From: Cyclobacteriaceae bacterium
GTDB taxonomy: Bacteria > Bacteroidota > Bacteroidia > Cytophagales > Cyclobacteriaceae
Direction: 5' to 3'
DNA length: 64,000 bases
NCBI GenBank assembly: GCA_022842845.1
Contig: JALHOT010000001.1
Coordinates: 183,842-247,841 of the forward strand
In this document: piece after piece, positions 1 to 64,000 of the stretch
Numbering within the stretch: position 1 is the stretch's first letter
Layout of the letters: each line of letters starts with the position of its first letter
Notes under the pieces: model-generated
What the model was told of the DNA's origin: nothing
The model's input: only the letters and a program-made list of their open reading frames with translations
Databases searched by the model: none
Program-made: the position numbers and the translations under genes

Positions 1-149
1 TCAGTTTCTTTGCGCAAGCCAGCTTCAACCTCCTTTTTGATACGCTCCTGTCTTTCCTTCATCTCTTCTTCACGCGGATCGTAGTGCCGGGGAATGTAGT
101 TAAATCTTTTATGGGCCGGTGTCTTCGTAAATAATCCTGTAAACTTCAT
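1..149 (-). CDS. Small conserved charged protein, 3' end cut by window edge
   Basis: Reading the minus strand from an ATG at 149 gives an open frame to base 1 with no stop, so the C-terminus lies outside the window. The protein starts MKFTGLFTKTPAHKRF and continues into a strongly charged, probably helical stretch rich in Glu, Lys and Arg. I recall short Bacteroidota proteins with a similar start that often carry a membrane segment further on, but no established function. It is divergent from the hydrolase at 240, with 90 bases between the two start codons that hold a perfect palindrome. The short overlap with the window limits confidence. Confidence 0.6.
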   Translation of the reverse strand, partial: MKFTGLFTKTPAHKRFNYIPRHYDPREEEMKERQERIKKEVEAGLRKET

Positions 150-182
150 CTTAATCGTATATTTAAGGCCTCAGGCTGCTTA

Positions 183-194
183 TACAAGCTTGTA
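183..194. promoter_or_regulatory. 12-bp perfect palindrome between divergent genes
   Basis: TACAAGCTTGTA is a perfect palindrome in the 90-bp gap between the divergent starts at 149 (minus) and 240 (plus). Its position would suit an operator controlling one or both promoters. No cognate regulator is visible nearby, so this is inference from symmetry and location only. Confidence 0.3.
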
Positions 195-239
195 CAAAAT
201 TGTCGTTAATAAAAGGTAATTCAAATTGAAAACGGGCGG

Positions 240-3092
240 ATGGTGAAAAAAGTTTTAAGCCTTTTACTCTATACAGTATTCTCTACAGCCTCGTGGGCAC
301 AAAGTAAAACACAGTGGGTCGACAGCCTCTTTCAGCAAATGACTGTGGAAGAAAAGATCGGGCAACTTTTCATGCTGGAAGCAGACCTGCGCAAGGCCGA
401 AGAACCTGATCAACTCGTGCATGCCATCAGGAACCATCACCTGGGAGGACTCATTGTTACAGCAGGTTCAGCACAGCAAGCCAAAAAATTCACAAAGCAA
501 TTTCAGCAGGCCAGTACAATTCCTTTACTCGTGGGCCTCGATGCCGAGTGGGGTGCCGGCAAAACACTCGACAGTGCTTTCAGCTTTCCCAAACCACTCT
601 TATTGAGCGCTGCTGACGACAGTACTTTTACATTGACCATAGCAGCCCTGGCACGACAGCTCAAATCACTGGGCATTAACATGAACATGGCGCCCAATGC
701 CTTGCTGGCTAAAGCAAAAGCGGGCGATACCTTGTACTACGCCTGGGGCAATGATCCAACCTGGGTAAGTCACAGACTTTCCCTCTACATCAACACCTTG
801 CGCAAAGCACAAGTCATTACCTGTCTGCCCAACTTCCCTTCGCAATGGCAGGCACAAACCAAAGCTTCCGCTACTGATCCACAAAGTGTTGTCTACAAAC
901 ATTTATTAACAGAGGCGCAAGCTGTGTTACCCGGCTCGCAGACAGTGCCTTTGATGCTGGAGCGCAAGGCCATGATTCAAAAAATGAAATTCGTGCCTTC
1001 GGCCATCAGCAACCTGCTCACAAATACTCAACTGGAGAAATCTTTTGAGTACAAAGGACTGCTCATGGCCAATGTACCCGACATCAGACTTTCGAAAGGC
1101 AAAATTCGCTGGGGCGAACCCGAGCTCTTCGCTTTTCAATCGGGTAATGATGTGTTGATCAATGCCAAAAACATCGGATCGGCTACACGTAAAATCAAGA
1201 AGCTGGTGAAAAAGGAAAAAGTATACCAGCAGCAGCTCGACAACAGCGTGAAGAAAATTTTGCAAGCCAAATACGAAGCAGGTTTGCATCAGCCCAATAG
1301 CACCCTTCCCCTGGCTGATGACGAAGCCATGCTCATGGCCACACAAGTAAAGCGTGCTGCCTTTACACTCCTGCACAACAAAGAAGACCTGCTGCCCATT
1401 CGCATTTTAGATAATCAAAAGATTGCATCCATATCCATAGGCCTCAGTGCAGACAATGCTTTTAACCGTTATCTATCGAGGTACACACAAGTAGACGAAT
1501 TCTGCGCCACCCTACCGCAAGACAGTTTGGTGTTTCAACAACTCTCCACCTATAACATCGTCATCGCAGGTATTTTTCCTTTTGCCGCTACCTGGCAGGC
1601 ACAAGCCTTAACTGCTTTGCGCAAGCTTCCTGCCAGCACCCAGGTAATACTCGTGCACTTCGGTAATCCTGAAGCAATTCCTGCCGCTGAAAATTTCTAT
1701 GCGACCCTGGCGGCTTATGAAGGTGATGATGCCATGCAGGCCATCGCAGCTGAAAAAATATTTGGTGCGCTGCCTATACAAGGGTACTTCCCCATCAGCA
1801 CCCATCACTATACGGCAGGGCAGCGCATGGTGCGCAGCAGTCTGGGGCGACTGGGCTATGGTGCACCCGCAGAAGCCGGCATGGATGAAGTGAGCCTTAG
1901 CAAAATCAGAGACATTGCCTATGAGGCCATTGATGCAGGCGCCACACCGGGTTGCCGCATACTGGTAGCACGCAAAGGCAAAATTATTTACGACCGCTCT
2001 TTTGGCTGGCTTACGTATGAAAATCAAATACCCGTTACAGAAGAAACTATTTACGATCTCGCATCCGTGACCAAAGTGGCTGCCACTTTACAAACAACTA
2101 CCTTCCTACACGAAAAGGGCCTGATCGACATCAACAAAAAAATGTCGGTGTACCTGCCTGAACTCAAAGGCACCAACAAAGAAGATTTTATCATCAAAGA
2201 TATCCTCACGCACCAGGCGGGTTTGTGGCCCTTCCTGCCCTTCTGGGCACAAACCATGAAAGACTCTTTGCACCTGCCCGATTATTATTCAACTCAAAAG
2301 TCAGCGCAGTATCCTTTTGATGTGACCCACAACCTCTTCGCCACCCAGGCCATGAAAGACTCTTTGTGGCAGTGGATCATCACATCCAAAATAAGAGAGA
2401 AGCCGGTACGCACGCCTTACGACTATCGTTACAGCGATATGGGCTTTTACATGTTGCAGCGCCTGGCCGAGCGCCTGCTGAACCAGCCCATGGATGATTT
2501 CTTAAAGCAAAACATCTACGAACCCCTCGGGGCCAACACCTTAGGTTATTTGCCGCGCCAGCATTTTGATGCCAGTCGCATTGCGCCTACTGAAAAAGAT
2601 AAGCTCTTCAGAAAATCTTTACTGCAAGGCTATGTGCATGACCAGGGAGCTGCTATGCATGGTGGTGTAGGCGGGCATGCAGGCCTCTTCGGCACGGCTA
2701 TCGATCTGGCCAAAGTGGGGCAACTGTGGCTCAACCAAGGGAATTACGGGGGCTTACACTATTTTAAACCTGAAACCGTCTCTCTGTTTACAGCCAAACA
2801 GTATCAAAACAGTCGCAGAGGCCTAGGCTGGGATAAACGCGATTTTACGAACGATGCCATCAACCCCACCTCGCGCTATTCTTCCGCCAATACTTTTGGG
2901 CACACAGGCTTTACCGGCACCTGTATATGGGTAGATCCTGATTATGAACTGATTTATGTGTTTTTATCGAACAGGGTACACCCTGATATGACCAATAATA
3001 AATTGTTAAATATGAATATTCGTACGCGCATCCATGATGTACTCTACGAATCGATTTTTAACTTTAAAGAAAGAGCAGCCAATATGCCCTGA
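240..3092 (+). CDS. Exported GH3-like / serine beta-lactamase-like fusion protein
   Basis: The 950-residue protein has a Sec signal peptide (about residues 1-20, ending WAQ), a GH3 (NagZ-type) TIM-barrel region to about 350, a linking domain to about 540, and a class C beta-lactamase/PBP4*-type domain from about 555 to the end. The second domain has a plausible active site: Ser609-Val-Thr-Lys612 (SxxK), Tyr731-Ser-Asp (YxN position) and His888-Thr-Gly (KTG position). Such fusions are common in Bacteroidota and usually called beta-N-acetylglucosaminidase/beta-lactamase. The GH3 half, however, has lost the KHFPGHGDT-type motif (here CLPNFPSQ near residue 197) and the SDD nucleophile motif (here ANVPD near 283). 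I infer a periplasmic serine hydrolase acting on peptidoglycan peptides or related esters, with a binding-only GH3 fold. ATG at 240 is the obvious start. Confidence 0.85.
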   Translation: MVKKVLSLLLYTVFSTASWAQSKTQWVDSLFQQMTVEEKIGQLFMLEADLRKAEEPDQLVHAIRNHHLGGLIVTAGSAQQAKKFTKQFQQASTIPLLVGLDAEWGAGKTLDSAFSFPKPLLLSAADDSTFTLTIAALARQLKSLGINMNMAPNALLAKAKAGDTLYYAWGNDPTWVSHRLSLYINTLRKAQVITCLPNFPSQWQAQTKASATDPQSVVYKHLLTEAQAVLPGSQTVPLMLERKAMIQKMKFVPSAISNLLTNTQLEKSFEYKGLLMANVPDIRLSKGKIRWGEPELFAFQSGNDVLINAKNIGSATRKIKKLVKKEKVYQQQLDNSVKKILQAKYEAGLHQPNSTLPLADDEAMLMATQVKRAAFTLLHNKEDLLPIRILDNQKIASISIGLSADNAFNRYLSRYTQVDEFCATLPQDSLVFQQLSTYNIVIAGIFPFAATWQAQALTALRKLPASTQVILVHFGNPEAIPAAENFYATLAAYEGDDAMQAIAAEKIFGALPIQGYFPISTHHYTAGQRMVRSSLGRLGYGAPAEAGMDEVSLSKIRDIAYEAIDAGATPGCRILVARKGKIIYDRSFGWLTYENQIPVTEETIYDLASVTKVAATLQTTTFLHEKGLIDINKKMSVYLPELKGTNKEDFIIKDILTHQAGLWPFLPFWAQTMKDSLHLPDYYSTQKSAQYPFDVTHNLFATQAMKDSLWQWIITSKIREKPVRTPYDYRYSDMGFYMLQRLAERLLNQPMDDFLKQNIYEPLGANTLGYLPRQHFDASRIAPTEKDKLFRKSLLQGYVHDQGAAMHGGVGGHAGLFGTAIDLAKVGQLWLNQGNYGGLHYFKPETVSLFTAKQYQNSRRGLGWDKRDFTNDAINPTSRYSSANTFGHTGFTGTCIWVDPDYELIYVFLSNRVHPDMTNNKLLNMNIRTRIHDVLYESIFNFKERAANMP

Positions 3093-3146
3093 GGCGAAAC
3101 TAAGCAGGCCTCAATTTGGTTTAATCCTAACAAGTAATCCGAAACC

Positions 3147-4298
3147 GTGAAAAAAATCAAGATAGGTATTGTCTGTTATCCCACTTTCGGGGGTAGCGGG
3201 GTAGTGGCCACCGAATTGGGCAAGGCCCTGGCGCAGGAAGGACACGAAGTGCATTTCATTACCTACTCACAACCTCAGCGGCTGGATTTCTTAAATGAAA
3301 ACCTCTTTTACCACGAAGTTAACTTCCGCAACTATCCCTTATTTGAATACCCGCCTTACGAGCTGGCCCTGGCCAGCAAAATGGTAAGCGTGGTGAAAAA
3401 CGAAAAGCTTGATCTGTTGCATGTACACTATGCCATTCCGCATGCCTCCGCTGCTTACATGGCCAAGCAAATTTTAAAGAAGCAAGGCATTTATATTCCG
3501 GTAGTCACGACCCTGCACGGTACCGACATTACCCTGGTGGGTAAAGACTCCAGCTACGAGCCTGTAGTTACTTTCAGCATCAATGAATCAGATGGTGTAA
3601 CCGCAGTATCCGATGATTTGAAGCGCGAAACCCTGGAGCATTTTGACATAACCAACGATATACGGGTGATCCCCAACTTCATTGACCTGGAGAAATTCAA
3701 AAAGCAGAAGAAAGATCATTTCAAAAAAGCGATTTGTCCCAATGGTGAAGCTTTGATTGTGCACACGTCCAACTTCAGAAAAGTAAAGCGCATCCCGGAT
3801 GTAATCAATGTGTTTTACAACATACACAAAGTCGTGCCTTCTAAATTGCTGATGATTGGTGATGGCCCTGAACGCAACGAAGCAGAAGAAACTTGCCGTG
3901 AATTAAAAATTTGTGATGATGTACGCTTCCTCGGCAAACTCGAAGCCGTAGAAGAAGTATTATCGGTAGCTGATTTATTCCTCATGCCTTCGGAGAAAGA
4001 AAGTTTTGGTTTAGCAGCCCTGGAAGCCATGGCTTGCGAAGTACCTGTGATTTCTTCCAACACTGGTGGTATACCTGAACTGAATGTTCAAGGGGTAACG
4101 GGCTTTATGAGCAATGTGGGCGATGTGGAAGACATGACCAAGAATGCCTTGATCATCTTAGATAAAAACAACCTGCCCACTTTCAAGGCCAATGCCTTGA
4201 AGCGCGCCCAGGAGTTTGACATTACCAACATCTTACCACAGTACGAAGCCTACTATGAAGAAGTGATGGCGAAGAGTGGGAAATTAGCAGTTAAATAA
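3147..4298 (+). CDS. bshA: N-acetyl-alpha-D-glucosaminyl L-malate synthase (bacillithiol biosynthesis)
   Basis: A GT4-family glycosyltransferase of 383 residues, the usual BshA length. It should join GlcNAc from UDP-GlcNAc to L-malate in the cytoplasm, the first step of bacillithiol synthesis. The N-terminal GT-B motif is IGIVCYPTFGGSGVVATELG (about residues 6-25), followed by the family-typical LHVHYAIPHA and TTLHGTDITLVG. The C-terminal nucleotide-sugar site is seen as PSEKESFGLAALEAMACEVPV with the E-x7-E pattern. The frame opens with GTG at 3147, no better ATG precedes the fold, and the next residues (KKIKIGIVCYP) match the normal start. It stands alone 54 bases after the hydrolase; the other bacillithiol genes are not in this window. 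Confidence 0.96.
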   Translation: MKKIKIGIVCYPTFGGSGVVATELGKALAQEGHEVHFITYSQPQRLDFLNENLFYHEVNFRNYPLFEYPPYELALASKMVSVVKNEKLDLLHVHYAIPHASAAYMAKQILKKQGIYIPVVTTLHGTDITLVGKDSSYEPVVTFSINESDGVTAVSDDLKRETLEHFDITNDIRVIPNFIDLEKFKKQKKDHFKKAICPNGEALIVHTSNFRKVKRIPDVINVFYNIHKVVPSKLLMIGDGPERNEAEETCRELKICDDVRFLGKLEAVEEVLSVADLFLMPSEKESFGLAALEAMACEVPVISSNTGGIPELNVQGVTGFMSNVGDVEDMTKNALIILDKNNLPTFKANALKRAQEFDITNILPQYEAYYEEVMAKSGKLAVK

Positions 4299-4427
4299 CA
4301 AAATATTTTTTGCGGGTTTAGTGAATGTGACACAATAAGAATTTGTCACCTCACAATTTTCATGTAAAAACCTATATGGCATGTTTTGTGCTAGAATACA
4401 AATTCTGCTTAATTCTCTTGTTGCATA

Positions 4428-5315
4428 ATGAAAATAAACCTGCTACTGCTAGCTATTCTGATAAGCTTAAAATTACACGGTCAAGATACTGTAAGAGGCT
4501 TAGGTCTTGAAAACTTTATCAATCTCAATAATCAATTGGTAGAATCAGTGATCGTAACTGAGGAAAAGGAAAACTTATCAAACAGCATACATATAAAAGC
4601 TACTTACTATAAAGACGGGAAAATAAAATCTTACGAAACAACATCGCAAAGCAAAAAATATTTTCATTATCCTTTTGGCACTACCACTATAACTATTTCA
4701 AAAAATCTTGATAAAAGACAAGAAACAATATTTCTGTGGAAAGATGTCAGGATCAACTTATTTAACATTGCGGGGATTGATTCCTCTACGAACATTTTTG
4801 AAGAAGCTAAAGAATATTATAACAGTGTAATGGATACTGCAAAGCTTGGCGAGGAGGTGGCGCTTCATGAGCTTTCTATATTTATTGGCTCTCAAAAATT
4901 CATCAAAGTAGATGTACTAAAATCTTATTTACACGGGGAAAACATAAAGCAACAGAGACGATTTAGCCAAGAGGGGAAATTAATTGAGTCAATCGAGTGG
5001 GAATACCATCCTACTAAAACCATAAAAACTTATTATAAAGGCAGTGAAAAGATAAGAACTGTTCACCTAAACAGAAGTGGCAAAATCATTTACGCTGAAG
5101 ATTTTGGAGGCGTGTTTCTTGGATCCACTTATGAGGTATCCTATCATAGCAACACTAAGATTCAGAGATTTTCACTTTACAAGAATGGTATACTTGAATA
5201 TTTCACCGAATACATTTTTGATCCCAATTCTAATCTTATCCTTACTATGAGAGAAGTCAATCATGCATCCGGGCAAGACAAAGAATATTGGTGCGACTAT
5301 ACTTTCTTTCAATAG
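4428..5315 (+). CDS. Unknown exported protein, AT-rich
   Basis: A 295-residue protein with a clear Sec signal peptide (MKINLLLLAILISLKLHGQ, cleavage after HGQ). The rest is mostly predicted beta-strand, with short repeated phrases of the type xYYKDGKIKSYE, TYYKGSEKIRTV and SLYKNGILEYF that resemble the YwqK/MORN-like family, where each strand pair carries a Y-x-N/D-G-K turn. I do not recognise the family and assign no function. The coding sequence is visibly richer in A and T than bshA upstream or kbl downstream, which together with its solitary setting suggests recent acquisition or weak selection. Probable location is periplasm or cell surface. Confidence 0.7.
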   Translation: MKINLLLLAILISLKLHGQDTVRGLGLENFINLNNQLVESVIVTEEKENLSNSIHIKATYYKDGKIKSYETTSQSKKYFHYPFGTTTITISKNLDKRQETIFLWKDVRINLFNIAGIDSSTNIFEEAKEYYNSVMDTAKLGEEVALHELSIFIGSQKFIKVDVLKSYLHGENIKQQRRFSQEGKLIESIEWEYHPTKTIKTYYKGSEKIRTVHLNRSGKIIYAEDFGGVFLGSTYEVSYHSNTKIQRFSLYKNGILEYFTEYIFDPNSNLILTMREVNHASGQDKEYWCDYTFFQ

Positions 5316-5452
5316 TATAAACTGCCTGCTCAGCAAGCTGCTTAACAATGTATATCGGTTCCATTAATGAGATCTCTGTGAATATCTTTTAGTGTTGCCG
5401 CTCTCGGGCCGCTAGGCCCCGCACACTCGCTCAACGCTGCATTTGAAATTAA

Positions 5453-5481
5453 AAAGCCTCTTGTTTTATTCAAGAGGCTTT
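5453..5481 (-). terminator. Terminator of kbl operon (possibly bidirectional)
   Basis: AAAGCCTCTTG (5453-5463) pairs perfectly with CAAGAGGCTTT (5471-5481) over a 7-base loop. On the minus strand the stem is followed by TTTTTAATTT, so it ends the kbl transcript 28 bases after its stop codon. The plus-strand tail is less T-rich but could also stop the gene ending at 5315. Confidence 0.85.
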
Positions 5482-5508
5482 CGATTTATCACGAGTACTG
5501 AGTTTCCT

Positions 5509-6705
5509 TTACTTAATCACCCCCAACTCTCTCCCTACTGCTGTAAAGGCTTCAATCGCCTTGTCTAAATGATGTTGCTCGTGCGCAGCCGAAATCTGTA
5601 CGCGTATGCGCGCCTGGCCTTTGGCTACTACGGGATAGAAGAAACCAATCACGTAAATACCTTTATCCAATAAACGCTCGGCAAACTTTTGTGCCAGCGG
5701 TGCTTCGTACAACATAATGGGTACGATGGGATGCACGCCCGGCTTGATATCAAAACCTGCCTTCGTCATCTTATCACGGAAGTACAAAGTATTCTTCTCC
5801 AGCTTATCGCGCAGATCGGTAGTCTCCGACAATACATTGAATACTTCTATAGACGCGCCTACAATGGCTGGCGCTAAAGTATTCGAAAATAAATAAGGCC
5901 TTGAACGCTGGCGCAACATCTCAATAATTTCTTTGCGGCCTGAGGTAAAACCACCGAGGGCTCCACCCAAAGCTTTGCCAAGCGTACCGGTAATAATGTC
6001 TACGCGACCCATCACGCCACAGTGCTCAGGTACACCACGACCGGTCTTACCTAAAAATCCTGTTGAGTGACATTCGTCTGTCATCACCAAAGCCTGATAC
6101 TTATCCGCCAAATCACAAATCTTATCCAACTTGGCAATGGTTCCATCCATCGAGAAGGCTCCATCGGTTACAATCATAATCTGCTTGGCACCTGCGGCAC
6201 GGGCATCTTTCAACTGCTGCTCCAGGTCTTCCATATTGTTATGCTTGTAGCGATAGCGCATGGCCTTGCACAAACGTACCCCATCAATAATAGAGGCATG
6301 GTTGAGTTCATCCGAAATGATGGCATCTTCTGCGCCCATCAAAGGTTCGAATACACCCCCGTTGGCATCGAAGGCCGCTGCGTATAAGATGGTATCTTCG
6401 GTGCCTAAAAAGTCAGCAATTTTTTTCTCCAGCTCCTTGTGAATGTCTTGTGTGCCACAAATAAAACGCACTGATGACATACCGTAACCGTGGGTATCGA
6501 TGGCATGCTTGGCAGCCGCCAGGATGCGCGGGTGAGAAGACAAGCCCAAGTAATTGTTAGCACAGAAGTTGATCACCTCTTTACCATCGGCTGTTTTGAT
6601 ATCGGCCCCTTGAGGCGTGGTGATGATTCTTTCTTTTTTATACAAGCCAGCCTCGCGGATGGCATTCAATTCTTTTTCTAAAACCGGTTTGAGTGTAGCG
6701 TACAT
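5509..6705 (-). CDS. kbl: 2-amino-3-ketobutyrate CoA ligase (glycine C-acetyltransferase)
   Basis: A PLP-dependent alpha-oxoamine synthase of 398 residues, full length. It cleaves 2-amino-3-ketobutyrate with CoA to glycine and acetyl-CoA, the second step of threonine breakdown. Visible landmarks are the substrate loop [11 protein letters not shown] (50-60), [12 protein letters not shown] (131-142) with the PLP-stacking His, [11 protein letters not shown] (209-219) with Asp210 and His213, and the Schiff-base lysine in [10 protein letters not shown] (Lys244). Its partner dehydrogenase is divergently encoded at 7054, which settles the choice of Kbl over other members of the family. The preceding 89-residue gene ends 5 bases upstream, so the two are probably cotranscribed. 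Confidence 0.97.
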
Positions 6706-6710
6706 ATAGC

Positions 6711-6980
6711 TTAGTTGATTTTTGGTCGCATAACAGGTTTGGGTTTCGCGGGGGTGGCAGTCTGAGGCTTAGCGGTCTCTGTGCTGATTTCTGTAACGAC
6801 TGCTTCCGGTAAAGGAAAGCGCCTGCGGATTTTATTGATCAGGAAAAGTTTCTGGCTGGTAAAACTGTTGGGATGCATCTCGGCAAATTCCGCGCGCCAG
6901 GCCTCCCACTGGGCTTTTTCGCCCGAGGCAAATGCCTTGGTGTCAATCTTTTTACCCGCCAAATATTCCTCGAAAGTCAC
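6711..6980 (-). CDS. Conserved hypothetical protein (89 aa) upstream of kbl, GTG start
   Basis: The conserved part begins [17 protein letters not shown] and contains [20 protein letters not shown], a short soluble protein that I recall as widespread in Bacteroidota without a known role; the C-terminus is a Pro/Ala/Lys-rich tail. An open frame runs further upstream to 7211, but that part overlaps the divergent dehydrogenase and its promoter and has no protein-like composition, so GTG at 6980 is the best start. A good promoter ends only 4 bases before this GTG, implying a leaderless message. It ends 5 bases before kbl and is probably in the same operon. Confidence 0.8.
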
Positions 6981-6984
6981 GCTG

Positions 6985-7014
6985 CAAAGGTAAGTGCTAA
7001 CGCATGGTAGGCAA
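6985..7014 (-). promoter_or_regulatory. Bacteroidota-type promoter for the 89-aa gene and kbl
   Basis: On the minus strand TTG (7014-7012) is followed after 19 bases by TACCTTTG (6992-6985), matching the -33 TTG and -7 TAnnTTTG elements. Transcription would start at about 6981-6979, that is, on the GTG codon itself. Confidence 0.65.
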
Positions 7015-7053
7015 CATCTAAATTTTAGTAATTTCGCGCCCACAATCGTTAGC

Positions 7054-8001
7054 ATGAAGAAGCATACAATATTGGTGATCGGAGCCGGTGGACAACTGGG
7101 ATCTGAGTTGACGCAAGGGCTTTGGGCCTTATATGGTAAGGAAAACGTGATCGCCTCCGATGTGAGACAGGCAGAGGGCATCCTCACCCAGGGCAATTTT
7201 GAAATCCTCAACGCCCTCGATCAGCCTAAGCTTGTCGATTTCATCAAAAAGAATGGTGTTACCCAAATCTACCACCTGGCGGCAGTGCTTTCGGCCACAG
7301 GCGAAAAGAACCCCCTATTTGCCTGGCAGCTTAACATGGACAGCCTCATTTATGTATTGGAGGCTGCCGTTGACTATAAATTGGATAAAGTGTACTGGCC
7401 CAGTTCCATTGCCGCCTTTGGCCCAACAACACCCAAAAACAATACCCCGCAAGATACAGTGATGGACCCCAGCACCATTTATGGTATCAGCAAGCAGGCG
7501 GGTGAGCGATGGTGCGAATGGTATTACCAGAAGAAGGGCGTGGATGTGCGCAGCTTGCGTTACCCGGGCCTGATTGGCTACAAAACAAAGCCAGGTGGTG
7601 GTACTACTGATTATGCAGTTGATATTTTTATCAAGGCACTGACCGATAAAAAATTTGAGTGTTTCTTAAGCGAGAACACTTACCTGCCCATGATGTACAT
7701 GGACGATGCTGTAAAAGCCACCCTGGATCTGATGGAAGCCCCTGCTGAAAAAGTGAAGGTTCGCTCCAGCTACAATATTTCGGCCATGAGCTTCAGTCCG
7801 GCAGAAATCGCCAGGGCCATCCAGAAACATATTCCTGATTTCACCATTTCCTATCAACCTGATTTCCGCCAGGCCATTGCCGACTCCTGGCCTAAGTCTA
7901 TCGATGACAGCCGTGCCCGTCAGGATTGGGCTTGGCAACATCAATTTGATCTGGAGAAGATGACAGCTGATATTTTGAAACACTTGCCGGCTTACTTATA
8001 G
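7054..8001 (+). CDS. tdh: L-threonine 3-dehydrogenase, SDR type
   Basis: A 315-residue extended short-chain dehydrogenase that should oxidise L-threonine to 2-amino-3-ketobutyrate with NAD+. The Rossmann motif is GAGGQLGSEL (10-19), with Asp36 placed to bind the NAD ribose; the catalytic Ser lies in WPSSIAAFG (115-123), and Tyr143-x-x-x-Lys147 sits in YGISKQ. The overall pattern, including RYPGLIGYKTKPGGGTTDYA, matches the SDR-type threonine dehydrogenases rather than sugar epimerases, and the divergent kbl supports this. The frame is open from 6994, but that extension lies in the promoter region; ATG at 7054 starts directly on the fold. TAATTTCG at 7029-7036 is a reasonable -7 element. Confidence 0.93.
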   Translation: MKKHTILVIGAGGQLGSELTQGLWALYGKENVIASDVRQAEGILTQGNFEILNALDQPKLVDFIKKNGVTQIYHLAAVLSATGEKNPLFAWQLNMDSLIYVLEAAVDYKLDKVYWPSSIAAFGPTTPKNNTPQDTVMDPSTIYGISKQAGERWCEWYYQKKGVDVRSLRYPGLIGYKTKPGGGTTDYAVDIFIKALTDKKFECFLSENTYLPMMYMDDAVKATLDLMEAPAEKVKVRSSYNISAMSFSPAEIARAIQKHIPDFTISYQPDFRQAIADSWPKSIDDSRARQDWAWQHQFDLEKMTADILKHLPAYL

Positions 8002-8046
8002 GCTTTGTTCGGTAGGTAGTTTTAAGCGGGCCATCAAAAGTTCAGT

Positions 8047-8136
8047 CGTCATTTCGAGCTTGATGTAATCGGGGGAGAAATCCCCCAAAGGATTGCGCTT
8101 CCAAGCGGAGATCGCCACGCTTGGCTCGCGATGACG
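8047..8136. repeat. Palindromic intergenic repeat, copy 1
   Basis: A 90-bp element bounded by CGTCATTTCGA and CTCGCGATGACG, with inner GGGGGAGAAATCCCCC and GATCGCCACGCTTGGCTCG segments. It is a close relative of the element at 10027-10123: same ends, same order of inner blocks, with a few substitutions and a 5-6 bp length difference. It lies in the 216-base gap after tdh. Such repeats ending in CGTCATT...AATGACG or ATGACG are common in Bacteroidota genomes. Confidence 0.85.
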
Positions 8137-8217
8137 TCACTAGAGGCATCTGTCGCCTTTGGTCAATTATCTGTCACGCATTTCTACGTGTACGGTTACT
8201 ATTTTAGAATCAGCGGC

Positions 8218-8466
8218 TTAGTCTTCCTGGTTTTTAAACTCTTCTAAGATGAGATGATTGGTGAGGAGAAAGGATTCAATCTTCTTGAAGAAAGTGAGGC
8301 GCTCCCGGGCGGAGGCCAATAATAGCTTCACGCGTTCCTTATCTTTTCGATAGCGGGGCGAACGCTTGTCGCCAATAGTCTTGATATACAACTCCTGCTC
8401 CGCAATACGCTTCTGCACAAAATCAATATCAGAAAATAAATCCAGGGCTGCGCGGGGTAATGACAT
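8218..8466 (-). CDS. Small hypothetical protein, probably helical
   Basis: An 82-residue, strongly charged protein (MSLPRAALDLFSDIDFVQKR...) with heptad-like Leu/Ile spacing, suggesting two helices or a short coiled coil. There is no signal peptide, no membrane segment and no motif I recognise. It lies 96 bases downstream of the histidine kinase gene on the same strand and could be the last gene of that transcript. The ATG at 8466 is the only reasonable start. The composition looks like a genuine protein, but the function is unknown. Confidence 0.6.
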   Translation of the reverse strand: MSLPRAALDLFSDIDFVQKRIAEQELYIKTIGDKRSPRYRKDKERVKLLLASARERLTFFKKIESFLLTNHLILEEFKNQED

Positions 8467-8562
8467 GCCTACAAAACAATAAAAAGGAAGTTAAAATTCA
8501 AATCAACTGTCCGTCTTGGTCCTCTCTTCAATCTGTCTTACATGCCGAAAGATCATTCTTCT

Positions 8563-9900
8563 TCAAGAAAGACTTGCGTCCGCTGAAGCCGTGGGTAATT
8601 TTACTATGAAGCGGGAGCCCTTACCATCTTCGCTTTCTATGCGTAACTCGCCTTTATTCTTCTGGATAAATTCGGCACACATGGCCAAGCCAAGACCTGT
8701 CCCCTTTTCATTGTTGGTACCGCGGGTAGTAAACAGTTCGGTGGGATTTAAAATACGCGCTATGTTCTCAGCTTTAATACCAAGCCCTGTATCCTCCACC
8801 CGAAAAGTAACCCATGCTTGTTCCTCTGTCGAAGCAATGGAGATGGCCCCGCCTATTGGTGTAAACTTGATGGCATTAGAGATAAGATTAGTGAGCACAG
8901 AGTGCAGCATGTTTGGATCGCACCATACAGCCAGGTAAGGATCGAGGTTGGTGGTGATGATGATGCCCTTATCTCTGGCACTTAACTTCAACACATTGAC
9001 CACCTGCATCACCGCCTCCCGCAATTTCACTTCCTCAGGCATGGGGTTAATACCATGCAATTGTGCCTTCGACCAGGTAAGTAATTCATCTAATGAGCTG
9101 CTAAGTTGATGCACTTGCTTTTCTAAACCCAGTGTTGCCTTCTTAAAATCTTCTTTGCCAATCGTATCGTCATTTAACAAAGTCAGCAGTGACTTTAGAG
9201 AAGCAATAGGACTCCGCAAATCATGACTGATGATGGAGAAGATTTTGTCTTTAGTAAAGTTGATTTTCTCCATCTCTTCTTTCTCAAGCATCAGTTGACT
9301 GTTCTTGACCTCTATCTCATCCTGATAACGGTTTGCTTCCAGCTTTAAAAAATAAATGATGAAGAACAACATAGTAAAAGCGATGAGCAAGCGAATAAAT
9401 AAGGTAGGGCTTACCACATCCAGAGAAGAATTAAGTTCTAATACTTGCTTTGCAACTAAGGCATAGCCTACCAGGCAAAGCAGAAAGAAAAAGATAAGCA
9501 CCCATCTGTCTTTGATAATTACAAAGGCCATGGCTGCCAGGGGCAAAAAATACAATTCAGTGCGATAGGGTTTACCAATGGTGAGGGCGTTACTCAGAAA
9601 AAGAATGAATAAAAACAGCAACATGAGATAACGCGCCAGCTTGTAAAAGCCAAAGTAATTGAGGGTAAGCATAGGGAAAATTAAAGTCATGGCACCTATG
9701 TTAACGATATCTGTAGAAGAAAAATGCTGCACCAATGGATTGCGGGCATCGGTGAAACGATTGACAACTACATAAACAAGGGTTAAGAGTGAAATGAAGA
9801 AAGCAATTCTATTCACAATCTTAATCCGACTTTTCTCATCGGCCGGCAGGTTGTTGTGAACACCTACCAATAGAATATACTTTTGCCAAAGGGACAACAT
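8563..9900 (-). CDS. Membrane sensor histidine kinase (orphan)
   Basis: A 445-residue kinase. About six hydrophobic segments lie between residues 31 and 186, followed by a coiled-coil linker and a complete transmitter: HisKA box FSIISHDLRSPIASL with phospho-accepting His226, N box LTNLISNAIKFTP, G1 VEDTGLGI and G2 GTGLGLAM. There is no separate periplasmic domain, so it probably senses something in or near the inner membrane. No response regulator lies within 10 kb, making it an orphan kinase. The 256-base gap upstream holds a palindromic repeat and the terminator of the preceding gene, so it must have its own promoter close to its ATG. Confidence 0.9.
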   Translation of the reverse strand: MLSLWQKYILLVGVHNNLPADEKSRIKIVNRIAFFISLLTLVYVVVNRFTDARNPLVQHFSSTDIVNIGAMTLIFPMLTLNYFGFYKLARYLMLLFLFILFLSNALTIGKPYRTELYFLPLAAMAFVIIKDRWVLIFFFLLCLVGYALVAKQVLELNSSLDVVSPTLFIRLLIAFTMLFFIIYFLKLEANRYQDEIEVKNSQLMLEKEEMEKINFTKDKIFSIISHDLRSPIASLKSLLTLLNDDTIGKEDFKKATLGLEKQVHQLSSSLDELLTWSKAQLHGINPMPEEVKLREAVMQVVNVLKLSARDKGIIITTNLDPYLAVWCDPNMLHSVLTNLISNAIKFTPIGGAISIASTEEQAWVTFRVEDTGLGIKAENIARILNPTELFTTRGTNNEKGTGLGLAMCAEFIQKNKGELRIESEDGKGSRFIVKLPTASADASLS

Positions 9901-10000
9901 AGGTTACAGGTTAGTCTAAATATAGGCAATTAGTAAACGCTAAGCGCTGCCATGAGGCAAGTTGAAAAGGGAATGATTTAAACCTGTACAGGCTTTTGAT

Positions 10001-10139
10001 AAAAAGAGAAGCCGGCTTAAAAGTCCGATCGTCATTTCGACCCCCGATGTAGTCGGGGGGAGAAATCCCCCAAAGTATGACAAGCAAACGGGGGATCGCC
10101 ACGCTTCGCTCGCGATGACGATCAGAATTTAAGCCGGCT
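10001..10139 (-). terminator. Terminator stem with a repeat lying in its loop
   Basis: TTTAAGCCGGCT (10128-10139) pairs perfectly with AGCCGGCTTAAA (10010-10021). On the minus strand the second arm is followed by TCTCTTTTT (10009-10001), the form of an intrinsic terminator for the alpha-2-macroglobulin gene that ends at 10157. The loop is about 106 bases and consists almost entirely of the palindromic repeat at 10027-10123. Removing the repeat would leave a standard 12-bp stem with a loop of about 9 bases. Confidence 0.7.
10027..10123. repeat. Palindromic intergenic repeat, copy 2
   Basis: This 97-bp element has perfect 9-bp inverted ends GATCGTCAT and ATGACGATC. Inside are a CCCCCGATGTAGTCGGGGG hairpin and the block GATCGCCACGCTTCGCTCGC. 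It matches the copy at 8047-8136 over nearly its whole length. Confidence 0.9.
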
Positions 10140-10156
10140 GTACTTTATGCTTTGCT

Positions 10157-13100
10157 TTATTGTATATCAGTGGATTTAACCACGTTTACTTCCATACCTT
10201 TTCTGCGGGCATAAATACTATTGTCGTACATCGCCTCACAAGCCACAGCCGGTAAATAATACGTGCCAATGTAAGAGGCCGTCAGTAATACTTTGAAAAC
10301 CTTCTTTTCATTTTTCTTCAAATCGAAGTAGGTGAGCACTCTGTCGTCACGAATATCCTGGTAACCAAAAGCACTTGATTTCAAGGCCTCTTGCGAGCCA
10401 AGTAAACGCAGGTTATTAATTTCCCAACCGGGCGGAAATACTTGGGTTAGTGCCAAGTTCTCATAAGAAGAGCGGGTGCCTGTATGTTGCACCGTTACTT
10501 CTGCTACAAACTCAGTGCCTTGCTTGAGGCTTGTCGGATCGAGTGCGGCCCCTTCTGGAGTGGTGTACTGCACATATAATGTCATATTGCTCTGCTCATC
10601 CGTTTCGCTGCCGCGGGCAGGGGTCCCCTCTACAATGGTGCGCACAAATAAATTACCCTTGCCTTCATTCAATACCTGTAAGCTCTCCTTTTTCAAGCCT
10701 GTAATAGGCACTGCTATCTGCGATACCGGTGAGGCCGACACAACAGACTGCTTCTTGCCGCCTAGCACATACGTGAATTTCATATCCTCCCGCTTGTCGG
10801 TACCCACAAATGCAGCAATGGCTTTGAGTGAATAGGCAACTTCCTGCGTGCTTAACCAATACCCATCATTGCTTAATATTTGCGCTAACTCTTTCACCAG
10901 GTCGAAAGCTTTTGCTTTCTCATCCAACAAGGTCAATGTCTCCAGAATCATCGCCTTATCGCGCACATCAGACCCATAGCTGTATCCTAATTCCCGATAA
11001 GGTTTAATAATGGCTGGAAGATTAGCGACCATCGTTTTGGCGGCCTCTTTCTGCCCTGCTTTAGCATAGGCAGCTGCCAGCATCCAGGCTGCTGTTGGCG
11101 ATAACTTATTTTGTTCGCGCAAACGATTCATAGCACCCACTTCGGGCGAGCCTGCCAGGGCCAGTGTGTACAAACGATAGGCCTGCATCAAATCCGAGTT
11201 GTAATAATCCTGTTGACTTCTCCATTCCTGTGCTTTGTTTTTCTGATAATTTTTCCAACGCTTTATCATATCTGCCGGCACATAGTAGCCTTTCGCTTCG
11301 GCTTCAACAAGGAAGTGACCTGCATAGGTAGTGCCCCAACTATCTGAACCATTACTTCCCGGCCAATAAGCAAAGCCGCCATCGCTCTGCACAAAAGATT
11401 TTAGTCGGTTAATACCCGCTGTGATGTTGTTTTGAATGGTCGTCTTCTCCATCTCTGTTAAAGCCTTGACCTGATCGAGGTACAATTGCGGAAAGACTGA
11501 AGATGTTGTTTGCTCGATACATCCGTGTGGATACTGGATAAGGTAGCGCAGGCGAGAGCCCAAATTAATCGGAGGCATATTAGACACTTCAACAATAGCA
11601 GCATTGGTTCCGCTAACTCCAAACGGTACCATGTCATTGCTCCAGTTTTTACCAGCAGCCAGTACATAATCCGTTGTACGACTGATAGCAGTGTTCGGAT
11701 TTCTGATATCGATCTCTATCTTATCATTTCCCTTAAAGTTTCCGCTTGAAGCAATCACCTCTACAGTGGCTATGCCGACTTCAGATTTTACCGTTAAATC
11801 AAACTCTACGGTAATATCTCCGTTGGGGCTCATTACTACATTTTGAGAGGCAGCGCCCACTACAGATAGTGGCCCGGTGGTTTTTACGTCTACTTTAACA
11901 TTGCGTATGCTTTTCTCTTGCGTGAACAGCGTGATCGGTAATCTTACTTTTTCCTGAGGGCCCAAAATGCGTGGCAGGGTGGCGAGTGCCATTAATGGTT
12001 TGCGTACAGGGGTAGCCTTTTCTGTTTTACCATAAGCGCCTTCGTAACCTGCTACCACCATGGTTTTTACAGAGCCTATGTATTGCGGCATGATGAAACT
12101 GTGTTCATCCGTATCGCCAGCTGACAAGGTAAATGGACCTAGGTATTTCACTACTGGTTTAAAGCGATTGGCTCTGGCATCATCTTCTTTTCCTCCTTCT
12201 TCATCGCCACCGATGGCAATAAGTCTTTCGAGAGAAGCACCGTAAGCACCAATGACATCATCAAATAAATCCCACGTTCTTACGCCCAGGGCTTCACGTG
12301 CGTAGAAACGGCTCCAGGCATCCGGTGTCTTGTACCTGGTCAGGTCGAGAAGACCTTCATCCACCATGGCTATGGTGTAGGTCATTTTGCGTTTAGTCTT
12401 TTCTGAAATCTTAATCGTTACCCGCTCACCTGGCTCCAACACATCAGGCATATCAAGTATAGGATCAAGATGCGTGAGTGGATCTTCCACCCGCACCGGT
12501 ACTACACCATACAATCGTATGGGCAGGTCGTTGTTGGTCTGAGCATGCGCCTGCAACAGCGAAACGTGTACATAAATATTGGGGGCCATTTCGGGCTTAG
12601 TTTCAAAGGTGAACTTGGTCTGCCCAGCCTGGGTTTCTACCCAATAGGTATTCAATACCTTGCTGCCTGTTTCAATACTTACCAGTGCTCTGCCGTTGGC
12701 ACTGCTGGGTATGTTTATCGTTACTGTTTCACCAGTGTTATAAATAGTTTTATCAGTGGTGAAGGATAAGAGATTAGCGGCTCCATTATCACCAGTACTG
12801 CGTGTGCGGCTTCCCCAACCCGGTTCATCGACATAGACAATCTGGCCGGTGCAATGACCCGACACAGGATCGCAGGCACGCAGGAAGTAACGGCCCCAAC
12901 CCGGTGTTTTGATTTCAAAATTCCAGGTGCCCTTTCCATTGACAATATTGATCTTCTCACTCTTCACTAACTGTGAGTAACTGCCTTGCACATAATTGGC
13001 GATACGCTCATCAGAGTTATCCCACCACCAGCGCCAATCAAGTTTATATACATTCAACTCTACTTCACTCCTGCTTACCGGTACCCCATCGGCATTCAAA

Positions 13101-15706
13101 CTCACTAATTCTATGGGATGTGTTTTGTCTAAGTATAATATATTGGTATAAGGTTCTCCTGAAGGCACCTTCATGCCAAGGTAACTTTCGTAAGGAGAGT
13201 AAGGAACACTGAAGCGATCGATACTGAAGTTGCCACTTTCTTCAAATACTTTACCACGGAATACGGCATTCAAAAAGCCTGGGGCTTGTTCAGACGTTTC
13301 AAGAGAGGCGTTGAAGCTTGCTTTCCCCTCTGCATCGGTATAGCCTTCAAAAACAGCTTGCGATTCACTGTAAAATTCTCTGGAGGGATCTTCGAACACA
13401 AAATCTTTATACTTCGAAAAAGTAGTTGGTGTCTTTATCAACAATACTTCAAAAGCTGCTTTGAGGTTGCGGGCAGGCGCGCCATGCAACCATTTAACAT
13501 CAAGATTACCTGTTATGTTAGGTTTGGTGATGCGCTCTTCGCCTATATTAAAATTAATCTTGAGTCTGTTAGGCTTTACCGTTTCTATCTTCACTGTTTG
13601 CTGAAAGTAAGAACTACCCACTTTTACCTGGGCCTGCCAGTTACCAGTAGGCGCATCGGGCTCAGTGGCGGTGGCAAATTTGTAGAAACCATTTTCTCCA
13701 CTTGACCTCACCAACTTACTCACCACCTGCCCCTGTGGATTAACCAGTTCGAACACTACCGGATGTGTTGGAGGCAATAGTTTGTTTTTATCCTCTAATA
13801 AGAAAGTCATGTATAAAGAATCTCCCGGACGCCACACGCCACGCTCTCCGTATAAAAATCCTTTCAAACCACTTTGCACGGCTTCGCCAGAAACATCGAA
13901 AGTGCTCAAGGATAAAGACTGAGCATTGTTGATTTTTAAATAGCCCCGCTGTGCACCATTTTTAGCGATGACAACAAAAGGATTAAACTCAAATACTACT
14001 TTGCCATCTGCATCGGTAGAAGCATTACCTCTTAACTGCTGCTGATAGTCGTACCATTCTACCTGTACACCTGCCGTTGGCTCTGTTGTTTTTAGGTCAG
14101 TGACGAAGAGGATGGTTTTACCATCATCGCCACGTTTGGCAGTAAGACCCAGATCAGATGACAAAAGATTTTTGACAACCGACCGATCACTTGAATAATA
14201 AGAAGCATGGCATGGATTGTTCCGTTGCTCCCAATCATAACCTTCATCGTAATAGTAATCTTCTTCATATCCATCTTCTTCATCTTCTTCTGTAGATTCA
14301 AATTGGTTGACCTGGGTTTCAGGGCTAGCCTCTTCACAATTGTATACAGAATGTTCCCTTTTGAAATTCAATCTTACCTGATAGATAGCACCAGGCTCTG
14401 TTTTCATCAGGTCAGCCAAATCTAGTGTGAAGCGATTCCATCGGCCCAAATCTGTGATGCCCATGTTATCGATTTGTATCGTTTTTGTGAGTACACGTCT
14501 GCCAACACGGTTCAGCTCGCTGCCGCCATCGATGTCGTTGGCTTGTAAGAATTGAAGAATATTATTTTCAAAGATCTTATAAATATCTACTTCTACAGCT
14601 TTCAAGTTCACGGCCTCGAAAGGCAATACTAAACCATTGGAGCTTGGCAAGATGGAGCCCTTGCCTGTAAAGCGGAGCGCAGGAGCGAGTTGCTCAAACA
14701 CTACTTCTGTTCTTGCGGAAGACTTCATGCGATAATCCAGGATGTTTCGAATCCCCGCTTCAATGAAGACGGTCTTGCTACCACTTTGTCTGCTGGATGG
14801 ATACACCCATACTTCATTATCGTGTATATCGAAGTCAATTTCCGATAAATCACTGATGCGGATAAGGCCGGCCAGGTTTTGCTTTTCCTTCAACGGATCA
14901 GAGAACTGAAGAACAACATATTGGTTAGGGCTTTGCACCACTTTAGCTGACATCAGTTTAAAATCACTCAAAGACGGCACTTCGACTTCTTTCTCTTCTT
15001 TGCGCGACACAGACAAAGAACTTCCATTGGCCTCTATCTTCACTATACTGGCCTGATCTCCGCGCGCCACATCTTCAATCACAAAAGAATGCAGCTTGCC
15101 ATCAGCCGCATGCACCCAGGAAACTTTTAGCGCCTTACTTCCTTGCATGGCCTTCAATACTTGTTCTACTTCTTTTTTCTCTGCAGCATCTGCCGTAAAA
15201 AGGCTCCCTTCAATCTTCTGCCTTTTCAGCTCTGTTTTTATATAAGGTTTCAGGTTGTCAATGCTGAGTTCAAAATTTTGAGCGATTACCTGAAAATTGT
15301 AGTCAAATATGCTGAGCTCTTCTGGCACCGTCATGAGCTTGGATATAAAGAACTCGGCCTCGTATACCTGTCCTGATCTCATTTTCTCATTCGGCCTGAA
15401 TTCGAGCGTTCTACTATCCAGCCAATACGTTTTACCGCTGATTGATGGACTGAAATCAAAAAGCTTGGCAGATACTTCCTTCCCTATCTCAGCGGAATCG
15501 CCTACTGGATTTGTTAAGATGATCCTAAGCTTTCCATTGGCAGAAATAACGCCCGAGGTATAAGAAGAAATATACTCACCAAAAGCCGGATTGATCTCCA
15601 TGGCCTCGTAGAATGACTCCTTCTTGCTTTTTAAATAAAACACGGCTGCGGTAGCCAAGAGGACAAGAGTGGCAACGATACCAATCTTCTTCAATGTGGT
15701 GTTCAT
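10157..15706 (-). CDS. Alpha-2-macroglobulin family protein
   Basis: At 1849 residues this is the usual size of large bacterial alpha-2-macroglobulins, which trap proteases and protect the envelope. An N-terminal hydrophobic segment (about residues 7-25) without a lipobox suggests anchoring in the inner membrane facing the periplasm. MG domains and a bait-like region follow, then the thioester motif GCIEQ (Cys1396 to Gln1399) inside the TED helical domain (YPHGCIEQTTSSVFPQLYLD), and a C-terminal receptor-like domain. An acidic, Tyr-rich insertion (about residues 469-493, including EEDEEDGYEEDYYYDEGYD) interrupts the MG region. The frame is open to 15763, but the signal/TM begins right after the internal ATG at 15706 (MNTTLKKIGIVA), the likely start. 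There is no penicillin-binding protein neighbour of the pbpC type. Confidence 0.93.
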   Translation of the reverse strand: MNTTLKKIGIVATLVLLATAAVFYLKSKKESFYEAMEINPAFGEYISSYTSGVISANGKLRIILTNPVGDSAEIGKEVSAKLFDFSPSISGKTYWLDSRTLEFRPNEKMRSGQVYEAEFFISKLMTVPEELSIFDYNFQVIAQNFELSIDNLKPYIKTELKRQKIEGSLFTADAAEKKEVEQVLKAMQGSKALKVSWVHAADGKLHSFVIEDVARGDQASIVKIEANGSSLSVSRKEEKEVEVPSLSDFKLMSAKVVQSPNQYVVLQFSDPLKEKQNLAGLIRISDLSEIDFDIHDNEVWVYPSSRQSGSKTVFIEAGIRNILDYRMKSSARTEVVFEQLAPALRFTGKGSILPSSNGLVLPFEAVNLKAVEVDIYKIFENNILQFLQANDIDGGSELNRVGRRVLTKTIQIDNMGITDLGRWNRFTLDLADLMKTEPGAIYQVRLNFKREHSVYNCEEASPETQVNQFESTEEDEEDGYEEDYYYDEGYDWEQRNNPCHASYYSSDRSVVKNLLSSDLGLTAKRGDDGKTILFVTDLKTTEPTAGVQVEWYDYQQQLRGNASTDADGKVVFEFNPFVVIAKNGAQRGYLKINNAQSLSLSTFDVSGEAVQSGLKGFLYGERGVWRPGDSLYMTFLLEDKNKLLPPTHPVVFELVNPQGQVVSKLVRSSGENGFYKFATATEPDAPTGNWQAQVKVGSSYFQQTVKIETVKPNRLKINFNIGEERITKPNITGNLDVKWLHGAPARNLKAAFEVLLIKTPTTFSKYKDFVFEDPSREFYSESQAVFEGYTDAEGKASFNASLETSEQAPGFLNAVFRGKVFEESGNFSIDRFSVPYSPYESYLGMKVPSGEPYTNILYLDKTHPIELVSLNADGVPVSRSEVELNVYKLDWRWWWDNSDERIANYVQGSYSQLVKSEKINIVNGKGTWNFEIKTPGWGRYFLRACDPVSGHCTGQIVYVDEPGWGSRTRSTGDNGAANLLSFTTDKTIYNTGETVTINIPSSANGRALVSIETGSKVLNTYWVETQAGQTKFTFETKPEMAPNIYVHVSLLQAHAQTNNDLPIRLYGVVPVRVEDPLTHLDPILDMPDVLEPGERVTIKISEKTKRKMTYTIAMVDEGLLDLTRYKTPDAWSRFYAREALGVRTWDLFDDVIGAYGASLERLIAIGGDEEGGKEDDARANRFKPVVKYLGPFTLSAGDTDEHSFIMPQYIGSVKTMVVAGYEGAYGKTEKATPVRKPLMALATLPRILGPQEKVRLPITLFTQEKSIRNVKVDVKTTGPLSVVGAASQNVVMSPNGDITVEFDLTVKSEVGIATVEVIASSGNFKGNDKIEIDIRNPNTAISRTTDYVLAAGKNWSNDMVPFGVSGTNAAIVEVSNMPPINLGSRLRYLIQYPHGCIEQTTSSVFPQLYLDQVKALTEMEKTTIQNNITAGINRLKSFVQSDGGFAYWPGSNGSDSWGTTYAGHFLVEAEAKGYYVPADMIKRWKNYQKNKAQEWRSQQDYYNSDLMQAYRLYTLALAGSPEVGAMNRLREQNKLSPTAAWMLAAAYAKAGQKEAAKTMVANLPAIIKPYRELGYSYGSDVRDKAMILETLTLLDEKAKAFDLVKELAQILSNDGYWLSTQEVAYSLKAIAAFVGTDKREDMKFTYVLGGKKQSVVSASPVSQIAVPITGLKKESLQVLNEGKGNLFVRTIVEGTPARGSETDEQSNMTLYVQYTTPEGAALDPTSLKQGTEFVAEVTVQHTGTRSSYENLALTQVFPPGWEINNLRLLGSQEALKSSAFGYQDIRDDRVLTYFDLKKNEKKVFKVLLTASYIGTYYLPAVACEAMYDNSIYARRKGMEVNVVKSTDIQ

Positions 15707-15883
15707 ACGAGTGGGTTGAGGATTGTACTGTAAGATGTGAAAAATCCTGAAAAAGAACAGCACAAAATGCCTGAAAGTCTATTCATGAGTCAGATGTAAC
15801 CATTCATTAAGCGGATGGCCTCTTGGTTTAATCACACCAATAGTTTGCTGTTAATGCCTGAGTTTTGAAGAAAATTAATAGCC

Positions 15884-16321
15884 ATGAAACAACTAAACCA
15901 CCTGAAAGCAAGACTTGTCATTACCAGTTTGATGAGCCTTGCCTTAATTACTTTGTTTTCCGCCTGTGGCGATGATGCACCGGCAGTTCAAATCCCTCCC
16001 ACTGTCACCGGATATGAGCCGACTTCTGCATTTGCGGGCTCAACCATAACCATCAATGGAACGAACTTCGGCACGTCAGTTCAAGATGTGAAAGTAACGT
16101 TCCACGATGGTGCTGTTGCCACGGTTAAAGCAGTAAATAATACTTCCATAGAAGTGGTTGTACCCAACGATGCCTATGTTGGCCCTGTTGATGTAGCCGT
16201 GAAAGCGCTCGATGTAGAGGGTGGTGAATTTACCGTTTTAACTATTTGTACTATATGGATTGGAGAAAATCCATCCCCCAGGCCTTGTCCACGTATTAAA
16301 GCTGGAGAGGGACCCAAATAA
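15884..16321 (+). CDS. Small IPT/TIG-domain lipoprotein
   Basis: A 145-residue lipoprotein. The signal peptide ends in the lipobox LFSAC, followed by GDD. One IPT/TIG immunoglobulin-like domain covers about residues 40-120 (TVTGYEPTSAFAGSTITING, then a typical V-V-P-N turn and VAVKALDVEGGEFTVL). The last 25 residues are a Pro-rich tail with two further Cys. The TIG domain closely resembles that of the next gene, 30 bases downstream, so this looks like a single-domain paralogue of its neighbour and is probably cotranscribed with it. Likely surface or periplasmic; ligand unknown. Confidence 0.8.
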   Translation: MKQLNHLKARLVITSLMSLALITLFSACGDDAPAVQIPPTVTGYEPTSAFAGSTITINGTNFGTSVQDVKVTFHDGAVATVKAVNNTSIEVVVPNDAYVGPVDVAVKALDVEGGEFTVLTICTIWIGENPSPRPCPRIKAGEGPK

Positions 16322-16351
16322 TTAAGTCATTACACTTTTTAAATTTTTAAT

Positions 16352-18454
16352 ATGAATTTGACTAAAAATCTATTTTTTTCTCTTTTGCTACTATTGATCA
16401 CTATTAGTTGCGAAAAGGAAGAGACTCAACCTCAGCCTAGCATTACCAACCTCAGCATTAGCGAAGGAGAAGTCGGTACTTCAGTTACCATCAATGGAAC
16501 TAATTTTGGTACAGTAGCCGCTAATGTTAGTGTATTCTTCAATACTATAGAAACTAATCCAGTTTCAGTTAGCAATACCTCCGTTGTAGCTAAAGTACCT
16601 GCTGGTGCGAGTACTGGAGTAGTTAAAGTAAAAGTAAAATCATTGGAAGCGAGTGGGCCAACATTTACTGTGTTACAACCCGTTACCGTGAGTGCTTCTC
16701 CTCTCTCGATCACGATAAATGAAAACCCCATTAATGGAGGTTTGCTAGGCACAGTAAGTGCTAGCACTAATCGTGGGAACTTATCCTATTCACTTGTATC
16801 TCAATCTGTGACAGGTGCCATGGCCATTAATTCTACCACGGGCATCCTGACAGTAGCGAATGTTGCGGCTTTTGATTTTGAAGTAAATCCTATTCTTACT
16901 GCCGTAGTGTCTGTTGCCAACGGAAGCGAGACAGCTACTGCTAATATCACGATAACACTCAGCAACGTTACTGAGGTTGCGGTAGATAACTTCACTGCAA
17001 CTGTAACTGAAAACGTTGACAACGGCATCGGTATTGGAAGCATGAACGTACAGACCGGTGCACCTACTTTTTCGATTAGCAGCCAGACCCCCAGCGGTGC
17101 GTTGAGGATAAGTAGCACTGGCCAGCTATCCGTACTTAACAGTACAGATTTTGATTTTGAACTGAGGACTTCCATTTCAGCAACCATCACTTATTCTGGT
17201 GGTGGCGAAACAAAAACTGCAACTGCCACTATTACGATCACCGATGAAGTAGAAATTAACGTAGCCAACTTTACGGCTACAGTTGCTGAAAATTCTGCAA
17301 TAAATACCAGCATTGGCAATGTGAACGCAACCGTTCCAACAGGTCCTGGTAGTATTGTGGCGTATGCTATTACAACACAAAGCCCTGCGGGTGCACTAGC
17401 CATCAATGGAAGCACAGGAGAACTAACAGTGGCTAACGCTTCTTTATTCGATTTTGAAACAAATCCTACCATAACAGCAACTTATAGCGCTACGAATCTA
17501 TCAGAAACAAAAACAGCCAGCGTAACGATTACACTCACCGATGTAAATGAGGCTGCCGGAACTTGGGGAACAAATCTTGTAGCAGGGTCTACTACCACTA
17601 CCGGCTGCACCACCGGAACTGGAAACGCACTTCGTTTCACTAACGTGTTCTTTGGCGAAGTAGTAACAAATGCTAATAATAACCTTGAATTTACCTTGGC
17701 TGACTGGACGTGTGGAGTTCGAAAGCTAGTACTTGCAAATACTCTCATTACAAGCAGCATCCATAATACTTCAAGTCCATTTAATATGTATGATGTTGTT
17801 CGCGTTGGCAGCTATTACCTCGCCACTTATTTTGATCCTACTTCAGGTGCAGGCAATATTTTACGTATTCCTAGCGATGGATCGGCTGTAAGCAATTTTC
17901 TTGGCAACAGCGCTGTCACTTACCCAACCGGTCTCGCGAGAGATGCAAACGGAAATATTTATGTAGCTGAATCTGGCGGTCGGAAGATAAAAAAGTTTAG
18001 TAGCACAGGCACTATACTTGCAATCTATGGATCAGGTGCTAATGGCGGAGCGGATGGAACTGCCAGCACTGCCACCTTTGCACGAACAATTGATTTGCAA
18101 GTTGATGCATCTGGAAATATCTATGTAGCCGATCGCTACTCCATTCGCAAGATTGATCCTAATGGAAACGTAACCACCCTTGCTGGTGCTAATATAGCTG
18201 GCGATGCAGTTGGGACGGGGGCCAATGCTCGCTTTAACGAAATACACGGAATTGGAATATTGCCAAATGGTAACATCATCATTGCTGATAAACAAAATGG
18301 TAAAATAAAGCAGTTGGATACAAATGGAGATGTAACTACCCTACTTTCAGGAGTAACAAACGTTGAAGGTATCATTATTCACAACAACAACTCTGAGTTC
18401 TACTTTACCAGACAAAGCGCTATTCATAGAGCTTACTTAAATGGCGGTTCTTAA
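16352..18454 (+). CDS. IPT/TIG-cadherin-NHL repeat lipoprotein
   Basis: A 700-residue lipoprotein with lipobox ITISC followed by EKEETQPQ. Domain order: one IPT/TIG domain (about 30-108), three tandem cadherin-like repeats (about 115-400) each ending in a phrase such as GxLxVxNxxxFDFExxxxI and an AxxTITLxD strand, then an NHL-type beta-propeller (about 430-700) with repeats such as YPTGLARDANGNIYVAESGG and IDLQVDASGNIYVADRY. Cadherin repeats bind calcium between modules and NHL propellers bind proteins or carbohydrates, so an adhesive or scaffold role at the cell surface is likely. It follows the small TIG lipoprotein by 30 bases and is followed by a strong terminator. Confidence 0.85.
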   Translation: MNLTKNLFFSLLLLLITISCEKEETQPQPSITNLSISEGEVGTSVTINGTNFGTVAANVSVFFNTIETNPVSVSNTSVVAKVPAGASTGVVKVKVKSLEASGPTFTVLQPVTVSASPLSITINENPINGGLLGTVSASTNRGNLSYSLVSQSVTGAMAINSTTGILTVANVAAFDFEVNPILTAVVSVANGSETATANITITLSNVTEVAVDNFTATVTENVDNGIGIGSMNVQTGAPTFSISSQTPSGALRISSTGQLSVLNSTDFDFELRTSISATITYSGGGETKTATATITITDEVEINVANFTATVAENSAINTSIGNVNATVPTGPGSIVAYAITTQSPAGALAINGSTGELTVANASLFDFETNPTITATYSATNLSETKTASVTITLTDVNEAAGTWGTNLVAGSTTTTGCTTGTGNALRFTNVFFGEVVTNANNNLEFTLADWTCGVRKLVLANTLITSSIHNTSSPFNMYDVVRVGSYYLATYFDPTSGAGNILRIPSDGSAVSNFLGNSAVTYPTGLARDANGNIYVAESGGRKIKKFSSTGTILAIYGSGANGGADGTASTATFARTIDLQVDASGNIYVADRYSIRKIDPNGNVTTLAGANIAGDAVGTGANARFNEIHGIGILPNGNIIIADKQNGKIKQLDTNGDVTTLLSGVTNVEGIIIHNNNSEFYFTRQSAIHRAYLNGGS

Positions 18455-18492
18455 TCATTGAATCGGTATTTTGGGGATACCTATTTAATAGG

Positions 18493-18519
18493 GGCTGCCT
18501 GTCATGGGCAGCCTTTTTT
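18493..18519 (+). terminator. Terminator after the TIG/cadherin/NHL gene
   Basis: GGCTGCC (18493-18499) pairs with GGCAGCC (18507-18513) over a 7-base loop and is followed by TTTTTT. It separates the lipoprotein pair from the sensor kinase, whose ATG lies 32 bases beyond the T run. Confidence 0.88.
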
Positions 18520-18550
18520 ATACCTTTACCATCGTAAAACTCACGGCTTC

Positions 18551-21460
18551 ATGAAAGTATTGTTTGCCATTCTCTGTTTCACCATTACCGCTGCAGTAGG
18601 GCAACAGTTAACACACTTTGCCATTACGCAACAACAAGGGCTTCCTTCTAACACCGTTTATAATATTTTCCTTGACTCCAAAGGCTTTTTGTGGGTAGCT
18701 ACTGAGAATGGCTTAGCTCGCTACAACGGCCTTCATTTTAAAACCTATACCAACAGTATGGTACGCTCCAACGCTGTGAGTGGATTATTTGAGGATAAAG
18801 CCGGACGCATTTGGCTACATAATTTCTTTGGCGAAATTCTCTATGTGGAAAATGATACTCTCAAGAAACTTACTTCCTGGGAAGAATACTACATAGAGGG
18901 ATTTCCAACTATATCCGCGCAGGGTGAAAATATTTTGATTACAACACCCAATTCATTTTTTAGTTATTCCCCTACAGGCAAGACATGGACAAATCTGATC
19001 GAATCTATCCCCATGACAGATAGACCAAGACAATTTAATCACCACCTGGTTAATGGCCTGAATCACGTCTTGATTTCCTATGCGAACCAAGAGGCTACCT
19101 ACATACGAAACCTCACCACCCAAGAGGTGTACACGTTACCCCGACAACACTATCCATTAAACATCAATGTTGTTCGTCTTGTTGAATGGAATAAGCAACT
19201 GTGGCTGTTTGATCCTGTCGGCAAAAAACTATTTCATCTCACGAAGGGACAAGTGCAAGACATTCTCCCGACCTATAAAGAAAAACTAACCGATACCGGA
19301 CTGCTCGATAATGTGGGCGATTCACTCTTGACTTTTGCGGGTAGCAATGGACTTAATTTGCTAAACAACAAAGGAACCTATACGAAGCTTCTGGAAGGCA
19401 AAAAGGTAAGTAGTGTAGAAGCTGACCGAGAAGGAGGGCTATGGGTAGGGACTCTTAATGAGGGACTCTTTCATTTTCCTAACTTAAATTCTTCCCTGTT
19501 TACGAAAGAGGAAAACGTTACCTACCCTAAACTTGCACTCGATAAAAAGAATAGACTTATTTATGCTGGAAGATCCGATGGTGGCATTCAAACAATGCGG
19601 TATGATGGAAGCGCTGCAGCATGGTCCTTCACAAAAACCAACAAAGAAATACAAAGCCTGTACCTAGATACACTTGCAAATCGCTTGCTCTTTTTCTCGG
19701 ATAAACTGTATTGTTACGACCTAGCGCACAAAAAACTTATCATGGCACGGAGCATAACGGCAGTCAAAAAAATTGAGCGTGTAAAGGATGCCTATGCAGT
19801 AGCTACCTCTGCCGGCTTGCAGCTGCTTGATGCAGAAACATTGGCAACAAGACAAGTGCTCACCACACAACGAACCTCGGCAGTTGCCTACGACCCTCTC
19901 CACGATCAACTCTGGATTGGTTCTCAAAAAGGTGTATTCCTCTATTCATTCAACTCACACACTCTTCATCCTTGGTCATATGATAAACCAGCCTACTCCC
20001 CTGGCGTTTCAGATATCCTCATATCCCAAAATTTTATTTTCATGGGAACCTATACGAATGGGCTACTGCTCGTCAAGGACGGAAAAGTGGAAAAGCAATT
20101 TACGTCCCTGAACGGTCTTCCTTCGTCTCATATAACCTCGCTTAGTCAAAATGAAAATACTATTTGGATAGGAACAGACAATGGGATTGCCTCGTTAGAG
20201 TTATCCACATTTAAAATTAAAACACTCGATGGCACCAAAGGATTAGGTGCAAGAGAAGTCTATAATTTGTTGCATACTGATAACACACTTTGGGTAAGTC
20301 ACACACAAGGCTTGCAATACTTTACAAGGCCAGCCTCTAAAAATACTCAAAAACCACTACTACACATAGAGCACATAAGCTCAGACGAGCAACAATTTAT
20401 TGCTACGGCATCAAAAGGTATTGAACTGAATCCCTCTTCCCAACAACTCACTATTTCTTTTGATGTCTCCAATAATTTACGAAGTCGAGGAGGCACCCGT
20501 ATTCTCTATCGAATGAAAGAATTAGAGAAAGATAAATGGAACGAAACCACTTTACAATCACCTACTGCCAACTATCTTTTTTTACCGTCTGGAGAATTTA
20601 CCTTTGAGGCATATGCCATCAATGAAGATGGTGTTGCCTCGGAAAACACTATACTTCTACCCATCAATGTACTCACACCGGTCTGGCGACAACTATGGTT
20701 TATGGTTTTTCTTTTCCTGGTTGCCATAGGGCTGGTGACCTTCCTGCTCTATCTACGCTTTCGTCAAATAAGTTCACGCAATAGAATGATTCTACTTCAG
20801 AAAAATCAAGAACAAGAACTGCGAATTGCACAGTTAACTTCCATCCGGGCGCAAATGAATCCGCATTTCATTTTTAATACAATGTCTCTTATTCAGGGAA
20901 AAGTACTTAATGGTCTGAAAGAGGATGCTAACCGAAACATTCAGAATTTCTCCTTGCTACTACGAAAAGTCCTAGATTTTTCAGGAAAAGAGATGATTAC
21001 CCTTCAGGATGAAATCGACATTCTTGAAAAGTATCTATCTATTGAAAAGGATCGCTTTGATGGATCACTCGCCTATTCTATTTCGCTAGATGAAAATCTT
21101 CGTCAAGAAATGATCCGAATTCCTTCGCTTCTTACCCAACCTTTCGTGGAAAATGCACTTCGGCATGGGTTGATGCACAAAGAAGGATTGAAAAAGCTAA
21201 GTGTCGAATTCACCCTTGTCAATGACTGCATCACCATTTGCATTGATGACAATGGCGTAGGTCGAAAAACATCTGCCGAGTTTAACAAAACCCGGAAGCA
21301 TGATCATACCTCCTTTGCCATTGAAGCCTACCGAAAACGAATTGACCTATTAAACAGCAATCGGAACAAAAAAATTGAATTAACCATTATTGACAAACAT
21401 TTAGAACACGGAGTAGCAACCGGAACCACCGTAGTTATTCAAGTACCCATTGAACTATGA
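18551..21460 (+). CDS. Two-component regulator propeller sensor kinase (LytS-type HisKA_7TM-less)
   Basis: A 969-residue sensor kinase. A signal peptide (MKVLFAILCFTITAAVGQQ) leads into a periplasmic double beta-propeller built of Reg_prop repeats (for example GLPSNTVYNIFLDSKGFLWVATENGL and GLPSSHITSLSQNENTIWIG), an Ig-like Y_Y_Y region, one membrane helix (about 711-735) and a cytoplasmic His_kinase (PF06580) domain with the phospho-accepting His in IRAQMNPHFIFNTMSLIQ. The HATPase has the motif CIDDNGVGRKTS. The frame is open from 18458, but the upstream part contains the previous gene's terminator, so ATG at 18551 is the start. It overlaps the LytTR regulator by 4 bases, giving a translationally coupled two-component system. 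The signal is unknown. Confidence 0.92.
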   Translation: MKVLFAILCFTITAAVGQQLTHFAITQQQGLPSNTVYNIFLDSKGFLWVATENGLARYNGLHFKTYTNSMVRSNAVSGLFEDKAGRIWLHNFFGEILYVENDTLKKLTSWEEYYIEGFPTISAQGENILITTPNSFFSYSPTGKTWTNLIESIPMTDRPRQFNHHLVNGLNHVLISYANQEATYIRNLTTQEVYTLPRQHYPLNINVVRLVEWNKQLWLFDPVGKKLFHLTKGQVQDILPTYKEKLTDTGLLDNVGDSLLTFAGSNGLNLLNNKGTYTKLLEGKKVSSVEADREGGLWVGTLNEGLFHFPNLNSSLFTKEENVTYPKLALDKKNRLIYAGRSDGGIQTMRYDGSAAAWSFTKTNKEIQSLYLDTLANRLLFFSDKLYCYDLAHKKLIMARSITAVKKIERVKDAYAVATSAGLQLLDAETLATRQVLTTQRTSAVAYDPLHDQLWIGSQKGVFLYSFNSHTLHPWSYDKPAYSPGVSDILISQNFIFMGTYTNGLLLVKDGKVEKQFTSLNGLPSSHITSLSQNENTIWIGTDNGIASLELSTFKIKTLDGTKGLGAREVYNLLHTDNTLWVSHTQGLQYFTRPASKNTQKPLLHIEHISSDEQQFIATASKGIELNPSSQQLTISFDVSNNLRSRGGTRILYRMKELEKDKWNETTLQSPTANYLFLPSGEFTFEAYAINEDGVASENTILLPINVLTPVWRQLWFMVFLFLVAIGLVTFLLYLRFRQISSRNRMILLQKNQEQELRIAQLTSIRAQMNPHFIFNTMSLIQGKVLNGLKEDANRNIQNFSLLLRKVLDFSGKEMITLQDEIDILEKYLSIEKDRFDGSLAYSISLDENLRQEMIRIPSLLTQPFVENALRHGLMHKEGLKKLSVEFTLVNDCITICIDDNGVGRKTSAEFNKTRKHDHTSFAIEAYRKRIDLLNSNRNKKIELTIIDKHLEHGVATGTTVVIQVPIEL

Positions 21461-22242
21461 ATTCAGAACAAGAAACAACACCGATTACTGTACTCATTGT
21501 AGATGATGAGAAGGCTGTGCGCTCTGCCTTACAAGAAATTCTGAAGCTTAACTTTCCTTTTGTTACCATTGTGGGAGAGGCTGCAAGCATACCCGAAGCG
21601 GTACGTGAAATTCACGCTTTACATCCTCAACTAGTATTCTTAGACATCGAAATGCCAGGCTACTCTGGATTGCAGTTGCTGGATTTTTTCAATCCTGCTG
21701 AGATAGATTTTGATATTGTTTTTGTAACCGCCTTTAATGAATATGCTATTCAGGCATTTAAGATTTCTGCCTTCGATTACCTACTGAAGCCAGTGAACAC
21801 CGAAGACCTTAAAAAAACGCTGGAGCGCTATCTTGGAAAGCAACATAGGCAACAGCTGATCGAAAGAATAAAACTTTTAAAGGATTCTTTAACAAATGAA
21901 AAATTTCCCACACAGATAGCCGTCAGTTCTTTACAAGGAATTGATTTTATTCACCTGCAAAATATTATCGCGTTAGAAGCATCCGGCACTTATACAACAC
22001 TTATTCTGGCAGAAGGGGATGCAATCGTTTCAAGCAAACCGCTGGGAGAGTTTGAAGAACTATTAAAGCGAAATACAAATTTCTTCCGAGTGCACCGCTC
22101 CCATCTTATCAATCTCCATCATGTTAAAAAACTTTCGAGTAAAGAAGGAGACAACATCCTACTCTCCAAAGGAATAGAAGTGCCACTTTCTCGCTACCGT
22201 AAAAAAGAATTTGACCAGGCTATTGCCAGCTTTAAAATATAA
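21457..22242 (+). CDS. LytTR family response regulator
   Basis: A 261-residue regulator with an N-terminal receiver domain (IVDDE at 14-18, phospho-acceptor Asp63 in FLDIEMPG, conserved Lys in DYLLKPV near 113) and a C-terminal LytTR DNA-binding domain (about 155-255) with the typical phrases LEASGTYTTLIL, FFRVHRSHLINLHHV and VPLSRYRKKEF. Its ATG overlaps the kinase stop codon (ATGA), so the pair is coupled and is a cognate system. LytTR proteins usually activate a few nearby promoters; the adjacent surface-protein genes are plausible but unproven targets. Confidence 0.95.
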   Translation: MNSEQETTPITVLIVDDEKAVRSALQEILKLNFPFVTIVGEAASIPEAVREIHALHPQLVFLDIEMPGYSGLQLLDFFNPAEIDFDIVFVTAFNEYAIQAFKISAFDYLLKPVNTEDLKKTLERYLGKQHRQQLIERIKLLKDSLTNEKFPTQIAVSSLQGIDFIHLQNIIALEASGTYTTLILAEGDAIVSSKPLGEFEELLKRNTNFFRVHRSHLINLHHVKKLSSKEGDNILLSKGIEVPLSRYRKKEFDQAIASFKI

Positions 22243-22261
22243 AGCGTTCATACGTATTCAT

Positions 22262-22295
22262 AAAAAAAGAGCCCCGCCAAAACAGGCGGGCTCTT
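22262..22295 (-). terminator. Terminator between convergent genes
   Basis: GAGCCCCGCC (22269-22278) pairs with GGCGGGCTC (22286-22294), with one bulged base. On the minus strand the stem runs into TTTTTTT, so it terminates the gene ending at 22331; on the plus strand the stem could also hinder readthrough from the regulator. Confidence 0.8.
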
Positions 22296-22330
22296 GGTAG
22301 GGTCAACAACGAGTAGTATTAACTTTTATT

Positions 22331-23524
22331 TTACTTTTTGTATTTGTTTGCTTTAACACAATCCACTGTGTTTACCACGGAAGCATCGCGTGCCACGAGT
22401 ACATTTGCACCAAAATTCTCGGACAACGACCCCGTGGTAAAGGTGTTTTGTTGTTTAATCTTCACGTACGTAACACCACATTCGCCATTTTTAGTAGCAA
22501 TAACCGCAGCTTCCAGAACTCGCGCTACTAAAGTATTCTGCTTATTTACACCCAACTGCTCGTACACATTTTTCCATTCGGAGACCACATACGCGTATTC
22601 AAATTTATAGGACGGCTGATAACTGGCGTTGAATGCTTTTGCTGCATTGGTTACATCGATAGCCTTAGGTTCGTCTTTAAAACCCATTACTGGTTTGCGC
22701 ATCTCAAACTTATCGCTAGAAGCCTTTTTATAGGTACCATCGAATTTCTGTTGAAACTCAACCACCTTATCCCAACAAACTTCGTTGGTATAGATAGCAG
22801 CCGCCTGGGCCTTCTCTGCTTTGTATAATACTACGATAACACTGTATTTCTTTTTATACGCAATATTATTTCGGGGTTCATTGCCATGCCAAAAATCGCC
22901 AATGAGTAAAATTCCTGGTTCTACCTCCAGTATTTCATCACTGCTTCTCCAACTGGTAAAATAATCTGCAGCAGGTATCGTGTTGCCTTGCAAGTCAGTA
23001 GTTGAATTGTGGGTCAAATATTCATAATCTCCGTTGTCAGTATCAGCCGCATTTAACCAAACGTATCCGGCTTTAAGTGCTGTGGTAATGTTAGCAGAAG
23101 CCGGGCTGCTTCCCGAAGCAAATTTAGCAGTACGCACCCACTTGTTTTTGTCGGTAGTCTCATAACCGTATTGCGTGTTTATATGAATGGTGTTATACAG
23201 TTTTTCGTCTTCGTTATAATTCACCAAAAACTTTTTCACAAACTTTTTGTCCCCGCCTAAAAACATACTTGCCCTAATAGGTATGTTTGAGTAATAAATA
23301 CCGCTTAGCCCTCTGGAATCTTTCTTAATTTCTTTGTCGTTCAGGAAAGTACTTGCGCTGTCAACAGCTGCAAGTTCTACAGGTGTGGGTATTTTCTCCT
23401 CAACTTTTGGAGTTTCTTTCGCTTCTTTTTTTGCTTTTTTAGATAAGAATTTATCTAAAGTAGATTGTCCGTAACTGGCTACAGAAAATAGCAGAACAGA
23501 AACAAGTAAAACAGTGTTTTTCAT
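22331..23524 (-). CDS. Unknown exported protein
   Basis: A 397-residue protein with a Sec signal peptide (MKNTVLLVSVLLFSVASYGQ) followed by a Lys/Glu-rich stretch (about 25-48) and a mixed alpha/beta body. Several short motifs, such as GLSGIYYSNIPIRASMF and GDFWHGNEPRNNIAYKKKYS, suggest a folded periplasmic or surface protein, but I recognise no family. The C-terminal third has a pair of Cys (NGECGVTYVKIK and NTVDCVKANKYKK) that could form a disulfide. It is a single gene between two terminators, so it is probably transcribed alone. No function is assigned. Confidence 0.75.
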   Translation of the reverse strand: MKNTVLLVSVLLFSVASYGQSTLDKFLSKKAKKEAKETPKVEEKIPTPVELAAVDSASTFLNDKEIKKDSRGLSGIYYSNIPIRASMFLGGDKKFVKKFLVNYNEDEKLYNTIHINTQYGYETTDKNKWVRTAKFASGSSPASANITTALKAGYVWLNAADTDNGDYEYLTHNSTTDLQGNTIPAADYFTSWRSSDEILEVEPGILLIGDFWHGNEPRNNIAYKKKYSVIVVLYKAEKAQAAAIYTNEVCWDKVVEFQQKFDGTYKKASSDKFEMRKPVMGFKDEPKAIDVTNAAKAFNASYQPSYKFEYAYVVSEWKNVYEQLGVNKQNTLVARVLEAAVIATKNGECGVTYVKIKQQNTFTTGSLSENFGANVLVARDASVVNTVDCVKANKYKK

Positions 23525-23851
23525 GCCTTTAATTTTAATGTGTAAAAAGTTTTAAAATATGTATGTTGTATTACGTTGATATTCACAGCAACTTACCTTT
23601 TTGGCATTCGCCAAATGAAGTGACTTAACAAATCCCTTCAACAGGATATGAGTGGTAGGTTTGAATAGATGGATAGCAGCTACGAATTGTATCTTTACGC
23701 TAACTCAAAAACGCTCAGCAAGTAACACAGGAGAGCAGAGAAATCTTCTCGGGCATTGAGGCAAGTAGAGGCTTCTCTATCAACTTGCTTCACCGAGGAA
23801 CGAGGTGTCTTTTCAACATTAACACAAAGATGCCTCGTGCCTCGGCATACC
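23525..23851. other. Structured intergenic region without a gene
   Basis: About 330 bases with no credible reading frame. It holds three inverted repeats: TTGGCATTCGCCAA (23601-23614), close to the promoter side of the gene at 23524; GCAAGT...ACTTGC with inner AGAG/CTCT (23761-23788); and a 20-bp imperfect inverted repeat beginning CCGAGGAACGAGG (23793-23812) with its mate at 23826-23845 (17 of 20 positions complementary). The last two look like remains of a palindromic repeat family different from the one at 8.0 and 10.0 kb. Confidence 0.6.
23793..23845. repeat. Imperfect palindromic repeat (GAGGnACGAGG type)
   Basis: Two 20-bp arms, CCGAGGAACGAGGTGTCTTT and AAAGATGCCTCGTGCCTCGG, are inverted with 3 mismatches around a 13-base loop. 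The GAGG-x-ACGAGG wording is reminiscent of dispersed REP-like elements in this phylum; only one copy is present here, so family membership is inferred. Confidence 0.55.
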
Positions 23852-23882
23852 AAAAAGAAAAACCCTCCGAGAAGAGGGTTTT
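23852..23882 (-). terminator. Terminator of the repeated-domain lipoprotein gene
   Basis: AAAACCCTC (23859-23867) pairs with GAGGGTTTT (23874-23882) over CGAGAA; on the minus strand the stem is followed by TTCTTTTTG. It lies 22 bases after the stop codon of the gene at 23904. Confidence 0.85.
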
Positions 23883-23903
23883 AGAAAACTTAAGAAGAAA
23901 ATC

Positions 23904-25514
23904 TTAGAGTAACTCTGCTTTGCTATTTGCTTGAGTAGCTGTACTCCTGGTGCCCGTGCCATACTGGTAAACGATAGCGGTATAGGTAATGTCAGTCGGG
24001 TCGCCTTCAAACTTAATTCCTGAGGCAGTGTAAGTTTCAACACCATCGGGTGCTTCGCCAGTACGCACTAAGGTAATAGGGTTTACAAAAGGCGCGGGTC
24101 CATTGTAAGGCTTTATAAATTCATATACTACCTTTTCAACCCAATTGCCTTTGTCCTGCAGTATTACGGTAATATCCCACGTAGCACCGCCATCTTCGCT
24201 TGTAAGTGTAGTGCCCATCAACACGGGTTCTGCTAGGTCGTTACCCTCAACAACTACGTTAAGCTCAGCAGCATTGGCCATAGGTCTGCCCTGTGCATCA
24301 AGCATAGTGGCCAGCACTGTATACGTTTCTCCTACAGGCCTCGCTCCTCCTTCAAAGACGAGCGGGTCAAACACAAAACGCTTGTTACCGTTTTCTGGAT
24401 TTATATTTCTAAGAGTAGCAATGACTTGAGAAGGAATGGGGGGCGTACCTAAAAAGGTATCCTTAAATCGGATGTCCAAAGAAGCCACCTCACCCTTGCT
24501 ATCTCCCTCTACTGTGCCTATTATTTTATACTCATTGCTACCTTCTCCACTTTCCCTTACCCTGACTCTTTTTATACGACCTGTGAAATCTGACTTTTGA
24601 ACTACACTTTCTGTGGTGAGTGATTGACCTACTACCTCACCCTTTGCATTTAACATAGTGGTGGTAATGCTGTAGGTAGAACCTGCAGGGTTTTGACCAG
24701 GCGCAAACTTAACATCGAACACATAACTGCGATCTTGAAACGTTCGCCCGCTTTGGCAGGTGCCGCAATCCGCCATGTAGGAGGTGGTTAAAGGAGCAGA
24801 ACCGCCAAAGGGTTCGTTAAAAGTAACTTTTACCGTTGCTACTTCAAAGGCAGGATCGTTTTTAACAATTACATTCCCTTGAGCTAGATAGTTTACTCCA
24901 TCGCCAGAAAGATCCCCTAATGCTATAGAGACGCCTCCATGCGAGCCACCAAAAGCGGGGCTGTGAAGAGCCGTTGTGCCATCGGCAAAAACAAAAACGT
25001 TGTAGTTGTAGGTTGTTTCCTTAGTATCTGCCAATCCTGAGTAGACTACATTTACATTTACAATCTTTTCAAAGAGGGTTGGACTCCCGGCAGGTAATGA
25101 AATTGAATATGTACTCATCTCAATTTTATCAAAAACTAAGGTTACAGTCTCGCTGGGGCAGTCATTGCAGGCAGCACTCTTTAAGGTGATCCGTCCATTG
25201 GGTCGGCATTTATCTGGGAGTACAGAAATAGGGCAACCAGAAGATTTACACTCACTACTTAACTGGCAAATATTCCGATCTCGCACCTTTAACTTGACCT
25301 CACCACTTTTATTCTTCTTTAACGTAAGTTCAGGAAAGTACGCACCTGCGTTTGCCTCTTTAGCTTGCACCTTGGCAAGGAGGGAAAAATCTGCAGCCGC
25401 ACTCAGCTCTAGTACCTCTTGTTGGGCTTCTAATGTCTCTTCTACCATTAATAAATCTTGGCAGCTTGCAAATAACAGGGCGGCCAACATAAATAAGCTC
25501 CAATACTTTTTCAT
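23904..25514 (-). CDS. Lipoprotein with Cys-rich head and tandem Ig-like repeats
   Basis: A 536-residue lipoprotein: lipobox LFASC followed by QDLLMVEE. Residues about 83-118 form a Cys-rich block with seven Cys, including CQLSSECKSSGC and ACNDC. The rest holds at least three diverged tandem modules of about 110 residues. Each has a strand of the type VxxxFxxPFxGxAP, a second line ending in FxxGxxPxGxxYTxxxxMLDAxGxxM, and a V-x-x-x-D linker. The repeats resemble immunoglobulin-like surface modules, but I do not recognise the family. Probable location is the outer membrane surface, with a binding role inferred only from architecture. It is a single gene with its own terminator. Confidence 0.75.
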   Translation of the reverse strand: MKKYWSLFMLAALLFASCQDLLMVEETLEAQQEVLELSAAADFSLLAKVQAKEANAGAYFPELTLKKNKSGEVKLKVRDRNICQLSSECKSSGCPISVLPDKCRPNGRITLKSAACNDCPSETVTLVFDKIEMSTYSISLPAGSPTLFEKIVNVNVVYSGLADTKETTYNYNVFVFADGTTALHSPAFGGSHGGVSIALGDLSGDGVNYLAQGNVIVKNDPAFEVATVKVTFNEPFGGSAPLTTSYMADCGTCQSGRTFQDRSYVFDVKFAPGQNPAGSTYSITTTMLNAKGEVVGQSLTTESVVQKSDFTGRIKRVRVRESGEGSNEYKIIGTVEGDSKGEVASLDIRFKDTFLGTPPIPSQVIATLRNINPENGNKRFVFDPLVFEGGARPVGETYTVLATMLDAQGRPMANAAELNVVVEGNDLAEPVLMGTTLTSEDGGATWDITVILQDKGNWVEKVVYEFIKPYNGPAPFVNPITLVRTGEAPDGVETYTASGIKFEGDPTDITYTAIVYQYGTGTRSTATQANSKAELL

Positions 25515-25705
25515 TCGTGCATGGGTTTTGGTTTAATTTATCCCAAGATAGATGACCACATTTTGTGAATTTGTCAGAACGTACGAATGGGTGAATTCAC
25601 TTAATGAATGGCAAACGCTTAAGGGTATAGGAAAAGTAAGGAAGCATATACAACTTCAACCCAAGTGTTGCCACTTTGAGGAAGAACGTTCGGATCTATA
25701 AACAA

Positions 25706-25733
25706 CAATGACCTGTGTTTCTACAAGTCATTG
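25706..25733 (-). terminator. Possible weak terminator after the persulfide dioxygenase gene
   Basis: CAATGAC (25706-25712) pairs with GTCATTG (25727-25733) over 14 bases. On the minus strand it is followed by TTGTTTATAG, only moderately T-rich, so this is a weak call. It lies 20 bases after the stop at 25753. Confidence 0.4.
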
Positions 25734-25752
25734 CTCAATATTTTCTAATTTT

Positions 25753-27141
25753 TCAATTATCAGCACAAGCTGTATCGGCATTTACCTTCTCTAAATCAGT
25801 TTGTTGAATCGCTCCATAGCCACCATACACATTAACTAATTCTCCGGTAAAGCCGGATCTTCGCATGAGAGAGATAGCAATCATAGAACGATAGCCTCCT
25901 GCACAATGCACTAAATATGGATGCTGTTTTTCTAATACATCCAGCGCCTTGGGAAAGTTGGCAAGAGGTACAAAACTGGCAGCCTTTAAATGACTCGCTT
26001 CCCATTCGCCTGGCCTGCGAACATCCAATGCTTTTAATCCCCTCTTAATCTCCACTTTCATATCTTCCGCTGCTATGGATCTGACTGTTTCCAATTTTCC
26101 ATCCCAAGCTGTTACTCCATGCTTTAAATAACCAATCACGTTCTCATACCCTACGCGTGCCAGGCGCAATACCGCCTCTTCTTCTTTACCCTCTTCCGCT
26201 ACCAACACTAAGGGTTGCTTAATATCGATCAGCGTACCAACCCATACTGCATATTGTCCATTCAAACCAATATTTAAAGAAGAAGGAATGTAGCCCTTTT
26301 CAAAATCGTCTGGCTTACGAGTATCTAACAGTAACGCTCCTTTTACAATGGCCTCCTTAAATTCAGTAAGGGATAAGGGTTTGCTGTTTTGCTTGATGAC
26401 TTCATCAATAGAAGTATATCCTTCTTTGTTGATGCGCGCATCCTCAAAGAAATAGGCTGGCGGGGGAAGAATACCATCCGTTACCTTGGCGATAAATTCT
26501 TCACGCGTTTGCTCTTGCAAAGCGTAGTTATACTTTTTCTGTTCGCCAATAGTTGAGAAAGTCTCTTTACCAATATTCTTTCCGCAGGCCGAACCTGCTC
26601 CATGGGCAGGGTACACAATCACCGCATCAGGAAGTGTTTTAAGTTTATTATTAAGCGAATCGTACAGCATGCTGGCCAATTCCTCACGTGTCATTACACC
26701 ATCTAACAAATCAGGGCGGCCTACATCGCCAACAAAAAGTGTATCGCCCGTAAATACAGCATGCTCTTGCCCTTTTTCATCGAACAAAAGATAGCAGGAT
26801 GACTCAGGCGTGTGACCAGGAGTATGAAGCACTTTAAACTTAATTTTCCCAACACTAAACACTTGTCCATCTGTAGCATTGATCACCTCATAGTGTGTAT
26901 TAGCCTGAGGACCATACACAATAGCCGCACCTGTTTTTTTAGCCAGATCAATATGCCCCGAAACAAAATCAGCGTGGAAGTGTGTTTCAAAAACATACTT
27001 GATTTTAGCCTTCCTTTGCTGTGCTAAGGCCAGGTATGGGGCAGTTTCTCTAAGAGGGTCTATAATAACGGCCTCTCCTTCCGATTCAATATAGTAAGCT
27101 GCCTCTGCCAGGCAAGTGGTGTATAATTGCTCAATGTACAT
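25753..27141 (-). CDS. Persulfide dioxygenase-like metallo-beta-lactamase with two rhodanese domains
   Basis: A 462-residue fusion. The N-terminal metallo-beta-lactamase domain has THFHADFVSGH (His54, His56, Asp58, His63), HTPGHTPESSCY and FTGDTLFVGDVGRPDL, as in ETHE1/CstB persulfide dioxygenases, which oxidise glutathione or other low-molecular-weight persulfides to sulfite. Two rhodanese domains follow, about 265-360 and 370-455. The first has lost its catalytic Cys (VAEEGKEEEA at the active loop); the second keeps it in HCAGGYRSM. Because this organism has bshA, bacillithiol persulfide is a plausible substrate. It is cytoplasmic with no signal peptide, and divergent from the WG-repeat gene. 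Confidence 0.9.
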   Translation of the reverse strand: MYIEQLYTTCLAEAAYYIESEGEAVIIDPLRETAPYLALAQQRKAKIKYVFETHFHADFVSGHIDLAKKTGAAIVYGPQANTHYEVINATDGQVFSVGKIKFKVLHTPGHTPESSCYLLFDEKGQEHAVFTGDTLFVGDVGRPDLLDGVMTREELASMLYDSLNNKLKTLPDAVIVYPAHGAGSACGKNIGKETFSTIGEQKKYNYALQEQTREEFIAKVTDGILPPPAYFFEDARINKEGYTSIDEVIKQNSKPLSLTEFKEAIVKGALLLDTRKPDDFEKGYIPSSLNIGLNGQYAVWVGTLIDIKQPLVLVAEEGKEEEAVLRLARVGYENVIGYLKHGVTAWDGKLETVRSIAAEDMKVEIKRGLKALDVRRPGEWEASHLKAASFVPLANFPKALDVLEKQHPYLVHCAGGYRSMIAISLMRRSGFTGELVNVYGGYGAIQQTDLEKVNADTACADN

Positions 27142-27225
27142 GTTCGATAGTGATTAGATTATCTTCAGAAAGGTAAAGTTCATAAAAATTCCACAAATCA
27201 AGAGAAGCTTAGTATTTTGCCTGTA

Positions 27226-29199
27226 ATGATTCGCTACAGTTTTATTATCCTAAGCCTAATCGCCTCTTTTCAAACGGTTGCACAAGAAGCAAGCCTTTAT
27301 AAAGAAAACGATAAGTGGGGACTTTTAAATGCTCAACAAAAGCCGTTGACCAAAGCCATTTATGATCAGATCATCCCAGGTATTCCATATTCCATTGTAA
27401 AAAAATACAATCCCGTTACTGCGCGCTATACAGCTGGTTGTATTGATCAGGAAGGAGCATTTGTTATTCCAATGGTTTATACAGATTTAAGGGTTGAAGG
27501 CTTACGCGTTATTGCCTGCCAAAAGAGTGCAACAGGATTCTCTTATGGGGTACTTTCTTTAAAAAATGAGATCCTCATCCCCATTGAATACAAGAGTATT
27601 AAATCATTGGGCACGCTTCGTTTTGCCGTAGAAAATGTTGACGGTAAAATTGCCTTGTTTACAGAAAATGGTAAAGCACTGACCGACTTTTCCATTGATG
27701 CCATCCATCCATTTTATAAAGAGGTCAGCATCTTTGAGCAAAATGGTTTACTGGGCTTACTCAACAGAGAGGGTAACCTGTTAACCGAGGCAAGGTACCG
27801 TACTATTACTATTGAAAATGACGGAACCATTTATGGGCAATTACCACACGAATGGAAGTGGGTAAGTTTCAACAGTCAACAAACCATTAAAAATATACTG
27901 GCTGATTCGGTGATCAGTACTGCATCTGGCAATTTATTGATCACCACATTAAAAGGCACTGCACTCTTCAGTAAGGAATTAAAACCTCTTGGTGCATTCT
28001 ATCAGCACATCAGAAGAACTGATAACCCATCATTTTTTATTACCGAAGCTAAGAAAAAAGGGGTAATCAATCAGTATGGTCAAGTCCTACTTCCCAATCA
28101 ATTTGAGGATATCCGCATTGACAATCGTTTTGTGTATGCCTTGAGTGGCAACGCCTGGAAGATCTACAGTCATGATGGAAAACTTATGAGCGAGCGTACT
28201 TATGAGACCATCTACAATGAGGATTACTTCGTTCATGTCAAACGCAAATCCTTTTGGGGCATTATTGATGAACAGGGAAAGGAAATCATTCCCTGTGTCT
28301 ACGATTCAATTCTCCAAAGTTCATCTGACTATATCTCGGTTAAGTTCAAAGGTCAATTTGGCATCATTAATCAACAAGAAAATTGGCTTGTCAGTCTTCA
28401 GCCATATCCACTACAACTTGTCAACAAAGATCGTTACCTGGTGGTGGACGGCACACTGCTTACCCTCAAAGACTTTAACAAGCAAGTATACTACTTCACC
28501 AACAATCCAATTGAGATTCAGGAAAATGGTTTATTGGAAAAAACATCGATCGGTGAACTTTGGCATATTACGTTCAATGGACTTGTTACCAAAATTCAGC
28601 AAGTCACCTCTGCCCAGATCAGTGCTGTAGAGCCTGAGCACGAAGGCTACCGTGCCATTAAAAAAGATGGCAAGTGGGGCTTTGTTGATAATCAAGGACG
28701 TTTGCGTATCCCTAATCGCTATGATATGGTAAAACATTTCTCTGAGGGGCTTGCACCATTTCTACTGCGTGGCAAGTGGGGCTTTCTGAATAAAGAGGAT
28801 GATATCATTATTCATCCCACCTATGAAAATGTCGAGCCTTTTGTAAATGGCATGAGTAAGATTTTGATGAAGAAAAAATACGGCCTCATTAATAAGCAAA
28901 ATGAATTAATACTCCCGTGCCGATTTGATGACATTAACTTGTTACCATCCGGCCATTATGAAATTATTGCCAATGGGCTTAAAGGATTAGTCGATGCTGA
29001 GGGTCACATTATTTACGACCCCAAATATGAGGCACAGTTGATTCTCGAAAAGCATATTATAGTTCAAGGTCAGCAGAAATACGGTGTGTTAGACAAGCAG
29101 GGATTTAATATTATTCCAACCATGCACGACCTGATCATGCTGGATGATGAAGAAACCTTTATCATATTGACAAAAGGAAGGCGCGAAAAAATTAAGTGA
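27226..29199 (+). CDS. Exported WG-repeat protein
   Basis: A 657-residue protein with a Sec signal peptide (MIRYSFIILSLIASFQTVAQ) followed almost entirely by about eleven WG/KWG-type repeats of 40-60 residues, for example KWGLLNAQQKPL, FWGIIDEQGKEIIPCVYDSI, KWGFVDNQGRLRIPNRYD and KYGLINKQNELILPCRFDDI. Each is a beta-hairpin unit. WG repeats are abundant in Bacteroidota surface and secreted proteins; their ligand is generally unknown. The frame can be extended to a TTG at 27217, but ATG at 27226 begins the signal peptide. Single gene, ended by a hairpin at 29214. Confidence 0.9.
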   Translation: MIRYSFIILSLIASFQTVAQEASLYKENDKWGLLNAQQKPLTKAIYDQIIPGIPYSIVKKYNPVTARYTAGCIDQEGAFVIPMVYTDLRVEGLRVIACQKSATGFSYGVLSLKNEILIPIEYKSIKSLGTLRFAVENVDGKIALFTENGKALTDFSIDAIHPFYKEVSIFEQNGLLGLLNREGNLLTEARYRTITIENDGTIYGQLPHEWKWVSFNSQQTIKNILADSVISTASGNLLITTLKGTALFSKELKPLGAFYQHIRRTDNPSFFITEAKKKGVINQYGQVLLPNQFEDIRIDNRFVYALSGNAWKIYSHDGKLMSERTYETIYNEDYFVHVKRKSFWGIIDEQGKEIIPCVYDSILQSSSDYISVKFKGQFGIINQQENWLVSLQPYPLQLVNKDRYLVVDGTLLTLKDFNKQVYYFTNNPIEIQENGLLEKTSIGELWHITFNGLVTKIQQVTSAQISAVEPEHEGYRAIKKDGKWGFVDNQGRLRIPNRYDMVKHFSEGLAPFLLRGKWGFLNKEDDIIIHPTYENVEPFVNGMSKILMKKKYGLINKQNELILPCRFDDINLLPSGHYEIIANGLKGLVDAEGHIIYDPKYEAQLILEKHIIVQGQQKYGVLDKQGFNIIPTMHDLIMLDDEETFIILTKGRREKIK

Positions 29200-29213
29200 T
29201 GTGACTAAAAGAA

Positions 29214-29243
29214 AAAGCCTCTGCAGTTTCCTGCAAAGGCTTT
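29214..29243. terminator. Bidirectional terminator between convergent genes
   Basis: AAAGCCTCTGCAG (29214-29226) pairs with CTGCAAAGGCTTT (29231-29243), one mismatch, loop TTTC. T-rich tails occur on both strands, placing it between the convergent stops at 29199 and 29266. Confidence 0.8.
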
Positions 29244-29265
29244 ACACGTATTGAAGTACTCTTAA

Positions 29266-29772
29266 TTATATTTTGATAGTAACACCAAAAAGGCCACCAT
29301 TTCCAGTACCACCTCCAAATTCAAGGTTTAATCCTACTTTGTCATTGAAGAAATAACGAGCTCCCAATTGCGCATCTAAACCAATGCCTGAAGACTGATT
29401 GGTATTAAAATTATTATTATTATCCTTTACAGACCAGATGTAGTAGCCTAACGTAAGACCTGCGTATAAGTCCCACTCGCTTGGCAACTCAATAAGTTTA
29501 TTAAAGTGGTAGTTACCATTGAAAGATAGCACGATAAGGTTTTGATTAAAAGCAAAGCCATTGATTGTCTGATTATAATTACGATAAGAGAGTCTTGGAC
29601 CTACCGTAATGCTTTCATGTACTCCGAAATCCATACCTACATAAATGGGAACACCGAAGTTAGAAAATCCTACACCGGCATTAAGTTGCTTTCCGCCTTT
29701 ATCAAGCGATCCTTGCGCAAAAGCTGACAGGCTACCGATAATTAAGAAACTGATTACAAATAGTTTTTTCAT
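29266..29772 (-). CDS. Outer-membrane beta-barrel protein
   Basis: A 168-residue protein with signal peptide MKKLFVISFLIIGSLSAFAQ and about eight amphipathic strands with alternating hydrophobic residues and aromatic girdles (YVGMDFGVH, ITVGPRLSYRNYN, LIVLSFNGNYHF, WDLYAGLTLGYYIW, GLDAQLGARYFF, VGLNLEFGGG). It ends with an aliphatic/basic strand (GLFGVTIKI), as small OmpW/OmpA-like eight-strand barrels often do. It has an excellent promoter and is a single gene. Transport or adhesion role not known. Confidence 0.85.
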   Translation of the reverse strand: MKKLFVISFLIIGSLSAFAQGSLDKGGKQLNAGVGFSNFGVPIYVGMDFGVHESITVGPRLSYRNYNQTINGFAFNQNLIVLSFNGNYHFNKLIELPSEWDLYAGLTLGYYIWSVKDNNNNFNTNQSSGIGLDAQLGARYFFNDKVGLNLEFGGGTGNGGLFGVTIKI

Positions 29773-29794
29773 GGTTTAAAGTTATTATAGGGCA

Positions 29795-29827
29795 CAAATG
29801 TAGATAATAAAAAGGCTATTAAACAAA
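29795..29827 (-). promoter_or_regulatory. Bacteroidota-type promoter of the beta-barrel gene
   Basis: On the minus strand TTTG (29827-29824), 21 bases, then TACATTTG (29802-29795) match the -33 and -7 consensus. The predicted leader is about 20 bases before the ATG at 29772. Confidence 0.75.
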
Positions 29828-29883
29828 AGAGATTCAAACGCTTATCGTGTCTGCATTTTAACTGCACTATCAACCACTGAAGC

Positions 29884-30879
29884 CTAGTCAAAATCACTTA
29901 AACGATTTTCTGCCTTATCAGCCAGGTCTTTATGCAAGTTTACTTTTTCTGATAAATCAATACAGGCTTTAAATGTTACCCTTGCCATTGCCTGGTTTTT
30001 TAAATGGTCTGCTTCAATAGAGGCCTTGAAGAATAATGCTGGTATAGTATAATAGTCGCTTGTATTCTTGAACTGTAGATCCAGCAATGGAGCAGCATCG
30101 CTATAACGACCAAGTGCGATATAATTTTCAATCAACACCTCCCTGAACTTTGGGTTAAGCGGATAAAGTGCCACCAGTTTTTCTGAAAAGGCTAAAGCTT
30201 TAAGAGGCTTCTTCTCTAAGTGTAAATAAATATGTGACAAGTAAATCAACGCCTCTGTATAGGCTCTGGACGGACTCAATAGTGACTTCTCTAATAGCTG
30301 AAGACCCAATACCTGATCTCCATCTTTAAAAGGGAATAAAGCAGTTCGATAAACAAAATTCAAATTGCGGAAGAAATCCATGTAGTACAGGTACATCCCC
30401 TGAACAAATAGCAATTCCGGATTATTGCTTTGATCATCAAAAGTTTGCACCATTAAAGGATAGGCTCTTTTGCCGTGGAGTAATGCCTTGAAAGATTCTC
30501 CTTGCTGATAATAATATTCAGCCAGCAGAAGTTCAGAAACAATATGCCTGTACAAATTATAATCTGCATCAGCATAACTTATTTTTTCTGACAGTTCAAT
30601 CAATTTTTGTTGATAAACTTCACTTTGGGCACTTTTAATGATCGGGATAAACTCCCATCGAAGGCTAAAGAGCTCTATTAGTTTTCCATCGGCAGCCCCT
30701 TCTTTAGAAAAGCCCCTGATCAATAACTCAGCGCTATCAAATTGATTATTATAGATATAGCGTAAACATTGTAATTGATTTTGTTTAAGCGAATTCGATT
30801 GCGCACAGAGGGAAAAGCCCCCCAAAAAACTTAAACAAAAAAGAAAAAAGAGGTGCCTATAGTGTTTTTTTAATCTCAT
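29884..30879 (-). CDS. Exported TPR-like protein
   Basis: A 331-residue protein with an N-terminal signal peptide (FFLFCLSFLGGFSLCAQ) followed by an all-helical body with TPR/SEL1-like helix pairs, clearest near QLLEKSLLSPSRAYTEALIYLSHIYL and KALAFSEKLVALYPLNPKFREVLIENYIALGRYSDAAPLLD. Similar helical proteins are encoded in the operon at 31395-34129 on the other side of the TM2 gene, so a shared process is possible. It is divergent from the TM2 gene with 68 bases between starts. Specific function unknown. Confidence 0.75.
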   Translation of the reverse strand: MRLKKHYRHLFFLFCLSFLGGFSLCAQSNSLKQNQLQCLRYIYNNQFDSAELLIRGFSKEGAADGKLIELFSLRWEFIPIIKSAQSEVYQQKLIELSEKISYADADYNLYRHIVSELLLAEYYYQQGESFKALLHGKRAYPLMVQTFDDQSNNPELLFVQGMYLYYMDFFRNLNFVYRTALFPFKDGDQVLGLQLLEKSLLSPSRAYTEALIYLSHIYLHLEKKPLKALAFSEKLVALYPLNPKFREVLIENYIALGRYSDAAPLLDLQFKNTSDYYTIPALFFKASIEADHLKNQAMARVTFKACIDLSEKVNLHKDLADKAENRLSDFD

Positions 30880-30947
30880 TTACTGTAAAAGTATTGGCTT
30901 TTAACAAATCCTTATGCATCTTTAGATAATCAACCAAATTAATTATT

Positions 30948-31355
30948 ATGAAAAAAATCTTTTTACTCTCCCTCTTTGGTGCCATGCTGATGTCATTCAG
31001 CTCTATGGCCTCTGCAGAACAATACCGCATTAACGATGCGTCTGTTGAAGCTGTGTTTGCTGTAGCCAACGATGTTACAAGCAATCTAACTTCAATCACC
31101 TCATTCAATGCTCTTAGTACAGATGCAGTGATGGCCGAGAAAAATGCGCTGGTAGCCATTCTACTCGACTTCTTTTTAGGAGGTATTGCTATCCACCGTG
31201 TTTACTTAGGTGGTAAGCCAATTCTGGTTTTAGGTTATTTCATTACATGTGGTGGTATTTTCGGTATAGTACCACTCATTGACTTAATTGTTCTGGCCAT
31301 TAACTTCGATGACATCAGCAAGTTTGTTGGCAACAACAAATTCTTTATGTGGTAA
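30948..31355 (+). CDS. TM2 domain membrane protein
   Basis: A 135-residue protein with an N-terminal signal-like segment (MKKIFLLSLFGAMLMSFSSMASA) and a C-terminal TM2 domain: two hydrophobic helices joined by a short turn, with the hallmark phrases LLDFFLGGIAIHRVYLGG and CGGIFGIVPLIDLIVLAINFDD. TM2 domains are short helical hairpins of unknown molecular role. It faces away from the TPR gene at 30879 and converges on the operon ending at 31395, with a shared terminator. Its TM2 hairpin is reminiscent of the C-terminal hairpins of the two proteins at 31395 and 32161. Confidence 0.85.
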   Translation: MKKIFLLSLFGAMLMSFSSMASAEQYRINDASVEAVFAVANDVTSNLTSITSFNALSTDAVMAEKNALVAILLDFFLGGIAIHRVYLGGKPILVLGYFITCGGIFGIVPLIDLIVLAINFDDISKFVGNNKFFMW

Positions 31356-31374
31356 TTAACTACTGCTTAATCTA

Positions 31375-31396
31375 AAAAGGGGCTTCGGCCCCTTTT
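31375..31396. terminator. Bidirectional terminator overlapping a stop codon
   Basis: AAAAGGGGC-TTCG-GCCCCTTTT is a perfect stem with a stable TTCG tetraloop and T-rich sequence on both sides. It ends the TM2 gene and also overlaps by two bases the TAA of the minus-strand gene at 31395, so that transcript has essentially no 3' untranslated region before the hairpin. Confidence 0.92.
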
Positions 31397-32222
31397 ATTT
31401 TTTATAACCCGTTACAATAGCGCTCACGGTCATATTAAATTCCTTAGCCTTTCTTTCATTGTATTGATTAGCCAATACTTCTGCATATCGGGCACCACCA
31501 TTATACGAAAGGTAAAAGAGAGCAACGCCTGTGAACAAACCTGAGAAATAATAAGCATCTAAAAAACCCCAAACAGATAAGGTTATAAGACCAGCGTTTA
31601 ACATACTTGAAAGCGCTCCCTTCCAAAAATAACCAGCGTACATTTGACCAAGACCAGGCATCCAAAAAGACAAAGAGAATGCCTTATCAGGATTTTTCTT
31701 TTTAAAAGCCAGTATTTCAGGATAAGGGTCTTCGGCAATATTATTAACCCGCGCAAAAGCCTGATACTTTGCGTGAGCCTCCTCCCATCGCTGAAGCTCA
31801 TTCAGACATAAAATCTCCAGCGGAAGAATAATGCTATGATCTGCCTTGGGTAATTCATAGTAGAGTTCTGCAATTTTACTGTAGGCCAGATCATACCGCT
31901 TGGCAAGCATGGCATTGATTGCATATTCATAGTAGAGTAAAAACCTCAAAGAATCACTTCCTGAATAAAAGTCTGCCCGCTCAAGAGAAAGCAACGCTCG
32001 ATCGTATTTACCAGACATCTTATAGCAAGTTGCCTGTTTGAGCAACACGTTGTTAAGAAGCGTTGAAGGCATCCCCTCAAAGAAGGCTAATTCATAAGCA
32101 ATAGCTGCCTTCAGATAACTGCTTTCTCTTAACAAGCTATCGCCCAGATTTACCTGTGCGCTACTGAAAAAAGGTGCGCAGAGGAATATGCATATCAAAC
32201 AGAATCTGATTTTTAATCGCAT
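31395..32222 (-). CDS. Exported TPR protein with C-terminal membrane hairpin (DUF5683-like)
   Basis: A 275-residue protein from ATG at 32222 (a second ATG at 32234 would add MKEE). Signal peptide MRLKIRFCLICIFLCAPFFSSAQ, then TPR-like helices (about 25-175), then a hydrophobic C-terminal part beginning SFWMPGLGQMYAGYFWKGAL with two or three membrane helices. The P-G-x-G-x-x-Y-x-G-x-x-x-x-G signature recalls DUF5683/TM2-type hairpins. It is the last gene of a four-gene operon and overlaps the preceding gene by about 60 bases. The preceding protein has the same architecture, so the two are tandem paralogues. Function unknown; assembly in the inner membrane is inferred. Confidence 0.75.
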   Translation of the reverse strand: MRLKIRFCLICIFLCAPFFSSAQVNLGDSLLRESSYLKAAIAYELAFFEGMPSTLLNNVLLKQATCYKMSGKYDRALLSLERADFYSGSDSLRFLLYYEYAINAMLAKRYDLAYSKIAELYYELPKADHSIILPLEILCLNELQRWEEAHAKYQAFARVNNIAEDPYPEILAFKKKNPDKAFSLSFWMPGLGQMYAGYFWKGALSSMLNAGLITLSVWGFLDAYYFSGLFTGVALFYLSYNGGARYAEVLANQYNERKAKEFNMTVSAIVTGYKK

Positions 32223-33018
32223 CTCTTCTTTCATTTCTAACCACTTTTACCGCTAAAGCACTCCCCCATATATTCCCAATATAAAAAGAGCTCAGTAAAG
32301 AACCGTAAATGATAAAGCGAGCACTCCTGGGGCCATCTTTTCGATAAGCCTCTACTGTTTGCGCTGCCATAATACTTGTAATTAAAAAAGTATAAATCCC
32401 ATTGGCTTTTCTTCCGGCATAGACTTTACCTGCACCGGGTATCAAGGCTGAAAGTACGCCACCTGTAAAAGGTGACTTTTGCTTTTCTGATGACAGCGCG
32501 GATCGATAGTTTCTAAAGTTTGAGTGTTGCTGCTGAATAATGTTCCACTCTGGATTGAGCAGCGTGCTGATAGAGTCATATGAAGAAAGTCTGTTGGTTA
32601 ATAAAAAGACACCACTCATTTCAAAGTTCGCAAGCTGCTGAACATATTGCTTTGAACCATTAAGGGCTTTCAACTTTTTAATCCCTTGATCAAACCTGTT
32701 GAGGTATACTTCATTAAATGCGGAAAATAATTTTGCCTCCTCGTAAACAAATTCACTCTCGCTCGAAACAGCATCTAAAAATTGAATAGACTGAGGTAAC
32801 TGTTGTAAGCTGTAATGTATTTTGCCGATCGACAAATTAATAGAATCTTTTTGCTGCTGCGTTCTGCTATCGCCCAGCTTTTCATGCAAAACCAATAAAG
32901 CTTCGTCATACATCTTGTTGGACAGAAGATGACTAACGAAAGCCTGAGAGCTTTTTGAAAATTGAGCTTGACTCAAAAAACTGATGGCGAGCAAAGAAAG
33001 GCCAAGTAGAAACCTCAT
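32161..33018 (-). CDS. Exported TPR protein with membrane hairpin, paralogue of the next gene
   Basis: A 285-residue protein with signal peptide MRFLLGLSLLAISFLSQAQ, a helical TPR-like body (about 25-175), and a C-terminal hydrophobic part starting TGGVLSALIPGAGKVYAGRKANG with two or three membrane helices. Domain order and the PGAGKVYAG signature match the protein encoded directly downstream. Its ATG overlaps the stop of the YidD-like gene by 4 bases, and its own 3' end overlaps the next gene by about 60, showing tight translational coupling. No function is known to me. Confidence 0.75.
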   Translation of the reverse strand: MRFLLGLSLLAISFLSQAQFSKSSQAFVSHLLSNKMYDEALLVLHEKLGDSRTQQQKDSINLSIGKIHYSLQQLPQSIQFLDAVSSESEFVYEEAKLFSAFNEVYLNRFDQGIKKLKALNGSKQYVQQLANFEMSGVFLLTNRLSSYDSISTLLNPEWNIIQQQHSNFRNYRSALSSEKQKSPFTGGVLSALIPGAGKVYAGRKANGIYTFLITSIMAAQTVEAYRKDGPRSARFIIYGSLLSSFYIGNIWGSALAVKVVRNERRDAIKNQILFDMHIPLRTFFQ

Positions 33019-33422
33019 TTCTTTAGTCTATAGAAAGAAACAGGATCTATTATTTTCCCTTGGGGATTTATACGCAGCGGAAGGGTCTCGTAAACAGACA
33101 ACTTATTGCATCTACCCAAGCGATCAAAAGTCATGAAAAAACCTTTAGCTAAGCCATACTCCTTTACCATTTCAGCGCTAAAGCGCGAACATGTAAGTTC
33201 AAAAGCACAGTTAGCACCCCATTGTGGAGATATCTGATTTTGATAAAAGCCAAGTGTTCCGGCATAAAGAATTGATAAGGGTTTAAATGATCGCTTCTTT
33301 TTTACTTTACCAAAAGCACCCACCTTCTGCTGTTGCTCACCTAAAAGCTGAAGATCATAGGCAGTATTTTGGGCAAATGAGACAGTTGCACAGCATAGAA
33401 ATATGATTAACAACCTTATCAT
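33015..33422 (-). CDS. YidD-family protein with an N-terminal signal peptide
   Basis: The 135-residue protein carries the YidD (membrane protein insertion efficiency factor) signature: LYAGTLGFYQNQISPQWGANC, FELTCSRFSAEM, GLAKGFFMTFDRLGRC, with the three characteristic Cys at about 72, 78 and 105. Ordinary YidD is 70-90 residues, cytoplasmic or peripheral, and is encoded next to yidC and rnpA. This one has a signal peptide (MIRLLIIFLCCATVSFAQ) and a basic linker before the domain, so it is expected in the periplasm. It overlaps both neighbours by 4 bases (ATGA) in the four-gene operon. Membership in the family is clear; the role of an exported form is not. Confidence 0.85.
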   Translation of the reverse strand: MIRLLIIFLCCATVSFAQNTAYDLQLLGEQQQKVGAFGKVKKKRSFKPLSILYAGTLGFYQNQISPQWGANCAFELTCSRFSAEMVKEYGLAKGFFMTFDRLGRCNKLSVYETLPLRINPQGKIIDPVSFYRLKK

Positions 33423-34129
33423 TTACGTAACACCTTAGCGTTTTCTGGCACAATAAAATTAAGCTTATCGTCAGCCACTTGTTGATTCAATTTAAAGTCT
33501 GTGTAAGTGGTTTTTGTAATGATCGAATCTTTACTTGATTTGAAATCAATCTGGGTTATGGCGGCTGGCAAAACAATGTAGTCACTCACCTTAGTATAGT
33601 TATAGAAATACATTTTTTTTATGGGGACACCCTTTACTCCATAATATCCCATAAAAATCGGATTACCCTTTTCATGTACCAACTCAACTTTCGAAATGTC
33701 TTTGATTAATGCCATTGGCGGAGTCCACTCCGTTATTTTTAGACCATCTTCTATTTTTGTGTTTCTTACAGTATAGTCCATAGCAGAAAGCCCCAAATCA
33801 TTTCTTTTATTTTCCAGAAAAAAGTAAAGTTGATTGGTCTCTGTACCCAACATGTAATTCTGCTGTTGCATGACGGTGTTATCCTTGGGATTGTAAATGG
33901 TAATCTCCCCTTTTTTATTATTGACAATCACCATTTCTTGTGGAGCCTGAAAATACGTAAGCATTTTACCCTCGGAGGTATAGTACATATTTGCCAGTAC
34001 CCGGCTGGATTTGCCCGCGGTAACGGAACGCGTCTCCATCAGCATAGAAATTTTTTGGAAAATGTATTGCCTGCTGAAGGCTGAAGCCAGAAGGGCAAAA
34101 ACCAGCAAAAAAGAAATACGCTTGAACAT
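33419..34129 (-). CDS. LolA-like outer-membrane lipoprotein carrier-fold protein
   Basis: A 236-residue protein with an N-terminal hydrophobic signal (MFKRISFLLVFALLASAFS) and a body of antiparallel strands in the LolA/LolB order: KMLTYFQAPQEMVIVNNKKGEITIYNPKDNTVMQQ, then LGLSAMDYTVRN and a C-terminal strand pair ending TYTDFKLNQQVADDKLNFIVPENAKV. This pattern is typical of the outer-membrane lipoprotein-sorting fold, which carries acyl chains. It is the first gene of the four-gene overlapping operon and lies 30 bases after the atpC terminator. A periplasmic lipid or lipoprotein carrier role is inferred from fold only. Confidence 0.75.
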   Translation of the reverse strand: MFKRISFLLVFALLASAFSRQYIFQKISMLMETRSVTAGKSSRVLANMYYTSEGKMLTYFQAPQEMVIVNNKKGEITIYNPKDNTVMQQQNYMLGTETNQLYFFLENKRNDLGLSAMDYTVRNTKIEDGLKITEWTPPMALIKDISKVELVHEKGNPIFMGYYGVKGVPIKKMYFYNYTKVSDYIVLPAAITQIDFKSSKDSIITKTTYTDFKLNQQVADDKLNFIVPENAKVLRK

Positions 34130-34159
34130 AGTTTAAATAAAGTCAGGTTATTTGAAATA

Positions 34160-34192
34160 AAAAAGGGAGACAGTATTCGTGTCTCCCTTTTT
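34160..34192 (-). terminator. Terminator after atpC
   Basis: AAAAAGGGAGAC (34160-34171) pairs perfectly with GTCTCCCTTTTT (34181-34192); on the minus strand the stem is followed by a run of T. It lies 18 bases after the atpC stop. Confidence 0.92.
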
Positions 34193-34210
34193 GTGCAATT
34201 CTTATTCCAA

Positions 34211-34456
34211 TTAAGCACTCACACCATCGGCCAGTAAAATCACTTTATTGTTCACCACCTCTACTACCCCACCAGTGATGGCCACCTGCTGGGCGGCACC
34301 TTTTACCTTGTACTCCACCACACCCTCTTTTAATAAAGAGATCAGTGGTGCGTGACTGTTTAATATCTGAAAAGATCCATCGGCACCAGGAAAGGTTGCT
34401 GAATCGGCATCTCCTTCAAATACTTTCTTCTCGGGTGTTACTATTTCTAAATGCAT
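34211..34456 (-). CDS. atpC: F1Fo ATP synthase epsilon subunit
   Basis: An 81-residue protein matching the beta-sandwich domain of F1 epsilon (LEIVTPEKKVFEGDADSATFPGADGSFQILNSHAPLISLL, then ITGGVVEVVNNKVILLADG). The usual C-terminal helical hairpin is absent, which is the normal short form in Bacteroidota. It follows atpD by 81 bases that contain an AT-rich repeat array. The remaining ATP synthase genes are not in the window, as expected for this phylum where atpDC stands apart. Confidence 0.95.
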   Translation of the reverse strand: MHLEIVTPEKKVFEGDADSATFPGADGSFQILNSHAPLISLLKEGVVEYKVKGAAQQVAITGGVVEVVNNKVILLADGVSA

Positions 34457-34462
34457 CTTTTT

Positions 34463-34536
34463 CGATTTGAAAACTTGAAAACTTAAAAATCCGCTAATAG
34501 AATCTTCAAATCTTCAAATTGATAATCTTCAAATTA
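34463..34536. repeat. Low-complexity TTCAAAT array between atpD and atpC
   Basis: The gap holds three copies of TCTTCAAAT (34503, 34511, 34526) on one side and complementary GATTTGAAAACTTGAAAACTT on the other, forming loosely inverted AT-rich arrays. The array reaches to within a few bases of the atpC start codon. Similar arrays occur at 42725-42780, 43186-43250, 44925-44975 and 51230-51290. Confidence 0.6.
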
Positions 34537-34537
34537 A

Positions 34538-36052
<1,515 letters not shown>

Positions 36053-36124
36053 TTATTGAGTTTTAGTACTAGTTAAGTAATTGATTTTCAATGATTTTAA
36101 GCCAAAAGACCTATAAATCGTGCG

Positions 36125-36156
36125 CAAAAGTAGGCTTTCTTTGCTGCTTTGGCAAA
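36125..36156 (-). promoter_or_regulatory. Promoter of atpDC
   Basis: On the minus strand TTTG (36156-36153), a 20-base spacer, then TACTTTTG (36132-36125) give an exact fit to the Bacteroidota -33/-7 consensus. The expected leader is about 75 bases. Confidence 0.85.
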
Positions 36157-36210
36157 TACTTATTCAGTAATAGTTGTCTACACGATCGCCTGATGGGATC
36201 TGTTGAGATT

Positions 36211-36906
36211 TTAGGCAAAGATTTTCAAGAAAAAGCCGATCAGACGCCACCTTTTAGTGATGTAAGCCACTGATTGTTGGCGGCCTATTGCATAGGCCAT
36301 TTGCCTGGCCGCCTTTTCGGGACTGGCTACCCAAAATTTGCCTGCCGCTTTGGCCATGGGGGTGTCAACAAAGCCCGTGCGCAAGTCCGTAAAGCTTGCC
36401 TTCAGTTTTAATCTTTTAGCCTTTTGTCTTAATCCTTTCAAGTAGTTGATCTGATAGGATTTAGAGGCATTATAAGCGGGTGCATGCCGGCTGCCCATCA
36501 TACCCGCCATAGAAGTAATGCAGGCAAAGCTACCGTTCCCTTGTTGTTGAAAATAGTTGAATGACCAATCGGCTATCTGTGTAAAGGCGCTGACATTCGT
36601 GTCAATCATCTTTTTCTCGATGGAGAAGTCGAGATACTTATTAAACTCTCCTACCCCTGAGCTGTAGATCAGTACATCAAGACCGCCCAATTGTCTAACG
36701 AGTAGATCAAGTTCGCGATCGTTTTGCAAAAGGTTAACATCGAAAGCACTTACCAGCATCTGCTTAGGAAACTGTTCTTGCAATTCTTGTAAAAGCTCCT
36801 GCCTTCTGCCGGTAATTACCACCCGGCCGCCTTGCGCTGCATACAGCTGCGCTAGTGACTTGCCAATACCTGAGCTGGCTCCGATAATGATTACTTTTTT
36901 AGTCAT
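36211..36906 (-). CDS. Short-chain dehydrogenase/reductase
   Basis: A 231-residue classical SDR. The cofactor motif is GASSGIGKSLA (8-18), then TGRR (32-35), which favours NADP(H), the NNAG-equivalent YSSGVGEF, the catalytic Ser in CITSMAGMMG, and Tyr-x-x-x-Lys in PAYNASKSY. No substrate can be inferred. Its ATG overlaps the stop codon of the sensor kinase by 4 bases (ATGA), so the two are translated together, an unusual pairing. Cytoplasmic. Confidence 0.9.
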   Translation of the reverse strand: MTKKVIIIGASSGIGKSLAQLYAAQGGRVVITGRRQELLQELQEQFPKQMLVSAFDVNLLQNDRELDLLVRQLGGLDVLIYSSGVGEFNKYLDFSIEKKMIDTNVSAFTQIADWSFNYFQQQGNGSFACITSMAGMMGSRHAPAYNASKSYQINYLKGLRQKAKRLKLKASFTDLRTGFVDTPMAKAAGKFWVASPEKAARQMAYAIGRQQSVAYITKRWRLIGFFLKIFA

Positions 36907-38123
36907 GCCTGATCCTCTGTCAATAAATTTTTTGGCGCGGCATTGAGAATAATCCTGAAGGTAGTACCCTGATTCTCTTCTGACGACTTTACAAAAATTT
37001 TCCCCTTATGATAGATCTCTATAATGCGTTTAGCCAGCGTGAGCCCCAAACCCCAACCGCGTTTTTTGGTAGTGAAACCAGGATTAAAAACCATGGCAAT
37101 TTTGGATCTTGGAATACCCTTACCTGTATCCGATATATCGATCAATACTTTTCCTTCGCTTCCTCGCAAGATTTTGATCGCAATGTTGCCAGAACTTCCC
37201 ATGGCATCAACGGCATTCTTACAAAGGTTCTCCAAAACCCACTCGAAAAGTGGCGCATGCACAAGTACATGAATAGTATCCGATAAGGTATAAACATCAA
37301 TGCGCACTTTAGCAGACAGGCGAGGACGCAGGTAATGCACAACATTGTTTACCAGACTTACAACATTCTCTTGTTTTAATACGGGTACTGACCCAATGCT
37401 GGAGAAGCGCTCAGTTACAATGGTGAGCTTACGAATGTCTTTCTCCAATTCTTCTGCAATATTTCTGTTCTTTAAATCAGGATCATCACGCATTACCTCC
37501 ACCCAGGCCATTAAGGAAGAAAGTGGCGTACCCAGTTGGTGCGCAGTTTCTTTCGCCAAACCAACCCATAATCTATTTTGCTCTGCTTCTTTAGAGTAAT
37601 TAAAAGCGAGGTAAGAGATGAATGCAAAAATGGCAATGACAGAAAGCTGTATGTATGGATAAGCAATTAATTGTGTGAGCAAAAAAGAGTTTTTGTAATA
37701 CACGAACTGAACGGCAAACTCTTCTCCATTATCCTTTAATGAAATGCGTATCGGATCATAGGCATCCTTCATCACTTTAATTTCATTCTTAAGAAACCGA
37801 TCCTTCTGTAGCTGTGGCCAGTTATCTTTCAACTTAAGGTTTCTGAAATCGATGACATGCTCCTCTTTATCGGTGATAATGATGGGAATGGAATTATTCT
37901 GGAAAAGAATTTCTTGCGTTATGAAGTTAATGTTTTCGCTGGAAGCATCATTTTGATTAACTGTAAACTCCAGGGTTTTGGCATACAACTGGATTTGTTG
38001 TTTCTCTTGCTCCTTTAGTTGATTCACCAATACATTGGTGTAATAGATAGAACCTATACTGATAAAGATCGATGCTGCCAGTACAAACCACTTCCACCGG
38101 GCATTGCTGTTGTACAAATTCAT
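36903..38123 (-). CDS. Sensor histidine kinase (HAMP-less, orphan)
   Basis: A 406-residue kinase with one N-terminal membrane helix (about 11-30), a periplasmic sensing region (about 35-150), a second helix (about 152-174) and a cytoplasmic transmitter: LAKETAHQLGTPLSSLMAW with the phospho-acceptor His195, an N box in LENLCKNAVDAMG, G1 DISDTGKGIP, and G2 GWGLGLTLAKRI. The frame is open back to 38219, but that extension contains the terminator hairpin of the preceding gene, so ATG at 38123 (MNLYNSNARWKW) or 38144 is the start. No response regulator is adjacent; the only coupled gene is the SDR. Confidence 0.88.
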   Translation of the reverse strand: MNLYNSNARWKWFVLAASIFISIGSIYYTNVLVNQLKEQEKQQIQLYAKTLEFTVNQNDASSENINFITQEILFQNNSIPIIITDKEEHVIDFRNLKLKDNWPQLQKDRFLKNEIKVMKDAYDPIRISLKDNGEEFAVQFVYYKNSFLLTQLIAYPYIQLSVIAIFAFISYLAFNYSKEAEQNRLWVGLAKETAHQLGTPLSSLMAWVEVMRDDPDLKNRNIAEELEKDIRKLTIVTERFSSIGSVPVLKQENVVSLVNNVVHYLRPRLSAKVRIDVYTLSDTIHVLVHAPLFEWVLENLCKNAVDAMGSSGNIAIKILRGSEGKVLIDISDTGKGIPRSKIAMVFNPGFTTKKRGWGLGLTLAKRIIEIYHKGKIFVKSSEENQGTTFRIILNAAPKNLLTEDQA

Positions 38124-38159
38124 GGTGGGTAGCAGTCTGGGCATCGCGTTGAAAATAAG

Positions 38160-38193
38160 AAGACCCCGATGCTTTTCAAAGCATCGGGGTCTT
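38160..38193 (-). terminator. Strong terminator between ABC permease and kinase genes
   Basis: A 16-bp perfect stem, AAGACCCCGATGCTTT (38160-38175) with AAAGCATCGGGGTCTT (38178-38193), with a TC loop, followed on the minus strand by CTTATTTTC. It ends the ABC transporter operon and shows that the kinase reading frame upstream of it is not translated. Confidence 0.9.
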
Positions 38194-38243
38194 AACTTCA
38201 AGAAACCAAAGCAAAACAATAGGCTTCTGAACTTTATAATCTT

Positions 38244-39572
38244 TTAATTCTTAATCATGAACCACTTGGCCAACACCTTATAATTCACTTTTGTGCCAGA
38301 CATTAAGATACCTACACGATAGATTCTACCGGCTACCCAAGTGGTAAAGATGAACCCTGCAACTAAAAGGACCATCGATAAGATCAGCTCCCAGGTGGGT
38401 ACTCCAAAGGCAATTCGGCCAACCATGGCTACCGGAGAGGTGAGTGGAATGATCGACAACCAAAAACTCATTGGCCCGTGTGGGTCACGAAGGATTACCA
38501 GAAATAAACCCATATACCCTACCAGCAAAGGCAAGGTGATGGGGAATTGAAACTGCTGAGACTCCTGAATACTGTCAACCGCAGATCCTACGGCTGCAAA
38601 CAAAGCTCCATACAACAAGTATCCTCCCAAAAAGAAGAAAATAAAGACAAAGGCAATTTTAGCAAAAGGTATCTGACTCAGGTTGCCCATCAATTCACCC
38701 ACTTTATCGTTCTGCATAGCTTGCACTTCTTCTTTTTGCTCTGCGTCCATCTGATTCATCATCTGCTCTTGCATTTGCTGTTGTGGCATTTTCAAACCAA
38801 AATACCCTAACACGCTGCTCGAAACAAAAGTGATGATGAGTATCCAGATGGTGAATTGCAATAAACCCACTGAGGCAATACCGATAATCTTGCCCATCAT
38901 TAGTTGAAAGGGCTTGACAGAAGACACGATCACTTCTACAATCTTAGAAGTCTTCTCATCAATAACACCCTGCATGATTTGGATTCCATAAATCAATACA
39001 AACATGTAAATCAAAATACCGAGTATAAAACCCAAAGCATAGAGAATGCCGGAATTACTACTTTTCTCCTCACCAGTTTCAGTAATATTAACTTGTTTGA
39101 GATCTACTTTTGTTTTAAGCCCTGCAAGCGTTGCCTTGTCTATATTATATTGCTCAAGCTTAAGGTCACGGATTCTGTCTTGCAATACACCCTCGAGGTC
39201 ACCAATTTTCTCAATACTTGGATTCTCTTTTGTGTAGATTACAAAGCCTTCAGGTTTTGATATCTCGAAATTGGGAATGTAGAGTAGAGCAAAGTCCTTG
39301 GTTTTATTATACTTTTCCTTAGCAGCATCAAGGCCTTCTGTTTCGATAACAAAATCGAATTTTTTAGTGTCCTCAAATACAAATTTTCCACTCTGGTCGA
39401 GCACATGCACCACCGCTGCTTTGGCAGATTCGCTTTCTTTCACCATAAACCAAACCATGCCACCAATGATGGCCGGGAAAATAAGTGGAACCAAAATTGT
39501 AGCCACTAAAAAAGATTTCTTCTGTACGCGGTTTAAAAATTCCCGCTGTATGATGAGCCAAATTTTATTCAT
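38244..39572 (-). CDS. ABC-2 type exporter permease (NatB-like)
   Basis: A 442-residue permease with an N-terminal membrane helix (about 22-44), a large extracytoplasmic domain (about 50-165), and five further helices in the C-terminal half. The phrase QGVIDEKTSKIVEVIVSSVKPFQLMMGKI is the family signature of NatB/YhaP-like ABC-2 permeases. A Gln/Met-rich loop (QQQMQEQMMNQMDAEQKEE) lies between helices. The ATPase gene is 25 bases upstream on the same strand, giving a complete two-component exporter. NatAB relatives export sodium or antibiotics; the substrate here is unknown. Confidence 0.9.
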   Translation of the reverse strand: MNKIWLIIQREFLNRVQKKSFLVATILVPLIFPAIIGGMVWFMVKESESAKAAVVHVLDQSGKFVFEDTKKFDFVIETEGLDAAKEKYNKTKDFALLYIPNFEISKPEGFVIYTKENPSIEKIGDLEGVLQDRIRDLKLEQYNIDKATLAGLKTKVDLKQVNITETGEEKSSNSGILYALGFILGILIYMFVLIYGIQIMQGVIDEKTSKIVEVIVSSVKPFQLMMGKIIGIASVGLLQFTIWILIITFVSSSVLGYFGLKMPQQQMQEQMMNQMDAEQKEEVQAMQNDKVGELMGNLSQIPFAKIAFVFIFFFLGGYLLYGALFAAVGSAVDSIQESQQFQFPITLPLLVGYMGLFLVILRDPHGPMSFWLSIIPLTSPVAMVGRIAFGVPTWELILSMVLLVAGFIFTTWVAGRIYRVGILMSGTKVNYKVLAKWFMIKN

Positions 39573-39597
39573 AACGTATGTCTTATGCGATTAAAGA

Positions 39598-40509
39598 TTA
39601 TTCGTCTGTTTTACCCTTTACCAGGCTGATAAAGATTTCACTCATGGTCGGCACTTTCTCAACGAAGGAATGTACCTCTGTTAGTTTAATCAATTCAGCA
39701 ATTAATTGATTGGGGCTTTGTATTGATTCACCCTTCAACACGGTTTGATAAAAATTATCTTCCAGGGATTTTTGTGATACAATAGAGGCTGCCCCGTTCA
39801 CAGAGAAGGCTCCCTTATGCTCTACCACAAAAGTGTTGGACTTATACGTATCCTTAATCTGCTTCTTGGTTCCTTCTACTATCTTTTTGGATTTATTGAT
39901 CAGTGCCACATGGTCGCAAAGATCTTCTACTGTTTCCATGCGGTGTGTGGAGAAAATAATGGTGGAACCATTATCGCGCAGTTCCAAAATGTTTTCGGTA
40001 ATCAATTGTGCATTGACCGGATCGAATCCTGAGAAAGGTTCATCCAAAATAATCAGCTTAGGCTCATGCATTACCGTGCTGATAAACTGCACTTTTTGCG
40101 CCATGCCTTTACTCAAATCTTCAACTTTCTTATCCCACCAATCTTTGATCTCGAACTTGGTAATCCATTTTTTACTGCGCTCCAGGGCCTCTTTTTTGCT
40201 AAGGCCTTTCAATTGCGCCAGGTACAGCAATTGTTCACCAACTTTTAACTTTTTGTACAAACCTCGCTCTTCGGGCAGGTAACCAATAGTACCGATATGC
40301 TTCGACTCCAGCTTTTCTCCAAAAATGCTGATGTCGCCCTGATCAGCATTAATGATCTGGTTAACAATGCGAATGAAGGTTGTTTTACCGGCTCCGTTAG
40401 GGCCTAACAAGCCGTAAATACTTTTTGAGGGGATGGTAAGGCTTACATCATCCAAGGCTGTGTGATTGGTATAGCGCTTGGTGACACCTTTTGCTACGAG
40501 TGCTTCCAC
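39598..40509 (-). CDS. ABC exporter ATP-binding protein (NatA-like)
   Basis: A 303-residue ATPase: Walker A GPNGAGKTT (about 37-45), Q-loop region GYLPEERGLY, ABC signature LSKGMAQKV, Walker B LIILDEPFSGFDP, and the H-loop STHRM. A C-terminal domain of about 80 residues (DUF4162-like) follows, as in NatA-type exporters. The start codon is GTG at 40509; the TACATTGG box about 50 bases upstream is a near match to a -7 element. Operon with the permease. Confidence 0.93.
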   Translation of the reverse strand: MEALVAKGVTKRYTNHTALDDVSLTIPSKSIYGLLGPNGAGKTTFIRIVNQIINADQGDISIFGEKLESKHIGTIGYLPEERGLYKKLKVGEQLLYLAQLKGLSKKEALERSKKWITKFEIKDWWDKKVEDLSKGMAQKVQFISTVMHEPKLIILDEPFSGFDPVNAQLITENILELRDNGSTIIFSTHRMETVEDLCDHVALINKSKKIVEGTKKQIKDTYKSNTFVVEHKGAFSVNGAASIVSQKSLEDNFYQTVLKGESIQSPNQLIAELIKLTEVHSFVEKVPTMSEIFISLVKGKTDE

Positions 40510-40601
40510 AGATTTCAGGTTTTTTTGTACGATTAGTACATTAAACCAATGTAGAATTACAAAGTTTTGGAATCAATAATCGTTAGCCAGAAAATGAGCT
40601 T

Positions 40602-41504
40602 TTAACGAAAGCTAATGCTGCCCATGGACACGTCAAGATCAAAGGTAAGCGCATTGTCAGCATCTTTGGTGTAAGAGGCAGAGGTATAGGTGTGCTCGCC
40701 TATCTTCTTGAATGAAGAAGGAAGTTTAACACTGCATAACCAGCTATCATGGATTTTCACTAGCACAGGGGTGTCTGTTTTAGGCAAAACAATGATCAAA
40801 TTACCGGCCCCCACACTCCCCTTAATGGTGTTGCCAACCATTGGATTCTCACTGAAATCGAGCAGCAAATTACCAAAGCCTACATCGGCCAGTAAATATT
40901 TAGTTTTAGCCAGATTAAGATTGCGCACATCGATAGAGCCCAAGTCAACCTTCACCTGAAAAGTGTCCATCTCTACCTGGTTCTCCATACCGGAGAGGTA
41001 GTTTACATGAACATTGGCACTGCCTGAATTAATCTTCAGTTTCTTAATAGCCAACCCTGATAAATCTACATTGGCATTACCAAAACCGTAATTCATTTCT
41101 AAAGCATAGGGCTTGCCATTGCTTAAATACATTTTCCAAAATTTATGGGTATTGGAATTAACACTGGCACTGGCTTCTGAAGAGCTGAACACGCGAGAAG
41201 ATATCGTCTGACCAAAACCCTCCTGGCTGAGTTCTTCCAACGACAGCATGACATTGCACACTTTGCCGTTGATTGTTTTTACAAAGTTGTGTGAGAAGGC
41301 CTGCTCGCTTTGATTACTGAAAACGTTGAGAATATCTGAATTCTGGCTGGGCTTGATATAACAATTGCCGCTATTAGCCTTGATATGCAGTTTTATTGAC
41401 TCGCATGCATCCGTATTTTCAACGGCAAACTGCTTTCTTACCTGCCCCACGGCCATCCCTGCCAGCAATACCCCCAAAAGGGTTAACATATAGTTTTTCT
41501 GCAT
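40602..41504 (-). CDS. Exported toast-rack/DUF4097-like beta protein
   Basis: A 300-residue protein with signal peptide MQKNYMLTLLGVLLAGMAVGQ. The second half is a beta-helix-like repeat of short strands ([35 protein letters not shown], then KVDLGSIDVRNLNLAKTKYLLADVGFGNLLLD and GSVGAGNLIIVLPK), typical of the DUF4097/toast-rack family found in the LiaF C-terminus and in many Bacteroidota exported proteins. Molecular role unknown. It is a single gene between the dnaJ gene and the ABC operon. Confidence 0.8.
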   Translation of the reverse strand: MQKNYMLTLLGVLLAGMAVGQVRKQFAVENTDACESIKLHIKANSGNCYIKPSQNSDILNVFSNQSEQAFSHNFVKTINGKVCNVMLSLEELSQEGFGQTISSRVFSSSEASASVNSNTHKFWKMYLSNGKPYALEMNYGFGNANVDLSGLAIKKLKINSGSANVHVNYLSGMENQVEMDTFQVKVDLGSIDVRNLNLAKTKYLLADVGFGNLLLDFSENPMVGNTIKGSVGAGNLIIVLPKTDTPVLVKIHDSWLCSVKLPSSFKKIGEHTYTSASYTKDADNALTFDLDVSMGSISFR

Positions 41505-41594
41505 AACGGATAGTTACGCTTTTGGTCCGCTAAGGTTGCGTTGTGTAAGTTTTTAGTGAAAATTGCTTAAAAACCGAGGGTTTGAAAACGGTGC

Positions 41595-42719
41595 TTAGTT
41601 AAAGTATTCTTTCATTCGTTCAAAAAAGCCCTTTTCGTTGGCATCAGGGTGCGGCTGAAAGTTCGCAGAATCGCGCAGCGATTCAAGCTTTGCTTTTTCA
41701 TCAGCTGAAAGCTTTTTGGGTGTCCACACGTTTACGTAAATGAGCTGGTCACCTGTTTCGTAGCCATTCACATCGCGTAAGCCCTTTCCTTTAAGACGTA
41801 ATATCTTCCCACTTTGTGTACCTGGTTCGATCTTAATTCGGACCTTACCTCCCACAGAAGGCACTTCCACATTGGTTCCCAGGGCGGCATCAACAAAGCT
41901 TATGTGCAAGTCGTAGATCAGATTATTACCATCTCGCTTCAGGTTCTTATCTTCTGTTTCTTCGATCAGGATAAGCAAGTCTCCCGGCACCCCACCACCA
42001 GGGGCATCGTTGCCTTTGCCCGACATGGATAGTTGCATGCCATCTGCTACACCGGCTGGTATCTTCACAGAAATAATCTCCTCTTTGGTGGTTAAGCCTG
42101 AGCTATCGACACCAGCAGGGCGCTTGTCGATGGTTTGGCCAGCACCACCACAGGTATTACAAGCAGCGGTAGACACCATTTGACCTAGCATGGTGTTTAC
42201 AACCTTGCGCATTTGTCCGGTGCCCTGACAGGTAGGACAGTTTTTAAACGTAACGCCTTCGGCTCTCACCAAGCGGTTAACCTTAATCTTCTTCTCAACG
42301 CCATTGGCAATTTCTTCCAGGTTCAGTTTAAGCTTAATGCGCAGGTTCGAGCCCTTGCGTTGACGCTGACGACCACCCCCGCCACCCCCGAAGAAACTAT
42401 CGAAGGGGCTTCCGCCACCACCTCCAAAAATATCTCCGAATTGGCTAAATATGTCGTCCATATTCATATGCCCGCCACCATAGCCACCATTACCTCCTGC
42501 TCGGGCATGACCAAAGCGATCGTACTGCGCACGCTTCTCCTGGTTGCTTAGTATCTCATAGGCTTCTGCTGCTTCTTTGAATTTATCTTCAGCTTCTTTA
42601 TTGCCTGGGTTCTTATCAGGGTGAAACTGGATAGCCACCTTACGATAAGCTTTCTTTATTTCATCTGCAGTGGCAGTTTTACTAACACCTAGTATTTCGT
42701 AATAATCTCTTTTACTCAT
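41595..42719 (-). CDS. dnaJ: Chaperone protein DnaJ lacking two of four zinc motifs
   Basis: A 374-residue class A-type J protein: J domain with HPD (33-35), Gly/Phe-rich region (about 70-122) with many Gly runs, a central region and a C-terminal substrate-binding domain ([20 protein letters not shown], then [30 protein letters not shown]). Only two CxxCxGxG zinc motifs are present, Cys161/Cys164 and Cys187/Cys190; by alignment these are motifs 2 and 3, while motifs 1 and 4 are missing, so zinc site I is lost and site II kept. It works with DnaK and GrpE. The grpE gene lies upstream with a small inserted gene between. Confidence 0.97.
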
Positions 42720-42724
42720 TCTTT

Positions 42725-42780
42725 TTCGAGGTTAGAAGTTCGAGGTTCGAGACTCGAAACTATGGCTTCGAGGTTCGAAT
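42725..42780. repeat. TTCGAGGTT repeat array, dnaJ side
   Basis: Degenerate repeats of TTCGAGGTT, TTAGAAG, TTCGAGGTTCGAGA and TTCGAGGTTCGAA fill the 60 bases between the dnaJ start codon and the four-helix-bundle gene. The same words in reverse complement occur at 43186-43250 on the other side, so the small gene sits between inverted arrays. Confidence 0.8.
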
Positions 42781-42793
42781 TACGATTCTTTAC

Positions 42794-43162
42794 TTATTTA
42801 ACTTTTGTTTCCCAATTTTGATGCAGTTTCGATAACATTCTACCAATATGATCAAGTTTATCTTCCAACACATTAAACTCTTCGGAAGATATGTATGAAC
42901 AATCTCTCGCAAATGATAGCCAATTTTGTGTTTCCCCTGCTGAACCTATTGCATCAATTAAATGAACTTTAAATTTATTTTCATAATGTCTTTTAGACCA
43001 ACCCTCAGCAACGTTTGCACTAATAGAACGTGAGGAGCGTACCATCTGAGAAGTAAGTGAGTAGAGTTCTTCCTTTGGAAATTTTCTAGAGATTTTAAAT
43101 AATTCCATGGCCACATCATACGATAGCCTATAAACATCTAAATCCTTAAACGATTTTATCAT
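42794..43162 (-). CDS. Four-helix-bundle protein (23S rRNA intervening-sequence / S23 family)
   Basis: A 122-residue all-helical protein that matches the S23/IVP family: FKDLDVYRLSYDVAMELFKISRKFPKEELYSLTSQMVRSSRSISANVAEGW followed by the GSAGETQNWLSFARDC segment. Family members are encoded inside 23S rRNA intervening sequences in Leptospira and Coxiella, and the Avd accessory factor of diversity-generating retroelements has the same fold; free-standing copies are common in Bacteroidota. It lies between grpE and dnaJ, framed by inverted repeat arrays, which looks like an insertion into the operon. No nuclease or other enzymatic motif is visible; a nucleic-acid-binding role is inferred from the family. 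Confidence 0.92.
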   Translation of the reverse strand: MIKSFKDLDVYRLSYDVAMELFKISRKFPKEELYSLTSQMVRSSRSISANVAEGWSKRHYENKFKVHLIDAIGSAGETQNWLSFARDCSYISSEEFNVLEDKLDHIGRMLSKLHQNWETKVK

Positions 43163-43185
43163 AAGTAAAATCTATCGTTGAATTT

Positions 43186-43250
43186 CAACCTCGAGTCTCT
43201 AGCTTCCAGCCTCTAACCTCAATATCTAGCTTCGAGCTTCGAACCTCTAG
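43186..43250. repeat. TCGAACCTC repeat array, grpE side
   Basis: This 65-base array (CAACCTCGAGTCTCTAGC, AGCCTCTAACCTC, AGCTTCGAGCTTCGAACCTC) is the reverse-complement counterpart of the array at 42725-42780. Its outer end includes the TAG stop codon of grpE (43247-43249), so the insertion point lies exactly at the 3' end of grpE. Confidence 0.8.
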
Positions 43251-43780
43251 CTGCCTACTACCACTTTTGCAAAACGAATCACCTTTTCATTCAATGTGTA
43301 ACCTTTTTCAACCACATCAACAACTTTACCTTTTAGCGCTTCGCTAGGCGCTGGGATTTGTGTAATGGCCTCTTGTGTGTCAGCATTAAAATCATCACCT
43401 GTTTTCAAATCGAGCACTTTAGCACCGGATTGCTCCAATATCTTCTTGTACTTATTGAAAATCAGTAGAAACCCTTCTGCTTCTTTGCTGTTCAGATCCC
43501 TGAAAGCTTTTTCGGCTCTTTCAAAATCGTCCATCACAGGCAATAGATTCTTGAGCAAGCCTTCATTGGCCGTTTGGATCATGTCGATCTTTTCCTTTGC
43601 CGTACGTCTTCTGAAATTTTCAAACTCAGAATACAGTCGAAGGTATTTATCTTTGGCTTCTGCCACTTCGTCTTTCAATTTCTGTAACTCATCAACTTCC
43701 GCAGTTTCTGAAACAGTGCCCTCTGCCGTTGTTGCCTCTGTTTTCCCAACTTCTTTTTCGATATCGTTCGTATTCTCCAT
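43247..43780 (-). CDS. grpE: Nucleotide exchange factor GrpE
   Basis: A 177-residue GrpE. An acidic N-terminus is followed by a long coiled coil (about 28-75: ELQKLKDEVAEAKDKYLRLYSEFENFRRRTAKEK) and the C-terminal beta domain with QITPAPSEALKGKVVDVVEKGYTLNEKVIRFAKVVV-type sequence (about 140-176). It releases ADP from DnaK. It is the first gene of the operon with dnaJ; the upstream 60 bases hold four TGTCA-type half-sites. Confidence 0.97.
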   Translation of the reverse strand: MENTNDIEKEVGKTEATTAEGTVSETAEVDELQKLKDEVAEAKDKYLRLYSEFENFRRRTAKEKIDMIQTANEGLLKNLLPVMDDFERAEKAFRDLNSKEAEGFLLIFNKYKKILEQSGAKVLDLKTGDDFNADTQEAITQIPAPSEALKGKVVDVVEKGYTLNEKVIRFAKVVVGS

Positions 43781-43805
43781 GTCTATAGGTCAATGAAAGC
43801 GCAAA

Positions 43806-43860
43806 TGTCAACAATTCTGCCAAATACCTATAAATGACACATTGACATACTATTTGTCAA
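43806..43860. promoter_or_regulatory. Cluster of TGTCA/TGACA half-sites upstream of grpE
   Basis: TGTCA or TGACA occurs at 43806, 43835, 43843 and 43855; the last two form the palindrome TTGACATACTATTTGTCAA (43842-43860). The GACATTTG near 43804-43811 on the minus strand is a one-mismatch -7 element. The arrangement would suit a heat-shock repressor or activator at the grpE promoter, but no such site is established here. Confidence 0.4.
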
Positions 43861-43929
43861 AATCTTCCATTGGATAGGCTTGCCGCAGACACGCTGCAAA
43901 TCCAGGTTATTTTGTCGGAATGAAGAAGA

Positions 43930-44919
43930 TCAATGGAGGTTTCTCCAGATGAGATCCTTGAGCTCGGTAATACCCTGCTGGGTAGCTGCTGAGATAAATA
44001 CGGACTGGATATCAGTGGGGACTTCCCGCTTCATTTCAACAAGCAATTCCTCATCGAGCATATCAGACTTTGAAATAGCGAGCAGGCGTTTTTTATCTAA
44101 TAACTCAGGATTGTATTTCCTCAGCTCGTTAAGCAGTATCTCATACTCTTTTTTGATGTCCTTCGCATCGGCAGGGATTAAAAAAAGTAACAAGGAGTTG
44201 CGCTCTATATGTCTTAAGAAACGAATGCCTAAGCCCTTTCCTTCAGCCGCTCCTTCAATAATCCCCGGAATATCGGCCATCACAAAAGATTTATCATCGC
44301 GGTAGGCCACCACTCCCAGATTAGGGGTAAGGGTGGTAAAGGCGTAATCGGCAATTTTAGGTTTGGCTGCCGACACTACCGATAGCAGGGTAGATTTGCC
44401 TGCATTAGGAAAGCCTACCAAACCAACATCGGCCAATAGTTTTAGCTCGAGTACGATCCACTCTTCAATACCTGGCTCTCCAGGTTGCGCGTAATCAGGG
44501 GCCCGGTTAGTAGAAGTTGCAAAAAAGGCATTGCCTTTTCCTCCTCTTCCGCCTCTTGTTAAAATAATTTCCTGGCCGTCTTCGGTAATCTCACAAACAA
44601 GCTCGCCTGTTTCGGCTTTCTTAGCCACGGTACCCAGGGGCACCTCTAAAACTTCATCTTTTCCAGAAGCACCTGTGCAATCTTGCATGCCGCCACGCTC
44701 CCCAGCTTCGGCAATGATATGCTTGCGGTATTTGAGGTGTAACAAAGTCCATACATTGGATGACCCCCTCAGAATAATATGCCCCCCTCGTCCGCCATCG
44801 CCTCCATCAGGTCCGCCATGTTGCAAGTGCTTCTCGCGATTGAAATGCAAATAGCCAGATCCACCTGCACCAGAGCGTGAGCAGAATTTTACGTAATCGA
44901 TGAAGTTCGGTGCGGACAT
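43930..44919 (-). CDS. obg: Obg-family GTPase
   Basis: A 329-residue Obg/CgtA protein: Gly-rich Obg fold (about 1-160, [12 protein letters not shown] at 35-46), then the G domain with G1 GFPNAGKST (169-177), G3 DIPGIIEGA and G4 SKSD. The C-terminal OCT domain is absent, as in many shorter Obg proteins. It works in ribosome assembly and stress control. The adk gene lies upstream, 62 bases away, with an inverted AT-rich array between. Confidence 0.97.
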
Positions 44920-44924
44920 TTTTT

Positions 44925-44975
44925 ATTCAAAATTTAAAATTCAACACTCCAAATTTTGAATTTGAAATATTGAAA
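44925..44975. repeat. Inverted TTCAAAATTT array between adk and obg
   Basis: ATTCAAAATTT (44925-44935) and AAATTTTGAAT (44951-44961) are perfect 11-bp inverted arms, embedded in further TTCAA/TTGAA words. It occupies most of the gap and lies directly before the obg start codon, like the arrays before atpC and dnaJ. Confidence 0.65.
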
Positions 44976-44981
44976 GGGTTA

Positions 44982-45548
44982 TTACTTATCAATAACCTGA
45001 CAAATACTGGAGAAGATTTCCTCTATCGCTCCAATGCCATTAACGGTTGATAAGCGATGTTGATTTTTATAATACGGCAACACATGAACAGTCTTGTTGA
45101 AGTACTCATCTATGCGTTTATTCAACTTCTCCTCTTCATCATCAGCCCTGTTGTCTACCAGTTTGCGTTTAGCAATGCGTGTGCGCACTTCACTTTCTGT
45201 TACATCTAAAGCCACCACGTGGTGAATGGCAGTATTGTTGTCCTTCATAAAGCGGTCTAGTGCTTCGGCCTGCGCTACAGTTCTGGGGAAGCCATCAAAC
45301 AAAAAGCCCTTTGCATCTGGGTTTTTATCCAGCTCTTCTTTTAACATAGAGATGGTTATCTCATCTGGCACCAAAGCACCGCTGTTCATGATCTCTTTTA
45401 CACGCTTACCTAAAGCCGTATCGTTTTTTGTGTGCCAGCGAAACAAATCTCCGGTAGAGATATGCACGAAGCCATACTTCTGAATAAGCTTTTCGCTTTG
45501 AGTTCCTTTACCAGCCCCAGGAGGGCCGAAGATTACCATATTGATCAT
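44982..45548 (-). CDS. adk: Adenylate kinase
   Basis: A 188-residue short-type adenylate kinase. P-loop GPPGAGKGT (8-16), STGDLFR (32-38), AMP-binding DGFPRT, and the short LID (VDNRADDEE) without Cys for zinc. It interconverts ATP+AMP and 2 ADP. It is likely cotranscribed with obg downstream and lies close to hpt upstream. Confidence 0.97.
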   Translation of the reverse strand: MINMVIFGPPGAGKGTQSEKLIQKYGFVHISTGDLFRWHTKNDTALGKRVKEIMNSGALVPDEITISMLKEELDKNPDAKGFLFDGFPRTVAQAEALDRFMKDNNTAIHHVVALDVTESEVRTRIAKRKLVDNRADDEEEKLNKRIDEYFNKTVHVLPYYKNQHRLSTVNGIGAIEEIFSSICQVIDK

Positions 45549-45618
45549 GCCTAGGATACGTTAAAGGGTTGCAATGTAAGGATCAATTTGAAAAATAGCC
45601 AATGCGGCAAAACTGATA

Positions 45619-46146
45619 TTAGTTAGCCAATTGATAAATCTGCTTTGTGTTACGACCGAAACCATCGTAATCAAGACCGTAGCCTAGCACAAACTCATCA
45701 TCAATATCAAAACCAACATATTTGACATCAACATTTTTTTCACGAGCAGGTTTTTTTCTTAGAAGGGCTACCACCTCCACAGACTTGGTACCAAGTCCGC
45801 GCAGTTCTTCCATAATTTTTTGCAAGGTCAGGCCTGTGTCAACAATATCTTCCACAATTAAGATATGCTGATTGAACAAACTCTCTTCTAAACCAATAAG
45901 CGTTTTTAGTTGACCCGTGCTTTGAACACCATTATATGAACTCACTTTGACGAAAGACACTTTACAGGGAATGGTGAGCTCTTTTACCAAGTCTGATGCA
46001 AAAATAAATGAACCATTTAGGATGGGAAGAATCAAGGGTGCTTTATCCTCGTAATCAGTATTTACCTGAGCCGCCAAGGCTTTCACCTTCTCTTCAACCG
46101 ATTGTGTTGATATAAATTCTCTGAATTCTAAGTCTTTTACCTTCAT
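45619..46146 (-). CDS. hpt: Hypoxanthine phosphoribosyltransferase
   Basis: A 175-residue HPRT: the PRPP-binding motif ILIVEDIVDTGLTL (about 95-108), the mobile-loop SYNG region, and GFDIDDEFVLGYGLDYDGFGRN near the C-terminus, which is characteristic of the 6-oxopurine enzymes. It salvages hypoxanthine and guanine to nucleotides. An exact -7 element lies 20 bases upstream, and adk follows 70 bases downstream. Confidence 0.96.
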   Translation of the reverse strand: MKVKDLEFREFISTQSVEEKVKALAAQVNTDYEDKAPLILPILNGSFIFASDLVKELTIPCKVSFVKVSSYNGVQSTGQLKTLIGLEESLFNQHILIVEDIVDTGLTLQKIMEELRGLGTKSVEVVALLRKKPAREKNVDVKYVGFDIDDEFVLGYGLDYDGFGRNTKQIYQLAN

Positions 46147-46167
46147 CGCATTTCAGAAATGAGGGCG

Positions 46168-46175
46168 CAAAGATA
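46168..46175 (-). promoter_or_regulatory. -7 element of the hpt promoter
   Basis: TATCTTTG on the minus strand matches TAnnTTTG exactly and lies 22 bases before the hpt ATG. No clear -33 TTTG is present at the expected distance, so strength is uncertain. Confidence 0.55.
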
Positions 46176-46247
46176 GCATATTATCAGTAGCTCGGCCTTT
46201 GAGGCGCTAACATCAGTAATTGCCCCTTGTCAATCAACAACTTAACT

Positions 46248-47204
46248 TTATAGATCTTTCATTAAAACCTCATATAATTCAATCATACTCTGTATATCGG
46301 CTTTATGTACACGTTCCTGGGGGGTATGTGGATGTTGCTCCGGAGCCCCCACAAAACACCAGTCGAATGGGTAGGGTGATACCTGCAATTCGCGACCATC
46401 ACTCGAGCCTACACCTTCTACTTCTAACTGATAATTAATCTTATGCTTATGAGCGATGTCAATTACTCTCTTCACAAATTTCTTTCGCGGAATATTTCTA
46501 TCGCGCATAGAGATAGCCACCCCTTTGCCCAAGGCTACGCCATCGGTAGCCCAGGTGATGTCTGAAATCAACGCCTGCTTCACCTTCCACTTTTCATAAA
46601 TAAATTTAGCTAAGTACGGAACAGAACCACCTCCGTGTTCCTCCCAACAACTGAATACAATGATCCCATCCTTTAATGTTTCGGCTACTTTTAGTGCATT
46701 AAAAACCCCCAGCCGGTTGTCGAGGTAAGGTGTTTGTATTGTTGTGCTGGTTTCTTTAAAATCAATCTTATAGGTAAGTGAAGTGCCGCGCTCGATAACC
46801 CTGCCGAATTTGTAAAGTGCATGTTGCTCATGATCGAAAATTAATTCACACTCAATCTTTCCCAGGCTATCCTCGCCCACCAACTTAGTACCTGCATCAG
46901 CATCGGGGCTTCCTATGGGCACCAATTGATTGAAATAGCGAACTGTGAAGCCAATACTGTCGAGGTGGGCAAAAATAGCGGTACGAGGTTTACCAAATTT
47001 TAGTATGATACAATCCTGAAAGTCCTCCCCAAAGAAGACTTGCGGTTTCACCTTCCAGTTTTTCTTTTCCTTCTTGATATAGCTCAGCAAAAAGCTTGTC
47101 ATAGGAGCCTCCTCACCCGATGGGGCATGAATGGCACACAATTGTTTCAATAAGGCAAAGTCGATGGCTGACTTAATTTTATTTCTAGGTTTGCTCGCTG
47201 TCAT
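46248..47204 (-). CDS. M42-like zinc aminopeptidase
   Basis: A 318-residue metallopeptidase with the co-catalytic zinc pattern of M42/M28-clan enzymes: FAHLDSIGF (first His and Asp), TPYLDNRLG (bridging Asp), CWEEHGG (catalytic Glu pair), and a late [10 protein letters not shown] segment. It is cytoplasmic with no signal peptide, which fits deblocking or tetrahedral M42 aminopeptidases that trim peptides. It is divergent from upp. The assignment between M42 and close M20/M28 relatives is by pattern only. Confidence 0.85.
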
Positions 47205-47246
47205 TCAGCAACTTTATCTTAAATTTTGCAGAGAAAAAAATTCTTC

Positions 47247-47888
47247 ATGCTTTTTAACTTAGGTTCTTCTCATTCAATTGCCAATCACTTCCTCCGATCG
47301 TTGCGCGATCCTGTTTTGCAACAAGACAGAGCTAAGTTTCGGAAAAATGTTGAAAAGCTGGGTGAGATCATGGCATACGAAATTTCAAAAAAGTTGCCTT
47401 ATGAACCGAGCTTAGTACAAACCCCACTTGGCAAAACCGAATCTTACTTTTTAAAACAAAAACCGGTTTTGATTACAGTACTCAGAGCGGGGCTTCCCTA
47501 CTTCAACGGTTTTCAAAATTATTTTGAAGAGAGTGATTGTGGCTTTATCGGGGCTTACAGAAAAGAAGAAAAGGAAATCAGTATTCAGCTCGACTATTTA
47601 GCTACGCCAAGCCTGGAAGGCCGCATCATCATCCTCATCGATCCTATGCTGGCCACAGGGAAATCTTTTGCAAGAAGTGTGGATGCCCTCATCAAACACG
47701 GAAAGCCTGCTCATATTCATATCGCCTCATTAGTATCTTCGCCACAGGGCATACAATTTTTACATGAACATTTAAAAACAGACTACACCCTTTGGACCTT
47801 CGCTCAAGATGAAACGCTGAATAAGCAATCTTACATCGTACCCGGACTCGGTGATGCTGGCGATCTTTGCTTCGGAGAAAAATTATAA
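47247..47888 (+). CDS. upp: Uracil phosphoribosyltransferase
   Basis: A 213-residue UPRT: SIANHFLRSLRDPVLQQDRAKFRKN (N-terminal helix typical of UPRT), VLRAGLPYFNGF, and the PRPP-loop region IILIDPMLATGKSFARSV, then uracil-binding YIVPGLGDAGDLCFGE. It salvages uracil to UMP. The frame is open from 47226, but ATG at 47247 begins the conserved protein. The next gene starts 4 bases after its stop. Confidence 0.96.
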   Translation: MLFNLGSSHSIANHFLRSLRDPVLQQDRAKFRKNVEKLGEIMAYEISKKLPYEPSLVQTPLGKTESYFLKQKPVLITVLRAGLPYFNGFQNYFEESDCGFIGAYRKEEKEISIQLDYLATPSLEGRIIILIDPMLATGKSFARSVDALIKHGKPAHIHIASLVSSPQGIQFLHEHLKTDYTLWTFAQDETLNKQSYIVPGLGDAGDLCFGEKL

Positions 47889-47892
47889 GATT

Positions 47893-48351
47893 ATGTGGGA
47901 AGAAATTCTGAAGGCTTTTTCGGGCGTATACCTGCCCAGCATGTTAAAATTTTTCTTTGGGCCTTTGGGTGGCTACGCCCTCAAACTCAATCTGTTTACC
48001 ACCATCATTGGTACTGTTGCCGGTATGATGACGGTTGTGACCGTTTTTGCTTTTGCCGGTGAATGGATCAGAATCAACGTGATCAATCGATTCTTTCCCA
48101 AGAGAAAAAGATTCTCTGATAGAAATAAACGATTCGTTACTATTTGGAGGAAATATGGGATTGCAGGCACTGCCTTTCTTACACCATTGCTACTAACACC
48201 CATAGGTGGATCTTTACTGGCTATTAGTTTCGGTAGCCCTAAAGACAAATTACTCTTTTATATGTTCGTGAGCGCTTCATTCTGGGCCACTGCCTTTAGT
48301 ATTGGTGTGTACTTTTTTGGCAACACCTTCTTTCCGGATTACCTAAAATAA
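47893..48351 (+). CDS. Small multi-drug export family membrane protein
   Basis: A 152-residue membrane protein with four hydrophobic segments. The pair SMLKFFFGPLGGYA and GTAFLTPLLLTPIGGSLLA is the hallmark of the small multidrug export (Sm_multidrug_ex) family, related to DedA-like proteins. The start at 47893 (MWEEILKAF) lies 4 bases after upp, so the two are cotranscribed; the longer frame to 47851 overlaps upp and is not used. Substrate unknown. Confidence 0.85.
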   Translation: MWEEILKAFSGVYLPSMLKFFFGPLGGYALKLNLFTTIIGTVAGMMTVVTVFAFAGEWIRINVINRFFPKRKRFSDRNKRFVTIWRKYGIAGTAFLTPLLLTPIGGSLLAISFGSPKDKLLFYMFVSASFWATAFSIGVYFFGNTFFPDYLK

Positions 48352-48378
48352 AAAATTAACCAGCAAGTAAACTCACCA

Positions 48379-49284
48379 TTACTGCTTGTCTTCATCAGGC
48401 AAAATCTCGATATCCCTGATAAGCACCTTTTTGGCGATGGCCTGCCCTGTTTTGGTTGCCGCTAAACCTCCTAAAGCAGTTTCCTTATAACGCGTTTCCA
48501 TGCTAGCACCAATTTCGCCCATGGCTTCAATCACTTCATCAACAGGTATTACACTGCTCACATTAGCCAAAGCAATTTGTGCAGAGCTATTGGCAATCGC
48601 AGCTGCACTGGCATTGCGCACCACGCAGGGTACTTCTACCAAGCCAGCCACCGGATCGCACACCAAGCCCAGCATGCACTGTACGGTAATCGCCACTGCA
48701 TTAAAAATTTGATCGGTATTGCCACCCAAACAAAAAACGATGGCTCCAGAACCCATGGCTGCCGCAGTTCCCGTTTCGGCCTGACAACCACCCACTGCTC
48801 CGGCAATAGAAGCCTTTTGCTCCATAATGAGCGCAATGCCAGCCGCCAGCAACATGGCGTCTAAAATTTTCTTCTCATCAATTTTATGAATCTCTTGCAA
48901 AGTGAAAAGCACCCCCGGCATAATTCCGCTGGCTCCCGCTGTAGGCGCTGCCACTACACGACCCATGCAAGAGTTTACTTCTTTGGCTGCTAAAGCACGT
49001 GATATAAGATTCTGAAATTCTTTTGATAATACAGGTGTGGGGTAATTATAGACTTTCTTTGCCCCATTGTTAATCATACCTGAGCGCGAAGTCATTTCTT
49101 CCGTTAAGCCGGTTTGTACCGCATCCTTCATTACATCCCAGGCACGGGCCAGGCCATCCATAATCTGCTGATCCGTTCTGCCCTTTTGGGTACGCTCATA
49201 CTCAAGCACCACTGCTGGTAGTGATAACTTCTGATCGTCTGAGTATTGCTTCCATTCTGCAAATGATTCAAATAAAAATGCCAT
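48379..49284 (-). CDS. sdaAA: L-serine ammonia-lyase, alpha-type
   Basis: A 301-residue iron-sulfur serine dehydratase catalytic unit: APTAGASGIMPG (about 113-124), GGCQAETG, and GLVCDPVAGLVEVPC supply the conserved Cys residues of the 4Fe-4S site. It converts L-serine to pyruvate and ammonia. The beta subunit (ACT-containing sdaAB) is not adjacent, so it must be elsewhere or absent. It is convergent with the small membrane protein gene. Confidence 0.93.
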   Translation of the reverse strand: MAFLFESFAEWKQYSDDQKLSLPAVVLEYERTQKGRTDQQIMDGLARAWDVMKDAVQTGLTEEMTSRSGMINNGAKKVYNYPTPVLSKEFQNLISRALAAKEVNSCMGRVVAAPTAGASGIMPGVLFTLQEIHKIDEKKILDAMLLAAGIALIMEQKASIAGAVGGCQAETGTAAAMGSGAIVFCLGGNTDQIFNAVAITVQCMLGLVCDPVAGLVEVPCVVRNASAAAIANSSAQIALANVSSVIPVDEVIEAMGEIGASMETRYKETALGGLAATKTGQAIAKKVLIRDIEILPDEDKQ

Positions 49285-49419
49285 GGCTTCCGTATCGATT
49301 AATGTTCAAAGTTCAAGGATAGTACACTCATTTCAAACGTTTGAAAGCACTTTATTGGTTCAATTATCCATTTATCAAAAAAGTCCTGCCAATCGGATTT
49401 TTCTGCCTACTTTTCAGTT

Positions 49420-49851
49420 ATGCGTGTTCTGTTAGTTACTACCGTTCTGTTTTTTGCGCAATTAACCCATGCGCAAACAGAAAACTTTTGGCATACCCTC
49501 GCGCAAGTGAGCTTTAAGACTGTTAAAGATCCCAATGGCTATGATGCTGAACTGCCCATCTTTAGTAAGTATTTAAAAACCTTTCACGGTAAGAAGGTGG
49601 CAATTAAGGGCTACGTGATTCCCTTAGATGAACTGGGTGGCTCTGGAAAATTCATGCTCTCTTCTCTACCCTTCAACCTATGTTACTTCTGTGGAGCTGC
49701 CGGCCCAGAAACTGTTGTAGAAGTAGAAACTACAGATAAAGTTAAATTCAGCACTAAGCAAATTACCATGGAGGGCATCATTTATTTGAACGAAAGCGAC
49801 CCCAACCATCACATCTATATTTTTAAAAACGCAAAAATTATTAATCAGTAA
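49420..49851 (+). CDS. Exported OB-fold-like (DUF3299-like) protein A
   Basis: A 143-residue protein with signal peptide MRVLLVTTVLFFAQLTHAQ and a compact beta fold (about 45-143): HGKKVAIKGYVIPLDE, FMLSSLPFNLCYFCGAAGPETVVEV, and MEGIIYLNESDPNHHIYIFKNAKI. The CYFCG..GPETVVE box has two Cys spaced as a metal-binding or redox pair. A paralogue with the same box is encoded at 52205. The pattern resembles DUF3299 proteins (OB-fold, periplasmic), but I am not certain. It is 5 bases upstream of an M28 peptidase gene and is probably cotranscribed with it. Confidence 0.75.
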   Translation: MRVLLVTTVLFFAQLTHAQTENFWHTLAQVSFKTVKDPNGYDAELPIFSKYLKTFHGKKVAIKGYVIPLDELGGSGKFMLSSLPFNLCYFCGAAGPETVVEVETTDKVKFSTKQITMEGIIYLNESDPNHHIYIFKNAKIINQ

Positions 49852-49856
49852 TCGGC

Positions 49857-51227
49857 ATGAAAAGAATTGCATCGCTCCTATTTGCGCTTAGTTGCAACTT
49901 GTTTGTTTTGGCTCAATCAGCTGATGAAGCGGCCATCAGAAAAATCTATAATGAAGCACTAGCCAACGGCCAATCCTATGAAATGCTGCGAGCCCTTACA
50001 ACGAAAGCTCCGGGTCGCTTGAGCGGATCGCCTAATGCAGCCGTAGCAGTTGAATGGAGCAGACACACCATGCTACAACTAGGCTTTGATTCAGTGTGGT
50101 TGCAACCCGTTATGGTACCGCATTGGGTAAGGGGCAAAAAAGAGGTCGCTAAAATACTCACCAAAAAACAAGGGGCTATTGATGTGAATGTGCTGGCACT
50201 GGGTGGATCTATCGGTACTGGTCCCCAAGGTATATCTGCCTCTGTGGTAGAAGTGAAAGATTTTGAAGAGTTAAAAGCACTAGGCGAAAAAGGGGTGAAA
50301 GGTAAAATTGTATTCTTCAACAGGCGCATGGACCCTACACTGATACAAACCTTCTCTGCCTATGGAGGTGCTGTTAATCAACGCGGTGGTGGCACAAGTG
50401 AAGCCGCAAAATACGGAGCTGTAGCTGCCATTGTTCGTTCGATGGGATCAAACCCAGAAGACTATGCCCATACTGGTGGCTTGCGTTATGCACCCAATGT
50501 TGGTAAAATTCCAGCAGCTGCTATTAGCACCAACCATGCTGATCTGCTGAGTCAATTGCTTAAAGAGGAAAAAGATTTACAGGTTTACTTAGCAACCAAC
50601 TGCGAAATTCTTCCTGACGCACCTTCCTTTAATGTAATAGGCGAATTACGTGGCACAGAAAGTCCTGATGAAATAATTGTCGTGAGTGGTCACCTTGATT
50701 CTTGGGATGTTGGCGAAGGTGCCCACGATGATGGCAGCGGATGTGTACAGGCCATTGAAGTATTGCGCATTTTTAAAGCTATGGGTTACAAACCTAAGAA
50801 GACCATTCGAGCCGTTATGTACATGAATGAGGAAAATGGTTTGCGTGGTGGCATTGAATATGCCAAGCAGGTTGAAAATAAAAAAGAGAAACACATTGCT
50901 GCTATGGAAAGTGACAGAGGTGGCTTTACTCCACGCGGTTTCACCATGAGTGCGCCCGAAGACGTGAAAAATAAAGTGAAGAGCTGGAAGCCTTTATTGG
51001 AGCCTTACGGGCTCACTGACTTTAATGGTGAAGGCGGTGGTGCAGATATTGGGCCGCTTGCACCACAGGGAATTCCTTTGTTTGGCTACTTACCTGATTC
51101 ACAACGCTACTTCGATTATCACCATACACAGGAAGATACTTTTGATAAGGTAAGCAAGCGAGAGCTTGAGTTAGGAGCAGCCGCCATGGCTGCACTCACT
51201 TTCTTGATCGACTCTAAAGGACTTTAA
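49857..51227 (+). CDS. M28 family zinc peptidase with PA domain
   Basis: A 456-residue exported peptidase: signal peptide MKRIASLLFALSCNLFVLAQ, a PA insert (about 120-210), and the M28 catalytic core VVSGHLDSWDVGEGAHDDGSG (His and bridging Asp), YMNEENGLRGG (catalytic Glu and zinc Glu), AMESDRGG (zinc Asp) and late YHHTQEDT (zinc His). Likely a periplasmic or surface aminopeptidase/carboxypeptidase of the plasma glutamate carboxypeptidase type. It follows protein A by 5 bases; the operon ends in an inverted-repeat array at 51230-51290. Confidence 0.94.
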   Translation: MKRIASLLFALSCNLFVLAQSADEAAIRKIYNEALANGQSYEMLRALTTKAPGRLSGSPNAAVAVEWSRHTMLQLGFDSVWLQPVMVPHWVRGKKEVAKILTKKQGAIDVNVLALGGSIGTGPQGISASVVEVKDFEELKALGEKGVKGKIVFFNRRMDPTLIQTFSAYGGAVNQRGGGTSEAAKYGAVAAIVRSMGSNPEDYAHTGGLRYAPNVGKIPAAAISTNHADLLSQLLKEEKDLQVYLATNCEILPDAPSFNVIGELRGTESPDEIIVVSGHLDSWDVGEGAHDDGSGCVQAIEVLRIFKAMGYKPKKTIRAVMYMNEENGLRGGIEYAKQVENKKEKHIAAMESDRGGFTPRGFTMSAPEDVKNKVKSWKPLLEPYGLTDFNGEGGGADIGPLAPQGIPLFGYLPDSQRYFDYHHTQEDTFDKVSKRELELGAAAMAALTFLIDSKGL

Positions 51228-51229
51228 CT

Positions 51230-51290
51230 TCGATGTTAGTTGTTCGTTGGTAGTGAGAGAATCGGATAACGAATAGCTAACAACGAAAAA
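51230..51290. repeat. Inverted GTTAG/TTCGTT array between convergent genes
   Basis: GTTAGTTGTTCGTT (51235-51248) and AACGAATAGCTAAC (51268-51281) are inverted with two mismatches. It fills the gap between the convergent genes ending at 51227 and 51295 and may act as a transcription barrier; the sequence style is the same as the arrays at 34.5, 42.7, 43.2 and 44.9 kb. Confidence 0.55.
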
Positions 51291-51294
51291 CGCC

Positions 51295-52140
51295 CTATTT
51301 ATACGTTACAAGATCAATCACCAATTTCCAACCGGCATTTTTTTCATGTTTCCAAACGTGTAGGTAGTTGGCAGCTTTTGTTTGATTGCCTTTTAGTTGA
51401 ACAACTGCAGTTCCATATACATACCCTAAGTCTCCACTGGAAGCAAGGACATGACCTACTTCATTAAACGTGACAGGCAATCCAGCATTTACATATGCTA
51501 AAATGGATGCCTGATCAAGTATCGGCTCGATGCCTGGTCTGTAAAATCTGGTTTCGCGTGACAACACTGCTTCATAGGCCTGTGACTTGGCAACGGCCAG
51601 GGCTTCCATAAGATTTTGTTCCACCGTTTCCAGAGCGCTATTCGCTTCAAGGTTTTTTGCCATTGATTCAAATTCAATAGCCGATGATCTCCAGGCAGAT
51701 GTTTGAGCAGATTGGGGATGATCAATGCCTATATCAATAAGTAATTTCCAAGACCCATCAATTTGTCTTTGCCAAAAAGAAACGAAGTGACCAAAAGCCA
51801 CTGCCTTAGCATCGGATTTATTTACCCTAAACTCCCAGGGCCCTGTATTGTATCCAAAATCTCCTGAAGAAGCCAAGTCAGAAAAAACTGGCTCCCATTT
51901 CAACCAACCACTATTTGGCTGTTGATTTTGATAGGCTCTCTTTGCATTAACAGGCCCTTCCCCAAAAACAATGGTATTCTCAGTGAACTGCGCCAAAAAG
52001 GCATCGCGGGTATTGGTGTCCTTGGCAAGATCAATAAAATCCCACTCAGCCTTTACCAATGCCTTTAGGTTTTCTGATGACTCCTGCGCTACAACTGGCA
52101 TTACCACCGCGAGCAAGAAACTTGTAAAAAGTACTTTCAT
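51295..52140 (-). CDS. Exported protein with two SnoaL/DUF4440-like domains
   Basis: A 281-residue protein with signal peptide MKVLFTSFLLAVVMPVVAQ and two NTF2/SnoaL-like alpha+beta units (about 20-140 and 155-281). Both end with the same kind of phrase, DGSWKLLIDIGID and NAGWKLVIDLVTYK, and contain a GDFGYNTGPWEF or GDLGYVYGTAVV strand. Such double DUF4440 proteins are frequent in Bacteroidota; ligand or enzymatic function is unknown. Confidence 0.8.
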   Translation of the reverse strand: MKVLFTSFLLAVVMPVVAQESSENLKALVKAEWDFIDLAKDTNTRDAFLAQFTENTIVFGEGPVNAKRAYQNQQPNSGWLKWEPVFSDLASSGDFGYNTGPWEFRVNKSDAKAVAFGHFVSFWQRQIDGSWKLLIDIGIDHPQSAQTSAWRSSAIEFESMAKNLEANSALETVEQNLMEALAVAKSQAYEAVLSRETRFYRPGIEPILDQASILAYVNAGLPVTFNEVGHVLASSGDLGYVYGTAVVQLKGNQTKAANYLHVWKHEKNAGWKLVIDLVTYK

Positions 52141-52204
52141 AATATACTATCACGAAGAAAGGCTTCTGAAGGTTTTAAGAAAATATCTTCCGAAAGAGAA
52201 CAGC

Positions 52205-52717
52205 TCAAAAATCAATCTCTCCTAACACAGTGGCACTCGTCAGCACATAAATCATCTGACCAGGATCTTTATCATTGAGAAAAAGCTTTCCCTTGATTTC
52301 AACAGGTTTCTCGGTGTAATTAACCTGATTGATAGAGAATATCTCTACCACTGTCTCTGGCCCGCCACCACCACAAAAAAAGCACACGTTAATAGGTAAA
52401 GAGGAAAGCATAAAATGATTTGACTTAAGCGCACCTCCCTCGAAAGGAACTAAATATCCTGGTAAAGTAACTTCCTTTCCATTCAAAGCTTTGACTTGAT
52501 CACTGAATACCGGCTTATCCAAACCATCAAAGTCTTCTGCATTCTGAATGAATTGAATATTATAGAGTTTAGGCCAAACCAGTGATGGAAAACCTTGATA
52601 GACTGCTTGCTTTCGCGGCTGCGCAAAAGAAACAATTGATGATAGCATGACAAAAAAAAGTAAGAGCCATCCTGAAGAAAAGGATGGCTCTGTCTTATTT
52701 ACATTTACTGTATTCAT
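52205..52717 (-). CDS. Exported OB-fold-like (DUF3299-like) protein B
   Basis: A 170-residue protein from ATG at 52717, one base after the gcvP stop. It has a signal segment (SSGWLLLFFVMLSSIVSFAQ) and a domain with the same layout as the protein at 49420: LNGKEVTLPGYLVPFE, FMLSSLPINVCFFCGGGGPETVVEI, and IKGKLFLNDKDPGQMIYVLTSATV. The box N-(L/V)-C-(Y/F)-F-C-G-x-x-G-PETVVE is shared. The tight spacing suggests translation coupled to gcvP, although the functional connection is unclear. The frame can start at 52738 inside gcvP, but the downstream ATG precedes the signal peptide closely. Confidence 0.75.
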   Translation of the reverse strand: MNTVNVNKTEPSFSSGWLLLFFVMLSSIVSFAQPRKQAVYQGFPSLVWPKLYNIQFIQNAEDFDGLDKPVFSDQVKALNGKEVTLPGYLVPFEGGALKSNHFMLSSLPINVCFFCGGGGPETVVEIFSINQVNYTEKPVEIKGKLFLNDKDPGQMIYVLTSATVLGEIDF

Positions 52718-52718
52718 G

Positions 52719-55595
52719 TTAGGCCTCTGCACTGGCATATTCCTCCATTGGCAAACAGCTACACACTAAGTTTCTGTCACCGTAAGCATTGTCAACACGG
52801 CTTACGCTTGGCCAGAACTTCATATCCTTCACATAAGGAAGCGGGAAAGCAGCTTTCTGTCTGCTGTAAGGCCTGGTCCACTCATTGGCTGTAATGACAG
52901 CAGCTGTGTGAGGCGCATGCTTTAACACATTTTCCTCCTTAGAGTACTTACCTTCCTCAATTTCACGAATTTCGTTTCTGATCTCGATCAAAGCATCCAC
53001 AAAACGATCCAGCTCTTCTTTAGGTTCGCTTTCTGTAGGCTCTATCATCAACGTACCCGCTACCGGGAATGATACCGTTGGCGCGTGGAAACCATAATCC
53101 ATCAAGCGCTTGGCGATGTCTTCAACTTCTACGCCTGCCTTTTTGAAATCACGGCAATCCACAATCATTTCGTGGGCTGCACGACCGTTGGTACCAGTGT
53201 ATAAAATTTTATAATGACCATTCAAACGCTCCTTTATGTAATTAGCATTTAAGATGGCGTACTTGGTAGCATTGGTCAATCCATCACCCCCCATCATAGC
53301 AATATAGGCATAAGAAATGGTGAGGATGCTGGCACTACCCCATGGGGCTGCTGACACTGCGCTGATGGCATGCTTACCACCTGTTTTTACGACAGCATGA
53401 CCAGGCAAGAAATCTTTTAATTTGTCATTGCAGCAAATAGGCCCCATGCCAGGGCCGCCACCACCGTGTGGTATACAGAATGTTTTGTGAAGGTTTAGGT
53501 GACAAACATCTGCGCCAATATTGGCCGGAGACGTTAAGCCTACCTGAGCATTCATGTTGGCACCATCCATATACACGAGACCTCCGCACTGATGAATGAT
53601 CTCACATATTTCTGTAATCGCTTCTTCAAACACTCCGTGTGTAGATGGATAGGTCACCATCAAACATGATAAGCGATCTTTGTATTGCTCTGCCTTGGCC
53701 TTTAAATCTGCCACATCAACCTTTCCTTCTTCGTCAGATTTTGTTACCACTACTTCCATACCGGCCATGACTGCACTCGCAGGATTAGTACCGTGGGCTG
53801 ATGAAGGGATCAGGGCAATGTTTCTATGATGATCACCACGGCTCTGGTGATACGCGCGGATGACCATTAAGCCTGCATACTCGCCTTGAGCACCGCTGTT
53901 GGGCTGCAGTGAAACACCGGTAAAACCAGTAATCTCTTTCAACCATTTTTCAAGATTGTTAGTCAACTCCTGATAACCCAAAGTCTGATCTGCTGGCGCA
54001 AAAGGATGCATGTTACCTAACTCAGGCCACGTTACAGGAATCATTTCTGTGGTAGCATTCAATTTCATGGTACAAGAACCCAATGAAATCATCGAATGCA
54101 CCATCGATAAATCCTTATTCTCCAAACGCTTGATGTAACGCAGCATTTCATGTTCTGAATGATGCGAAGAGAACACAGGGTGCGTCATAAAAGAAGCGGT
54201 ACGCACCAAGGCTGAAGGCCAGCTTACTGTATCGGCAGCCTTTTTTACACTTAGAGTCTTTCCTGCCACCGTTGCGAAAATCTGTAGCAAGGTTTCAATA
54301 TCGTTTTGAGAGGTTGTTTCATCCACAGAAATACCTACGAAATTATCGGCATGGTAGCGAAGGTTAATCTCATGTTTGACAGCTTCCTTCTCAATAGCCT
54401 TCTTATCAGCTACTGTAATTTTTAGCGTATCGAAATAATTTTCGTTCACCTGCTTGTACCCGAGGGCTTCTACCCCTGCTGCCAGGTTCTTAGCCAAGCC
54501 ATGTACACGACCAGCAATTTTCTTTAAACCTTCAGGACCGTGGTAAACACCATACATACCAGCCATTACAGACAATAACACCTGCGCAGTGCAGATATTA
54601 GAGGTCGCCTTTTCCCTGCGGATATGTTGTTCACGTGTTTGCAAAGCCATGCGATACCCGGGATTACCAGAAGCATCGATCGAAGCACCAATAATACGAC
54701 CCGGCATCTGACGCTTGAAATCATCTTTGGTGGCAAAGTAAGCCGCGTGCGGACCACCAAAACCCATAGGGATTCCGAAACGTTGTGTAGAACCAACTAC
54801 CACATCAGCACCCATTTCACCTGGTGATTTCATCATTACCAGACTCAAAATATCGGCTGCCATAACCACAAACACATCTTTCTCATGCGCAGTTGCTGCA
54901 AAAGCTGTGTAGTCTTTAATGGCTCCATCAGCATTCGGGTTTTGAACAAACACAGCAAATAAATTAGCGTCTGTCAAATCTAAAGTATTGATATCGCCCA
55001 CTACCAGCTCTACACCGATTGGAGCCGAGCGCGTCTTTAACAAATCAATGGTTTGTGGAAAACTATTCTGATCAACAAAAAATGTGTGTGCGTTTTTCTT
55101 GGAGGCTTTGCGTGAAGCATACATCAAGTGCATGGCTTCTGCCGCAGCGGTGGCTTCGTCAAGCAAAGAGGCATTGGCGATTTGCATGCCGGTTAAATCA
55201 ATCACCATGGTTTGGTAATTAATAAGTGCCTCCAGGCGGCCTTGAGCTATTTCGGCCTGATAAGGCGTATAGGCAGTATACCATCCTGGATTTTCCAAAA
55301 TGTTACGAAGGATAACACCAGGCGTTATGGTGTTGTAATAGCCTGTGCCTATGTAAGACTTGAAAACCTTGTTCTTAGAAGCCAAAGCCTTAAAGCTCTT
55401 CAAAAATTCAAACTCCGATTGTGCAGCGGGCAACTCAAGCGGCTTTTTTAGTCTTATGTTTGCCGGCACTGTCTGCTCAATCAGCTCATCTATTGATGAC
55501 GCCCCAACAACTTTCAGCATTTCAGCTGTTTGTCTGGCATCTGGCCCAATATGGCGCCCTTCAAATTTTTCGGAGTAAGTTGAATCTATTTTCAT
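52719..55595 (-). CDS. gcvP: Glycine dehydrogenase (glycine cleavage P protein)
   Basis: A 958-residue single-chain P protein, with the two halves fused as in E. coli. The PLP lysine is Lys704 in [16 protein letters not shown]. It decarboxylates glycine and transfers the aminomethyl group to the H protein. gcvT and gcvH are not nearby, so the complex is encoded at scattered loci. A good -7 element lies about 62 bases upstream; the leader is too short for a glycine riboswitch. Confidence 0.98.
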
Positions 55596-55657
55596 TGTAT
55601 TGGTAGTTCTTAAATTTTAGCGATGGCACACACCTAATAAGGTTGTTAAAAGTGCCG

Positions 55658-55665
55658 CAAAGGTA
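55658..55665 (-). promoter_or_regulatory. -7 element of the gcvP promoter
   Basis: TACCTTTG on the minus strand is an exact TAnnTTTG match, about 62 bases before the gcvP ATG. No TTTG at the usual -33 distance was found. Confidence 0.55.
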
Positions 55666-55749
55666 ATTTCTAAAACCTTAATCTGTTAACAGTGTTCAAC
55701 CGATTTAAGTCATAATTTTCAAAGATTTTACCAGCTGTATAAAAATCCA

Positions 55750-55765
55750 TTTTCAGGCCTGAAAA
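55750..55765. promoter_or_regulatory. 16-bp perfect palindrome upstream of an M28 peptidase gene
   Basis: TTTTCAGGCCTGAAAA lies in the intergenic region between divergent gcvP and the peptidase at 55810, 44 bases before the peptidase ATG. Perfect symmetry over 16 bases suggests a protein-binding site, but no regulator is known. Confidence 0.35.
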
Positions 55766-55809
55766 ATTGTAAAACCTGCCCATCTTTGGTCTTTAACCAC
55801 ACGCTAAAC

Positions 55810-57294
55810 ATGAAAAGATCGTATCTGTTAGGGCTTGGCCTGGCTTTGAGCCTCGGCCTGCATGCCCAAGATCCTGTTGCGCAAAAATATGGCGCACTCA
55901 TTACCACCTCCGATCTCAAAGAAAACCTGAGTATTCTGGCTTCAGATGCTATGGAAGGAAGAGAAACCGGCAAAAGGGGACAAAAAATGGCTGCAGCCTT
56001 TATCAGCGCCCATTTCGAAGAATTAGGACTTGTTGCCCCGGTTAATGGCGGCTATCAGCAACCAGTGGAACTTTTTACTACTGGCGCCCCTGCCATCATG
56101 GTAAAAAGTCAGACAGGCGACCTGAAGGAATTTGAAGACTTTACCTACTACGGATCTGGCGAAACAAAAGGAACAGAAACCCTGACCTTGATCTTTGGCG
56201 GTAAAGGGACGGATGATGATCTGAAAGATATTGATGTGAAAGGGAAAGCAGTAGCTATTTTGTTGGATGCCAATGCTTCTTTACGCAGCAATGCAGCTGT
56301 AACCAAGTTACGTGAAAAAGGCGCTTCTCTGGTGGTGGCTTTCACGGATACACAAGATGAATTCGCTCAACTTACCGGCATGATGAAACGCTTTTCCAGC
56401 GGCCGCATCAGCATGAGTAACAAAGCTTCTGCCAATTTGGGACTTTTCTTAGTGGGACCTGCCGCTAGCGAAAAATTGTTCAAGACCAGTGCAGACAAAC
56501 TAAAGAAAGCGGTGAGCGATAAAAAAGTGGCGAAAGTGAAGCCGTCAAGTATCAGCTTCTCTATTGCACAGACTTTCAATCCCTTAAAAACCTCCAATGT
56601 ATTAGGATACCTGGAAGGCACTGACAAAAAAGATGAACTGGTGATTATCACATCTCACTATGACCACATAGGCATGCTGCCTTCCGGTGATGGCGACCGC
56701 ATCAACAACGGTGCAGATGATGATGGCTCTGGAACTGTAGCCGTAATGCAATTAGCGAAAGCTTTTACACAAGCCAAAAAAGATGGCAAAGGCCCGCGCA
56801 GAAGCATTTTGTTCATGACCGTTACCGGTGAAGAAAAAGGCTTGTTGGGTTCTGACTACTATACGCAACATCCGGTGTACCCTTTATCCAGTACCGTTGT
56901 TAACTTAAACATCGATATGATTGGCCGTACGGATCCACAGCATAAAGACAGCGCGCCTTATGTATATGTGATCGGATCAGATCGCCTTTCGAGTGAATTA
57001 CATAACCTAAGCGAAAGCACGAACAACACTTACACAAAATTGGCTTTTGACTATACGTACAATGCCGAGAGCCACCCTGATAGAATTTACTATCGTAGTG
57101 ACCACTGGAACTTTGCCAAGAATAATATTCCCATCGTTTTCTATTTCGATGGCGTGCACGAAGATTACCACAAGCCCAGCGATGAAGTAGATAAGATTGA
57201 GTTTGAACTGCTGAAGAAGCGTGCTGAACTAGTATTCTACACAGCGTGGGACATTGCCAATCGTGATAATAGATTAACGGTTGACAAAAAATAA
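55810..57294 (+). CDS. M28 family zinc peptidase (exported)
   Basis: A 494-residue peptidase with signal peptide MKRSYLLGLGLALSLGLHAQ, a PA-like insert, and the M28 core: ITSHYDHIG (zinc His, with Asp), NNGADDDGSG (bridging Asp), VTGEEKGLLGS (Glu pair), NIDMIGR (zinc Asp) and late FDGVHEDYHKPSDE (zinc His). It ends RAELVFYTAWDIANRDNRL. The frame is open to 55786, but the signal starts at 55810. A decayed copy of its tail lies 2.2 kb downstream at 59509-59640. It has its own promoter region with a perfect palindrome and a strong terminator at 57316. Confidence 0.94.
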   Translation: MKRSYLLGLGLALSLGLHAQDPVAQKYGALITTSDLKENLSILASDAMEGRETGKRGQKMAAAFISAHFEELGLVAPVNGGYQQPVELFTTGAPAIMVKSQTGDLKEFEDFTYYGSGETKGTETLTLIFGGKGTDDDLKDIDVKGKAVAILLDANASLRSNAAVTKLREKGASLVVAFTDTQDEFAQLTGMMKRFSSGRISMSNKASANLGLFLVGPAASEKLFKTSADKLKKAVSDKKVAKVKPSSISFSIAQTFNPLKTSNVLGYLEGTDKKDELVIITSHYDHIGMLPSGDGDRINNGADDDGSGTVAVMQLAKAFTQAKKDGKGPRRSILFMTVTGEEKGLLGSDYYTQHPVYPLSSTVVNLNIDMIGRTDPQHKDSAPYVYVIGSDRLSSELHNLSESTNNTYTKLAFDYTYNAESHPDRIYYRSDHWNFAKNNIPIVFYFDGVHEDYHKPSDEVDKIEFELLKKRAELVFYTAWDIANRDNRLTVDKK

Positions 57295-57315
57295 CTGCCA
57301 AAATAATAGCAAAAT

Positions 57316-57351
57316 AACAAAACAGACAGCCAAATGGCTGTCTGTTTTGTT
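57316..57351. terminator. Strong terminator after the M28 peptidase
   Basis: AACAAAACAGACAGCC (57316-57331) pairs perfectly with GGCTGTCTGTTTTGTT (57336-57351) over AAAT; T-rich on both strands. The next gene on the minus strand ends 176 bases further on. Confidence 0.92.
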
Positions 57352-57527
57352 ATCAACTTATATACTCTAAATCAATTTTCATCTTTCTATGATCAGCACA
57401 AAACTTATCCAAAACTTACTCTTTCAATAAACTTTGTCTTTGACATAACAATAAACAGTCAATCATTCTCTTGTCATTAAAAAATTAATTGCCCCTTTAA
57501 CTGCTGTTCAAACAGAGATACGGTCAA

Positions 57528-58136
57528 CTAATCACTTTCTACTAGCGTGGCATGAATTTCAACCATCTTTTTGAGATGGTGCATTTCCTGGTTTATACCT
57601 CTTTTGATAAAATAAACTAATAACCCTGCAACAAACAATGCAGAAACATCCATAAGTATTAACCACTTTAATGAAATATACCTGCTAAACTCTGGTGTCA
57701 GCATATAAAAACCAATAAAGTATACTGTAAATATGATGATCGTAACAGGGCCGTGAATTCGTTTCCGGAATTCAAGAAAAGTCAATGACTGTTGAAGGGA
57801 GGCCCTTGTTGTGTCTGACAATTTAATCTTAGCGGAACGCCACGCGCTTAACAGCTCAATTACAATTCTGATGAGTAGGCCTCCAATCATGAGATTGTAA
57901 CCGATTATACTCAATAAATCTTGAAAGTTGTATAGATAATAGAAATAGAATAGAAGCATGGCAACAGTTCCTGAAAGCACCGCTGCATTTCCATAATGTG
58001 CCAGCAACGTACTTTTCTTTTTCGACTCACCAGCCTTGCGCACAGCGCTAATATCCACCATAGGCTGCTCAACATTTCTCTTTACTTGTTGCCAAATTGA
58101 TGTGAGCTCATCCAAGTCTTTTTCTTTCATTTTCAA
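57528..58136 (-). CDS. Four-helix membrane protein of an ECF sigma operon (possible anti-sigma)
   Basis: A 202-residue protein with an N-terminal soluble region (about 1-48, LDELTSIWQQVKRNVEQPMVDISAVRKAGE) followed by four membrane helices (about 50-68, 73-93, 129-147, 155-176) and a short helical tail. In Bacteroidota a membrane protein with a cytoplasmic N-terminus often follows an ECF sigma factor and controls it, so an anti-sigma role is plausible, but no ZAS or FecR motif is seen. It overlaps the sigma gene by 29 bases. Confidence 0.75.
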   Translation of the reverse strand: MKMKEKDLDELTSIWQQVKRNVEQPMVDISAVRKAGESKKKSTLLAHYGNAAVLSGTVAMLLFYFYYLYNFQDLLSIIGYNLMIGGLLIRIVIELLSAWRSAKIKLSDTTRASLQQSLTFLEFRKRIHGPVTIIIFTVYFIGFYMLTPEFSRYISLKWLILMDVSALFVAGLLVYFIKRGINQEMHHLKKMVEIHATLVESD

Positions 58137-58617
58137 TTAATGTTTTCAGTTTTACCTTTATACGATGAATTTTTACTCTCAGATTATTTTCTGTAACATC
58201 GATAATCCGGGCAATCTCCTCGTATTCTTCCTCCTCCAATACCATCATTATAATTAGTCTGTCTACCTCCTCAAGCTGACCGATGGCTCTATAAAGAATT
58301 CTTTCACTCTCATTAGTATTACCCGATACATCAGATTCAATAGTCTCTACTACTTTATCTAAAGGCAACTTTACCTTACTTTTTTCTTTGCGTAGTTGCA
58401 GCAGACAAGTATTAATAGTAATACGATAAATCCATGTCTTATGCGAAGCTTCACCTCGATAGTCAGACAAAGCATTCCATACATTTACAAAAATATCCTG
58501 AACAAGATCGTGAGCCTGATCTAAATCACCCTTCATAAAACCCCTGCACAGGGTAAGCACCATAGCGTGGTGCTGCCTGTGTAAGCTTTGAAACAATGAC
58601 TCACGGCTATTACTCAT
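58108..58617 (-). CDS. ECF RNA polymerase sigma factor
   Basis: A 169-residue sigma-70 family ECF factor: region 2 (about 20-80, with AHDLVQDIFVNVWNALSDYRG and the TWIYRITINTCL helix) and region 4 (about 110-165, LIIMMVLEEEEYEEIARIIDVTENNLRVKIHRIKVKLK). It lies between an alpha/beta hydrolase gene (4-base overlap) and a membrane protein gene (29-base overlap). It probably directs RNA polymerase to a small set of promoters, perhaps its own. Confidence 0.93.
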   Translation of the reverse strand: MSNSRESLFQSLHRQHHAMVLTLCRGFMKGDLDQAHDLVQDIFVNVWNALSDYRGEASHKTWIYRITINTCLLQLRKEKSKVKLPLDKVVETIESDVSGNTNESERILYRAIGQLEEVDRLIIMMVLEEEEYEEIARIIDVTENNLRVKIHRIKVKLKTLIENERKRLG

Positions 58618-59447
58618 TGCGCCAAGAATGTGTTAACCTGATTATAAAGCCATTCTGGTTGATCGTACATGATATAGTGCTTCCCTCCAGGTGCAATCAG
58701 AAGTTTTTTATCAACAAGGTTTGTGTATTGCTTTTCATAGTTAGGAAAAACTAATTCTTTGGTTGGAAAGGGAGCCCCTAAAATAAGAACAGGTGCTTTA
58801 ACCTGAGAAAGCGTTGGGCGGAGATCAAGTTTTAATAAATCAGTATACCCAAAAACATAAGTCTTACGATCGGCCTCTAAGATCCAAGATTTAATTAGTT
58901 CCTGCTTTTCTACTACTGAGGTCATGCCTTGAGCCATCATTAAGGCGGTTTTCGCAAATGCCTCATCACCCATGCCCAGCATTTGTTTGTTATATGGACT
59001 TTCATATTGCAATGATTCGGCTGGTACACCTGGCATCATTACTTCGCGCATACAGGGCAAGGCATCGACAATGATTACTTTAATAACTCTATCACCCAAT
59101 TCGGCTGCAAGATCAACAGCAAGGTTGCCTCCCATACTGTGACCAATCAGTATTAAGCCCTTAAGTTTCTTAGACTTTACATAATCTACAAGTTCTTTCT
59201 TTATTGTACTGTACCAAGGCATGGCTATTGGTGCATTACCGTTAAATCCAGCATACGAAACAAAGTAGGACTCGTACTTACCCTTCAGATTCTTTGCCGT
59301 CTCTGTCCACATAGAACCTGGCGTTATAAAGCCTGGAAGAAATAAGATAGGCGTTCCCTTCCCTGATTTTTCCACCTTAATTGCTGAAGATTGAGCAAAA
59401 GATACAAATGAGCCTAGTACTAATAAGAAAACAACTAATTTTTTCAT
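58614..59447 (-). CDS. Exported alpha/beta hydrolase
   Basis: A 277-residue alpha/beta-hydrolase fold protein with signal peptide MKKLVVFLLVLGSFVSFAQ. The nucleophile elbow is GHSMGGNLA with Ser104, the oxyanion region is PILFLPGFITPGSMW, and the catalytic His is in GGKHYIMYDQPEW near the end. It is the first gene of the operon, 4 bases overlapping the ECF sigma gene. Substrate unknown; periplasmic esterase or lipase-like activity is inferred. Confidence 0.9.
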   Translation of the reverse strand: MKKLVVFLLVLGSFVSFAQSSAIKVEKSGKGTPILFLPGFITPGSMWTETAKNLKGKYESYFVSYAGFNGNAPIAMPWYSTIKKELVDYVKSKKLKGLILIGHSMGGNLAVDLAAELGDRVIKVIIVDALPCMREVMMPGVPAESLQYESPYNKQMLGMGDEAFAKTALMMAQGMTSVVEKQELIKSWILEADRKTYVFGYTDLLKLDLRPTLSQVKAPVLILGAPFPTKELVFPNYEKQYTNLVDKKLLIAPGGKHYIMYDQPEWLYNQVNTFLAQ

Positions 59448-59508
59448 GGTTTTTAATTTTTAACACTCAGATGCAGATAATGCTGAATTATTACACCTGA
59501 ATTAAAAA

Positions 59509-59640
59509 ATATTACCAGAAGCTAACAGATAAAGTAGAGAGTTTGATTTCGAAGACCTAAAGAAGCGTGCTGAACTAGTATTCTACACGGCATGGGATAT
59601 TGCCAATCGTGACAACCGACTTACTGTTGATAAGAAGTAA
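59509..59640 (+). pseudogene. Decayed tail of an M28 peptidase gene
   Basis: This intergenic stretch matches the end of the peptidase gene at 55810-57294. It encodes DLKKRAELVFYTAWDIANRD and ends DNRLTVDKK before a TAA, aligning with the intact copy, with an identical 28-base run across the AAGAAGCGTGCTGAACTAGTATTC part. Upstream, TATTACCAGAAGC lines up with GATTACCACAAGC, but a frameshift follows and nothing homologous is found further back. Silent differences show age rather than recent duplication. It keeps a terminator at 59660-59691 like that of the intact gene, so a second peptidase copy once ended here. Confidence 0.85.
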
Positions 59641-59659
59641 GGGGTCGATAATTTAAAAT

Positions 59660-59691
59660 AAAAATGGCTGTCGTTATCGACAGCCATTTTT
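59660..59691. terminator. Strong terminator between peptidase remnant and doxX
   Basis: AAAAATGGCTGTCG (59660-59673) pairs perfectly with CGACAGCCATTTTT (59678-59691) over TTAT, with T-rich tails on both strands. It ends the DoxX gene on the minus strand and once ended the peptidase copy on the plus strand. Confidence 0.93.
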
Positions 59692-59696
59692 ATTTA

Positions 59697-60110
59697 CTAC
59701 TTCTTTAGCAGCACCTTATCTGCACTATATCTTCCAGCGCCTAATAAAAAAATCACACTGTAAATAGTCAGGAAAAGAAAGCCTGTTTCACCATCCCCAA
59801 ATATCTCACCGTTATGCCGGATGAAAACAGCCACAAACATGGTGATGATTAACGGAATCACAGTTAGCCTGGTAAGAAAACCCGCAGCCAACAGTATTGA
59901 GCAAAAGAATTCTGCAAAAATGACGAGGGCCAAAGAAAAGGCACCTCCCAGGCCCAAGAAATCCATAAACTTCTCTTTGCGCTCAGCATAGTGAATCAAT
60001 TTGGTATAGCCATGTGGTAACATCAGCACGCCAGCTGTTAAACGAAGCGCCAATAAACCGATATCTACCCGGCTATTGACAATTTTTGATGATAAAAAAC
60101 TTGATATCAT
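59697..60110 (-). CDS. DoxX family membrane protein
   Basis: A 137-residue membrane protein with four hydrophobic helices and the DoxX pattern: LALRLTAGVLMLPHGYTKL, FAEFFCSILLAAGFLTRL, and VAVFIRHNGEIFGDGE. DoxX proteins are linked to redox and thiol stress in some bacteria. It lies 53 bases after the M16 protease gene with a terminator between, so it is probably transcribed separately. Confidence 0.9.
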   Translation of the reverse strand: MISSFLSSKIVNSRVDIGLLALRLTAGVLMLPHGYTKLIHYAERKEKFMDFLGLGGAFSLALVIFAEFFCSILLAAGFLTRLTVIPLIITMFVAVFIRHNGEIFGDGETGFLFLTIYSVIFLLGAGRYSADKVLLKK

Positions 60111-60120
60111 GTTTAGAAAA

Positions 60121-60149
60121 ATGCTACCCAGGTTTGAAGCTGGGTAGCG
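60121..60149 (-). terminator. Terminator after the M16 protease gene
   Basis: GCTACCCA (60123-60130) pairs with TGGGTAGC (60141-60148) over 10 bases; on the minus strand the stem is followed by ATTTTTCT. It lies 15 bases after the protease stop. Confidence 0.85.
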
Positions 60150-60163
60150 TTTAATACGATCAA

Positions 60164-63001
60164 TTATTTTTTATTGCCATTCACATCCAACTCTACAATC
60201 TCATAGCCTAAGCGCTCAAGACCGGGTTGAATTTTTACTTTGTCACCCACCAACAAGATATTCATCTTGGATGTATCCAACCATTTCGTGGCAATCGCGT
60301 CTATTTCTTTTTTCGAAATGCTGTTTACGATCTTGTTTTGCTGGTCCACAAAATCTCCTGCAAGATTATAACGGAGAATGTTACCAATAAAACCTGCCTT
60401 CTGAAAACCTGTTTCGTAACGCAAAGCATCACGCTGACCAATGGCACTCTTCATAAAGGCCAATTCGTCTTCACGTATGCCCGTCTTGGCATAGCCTGAC
60501 AACTCTTTCATTACTTCAACCAGGGCGCTGTCAGTTGCTGTTGCTTTTATACCGGAGCTAAAACTGAAATCACCAGCATACTTATCTCCGCTAAAGCCAC
60601 TGCGTGCACCATAGGTCCAGCCCTTGTCTTCTCTTAAATTCAAATTGATACGGCTGTTGAAGGCTCCGCCTAAAGCATAGTTTGTTAAACCAGCCTTGAA
60701 AAATTCTCCAGTCGCATCAAATGTAAGGTTGGTAACATAACCTACACGGAATTCTGTTTGGGCGGCACGGGGCACATCGATCAGGTAAATCCGCGTTTTA
60801 TCAACCGCAGGTGCTGCTACTGGTGCAGGGATATCGATAGACTTATTTGGAAGTTTAGTCAAGAAAGCAAGCTTAGACACAATCACTTTCTGTGATAGAT
60901 CGCCCACCACAACGCCTTTCAGTCCGGCCGATGTCATGTAATTGGCATAATAGTCTTCAACATCTTTTAATGTCAAGTTTTTAACTGTGTACTCTGTACC
61001 AATTTCATTCATGCCAAGAATTGAATTAGCGCCATAGTTAAGCTTTGTAAATACATCAGTAGCAATGATAGCCGGCTGCGACTTGCGCTGTTTAAAACCT
61101 TCGAGGGTTTGTTTCTGCAGTCTCGCGAAAGCTTCAGGGGTGAACTTCGGGTTTAGCATACGTTCTTCGAGGAGTGCAAGCGTTCTGTCGATATGCTTCG
61201 TTAAAGTTTGCACTGAGAAAGTAATGCCATCGAGGCTACTGCTTACGTTAATCGAGCTTCCCATCTTTTGCAGTTCTGCCTGCATCTGCTCACCGGTAAA
61301 ATTCTTAGTGTCTTCATTCATCATCGCAGCAAACATGCGCGGAAGACCTAATTTAGATGTGTCTTTCGCCATCAGCATATGACCACCTGGGATTGTAAAT
61401 GATAAGGTGGTAACTGGCAGTTCTTTCGATTCTGTACCAATTAAACTTATACCATTAGTCAGGTTCTGCGTCCAGTAAGCGGGCACCTTTACCACTGGGT
61501 TCGGTCCATTGCCTGGCATCTTTGATCTGTCAAAAGCATCTTTAGGTTTCTGATAGTTCAAGCCCTTATAACCATAGTCTGGTGCTTTGTAACTGTCTTT
61601 ACTAATCGTGTAGTTATCTGCAGCAACAATATTTGATTCTTGTCCTTTAGGTATCACACTTAAAATAACCGCTGGTCTATTTTTAATGTATTGATTAAAG
61701 ACACGGATCACATCTTCTTTAGTAACCTTATTCACCTCCACCAATTCCTGACCGATCATATTAGGGTTGCCAGAGAAAGTTTGATAATAAGCTAACCTGG
61801 TTACCTTGCCTGAAACACTCTGCAAGCCATTGATCAGTTGAGCTTCGATGCTGCCTTTAAATTTTTCTATATCAGCATCAGTAACACCCCTGCTTTCGAA
61901 AGCTTTTACTGCATCATCAATTAATTTTTTGGAGTCGGCCAAGGAAACGCCATTGCTTGGGGTAAGACTAAACCTGAACTCGCCTGCTAATTCAGAAGCC
62001 TGATTAAAGGCGGAGGCATTCAATGCTTTTTGATTTTTGACGATCTCCTGATAGAATACAGCGTTCTTACCCTGACCTAAGATTTCGGCCAAACAATCCA
62101 AGGCTGCCTCATCAGAATGATTGGCGGGCACACCGGGATAAGTGATCACCAACTGAGGAAGTCGGGCATAGTTGTCAACCATGGTTACAAAGCGATTCTG
62201 CTCAAGAACCGGTGCCGGTAATTGCATGTTTTTTACCTCTGGACCACGCGGAATGCTGCCAAAATATTTCTCAACCAGCTTTACTACTTCCTGGGGCTTT
62301 ACATCACCCCCGATGGTCAGCGTAGCATTATTGGGTCCATACCATCTTAAAAAGAAGTTTTTTAAATCGTTTACATCAACACGATCAAGATCTTCTATGT
62401 AACCAATGGTTAACCATGAATAAGGATGACCGTAGGGGTAGAGATTCTTGGAGATCGTCTCACCTACCAAACCGTAGGGGCGATTGTCATAATTCTGACC
62501 GCGCTCGTTTTTGACAGTAGCACGCTGGATCTCAAACTTCTTCTGTGTTACTGCATCAAGCAAAAAGCCCATGCGGTCTGCCTCTAACCAAAGCATTTTT
62601 TCGAGTTGGTTACTTGGTACTGTTTGGTAATAATTGGTACGGTCGCGGTTAGTACTTCCGTTGAGGGTACCCCCCGATTCCGTTACAATTTTAAAATGCT
62701 GTTCATCAGCCACATTGTCGCTACCCTGAAACATCATATGCTCGAAAAAGTGAGCAAAGCCAGATTTTCCAATCTCTTCACGGGCAGAGCCCACGTGGTA
62801 GGTAATGTCAACGTGCACAACCGGATCGCTATGATCTTCGTGCACAACCAATGTCAATCCATTCGACAACAGGTATTTTTCGTAAGGGATGACAATCTCA
62901 TTTCCCTTTTTTTCAACTTTCTCCAGGCGCTTGGTTTGTGCCTGCACCAAGGCTGGTAGTAGCGTCAACAGCATCAGGGCTGTTGCTATTTTATTTATCA
63001 T
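60164..63001 (-). CDS. M16 family zinc protease (full-length, two-domain pair)
   Basis: A 945-residue exported M16 peptidase, signal peptide MINKIATALMLLTLLPALVQ. The inverted zinc motif is HFFEH (His84-x-x-Glu87-His88) in GFAHFFEHMMFQGS, with the distal Glu in VKNERGQNYDNRPYG. The second half repeats the fold without the zinc motif, as in pitrilysin-type proteins. It cuts peptides in the periplasm. Single gene with its own terminator. Confidence 0.95.
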   Translation of the reverse strand: MINKIATALMLLTLLPALVQAQTKRLEKVEKKGNEIVIPYEKYLLSNGLTLVVHEDHSDPVVHVDITYHVGSAREEIGKSGFAHFFEHMMFQGSDNVADEQHFKIVTESGGTLNGSTNRDRTNYYQTVPSNQLEKMLWLEADRMGFLLDAVTQKKFEIQRATVKNERGQNYDNRPYGLVGETISKNLYPYGHPYSWLTIGYIEDLDRVDVNDLKNFFLRWYGPNNATLTIGGDVKPQEVVKLVEKYFGSIPRGPEVKNMQLPAPVLEQNRFVTMVDNYARLPQLVITYPGVPANHSDEAALDCLAEILGQGKNAVFYQEIVKNQKALNASAFNQASELAGEFRFSLTPSNGVSLADSKKLIDDAVKAFESRGVTDADIEKFKGSIEAQLINGLQSVSGKVTRLAYYQTFSGNPNMIGQELVEVNKVTKEDVIRVFNQYIKNRPAVILSVIPKGQESNIVAADNYTISKDSYKAPDYGYKGLNYQKPKDAFDRSKMPGNGPNPVVKVPAYWTQNLTNGISLIGTESKELPVTTLSFTIPGGHMLMAKDTSKLGLPRMFAAMMNEDTKNFTGEQMQAELQKMGSSINVSSSLDGITFSVQTLTKHIDRTLALLEERMLNPKFTPEAFARLQKQTLEGFKQRKSQPAIIATDVFTKLNYGANSILGMNEIGTEYTVKNLTLKDVEDYYANYMTSAGLKGVVVGDLSQKVIVSKLAFLTKLPNKSIDIPAPVAAPAVDKTRIYLIDVPRAAQTEFRVGYVTNLTFDATGEFFKAGLTNYALGGAFNSRINLNLREDKGWTYGARSGFSGDKYAGDFSFSSGIKATATDSALVEVMKELSGYAKTGIREDELAFMKSAIGQRDALRYETGFQKAGFIGNILRYNLAGDFVDQQNKIVNSISKKEIDAIATKWLDTSKMNILLVGDKVKIQPGLERLGYEIVELDVNGNKK

Positions 63002-63163
63002 AAGGCTTAGATTTTGGGTTATATCTATCGTTTAAAGAAACAGAAAAACAAACAAGCCTAGCATAAGTTTTATACGACAAGGCGTATTCTACGAGACAAA
63101 CGGAGGAAACGTGTACGCTTCTTTCGAAAAAACAAAACAGATCGATTGGCCTTAAACAATAAT

Positions 63164-63185
63164 AGCGCCTTGAAAAGCGCTATCA
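63164..63185 (-). terminator. Probable terminator after proS
   Basis: ATAGCGC (63164-63170) pairs with GCGCTAT (63179-63185) over 8 bases; on the minus strand it is followed by TATTATTGTTT. It lies 20 bases after the proS stop. Confidence 0.6.
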
Positions 63186-63204
63186 TCATCAAAAAAAATA
63201 TTAT

Positions 63205-64000
63205 TTAGTAAGCGATGGCAAACAACACACGCTTATGGGAAGGTTTGCCTGAATAAATACACTTACCCTCTTCAACTACCGCATCAAGGGGGATGCAGCG
63301 TATAGTAGCCTTCGTCTCCTCTTTAATCTTTTGTTCAGTCTCGGCTGTTCCATCCCAGTGGGCGGAAACAAAGCCACCCTTTTCTTCCAACACCTTTTTA
63401 AAGTCGGCATAAGAATCAACGCGAGTTGTCATCTCGCTGCGGAACTGAAGCGCACGCTGATAAATATTTTTTTGAATATTGTCCAGAAGCACTGGAATTG
63501 ATGTGGCAATCTCATCCATCTTCATCACTTGCTTTTCCTTCGTATCGCGTCTGGCCACCTCTACCGTTCCATTTTCCAAATCGCGTGGGCCAATGGCAAT
63601 GCGCACAGGCACACCTTTGAGTTCCCACTCGGCAAACTTAAACCCTGGTTTTTGGGTGTCGCGGTTATCGTACTTGACAGAATAACCTTGCTTGCGAAGT
63701 TCTTTGGCGATCACCCCTACTTTCTCACTAATGCGCGCCAACTCATCATCACTTCTGAAAATAGGTACGATCACAACATGAATCGGGGCCAACTTTGGAG
63801 GAATAATCAAGCCATCGTCATCAGAATGTGCCATGATAAGGGCGCCCATCAAACGCGTGCTAACACCCCAGCTGGTGCCCCATACTTCTTCCAACTTACC
63901 TTCTTTATTTGAAAATTTTACATCGAAGGCTTTGGCAAAATTCTGACCTAAAAAGTGCGAAGTACCTGCCTGCAGCGCCTTGCCATCTTGCATCATGGCT
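63205..64000 (-). CDS. proS: Prolyl-tRNA synthetase, C-terminal part (cut by window edge)
   Basis: The last 264 or so residues of ProRS, open to the window edge. It shows the class II motif phrase [20 protein letters not shown], then the anticodon-binding domain ([34 protein letters not shown]) and the zinc-like C-terminal domain of the short eukaryote/archaeal-type ProRS ending [31 protein letters not shown]. It attaches proline to tRNA-Pro. The N-terminal half is outside the window. Confidence 0.96.

Follow-up and report, generated by a model that had tools for sequence, protein, structure and literature searches.

We show that a protein with a predicted LolA fold, an exported YidD-like protein (YidDx), and two paralogous TPR/hairpin proteins (T1 and T2) make up a module that is conserved in some of the Bacteroidota, and that the YidDx-T1 pair is a widespread core found in several phyla. 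In the order to which the window belongs (the window being the whole 64,000-nucleotide stretch of Cyclobacteriaceae DNA that we analyzed), the occurrence of small exported proteins that end in a C-terminal hairpin follows that of this module. From these sequences we tentatively propose that the module may help exported alpha-helical hairpin proteins to insert or assemble, working from the periplasmic side.

All four genes were found on the minus strand of the window. The first encodes the LolA-like protein (33419-34129), which is exported and carrier-like, and is followed by YidDx (33015-33422, 135 amino acids), T1 (32161-33018), and T2 (31395-32234). The LolA-like gene overlaps YidDx by 4 bases and YidDx overlaps T1 by 4 bases; T1 and T2 overlap by 74 bases when counted from the first ATG of T2 and by 62 from the next ATG, in agreement with the overlaps of 4, 4, and about 60 bases given in the initial annotation. 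The second ATG fits a signal peptide better than the first, and the T2 signal peptide is encoded within the 3' end of the T1 gene. In each of 20 fetched relatives (L033-L052) this overlap measures 53-80 bases; with T2 starts chosen by rule, 67 of 82 adjacent T1-T2 pairs overlap, 61 of them by at least 20 bases. Convergent on the operon lies a TM2-domain gene (30948-31355, plus strand), and past it a gene for a TPR protein (29884-30879, minus strand), an optional recurrent neighbor with homologues near 11 fetched loci. Several flanking genes, the window's ATP synthase genes among them, are background that varies among relatives. The initial annotation was right that a LolA-fold protein occurs together with an exported YidD and with TPR/hairpin proteins. 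A literature search on YidD, LolA, TM2, DUF5683, and TPR themes, with subscription papers and preprints outside its scope, found no description of this combination; the initial annotation had likewise not recognized the operon as described.

YidDx scores over both curated cut-offs for its family (PF01809, 56.4 bits against 27; TIGR00278, 63.3 bits against 40), and has a hydrophobic, signal-like N-terminus ending in VSFAQ, bearing out its earlier description as a YidD-domain protein with a signal peptide. By a simple hydropathy rule, from which a signal is predicted, 89 of 91 YidDx copies carry a hydrophobic N-terminal stretch. Two cysteines are near-invariant in the aligned copies (C72 in 91 of 91, C78 in 90 of 91) and belong to a conserved region with Y60, S65, and R101; a third, in an R-C pair, is present in the window copy, and this position is Cys in 75, Asp in 15, and Glu in 1 of the 91. 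YidDx shares with ordinary YidD, besides family membership by score, a C-x5-C-S stretch and, in the window copy, an R-x-x-R-C end. It differs in its signal-like N-terminus, its longer linker and tail, its status as a second copy, and its position next to T1: an ordinary YidD of canonical size (85 amino acids, at G000:C25) is also encoded in the window genome and is kept alongside YidDx. YidD is widespread, occurring in 10 of 14 control genomes. A passage of PMC10490939 places ordinary yidD near rpmH, rnpA, and yidC; the context of YidDx is LolA/T1, not rnpA/yidC. Passages of PMC8082313 and PMC3573977 describe a role for E. coli YidD in membrane insertion; the role of YidD is still listed as putative. 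The profile of YidDx found no match among solved structures, with E values up to 1 admitted.

T1 and T2 are paralogues, as the initial annotation had it: comparison of their profiles with hhalign gave a probability of 99.7% over 270 columns. T1 combines a signal peptide, TPR-like helices, a PGxGxxYxG element, and a C-terminal helical hairpin, with conserved PG.G..Y and GNI.G positions; its structure is predicted with a pLDDT of 93.4 and a last helix of 52 residues. A fold search with this model matched the TPR part to TPR structures; no hairpin match stood out, and this absence does not point to a new fold. One comparison is with PpiD-YfgM and other envelope TPR proteins, with which T1 has the TPR fold in common; the YfgM match (Z 14.5, 160 residues, rmsd 3.7) reflects a generic TPR fold, is tied with many TPR chains, and barely covers the T1 hairpin. 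The DUF5683, TM2, and DUF6677 hairpin families share a PGxGxxYxG-type hairpin with T1 and T2, which differ from them in an added TPR domain and, in T1, the long last helix. The earlier label "DUF5683-like" needs correction: T2 scores 21.9 bits, under the cut-off of 26.7, and the window T1 is not listed at E up to 1, while 6 of 42 T1 relatives give weak matches (best E 1.6e-4). We rejected PorE of type IX secretion as an identity for T2, since the match (16.7 bits against a cut-off of 600, residues 13-157) is a TPR-level similarity only.

The association of YidDx with T1 was counted on six-frame stretches. T1 is present in 31 of 291 genomes of the window's order, and YidDx adjoins it in 30 of these 31, the last being cut by a contig end. 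Of 78 loci fetched via T1 from named records, 66 have YidDx adjacent, and two of the 12 exceptions (L167 and L178) are close to the start of a contig; the named records include Marivirga sericea and Emticicia aquatica, both culturable environmental carriers. A sample around one Desulfobacterales genome gave adjacency in 17 of 20 loci. The inference from T1 to YidDx rests on these three sets, loci L033-L060 having been fetched via YidDx. L105 and L106, which duplicate L093 and L094, were excluded from the adjacency counts; L201 is the locus of L163, and the pairs L055/L140, L056/L120, L058/L129, L060/L137, and L198/L175 apparently represent the same genomes reached twice. G201, with a partial T1 of 92.9 bits, was classed as T1-negative. 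The distribution of T1 is patchy: it is found, at over 108 bits, in 20 of 148 genomes of a phylum-wide sample, and in 0 of the 31 genomes of that sample that belong to the same class and another order. The cross-phylum scan tested an initial lead that pairs of YidD with TPR proteins occur in Deltaproteobacteria. The initial annotation missed that the YidDx-T1 pair alone is the most widespread core.

Two further observations bear on whether these genes belong together. One locus (L102, 6099-7301) contains a natural YidDx-T1 fusion, a single open frame of 400 amino acids that scores 67 bits for YidD and 151 bits for T1. Genome G008 keeps a second, divergent set that is scattered, with YidDx and LolA in L053, T1 in L195, T2 in L192, and a hairpin protein in L191; because this set is scattered yet retained, the link is more than mere neighborhood. 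A lineage-borne cluster held by chance or shared regulation, with no joint function, might be suggested by the several flanking genes (e.g. ATP synthase) that are plain background and differ between relatives, and is very improbable given a core that stays constant over several phyla despite changing flanks, the fusion, and the retained G008 set. The gene association is not chance; co-occurrence elsewhere, set beforehand as the test that could refute the operon reading, is strong across other genomes, and that reading was not refuted.

The LolA-like protein falls under sequence cut-offs (PF17131, 18.7 bits against 30; TIGR00547, 19.5 bits against 112), and among 29 relatives PF17131 is matched by 11 (E up to 0.01). 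Its predicted structure (pLDDT 86.3) supports a LolA fold, as the initial annotation had called it: the best Foldseek match is P. aeruginosa LolA (E 3e-10), TM-scores to LolA structures are about 0.45-0.6, and P. gingivalis LolA3 and LolB were also matched. The protein resembles LolA and LolB of the Lol system and LolA1-3 of Bacteroidota in this fold and in a signal-like N-terminus, and differs from the Lol proteins in scoring under their family cut-offs and in being encoded beside another LolA in the same genome (PF03548, 55.3 bits). None of the PDB chains searched with its profile at E up to 0.1 matched, so by sequence it is not the solved P. gingivalis LolA3. We also rejected identity with a known LolA paralogue: in F. 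johnsoniae, according to passages of PMC11885536, LolA2 and LolB2 belong to a pigment operon, whereas the loci of LolA1 and LolA3 are separate, and no occurrence of yidD is listed for that paper. Neighbor clustering placed a LolA homologue near T1 in 58 loci; in 54 of these it precedes T1 by two genes, on the same strand.

This fold suggests a possible, if rather doubtful, alternative: that the module traffics lipids, lipoproteins, or other hydrophobic molecules, with the LolA-fold protein as carrier across the periplasm, T1/T2 as membrane docking platform, YidDx as structural adaptor, and the hairpin proteins as anchors or sensors. Consistent with such a route are the predicted fold itself, the pigment operon of F. 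johnsoniae LolA2/LolB2 (passages of PMC11885536), and genes of one cluster that directly precede the hairpin gene at five related loci (L109-L112 and L114), the one tested, in L110, being of the MMPL family (PF03176, 123.8 bits). The MMPL neighbor was seen in those five loci only, and we rejected the exporter as a module partner. YidDx-T1 also occurs where LolA is missing, namely in most Ignavibacteria-titled loci and in all 20 sampled Desulfobacterales-type loci (1.5 kb flanks), and many loci of both types contain neither LolA nor a detected hairpin family. Phylum labels of metagenome-assembled genomes here come from record titles, and the f36 and f54 loci only resemble Ignavibacteria-titled ones.

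The Desulfobacterales-type loci raise another alternative, in which the hairpin proteins are pilin-like and YidDx-T1 aids the assembly of a secretion or pilus-like system, serving type II secretion in these genomes. GspC-GspD-GspE genes lie directly upstream in Desulfobacterales-type loci (all three confirmed with Pfam in L163), and of 16 Desulfobacterales- or Deltaproteobacteria-titled loci fetched via T1, 13 have a GspE-like gene close to T1. Among 30 hairpin members, 3 match T4SS_pilin, with a best E of 6.1e-6, and one gives a match to a pilin-like conjugal transfer family (E 1.2e-5). We consider this explanation improbable: pilin matches are few and may reflect merely two hydrophobic helices, and the wider Desulfobacterales sample showed GspE at 3 of its 20 loci (1.5 kb flanks). 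In the neighbor clustering, the GspE and GspD clusters contain just Desulfobacterales- and Deltaproteobacteria-titled loci with none from Bacteroidota, and type II secretion was rejected as a general explanation.

The TM2 gene convergent on the operon, reported as such by the initial annotation, scores 45.6 bits for TM2 (cut-off 27.9). The annotation missed that its product is itself an exported hairpin protein, with a signal-like start, and a recurrent partner: a homologue lies downstream of T2 on the opposite strand in 19 fetched loci, directly next to it in 16. A second, unnamed hairpin type has an E-F-x-x-L-N-x-L-E motif and, in some members, a lipoprotein-like signal. The two types look related by sequence; the TM2-type profile exceeds 10 bits in 22 of 47 unnamed-type proteins versus 1 of 571 other neighbors of similar length, and the three best outside hits of the unnamed-type profile are genes directly upstream of LolA (L093-L095).

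Hairpin proteins of either type, at 75 bits or more, occur in 26 of 31 T1 genomes versus 2 of 260 others, a contrast between related genomes of one order for which Fisher tests are not independent, and which depends on the score threshold, since 91 of the 291 have weak TM2 matches (E up to 0.001). The two exceptions among T1-negative genomes are TM2-type matches of 75-77 bits. At higher thresholds, TM2-type proteins of at least 150 bits (19 of 291 genomes) and unnamed-type proteins of at least 89 bits (8 of 291) together mark 26 genomes, all T1-positive. Five T1 genomes are without a strong hairpin protein; in two of these, G046 and G100, a weak TM2-type match adjoins the module. Over the 148 phylum-wide genomes, the unnamed-type profile gave no strong match and two weak ones (34 and 24 bits), both in genomes without T1; this profile misses distant members, as G399 and G422 carry such a gene and were not hit, and the scan covered the unnamed type only.

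The hairpin proteins may be components of the module rather than its clients. YidDx, T1, T2, and the hairpin proteins could then form a stable complex with no client, acting as an envelope scaffold or stress device, a reading we think rather unlikely. T1 combines TPRs with a hairpin at its C-terminus, hairpin genes often adjoin the module as expected of components, and the two near-invariant YidDx cysteines would be compatible with a disulfide-held fold. Clients are better suited than a fixed subunit by the one or two unlinked hairpin paralogues found in six genomes and by the three linked ones in G186. Six genomes, each with T1, contain between them seven unnamed-type copies at a distance from the module.

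The module may function in envelope assembly or lipoprotein handling, as the initial annotation suggested. YidD is thought to act beside YidC at the cytoplasmic face of the membrane, and in the insertion model YidDx would be its periplasmic-face counterpart. The small hairpin proteins would be exported by Sec and lose their signal peptides, the LolA-fold carrier would hold them, the TPR surfaces of membrane-anchored T1 and T2 would bind them, and YidDx would help them into their membrane. A more specific version, which we hold with considerable doubt, is that a duplicated YidD relocated to the periplasm and there, together with a T1/T2 TPR/hairpin receptor and a LolA-fold carrier, inserts the exported hairpin family, either into the inner membrane from its outside face or into the outer one, in an undescribed export-then-insert pathway.

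YidDx is regularly coupled to one partner across several phyla and is once fused to it, which makes it a clean test case for the function of the YidD fold. We know of no described system that places helical hairpin proteins from the periplasmic side; if the hairpin proteins are indeed clients, the module would provide such a route.

The module in the window comprises four minus-strand genes, encoding a LolA-like protein (33419-34129), an exported YidD-like protein (YidDx, 33015-33422), and two TPR-like proteins with a hairpin (T1, 32161-33018; T2, 31395-32234). Our data bear out the initial annotation of these genes as an overlapping set, with overlaps of 4, 4, and 62-74 bases, and of a TM2 gene converging on them: an exported TM2-domain protein is encoded at 30948-31355 on the plus strand, facing the module from the other side. 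Genes that we take from their sequence to encode ATP synthase also adjoin the module. The gene set and its signal-like N-termini are supported directly, as are LolA and TPR folds in predicted structures. The LolA-like protein scores below family cut-offs by sequence, and its structure prediction is a LolA fold. The T1 model (pLDDT 93.4) has TPR-like helices at ~37-177, then two helices (204-228 and 233-284) that form a hairpin; it is the TPR part that the listed structural matches cover. By profile comparison, T1 is a paralogue of T2. T2 starts 53-80 bases within T1 in each of the 20 relatives fetched (L033-L052), so the T2 signal peptide is encoded by the end of T1 in a different frame. The same genome encodes a separate LolA and, on a different contig, another, ordinary-sized YidD (85 aa).

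The YidDx-T1 pair recurs in the order, in named genome records, and in a Desulfobacterales sample; this co-occurrence likewise has direct support. T1 (match of at least 120 bits) is present in 31 of 291 Cytophagales genomes, and YidDx adjoins it in 30; in the remaining one (G097), the contig stops within T1. The pair is adjacent in 30/33 loci fetched from the order, the exceptions being two scattered loci of one genome (G008) and the contig end. In a T1-started scan of named records, YidDx lies within 1.5 kb in 66 of 78 loci, with titles including Cytophagaceae, Chitinophagales, Saprospiraceae, Flavobacteriales, Ignavibacteria, and Desulfobacterales. A 118-genome sample around a Desulfobacterales genome returned 20 T1 loci, one of them already among the earlier loci, and 17 have YidDx beside T1. 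Ordinary YidD is also present in 10 of 11 genomes checked. At L102 (6099-7301), an exported YidD domain and T1 are naturally fused in a single 400-aa open frame. Next to the fusion is a PEGA-domain protein (PF08308, 36.2 bits) that begins like a lipoprotein and has a hydrophobic stretch of its own.

In the phylum-wide sample, T1 (>108 bits) occurs in 20/148 genomes, 15 of which belong to two families (f36 and f54), and in 0/31 genomes of the window's class from other orders. The two inspected loci of these families (L096, L097), like most Ignavibacteria-titled loci, carry YidDx-T1-T2 without LolA, and the 20 Desulfobacterales-type loci have neither LolA nor hairpin types within 1.5 kb. YidDx-T1 thus forms the core, to which part of the group adds LolA, T2, and hairpin proteins.

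Neighbour clustering gave two recurring groups of small exported proteins that share a C-terminal hairpin. One, the TM2 type, lies downstream of T2 on the opposite strand in 19 loci (immediate neighbour in 16); an unnamed type, in 34 loci, is mostly immediately upstream of LolA. Some unnamed-type members combine a lipoprotein-like signal with an ~80-100-residue linker, and 3/30 match LPAM_1. The two profiles detect each other weakly but specifically (>10 bits in 22/47 and 9/20, versus 1/571 and 5/571 other neighbours of similar length); three of those five outside matches are genes immediately upstream of LolA (L093-L095). Strong matches to the TM2 type (at least 150 bits) and unnamed type (at least 89 bits) occur in 19 and 8 order-sample genomes, together 26, and T1 is present in 26/26, a co-occurrence whose Fisher values overstate independence because these genomes are related. 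Any TM2-type match at E ≤ 0.001 is found in 91/291 genomes, the extra ones being weaker and mostly partial. T1-negative G136 and G107 have full-length, weaker TM2-type matches (77 and 75 bits). These proteins (L193 5195-5623; L194 5100-5537), from genomes without strong T1, are exported with a lysine-rich middle, as in L049. The unnamed type has no strong match in the 148 phylum-wide genomes, with a profile that also misses distant relatives in G399 and G422. Seven unnamed-type copies lie at a distance from the module, in six genomes that each carry T1, and G008 keeps a second, divergent module set dispersed over contigs. The co-occurrence, the restriction of unlinked copies to T1 genomes, and the scattered G008 set argue for a functional link between hairpin proteins and module, beyond position.

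Other genes lie at module loci. A small outer-membrane beta-barrel gene (29266-29772; PF13505, 30.3 bits) lies near the module, as does an outer-membrane-type cluster in 15 other loci, several of whose members match it; it may be another optional partner. A WG-repeat protein (160 bits) is encoded nearby at 27217-29199 on the opposite strand. Elsewhere in the window, exported-looking proteins encoded on opposite strands (49420-49851 and 52205-52738) share FMLSSLP-(F/I)-N-(L/V)-C-(Y/F)-FCG, then GPETVVE, and are likely paralogues. YidDx-T1 directly follows genes for GspC, GspD, and GspE at L163 (576-6855) and at similar loci of the Desulfobacterales type; GspE is near T1 in 13/16 Desulfobacterales-type loci of the named-record scan versus 3/20 in the wider sample. 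In L109-L112 and L114, the genes for the hairpin protein and the LolA-like protein are immediately preceded by a 662-757-aa gene; the single one tested (L110) belongs to the MMPL family. Ignavibacteria-type loci (L096, L126, L138, L139, L152, L155, L159, L161, L166, L171, L179) carry, after the module, a gene that looks LemA-like from its sequence and, in most, one that looks TPM-like.

The YidD, LolA, TM2, and TPR families are already known; in the literature searched, we found no description of their combination or of an exported, T1-coupled YidD. E. coli YidD is described as having a role in inner-membrane protein insertion beside YidC (PMC8082313, PMC3573977). An exported copy could not work at the cytoplasmic face. 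Because the module combines hairpin-bearing TPR receptors and a LolA-fold carrier with exported hairpin proteins that track it, its simplest reading, which we put forward tentatively, is a periplasm-side insertion or assembly aid. Such an aid would be located in the periplasm and would act through binding, hand-over, and insertion at a target membrane.
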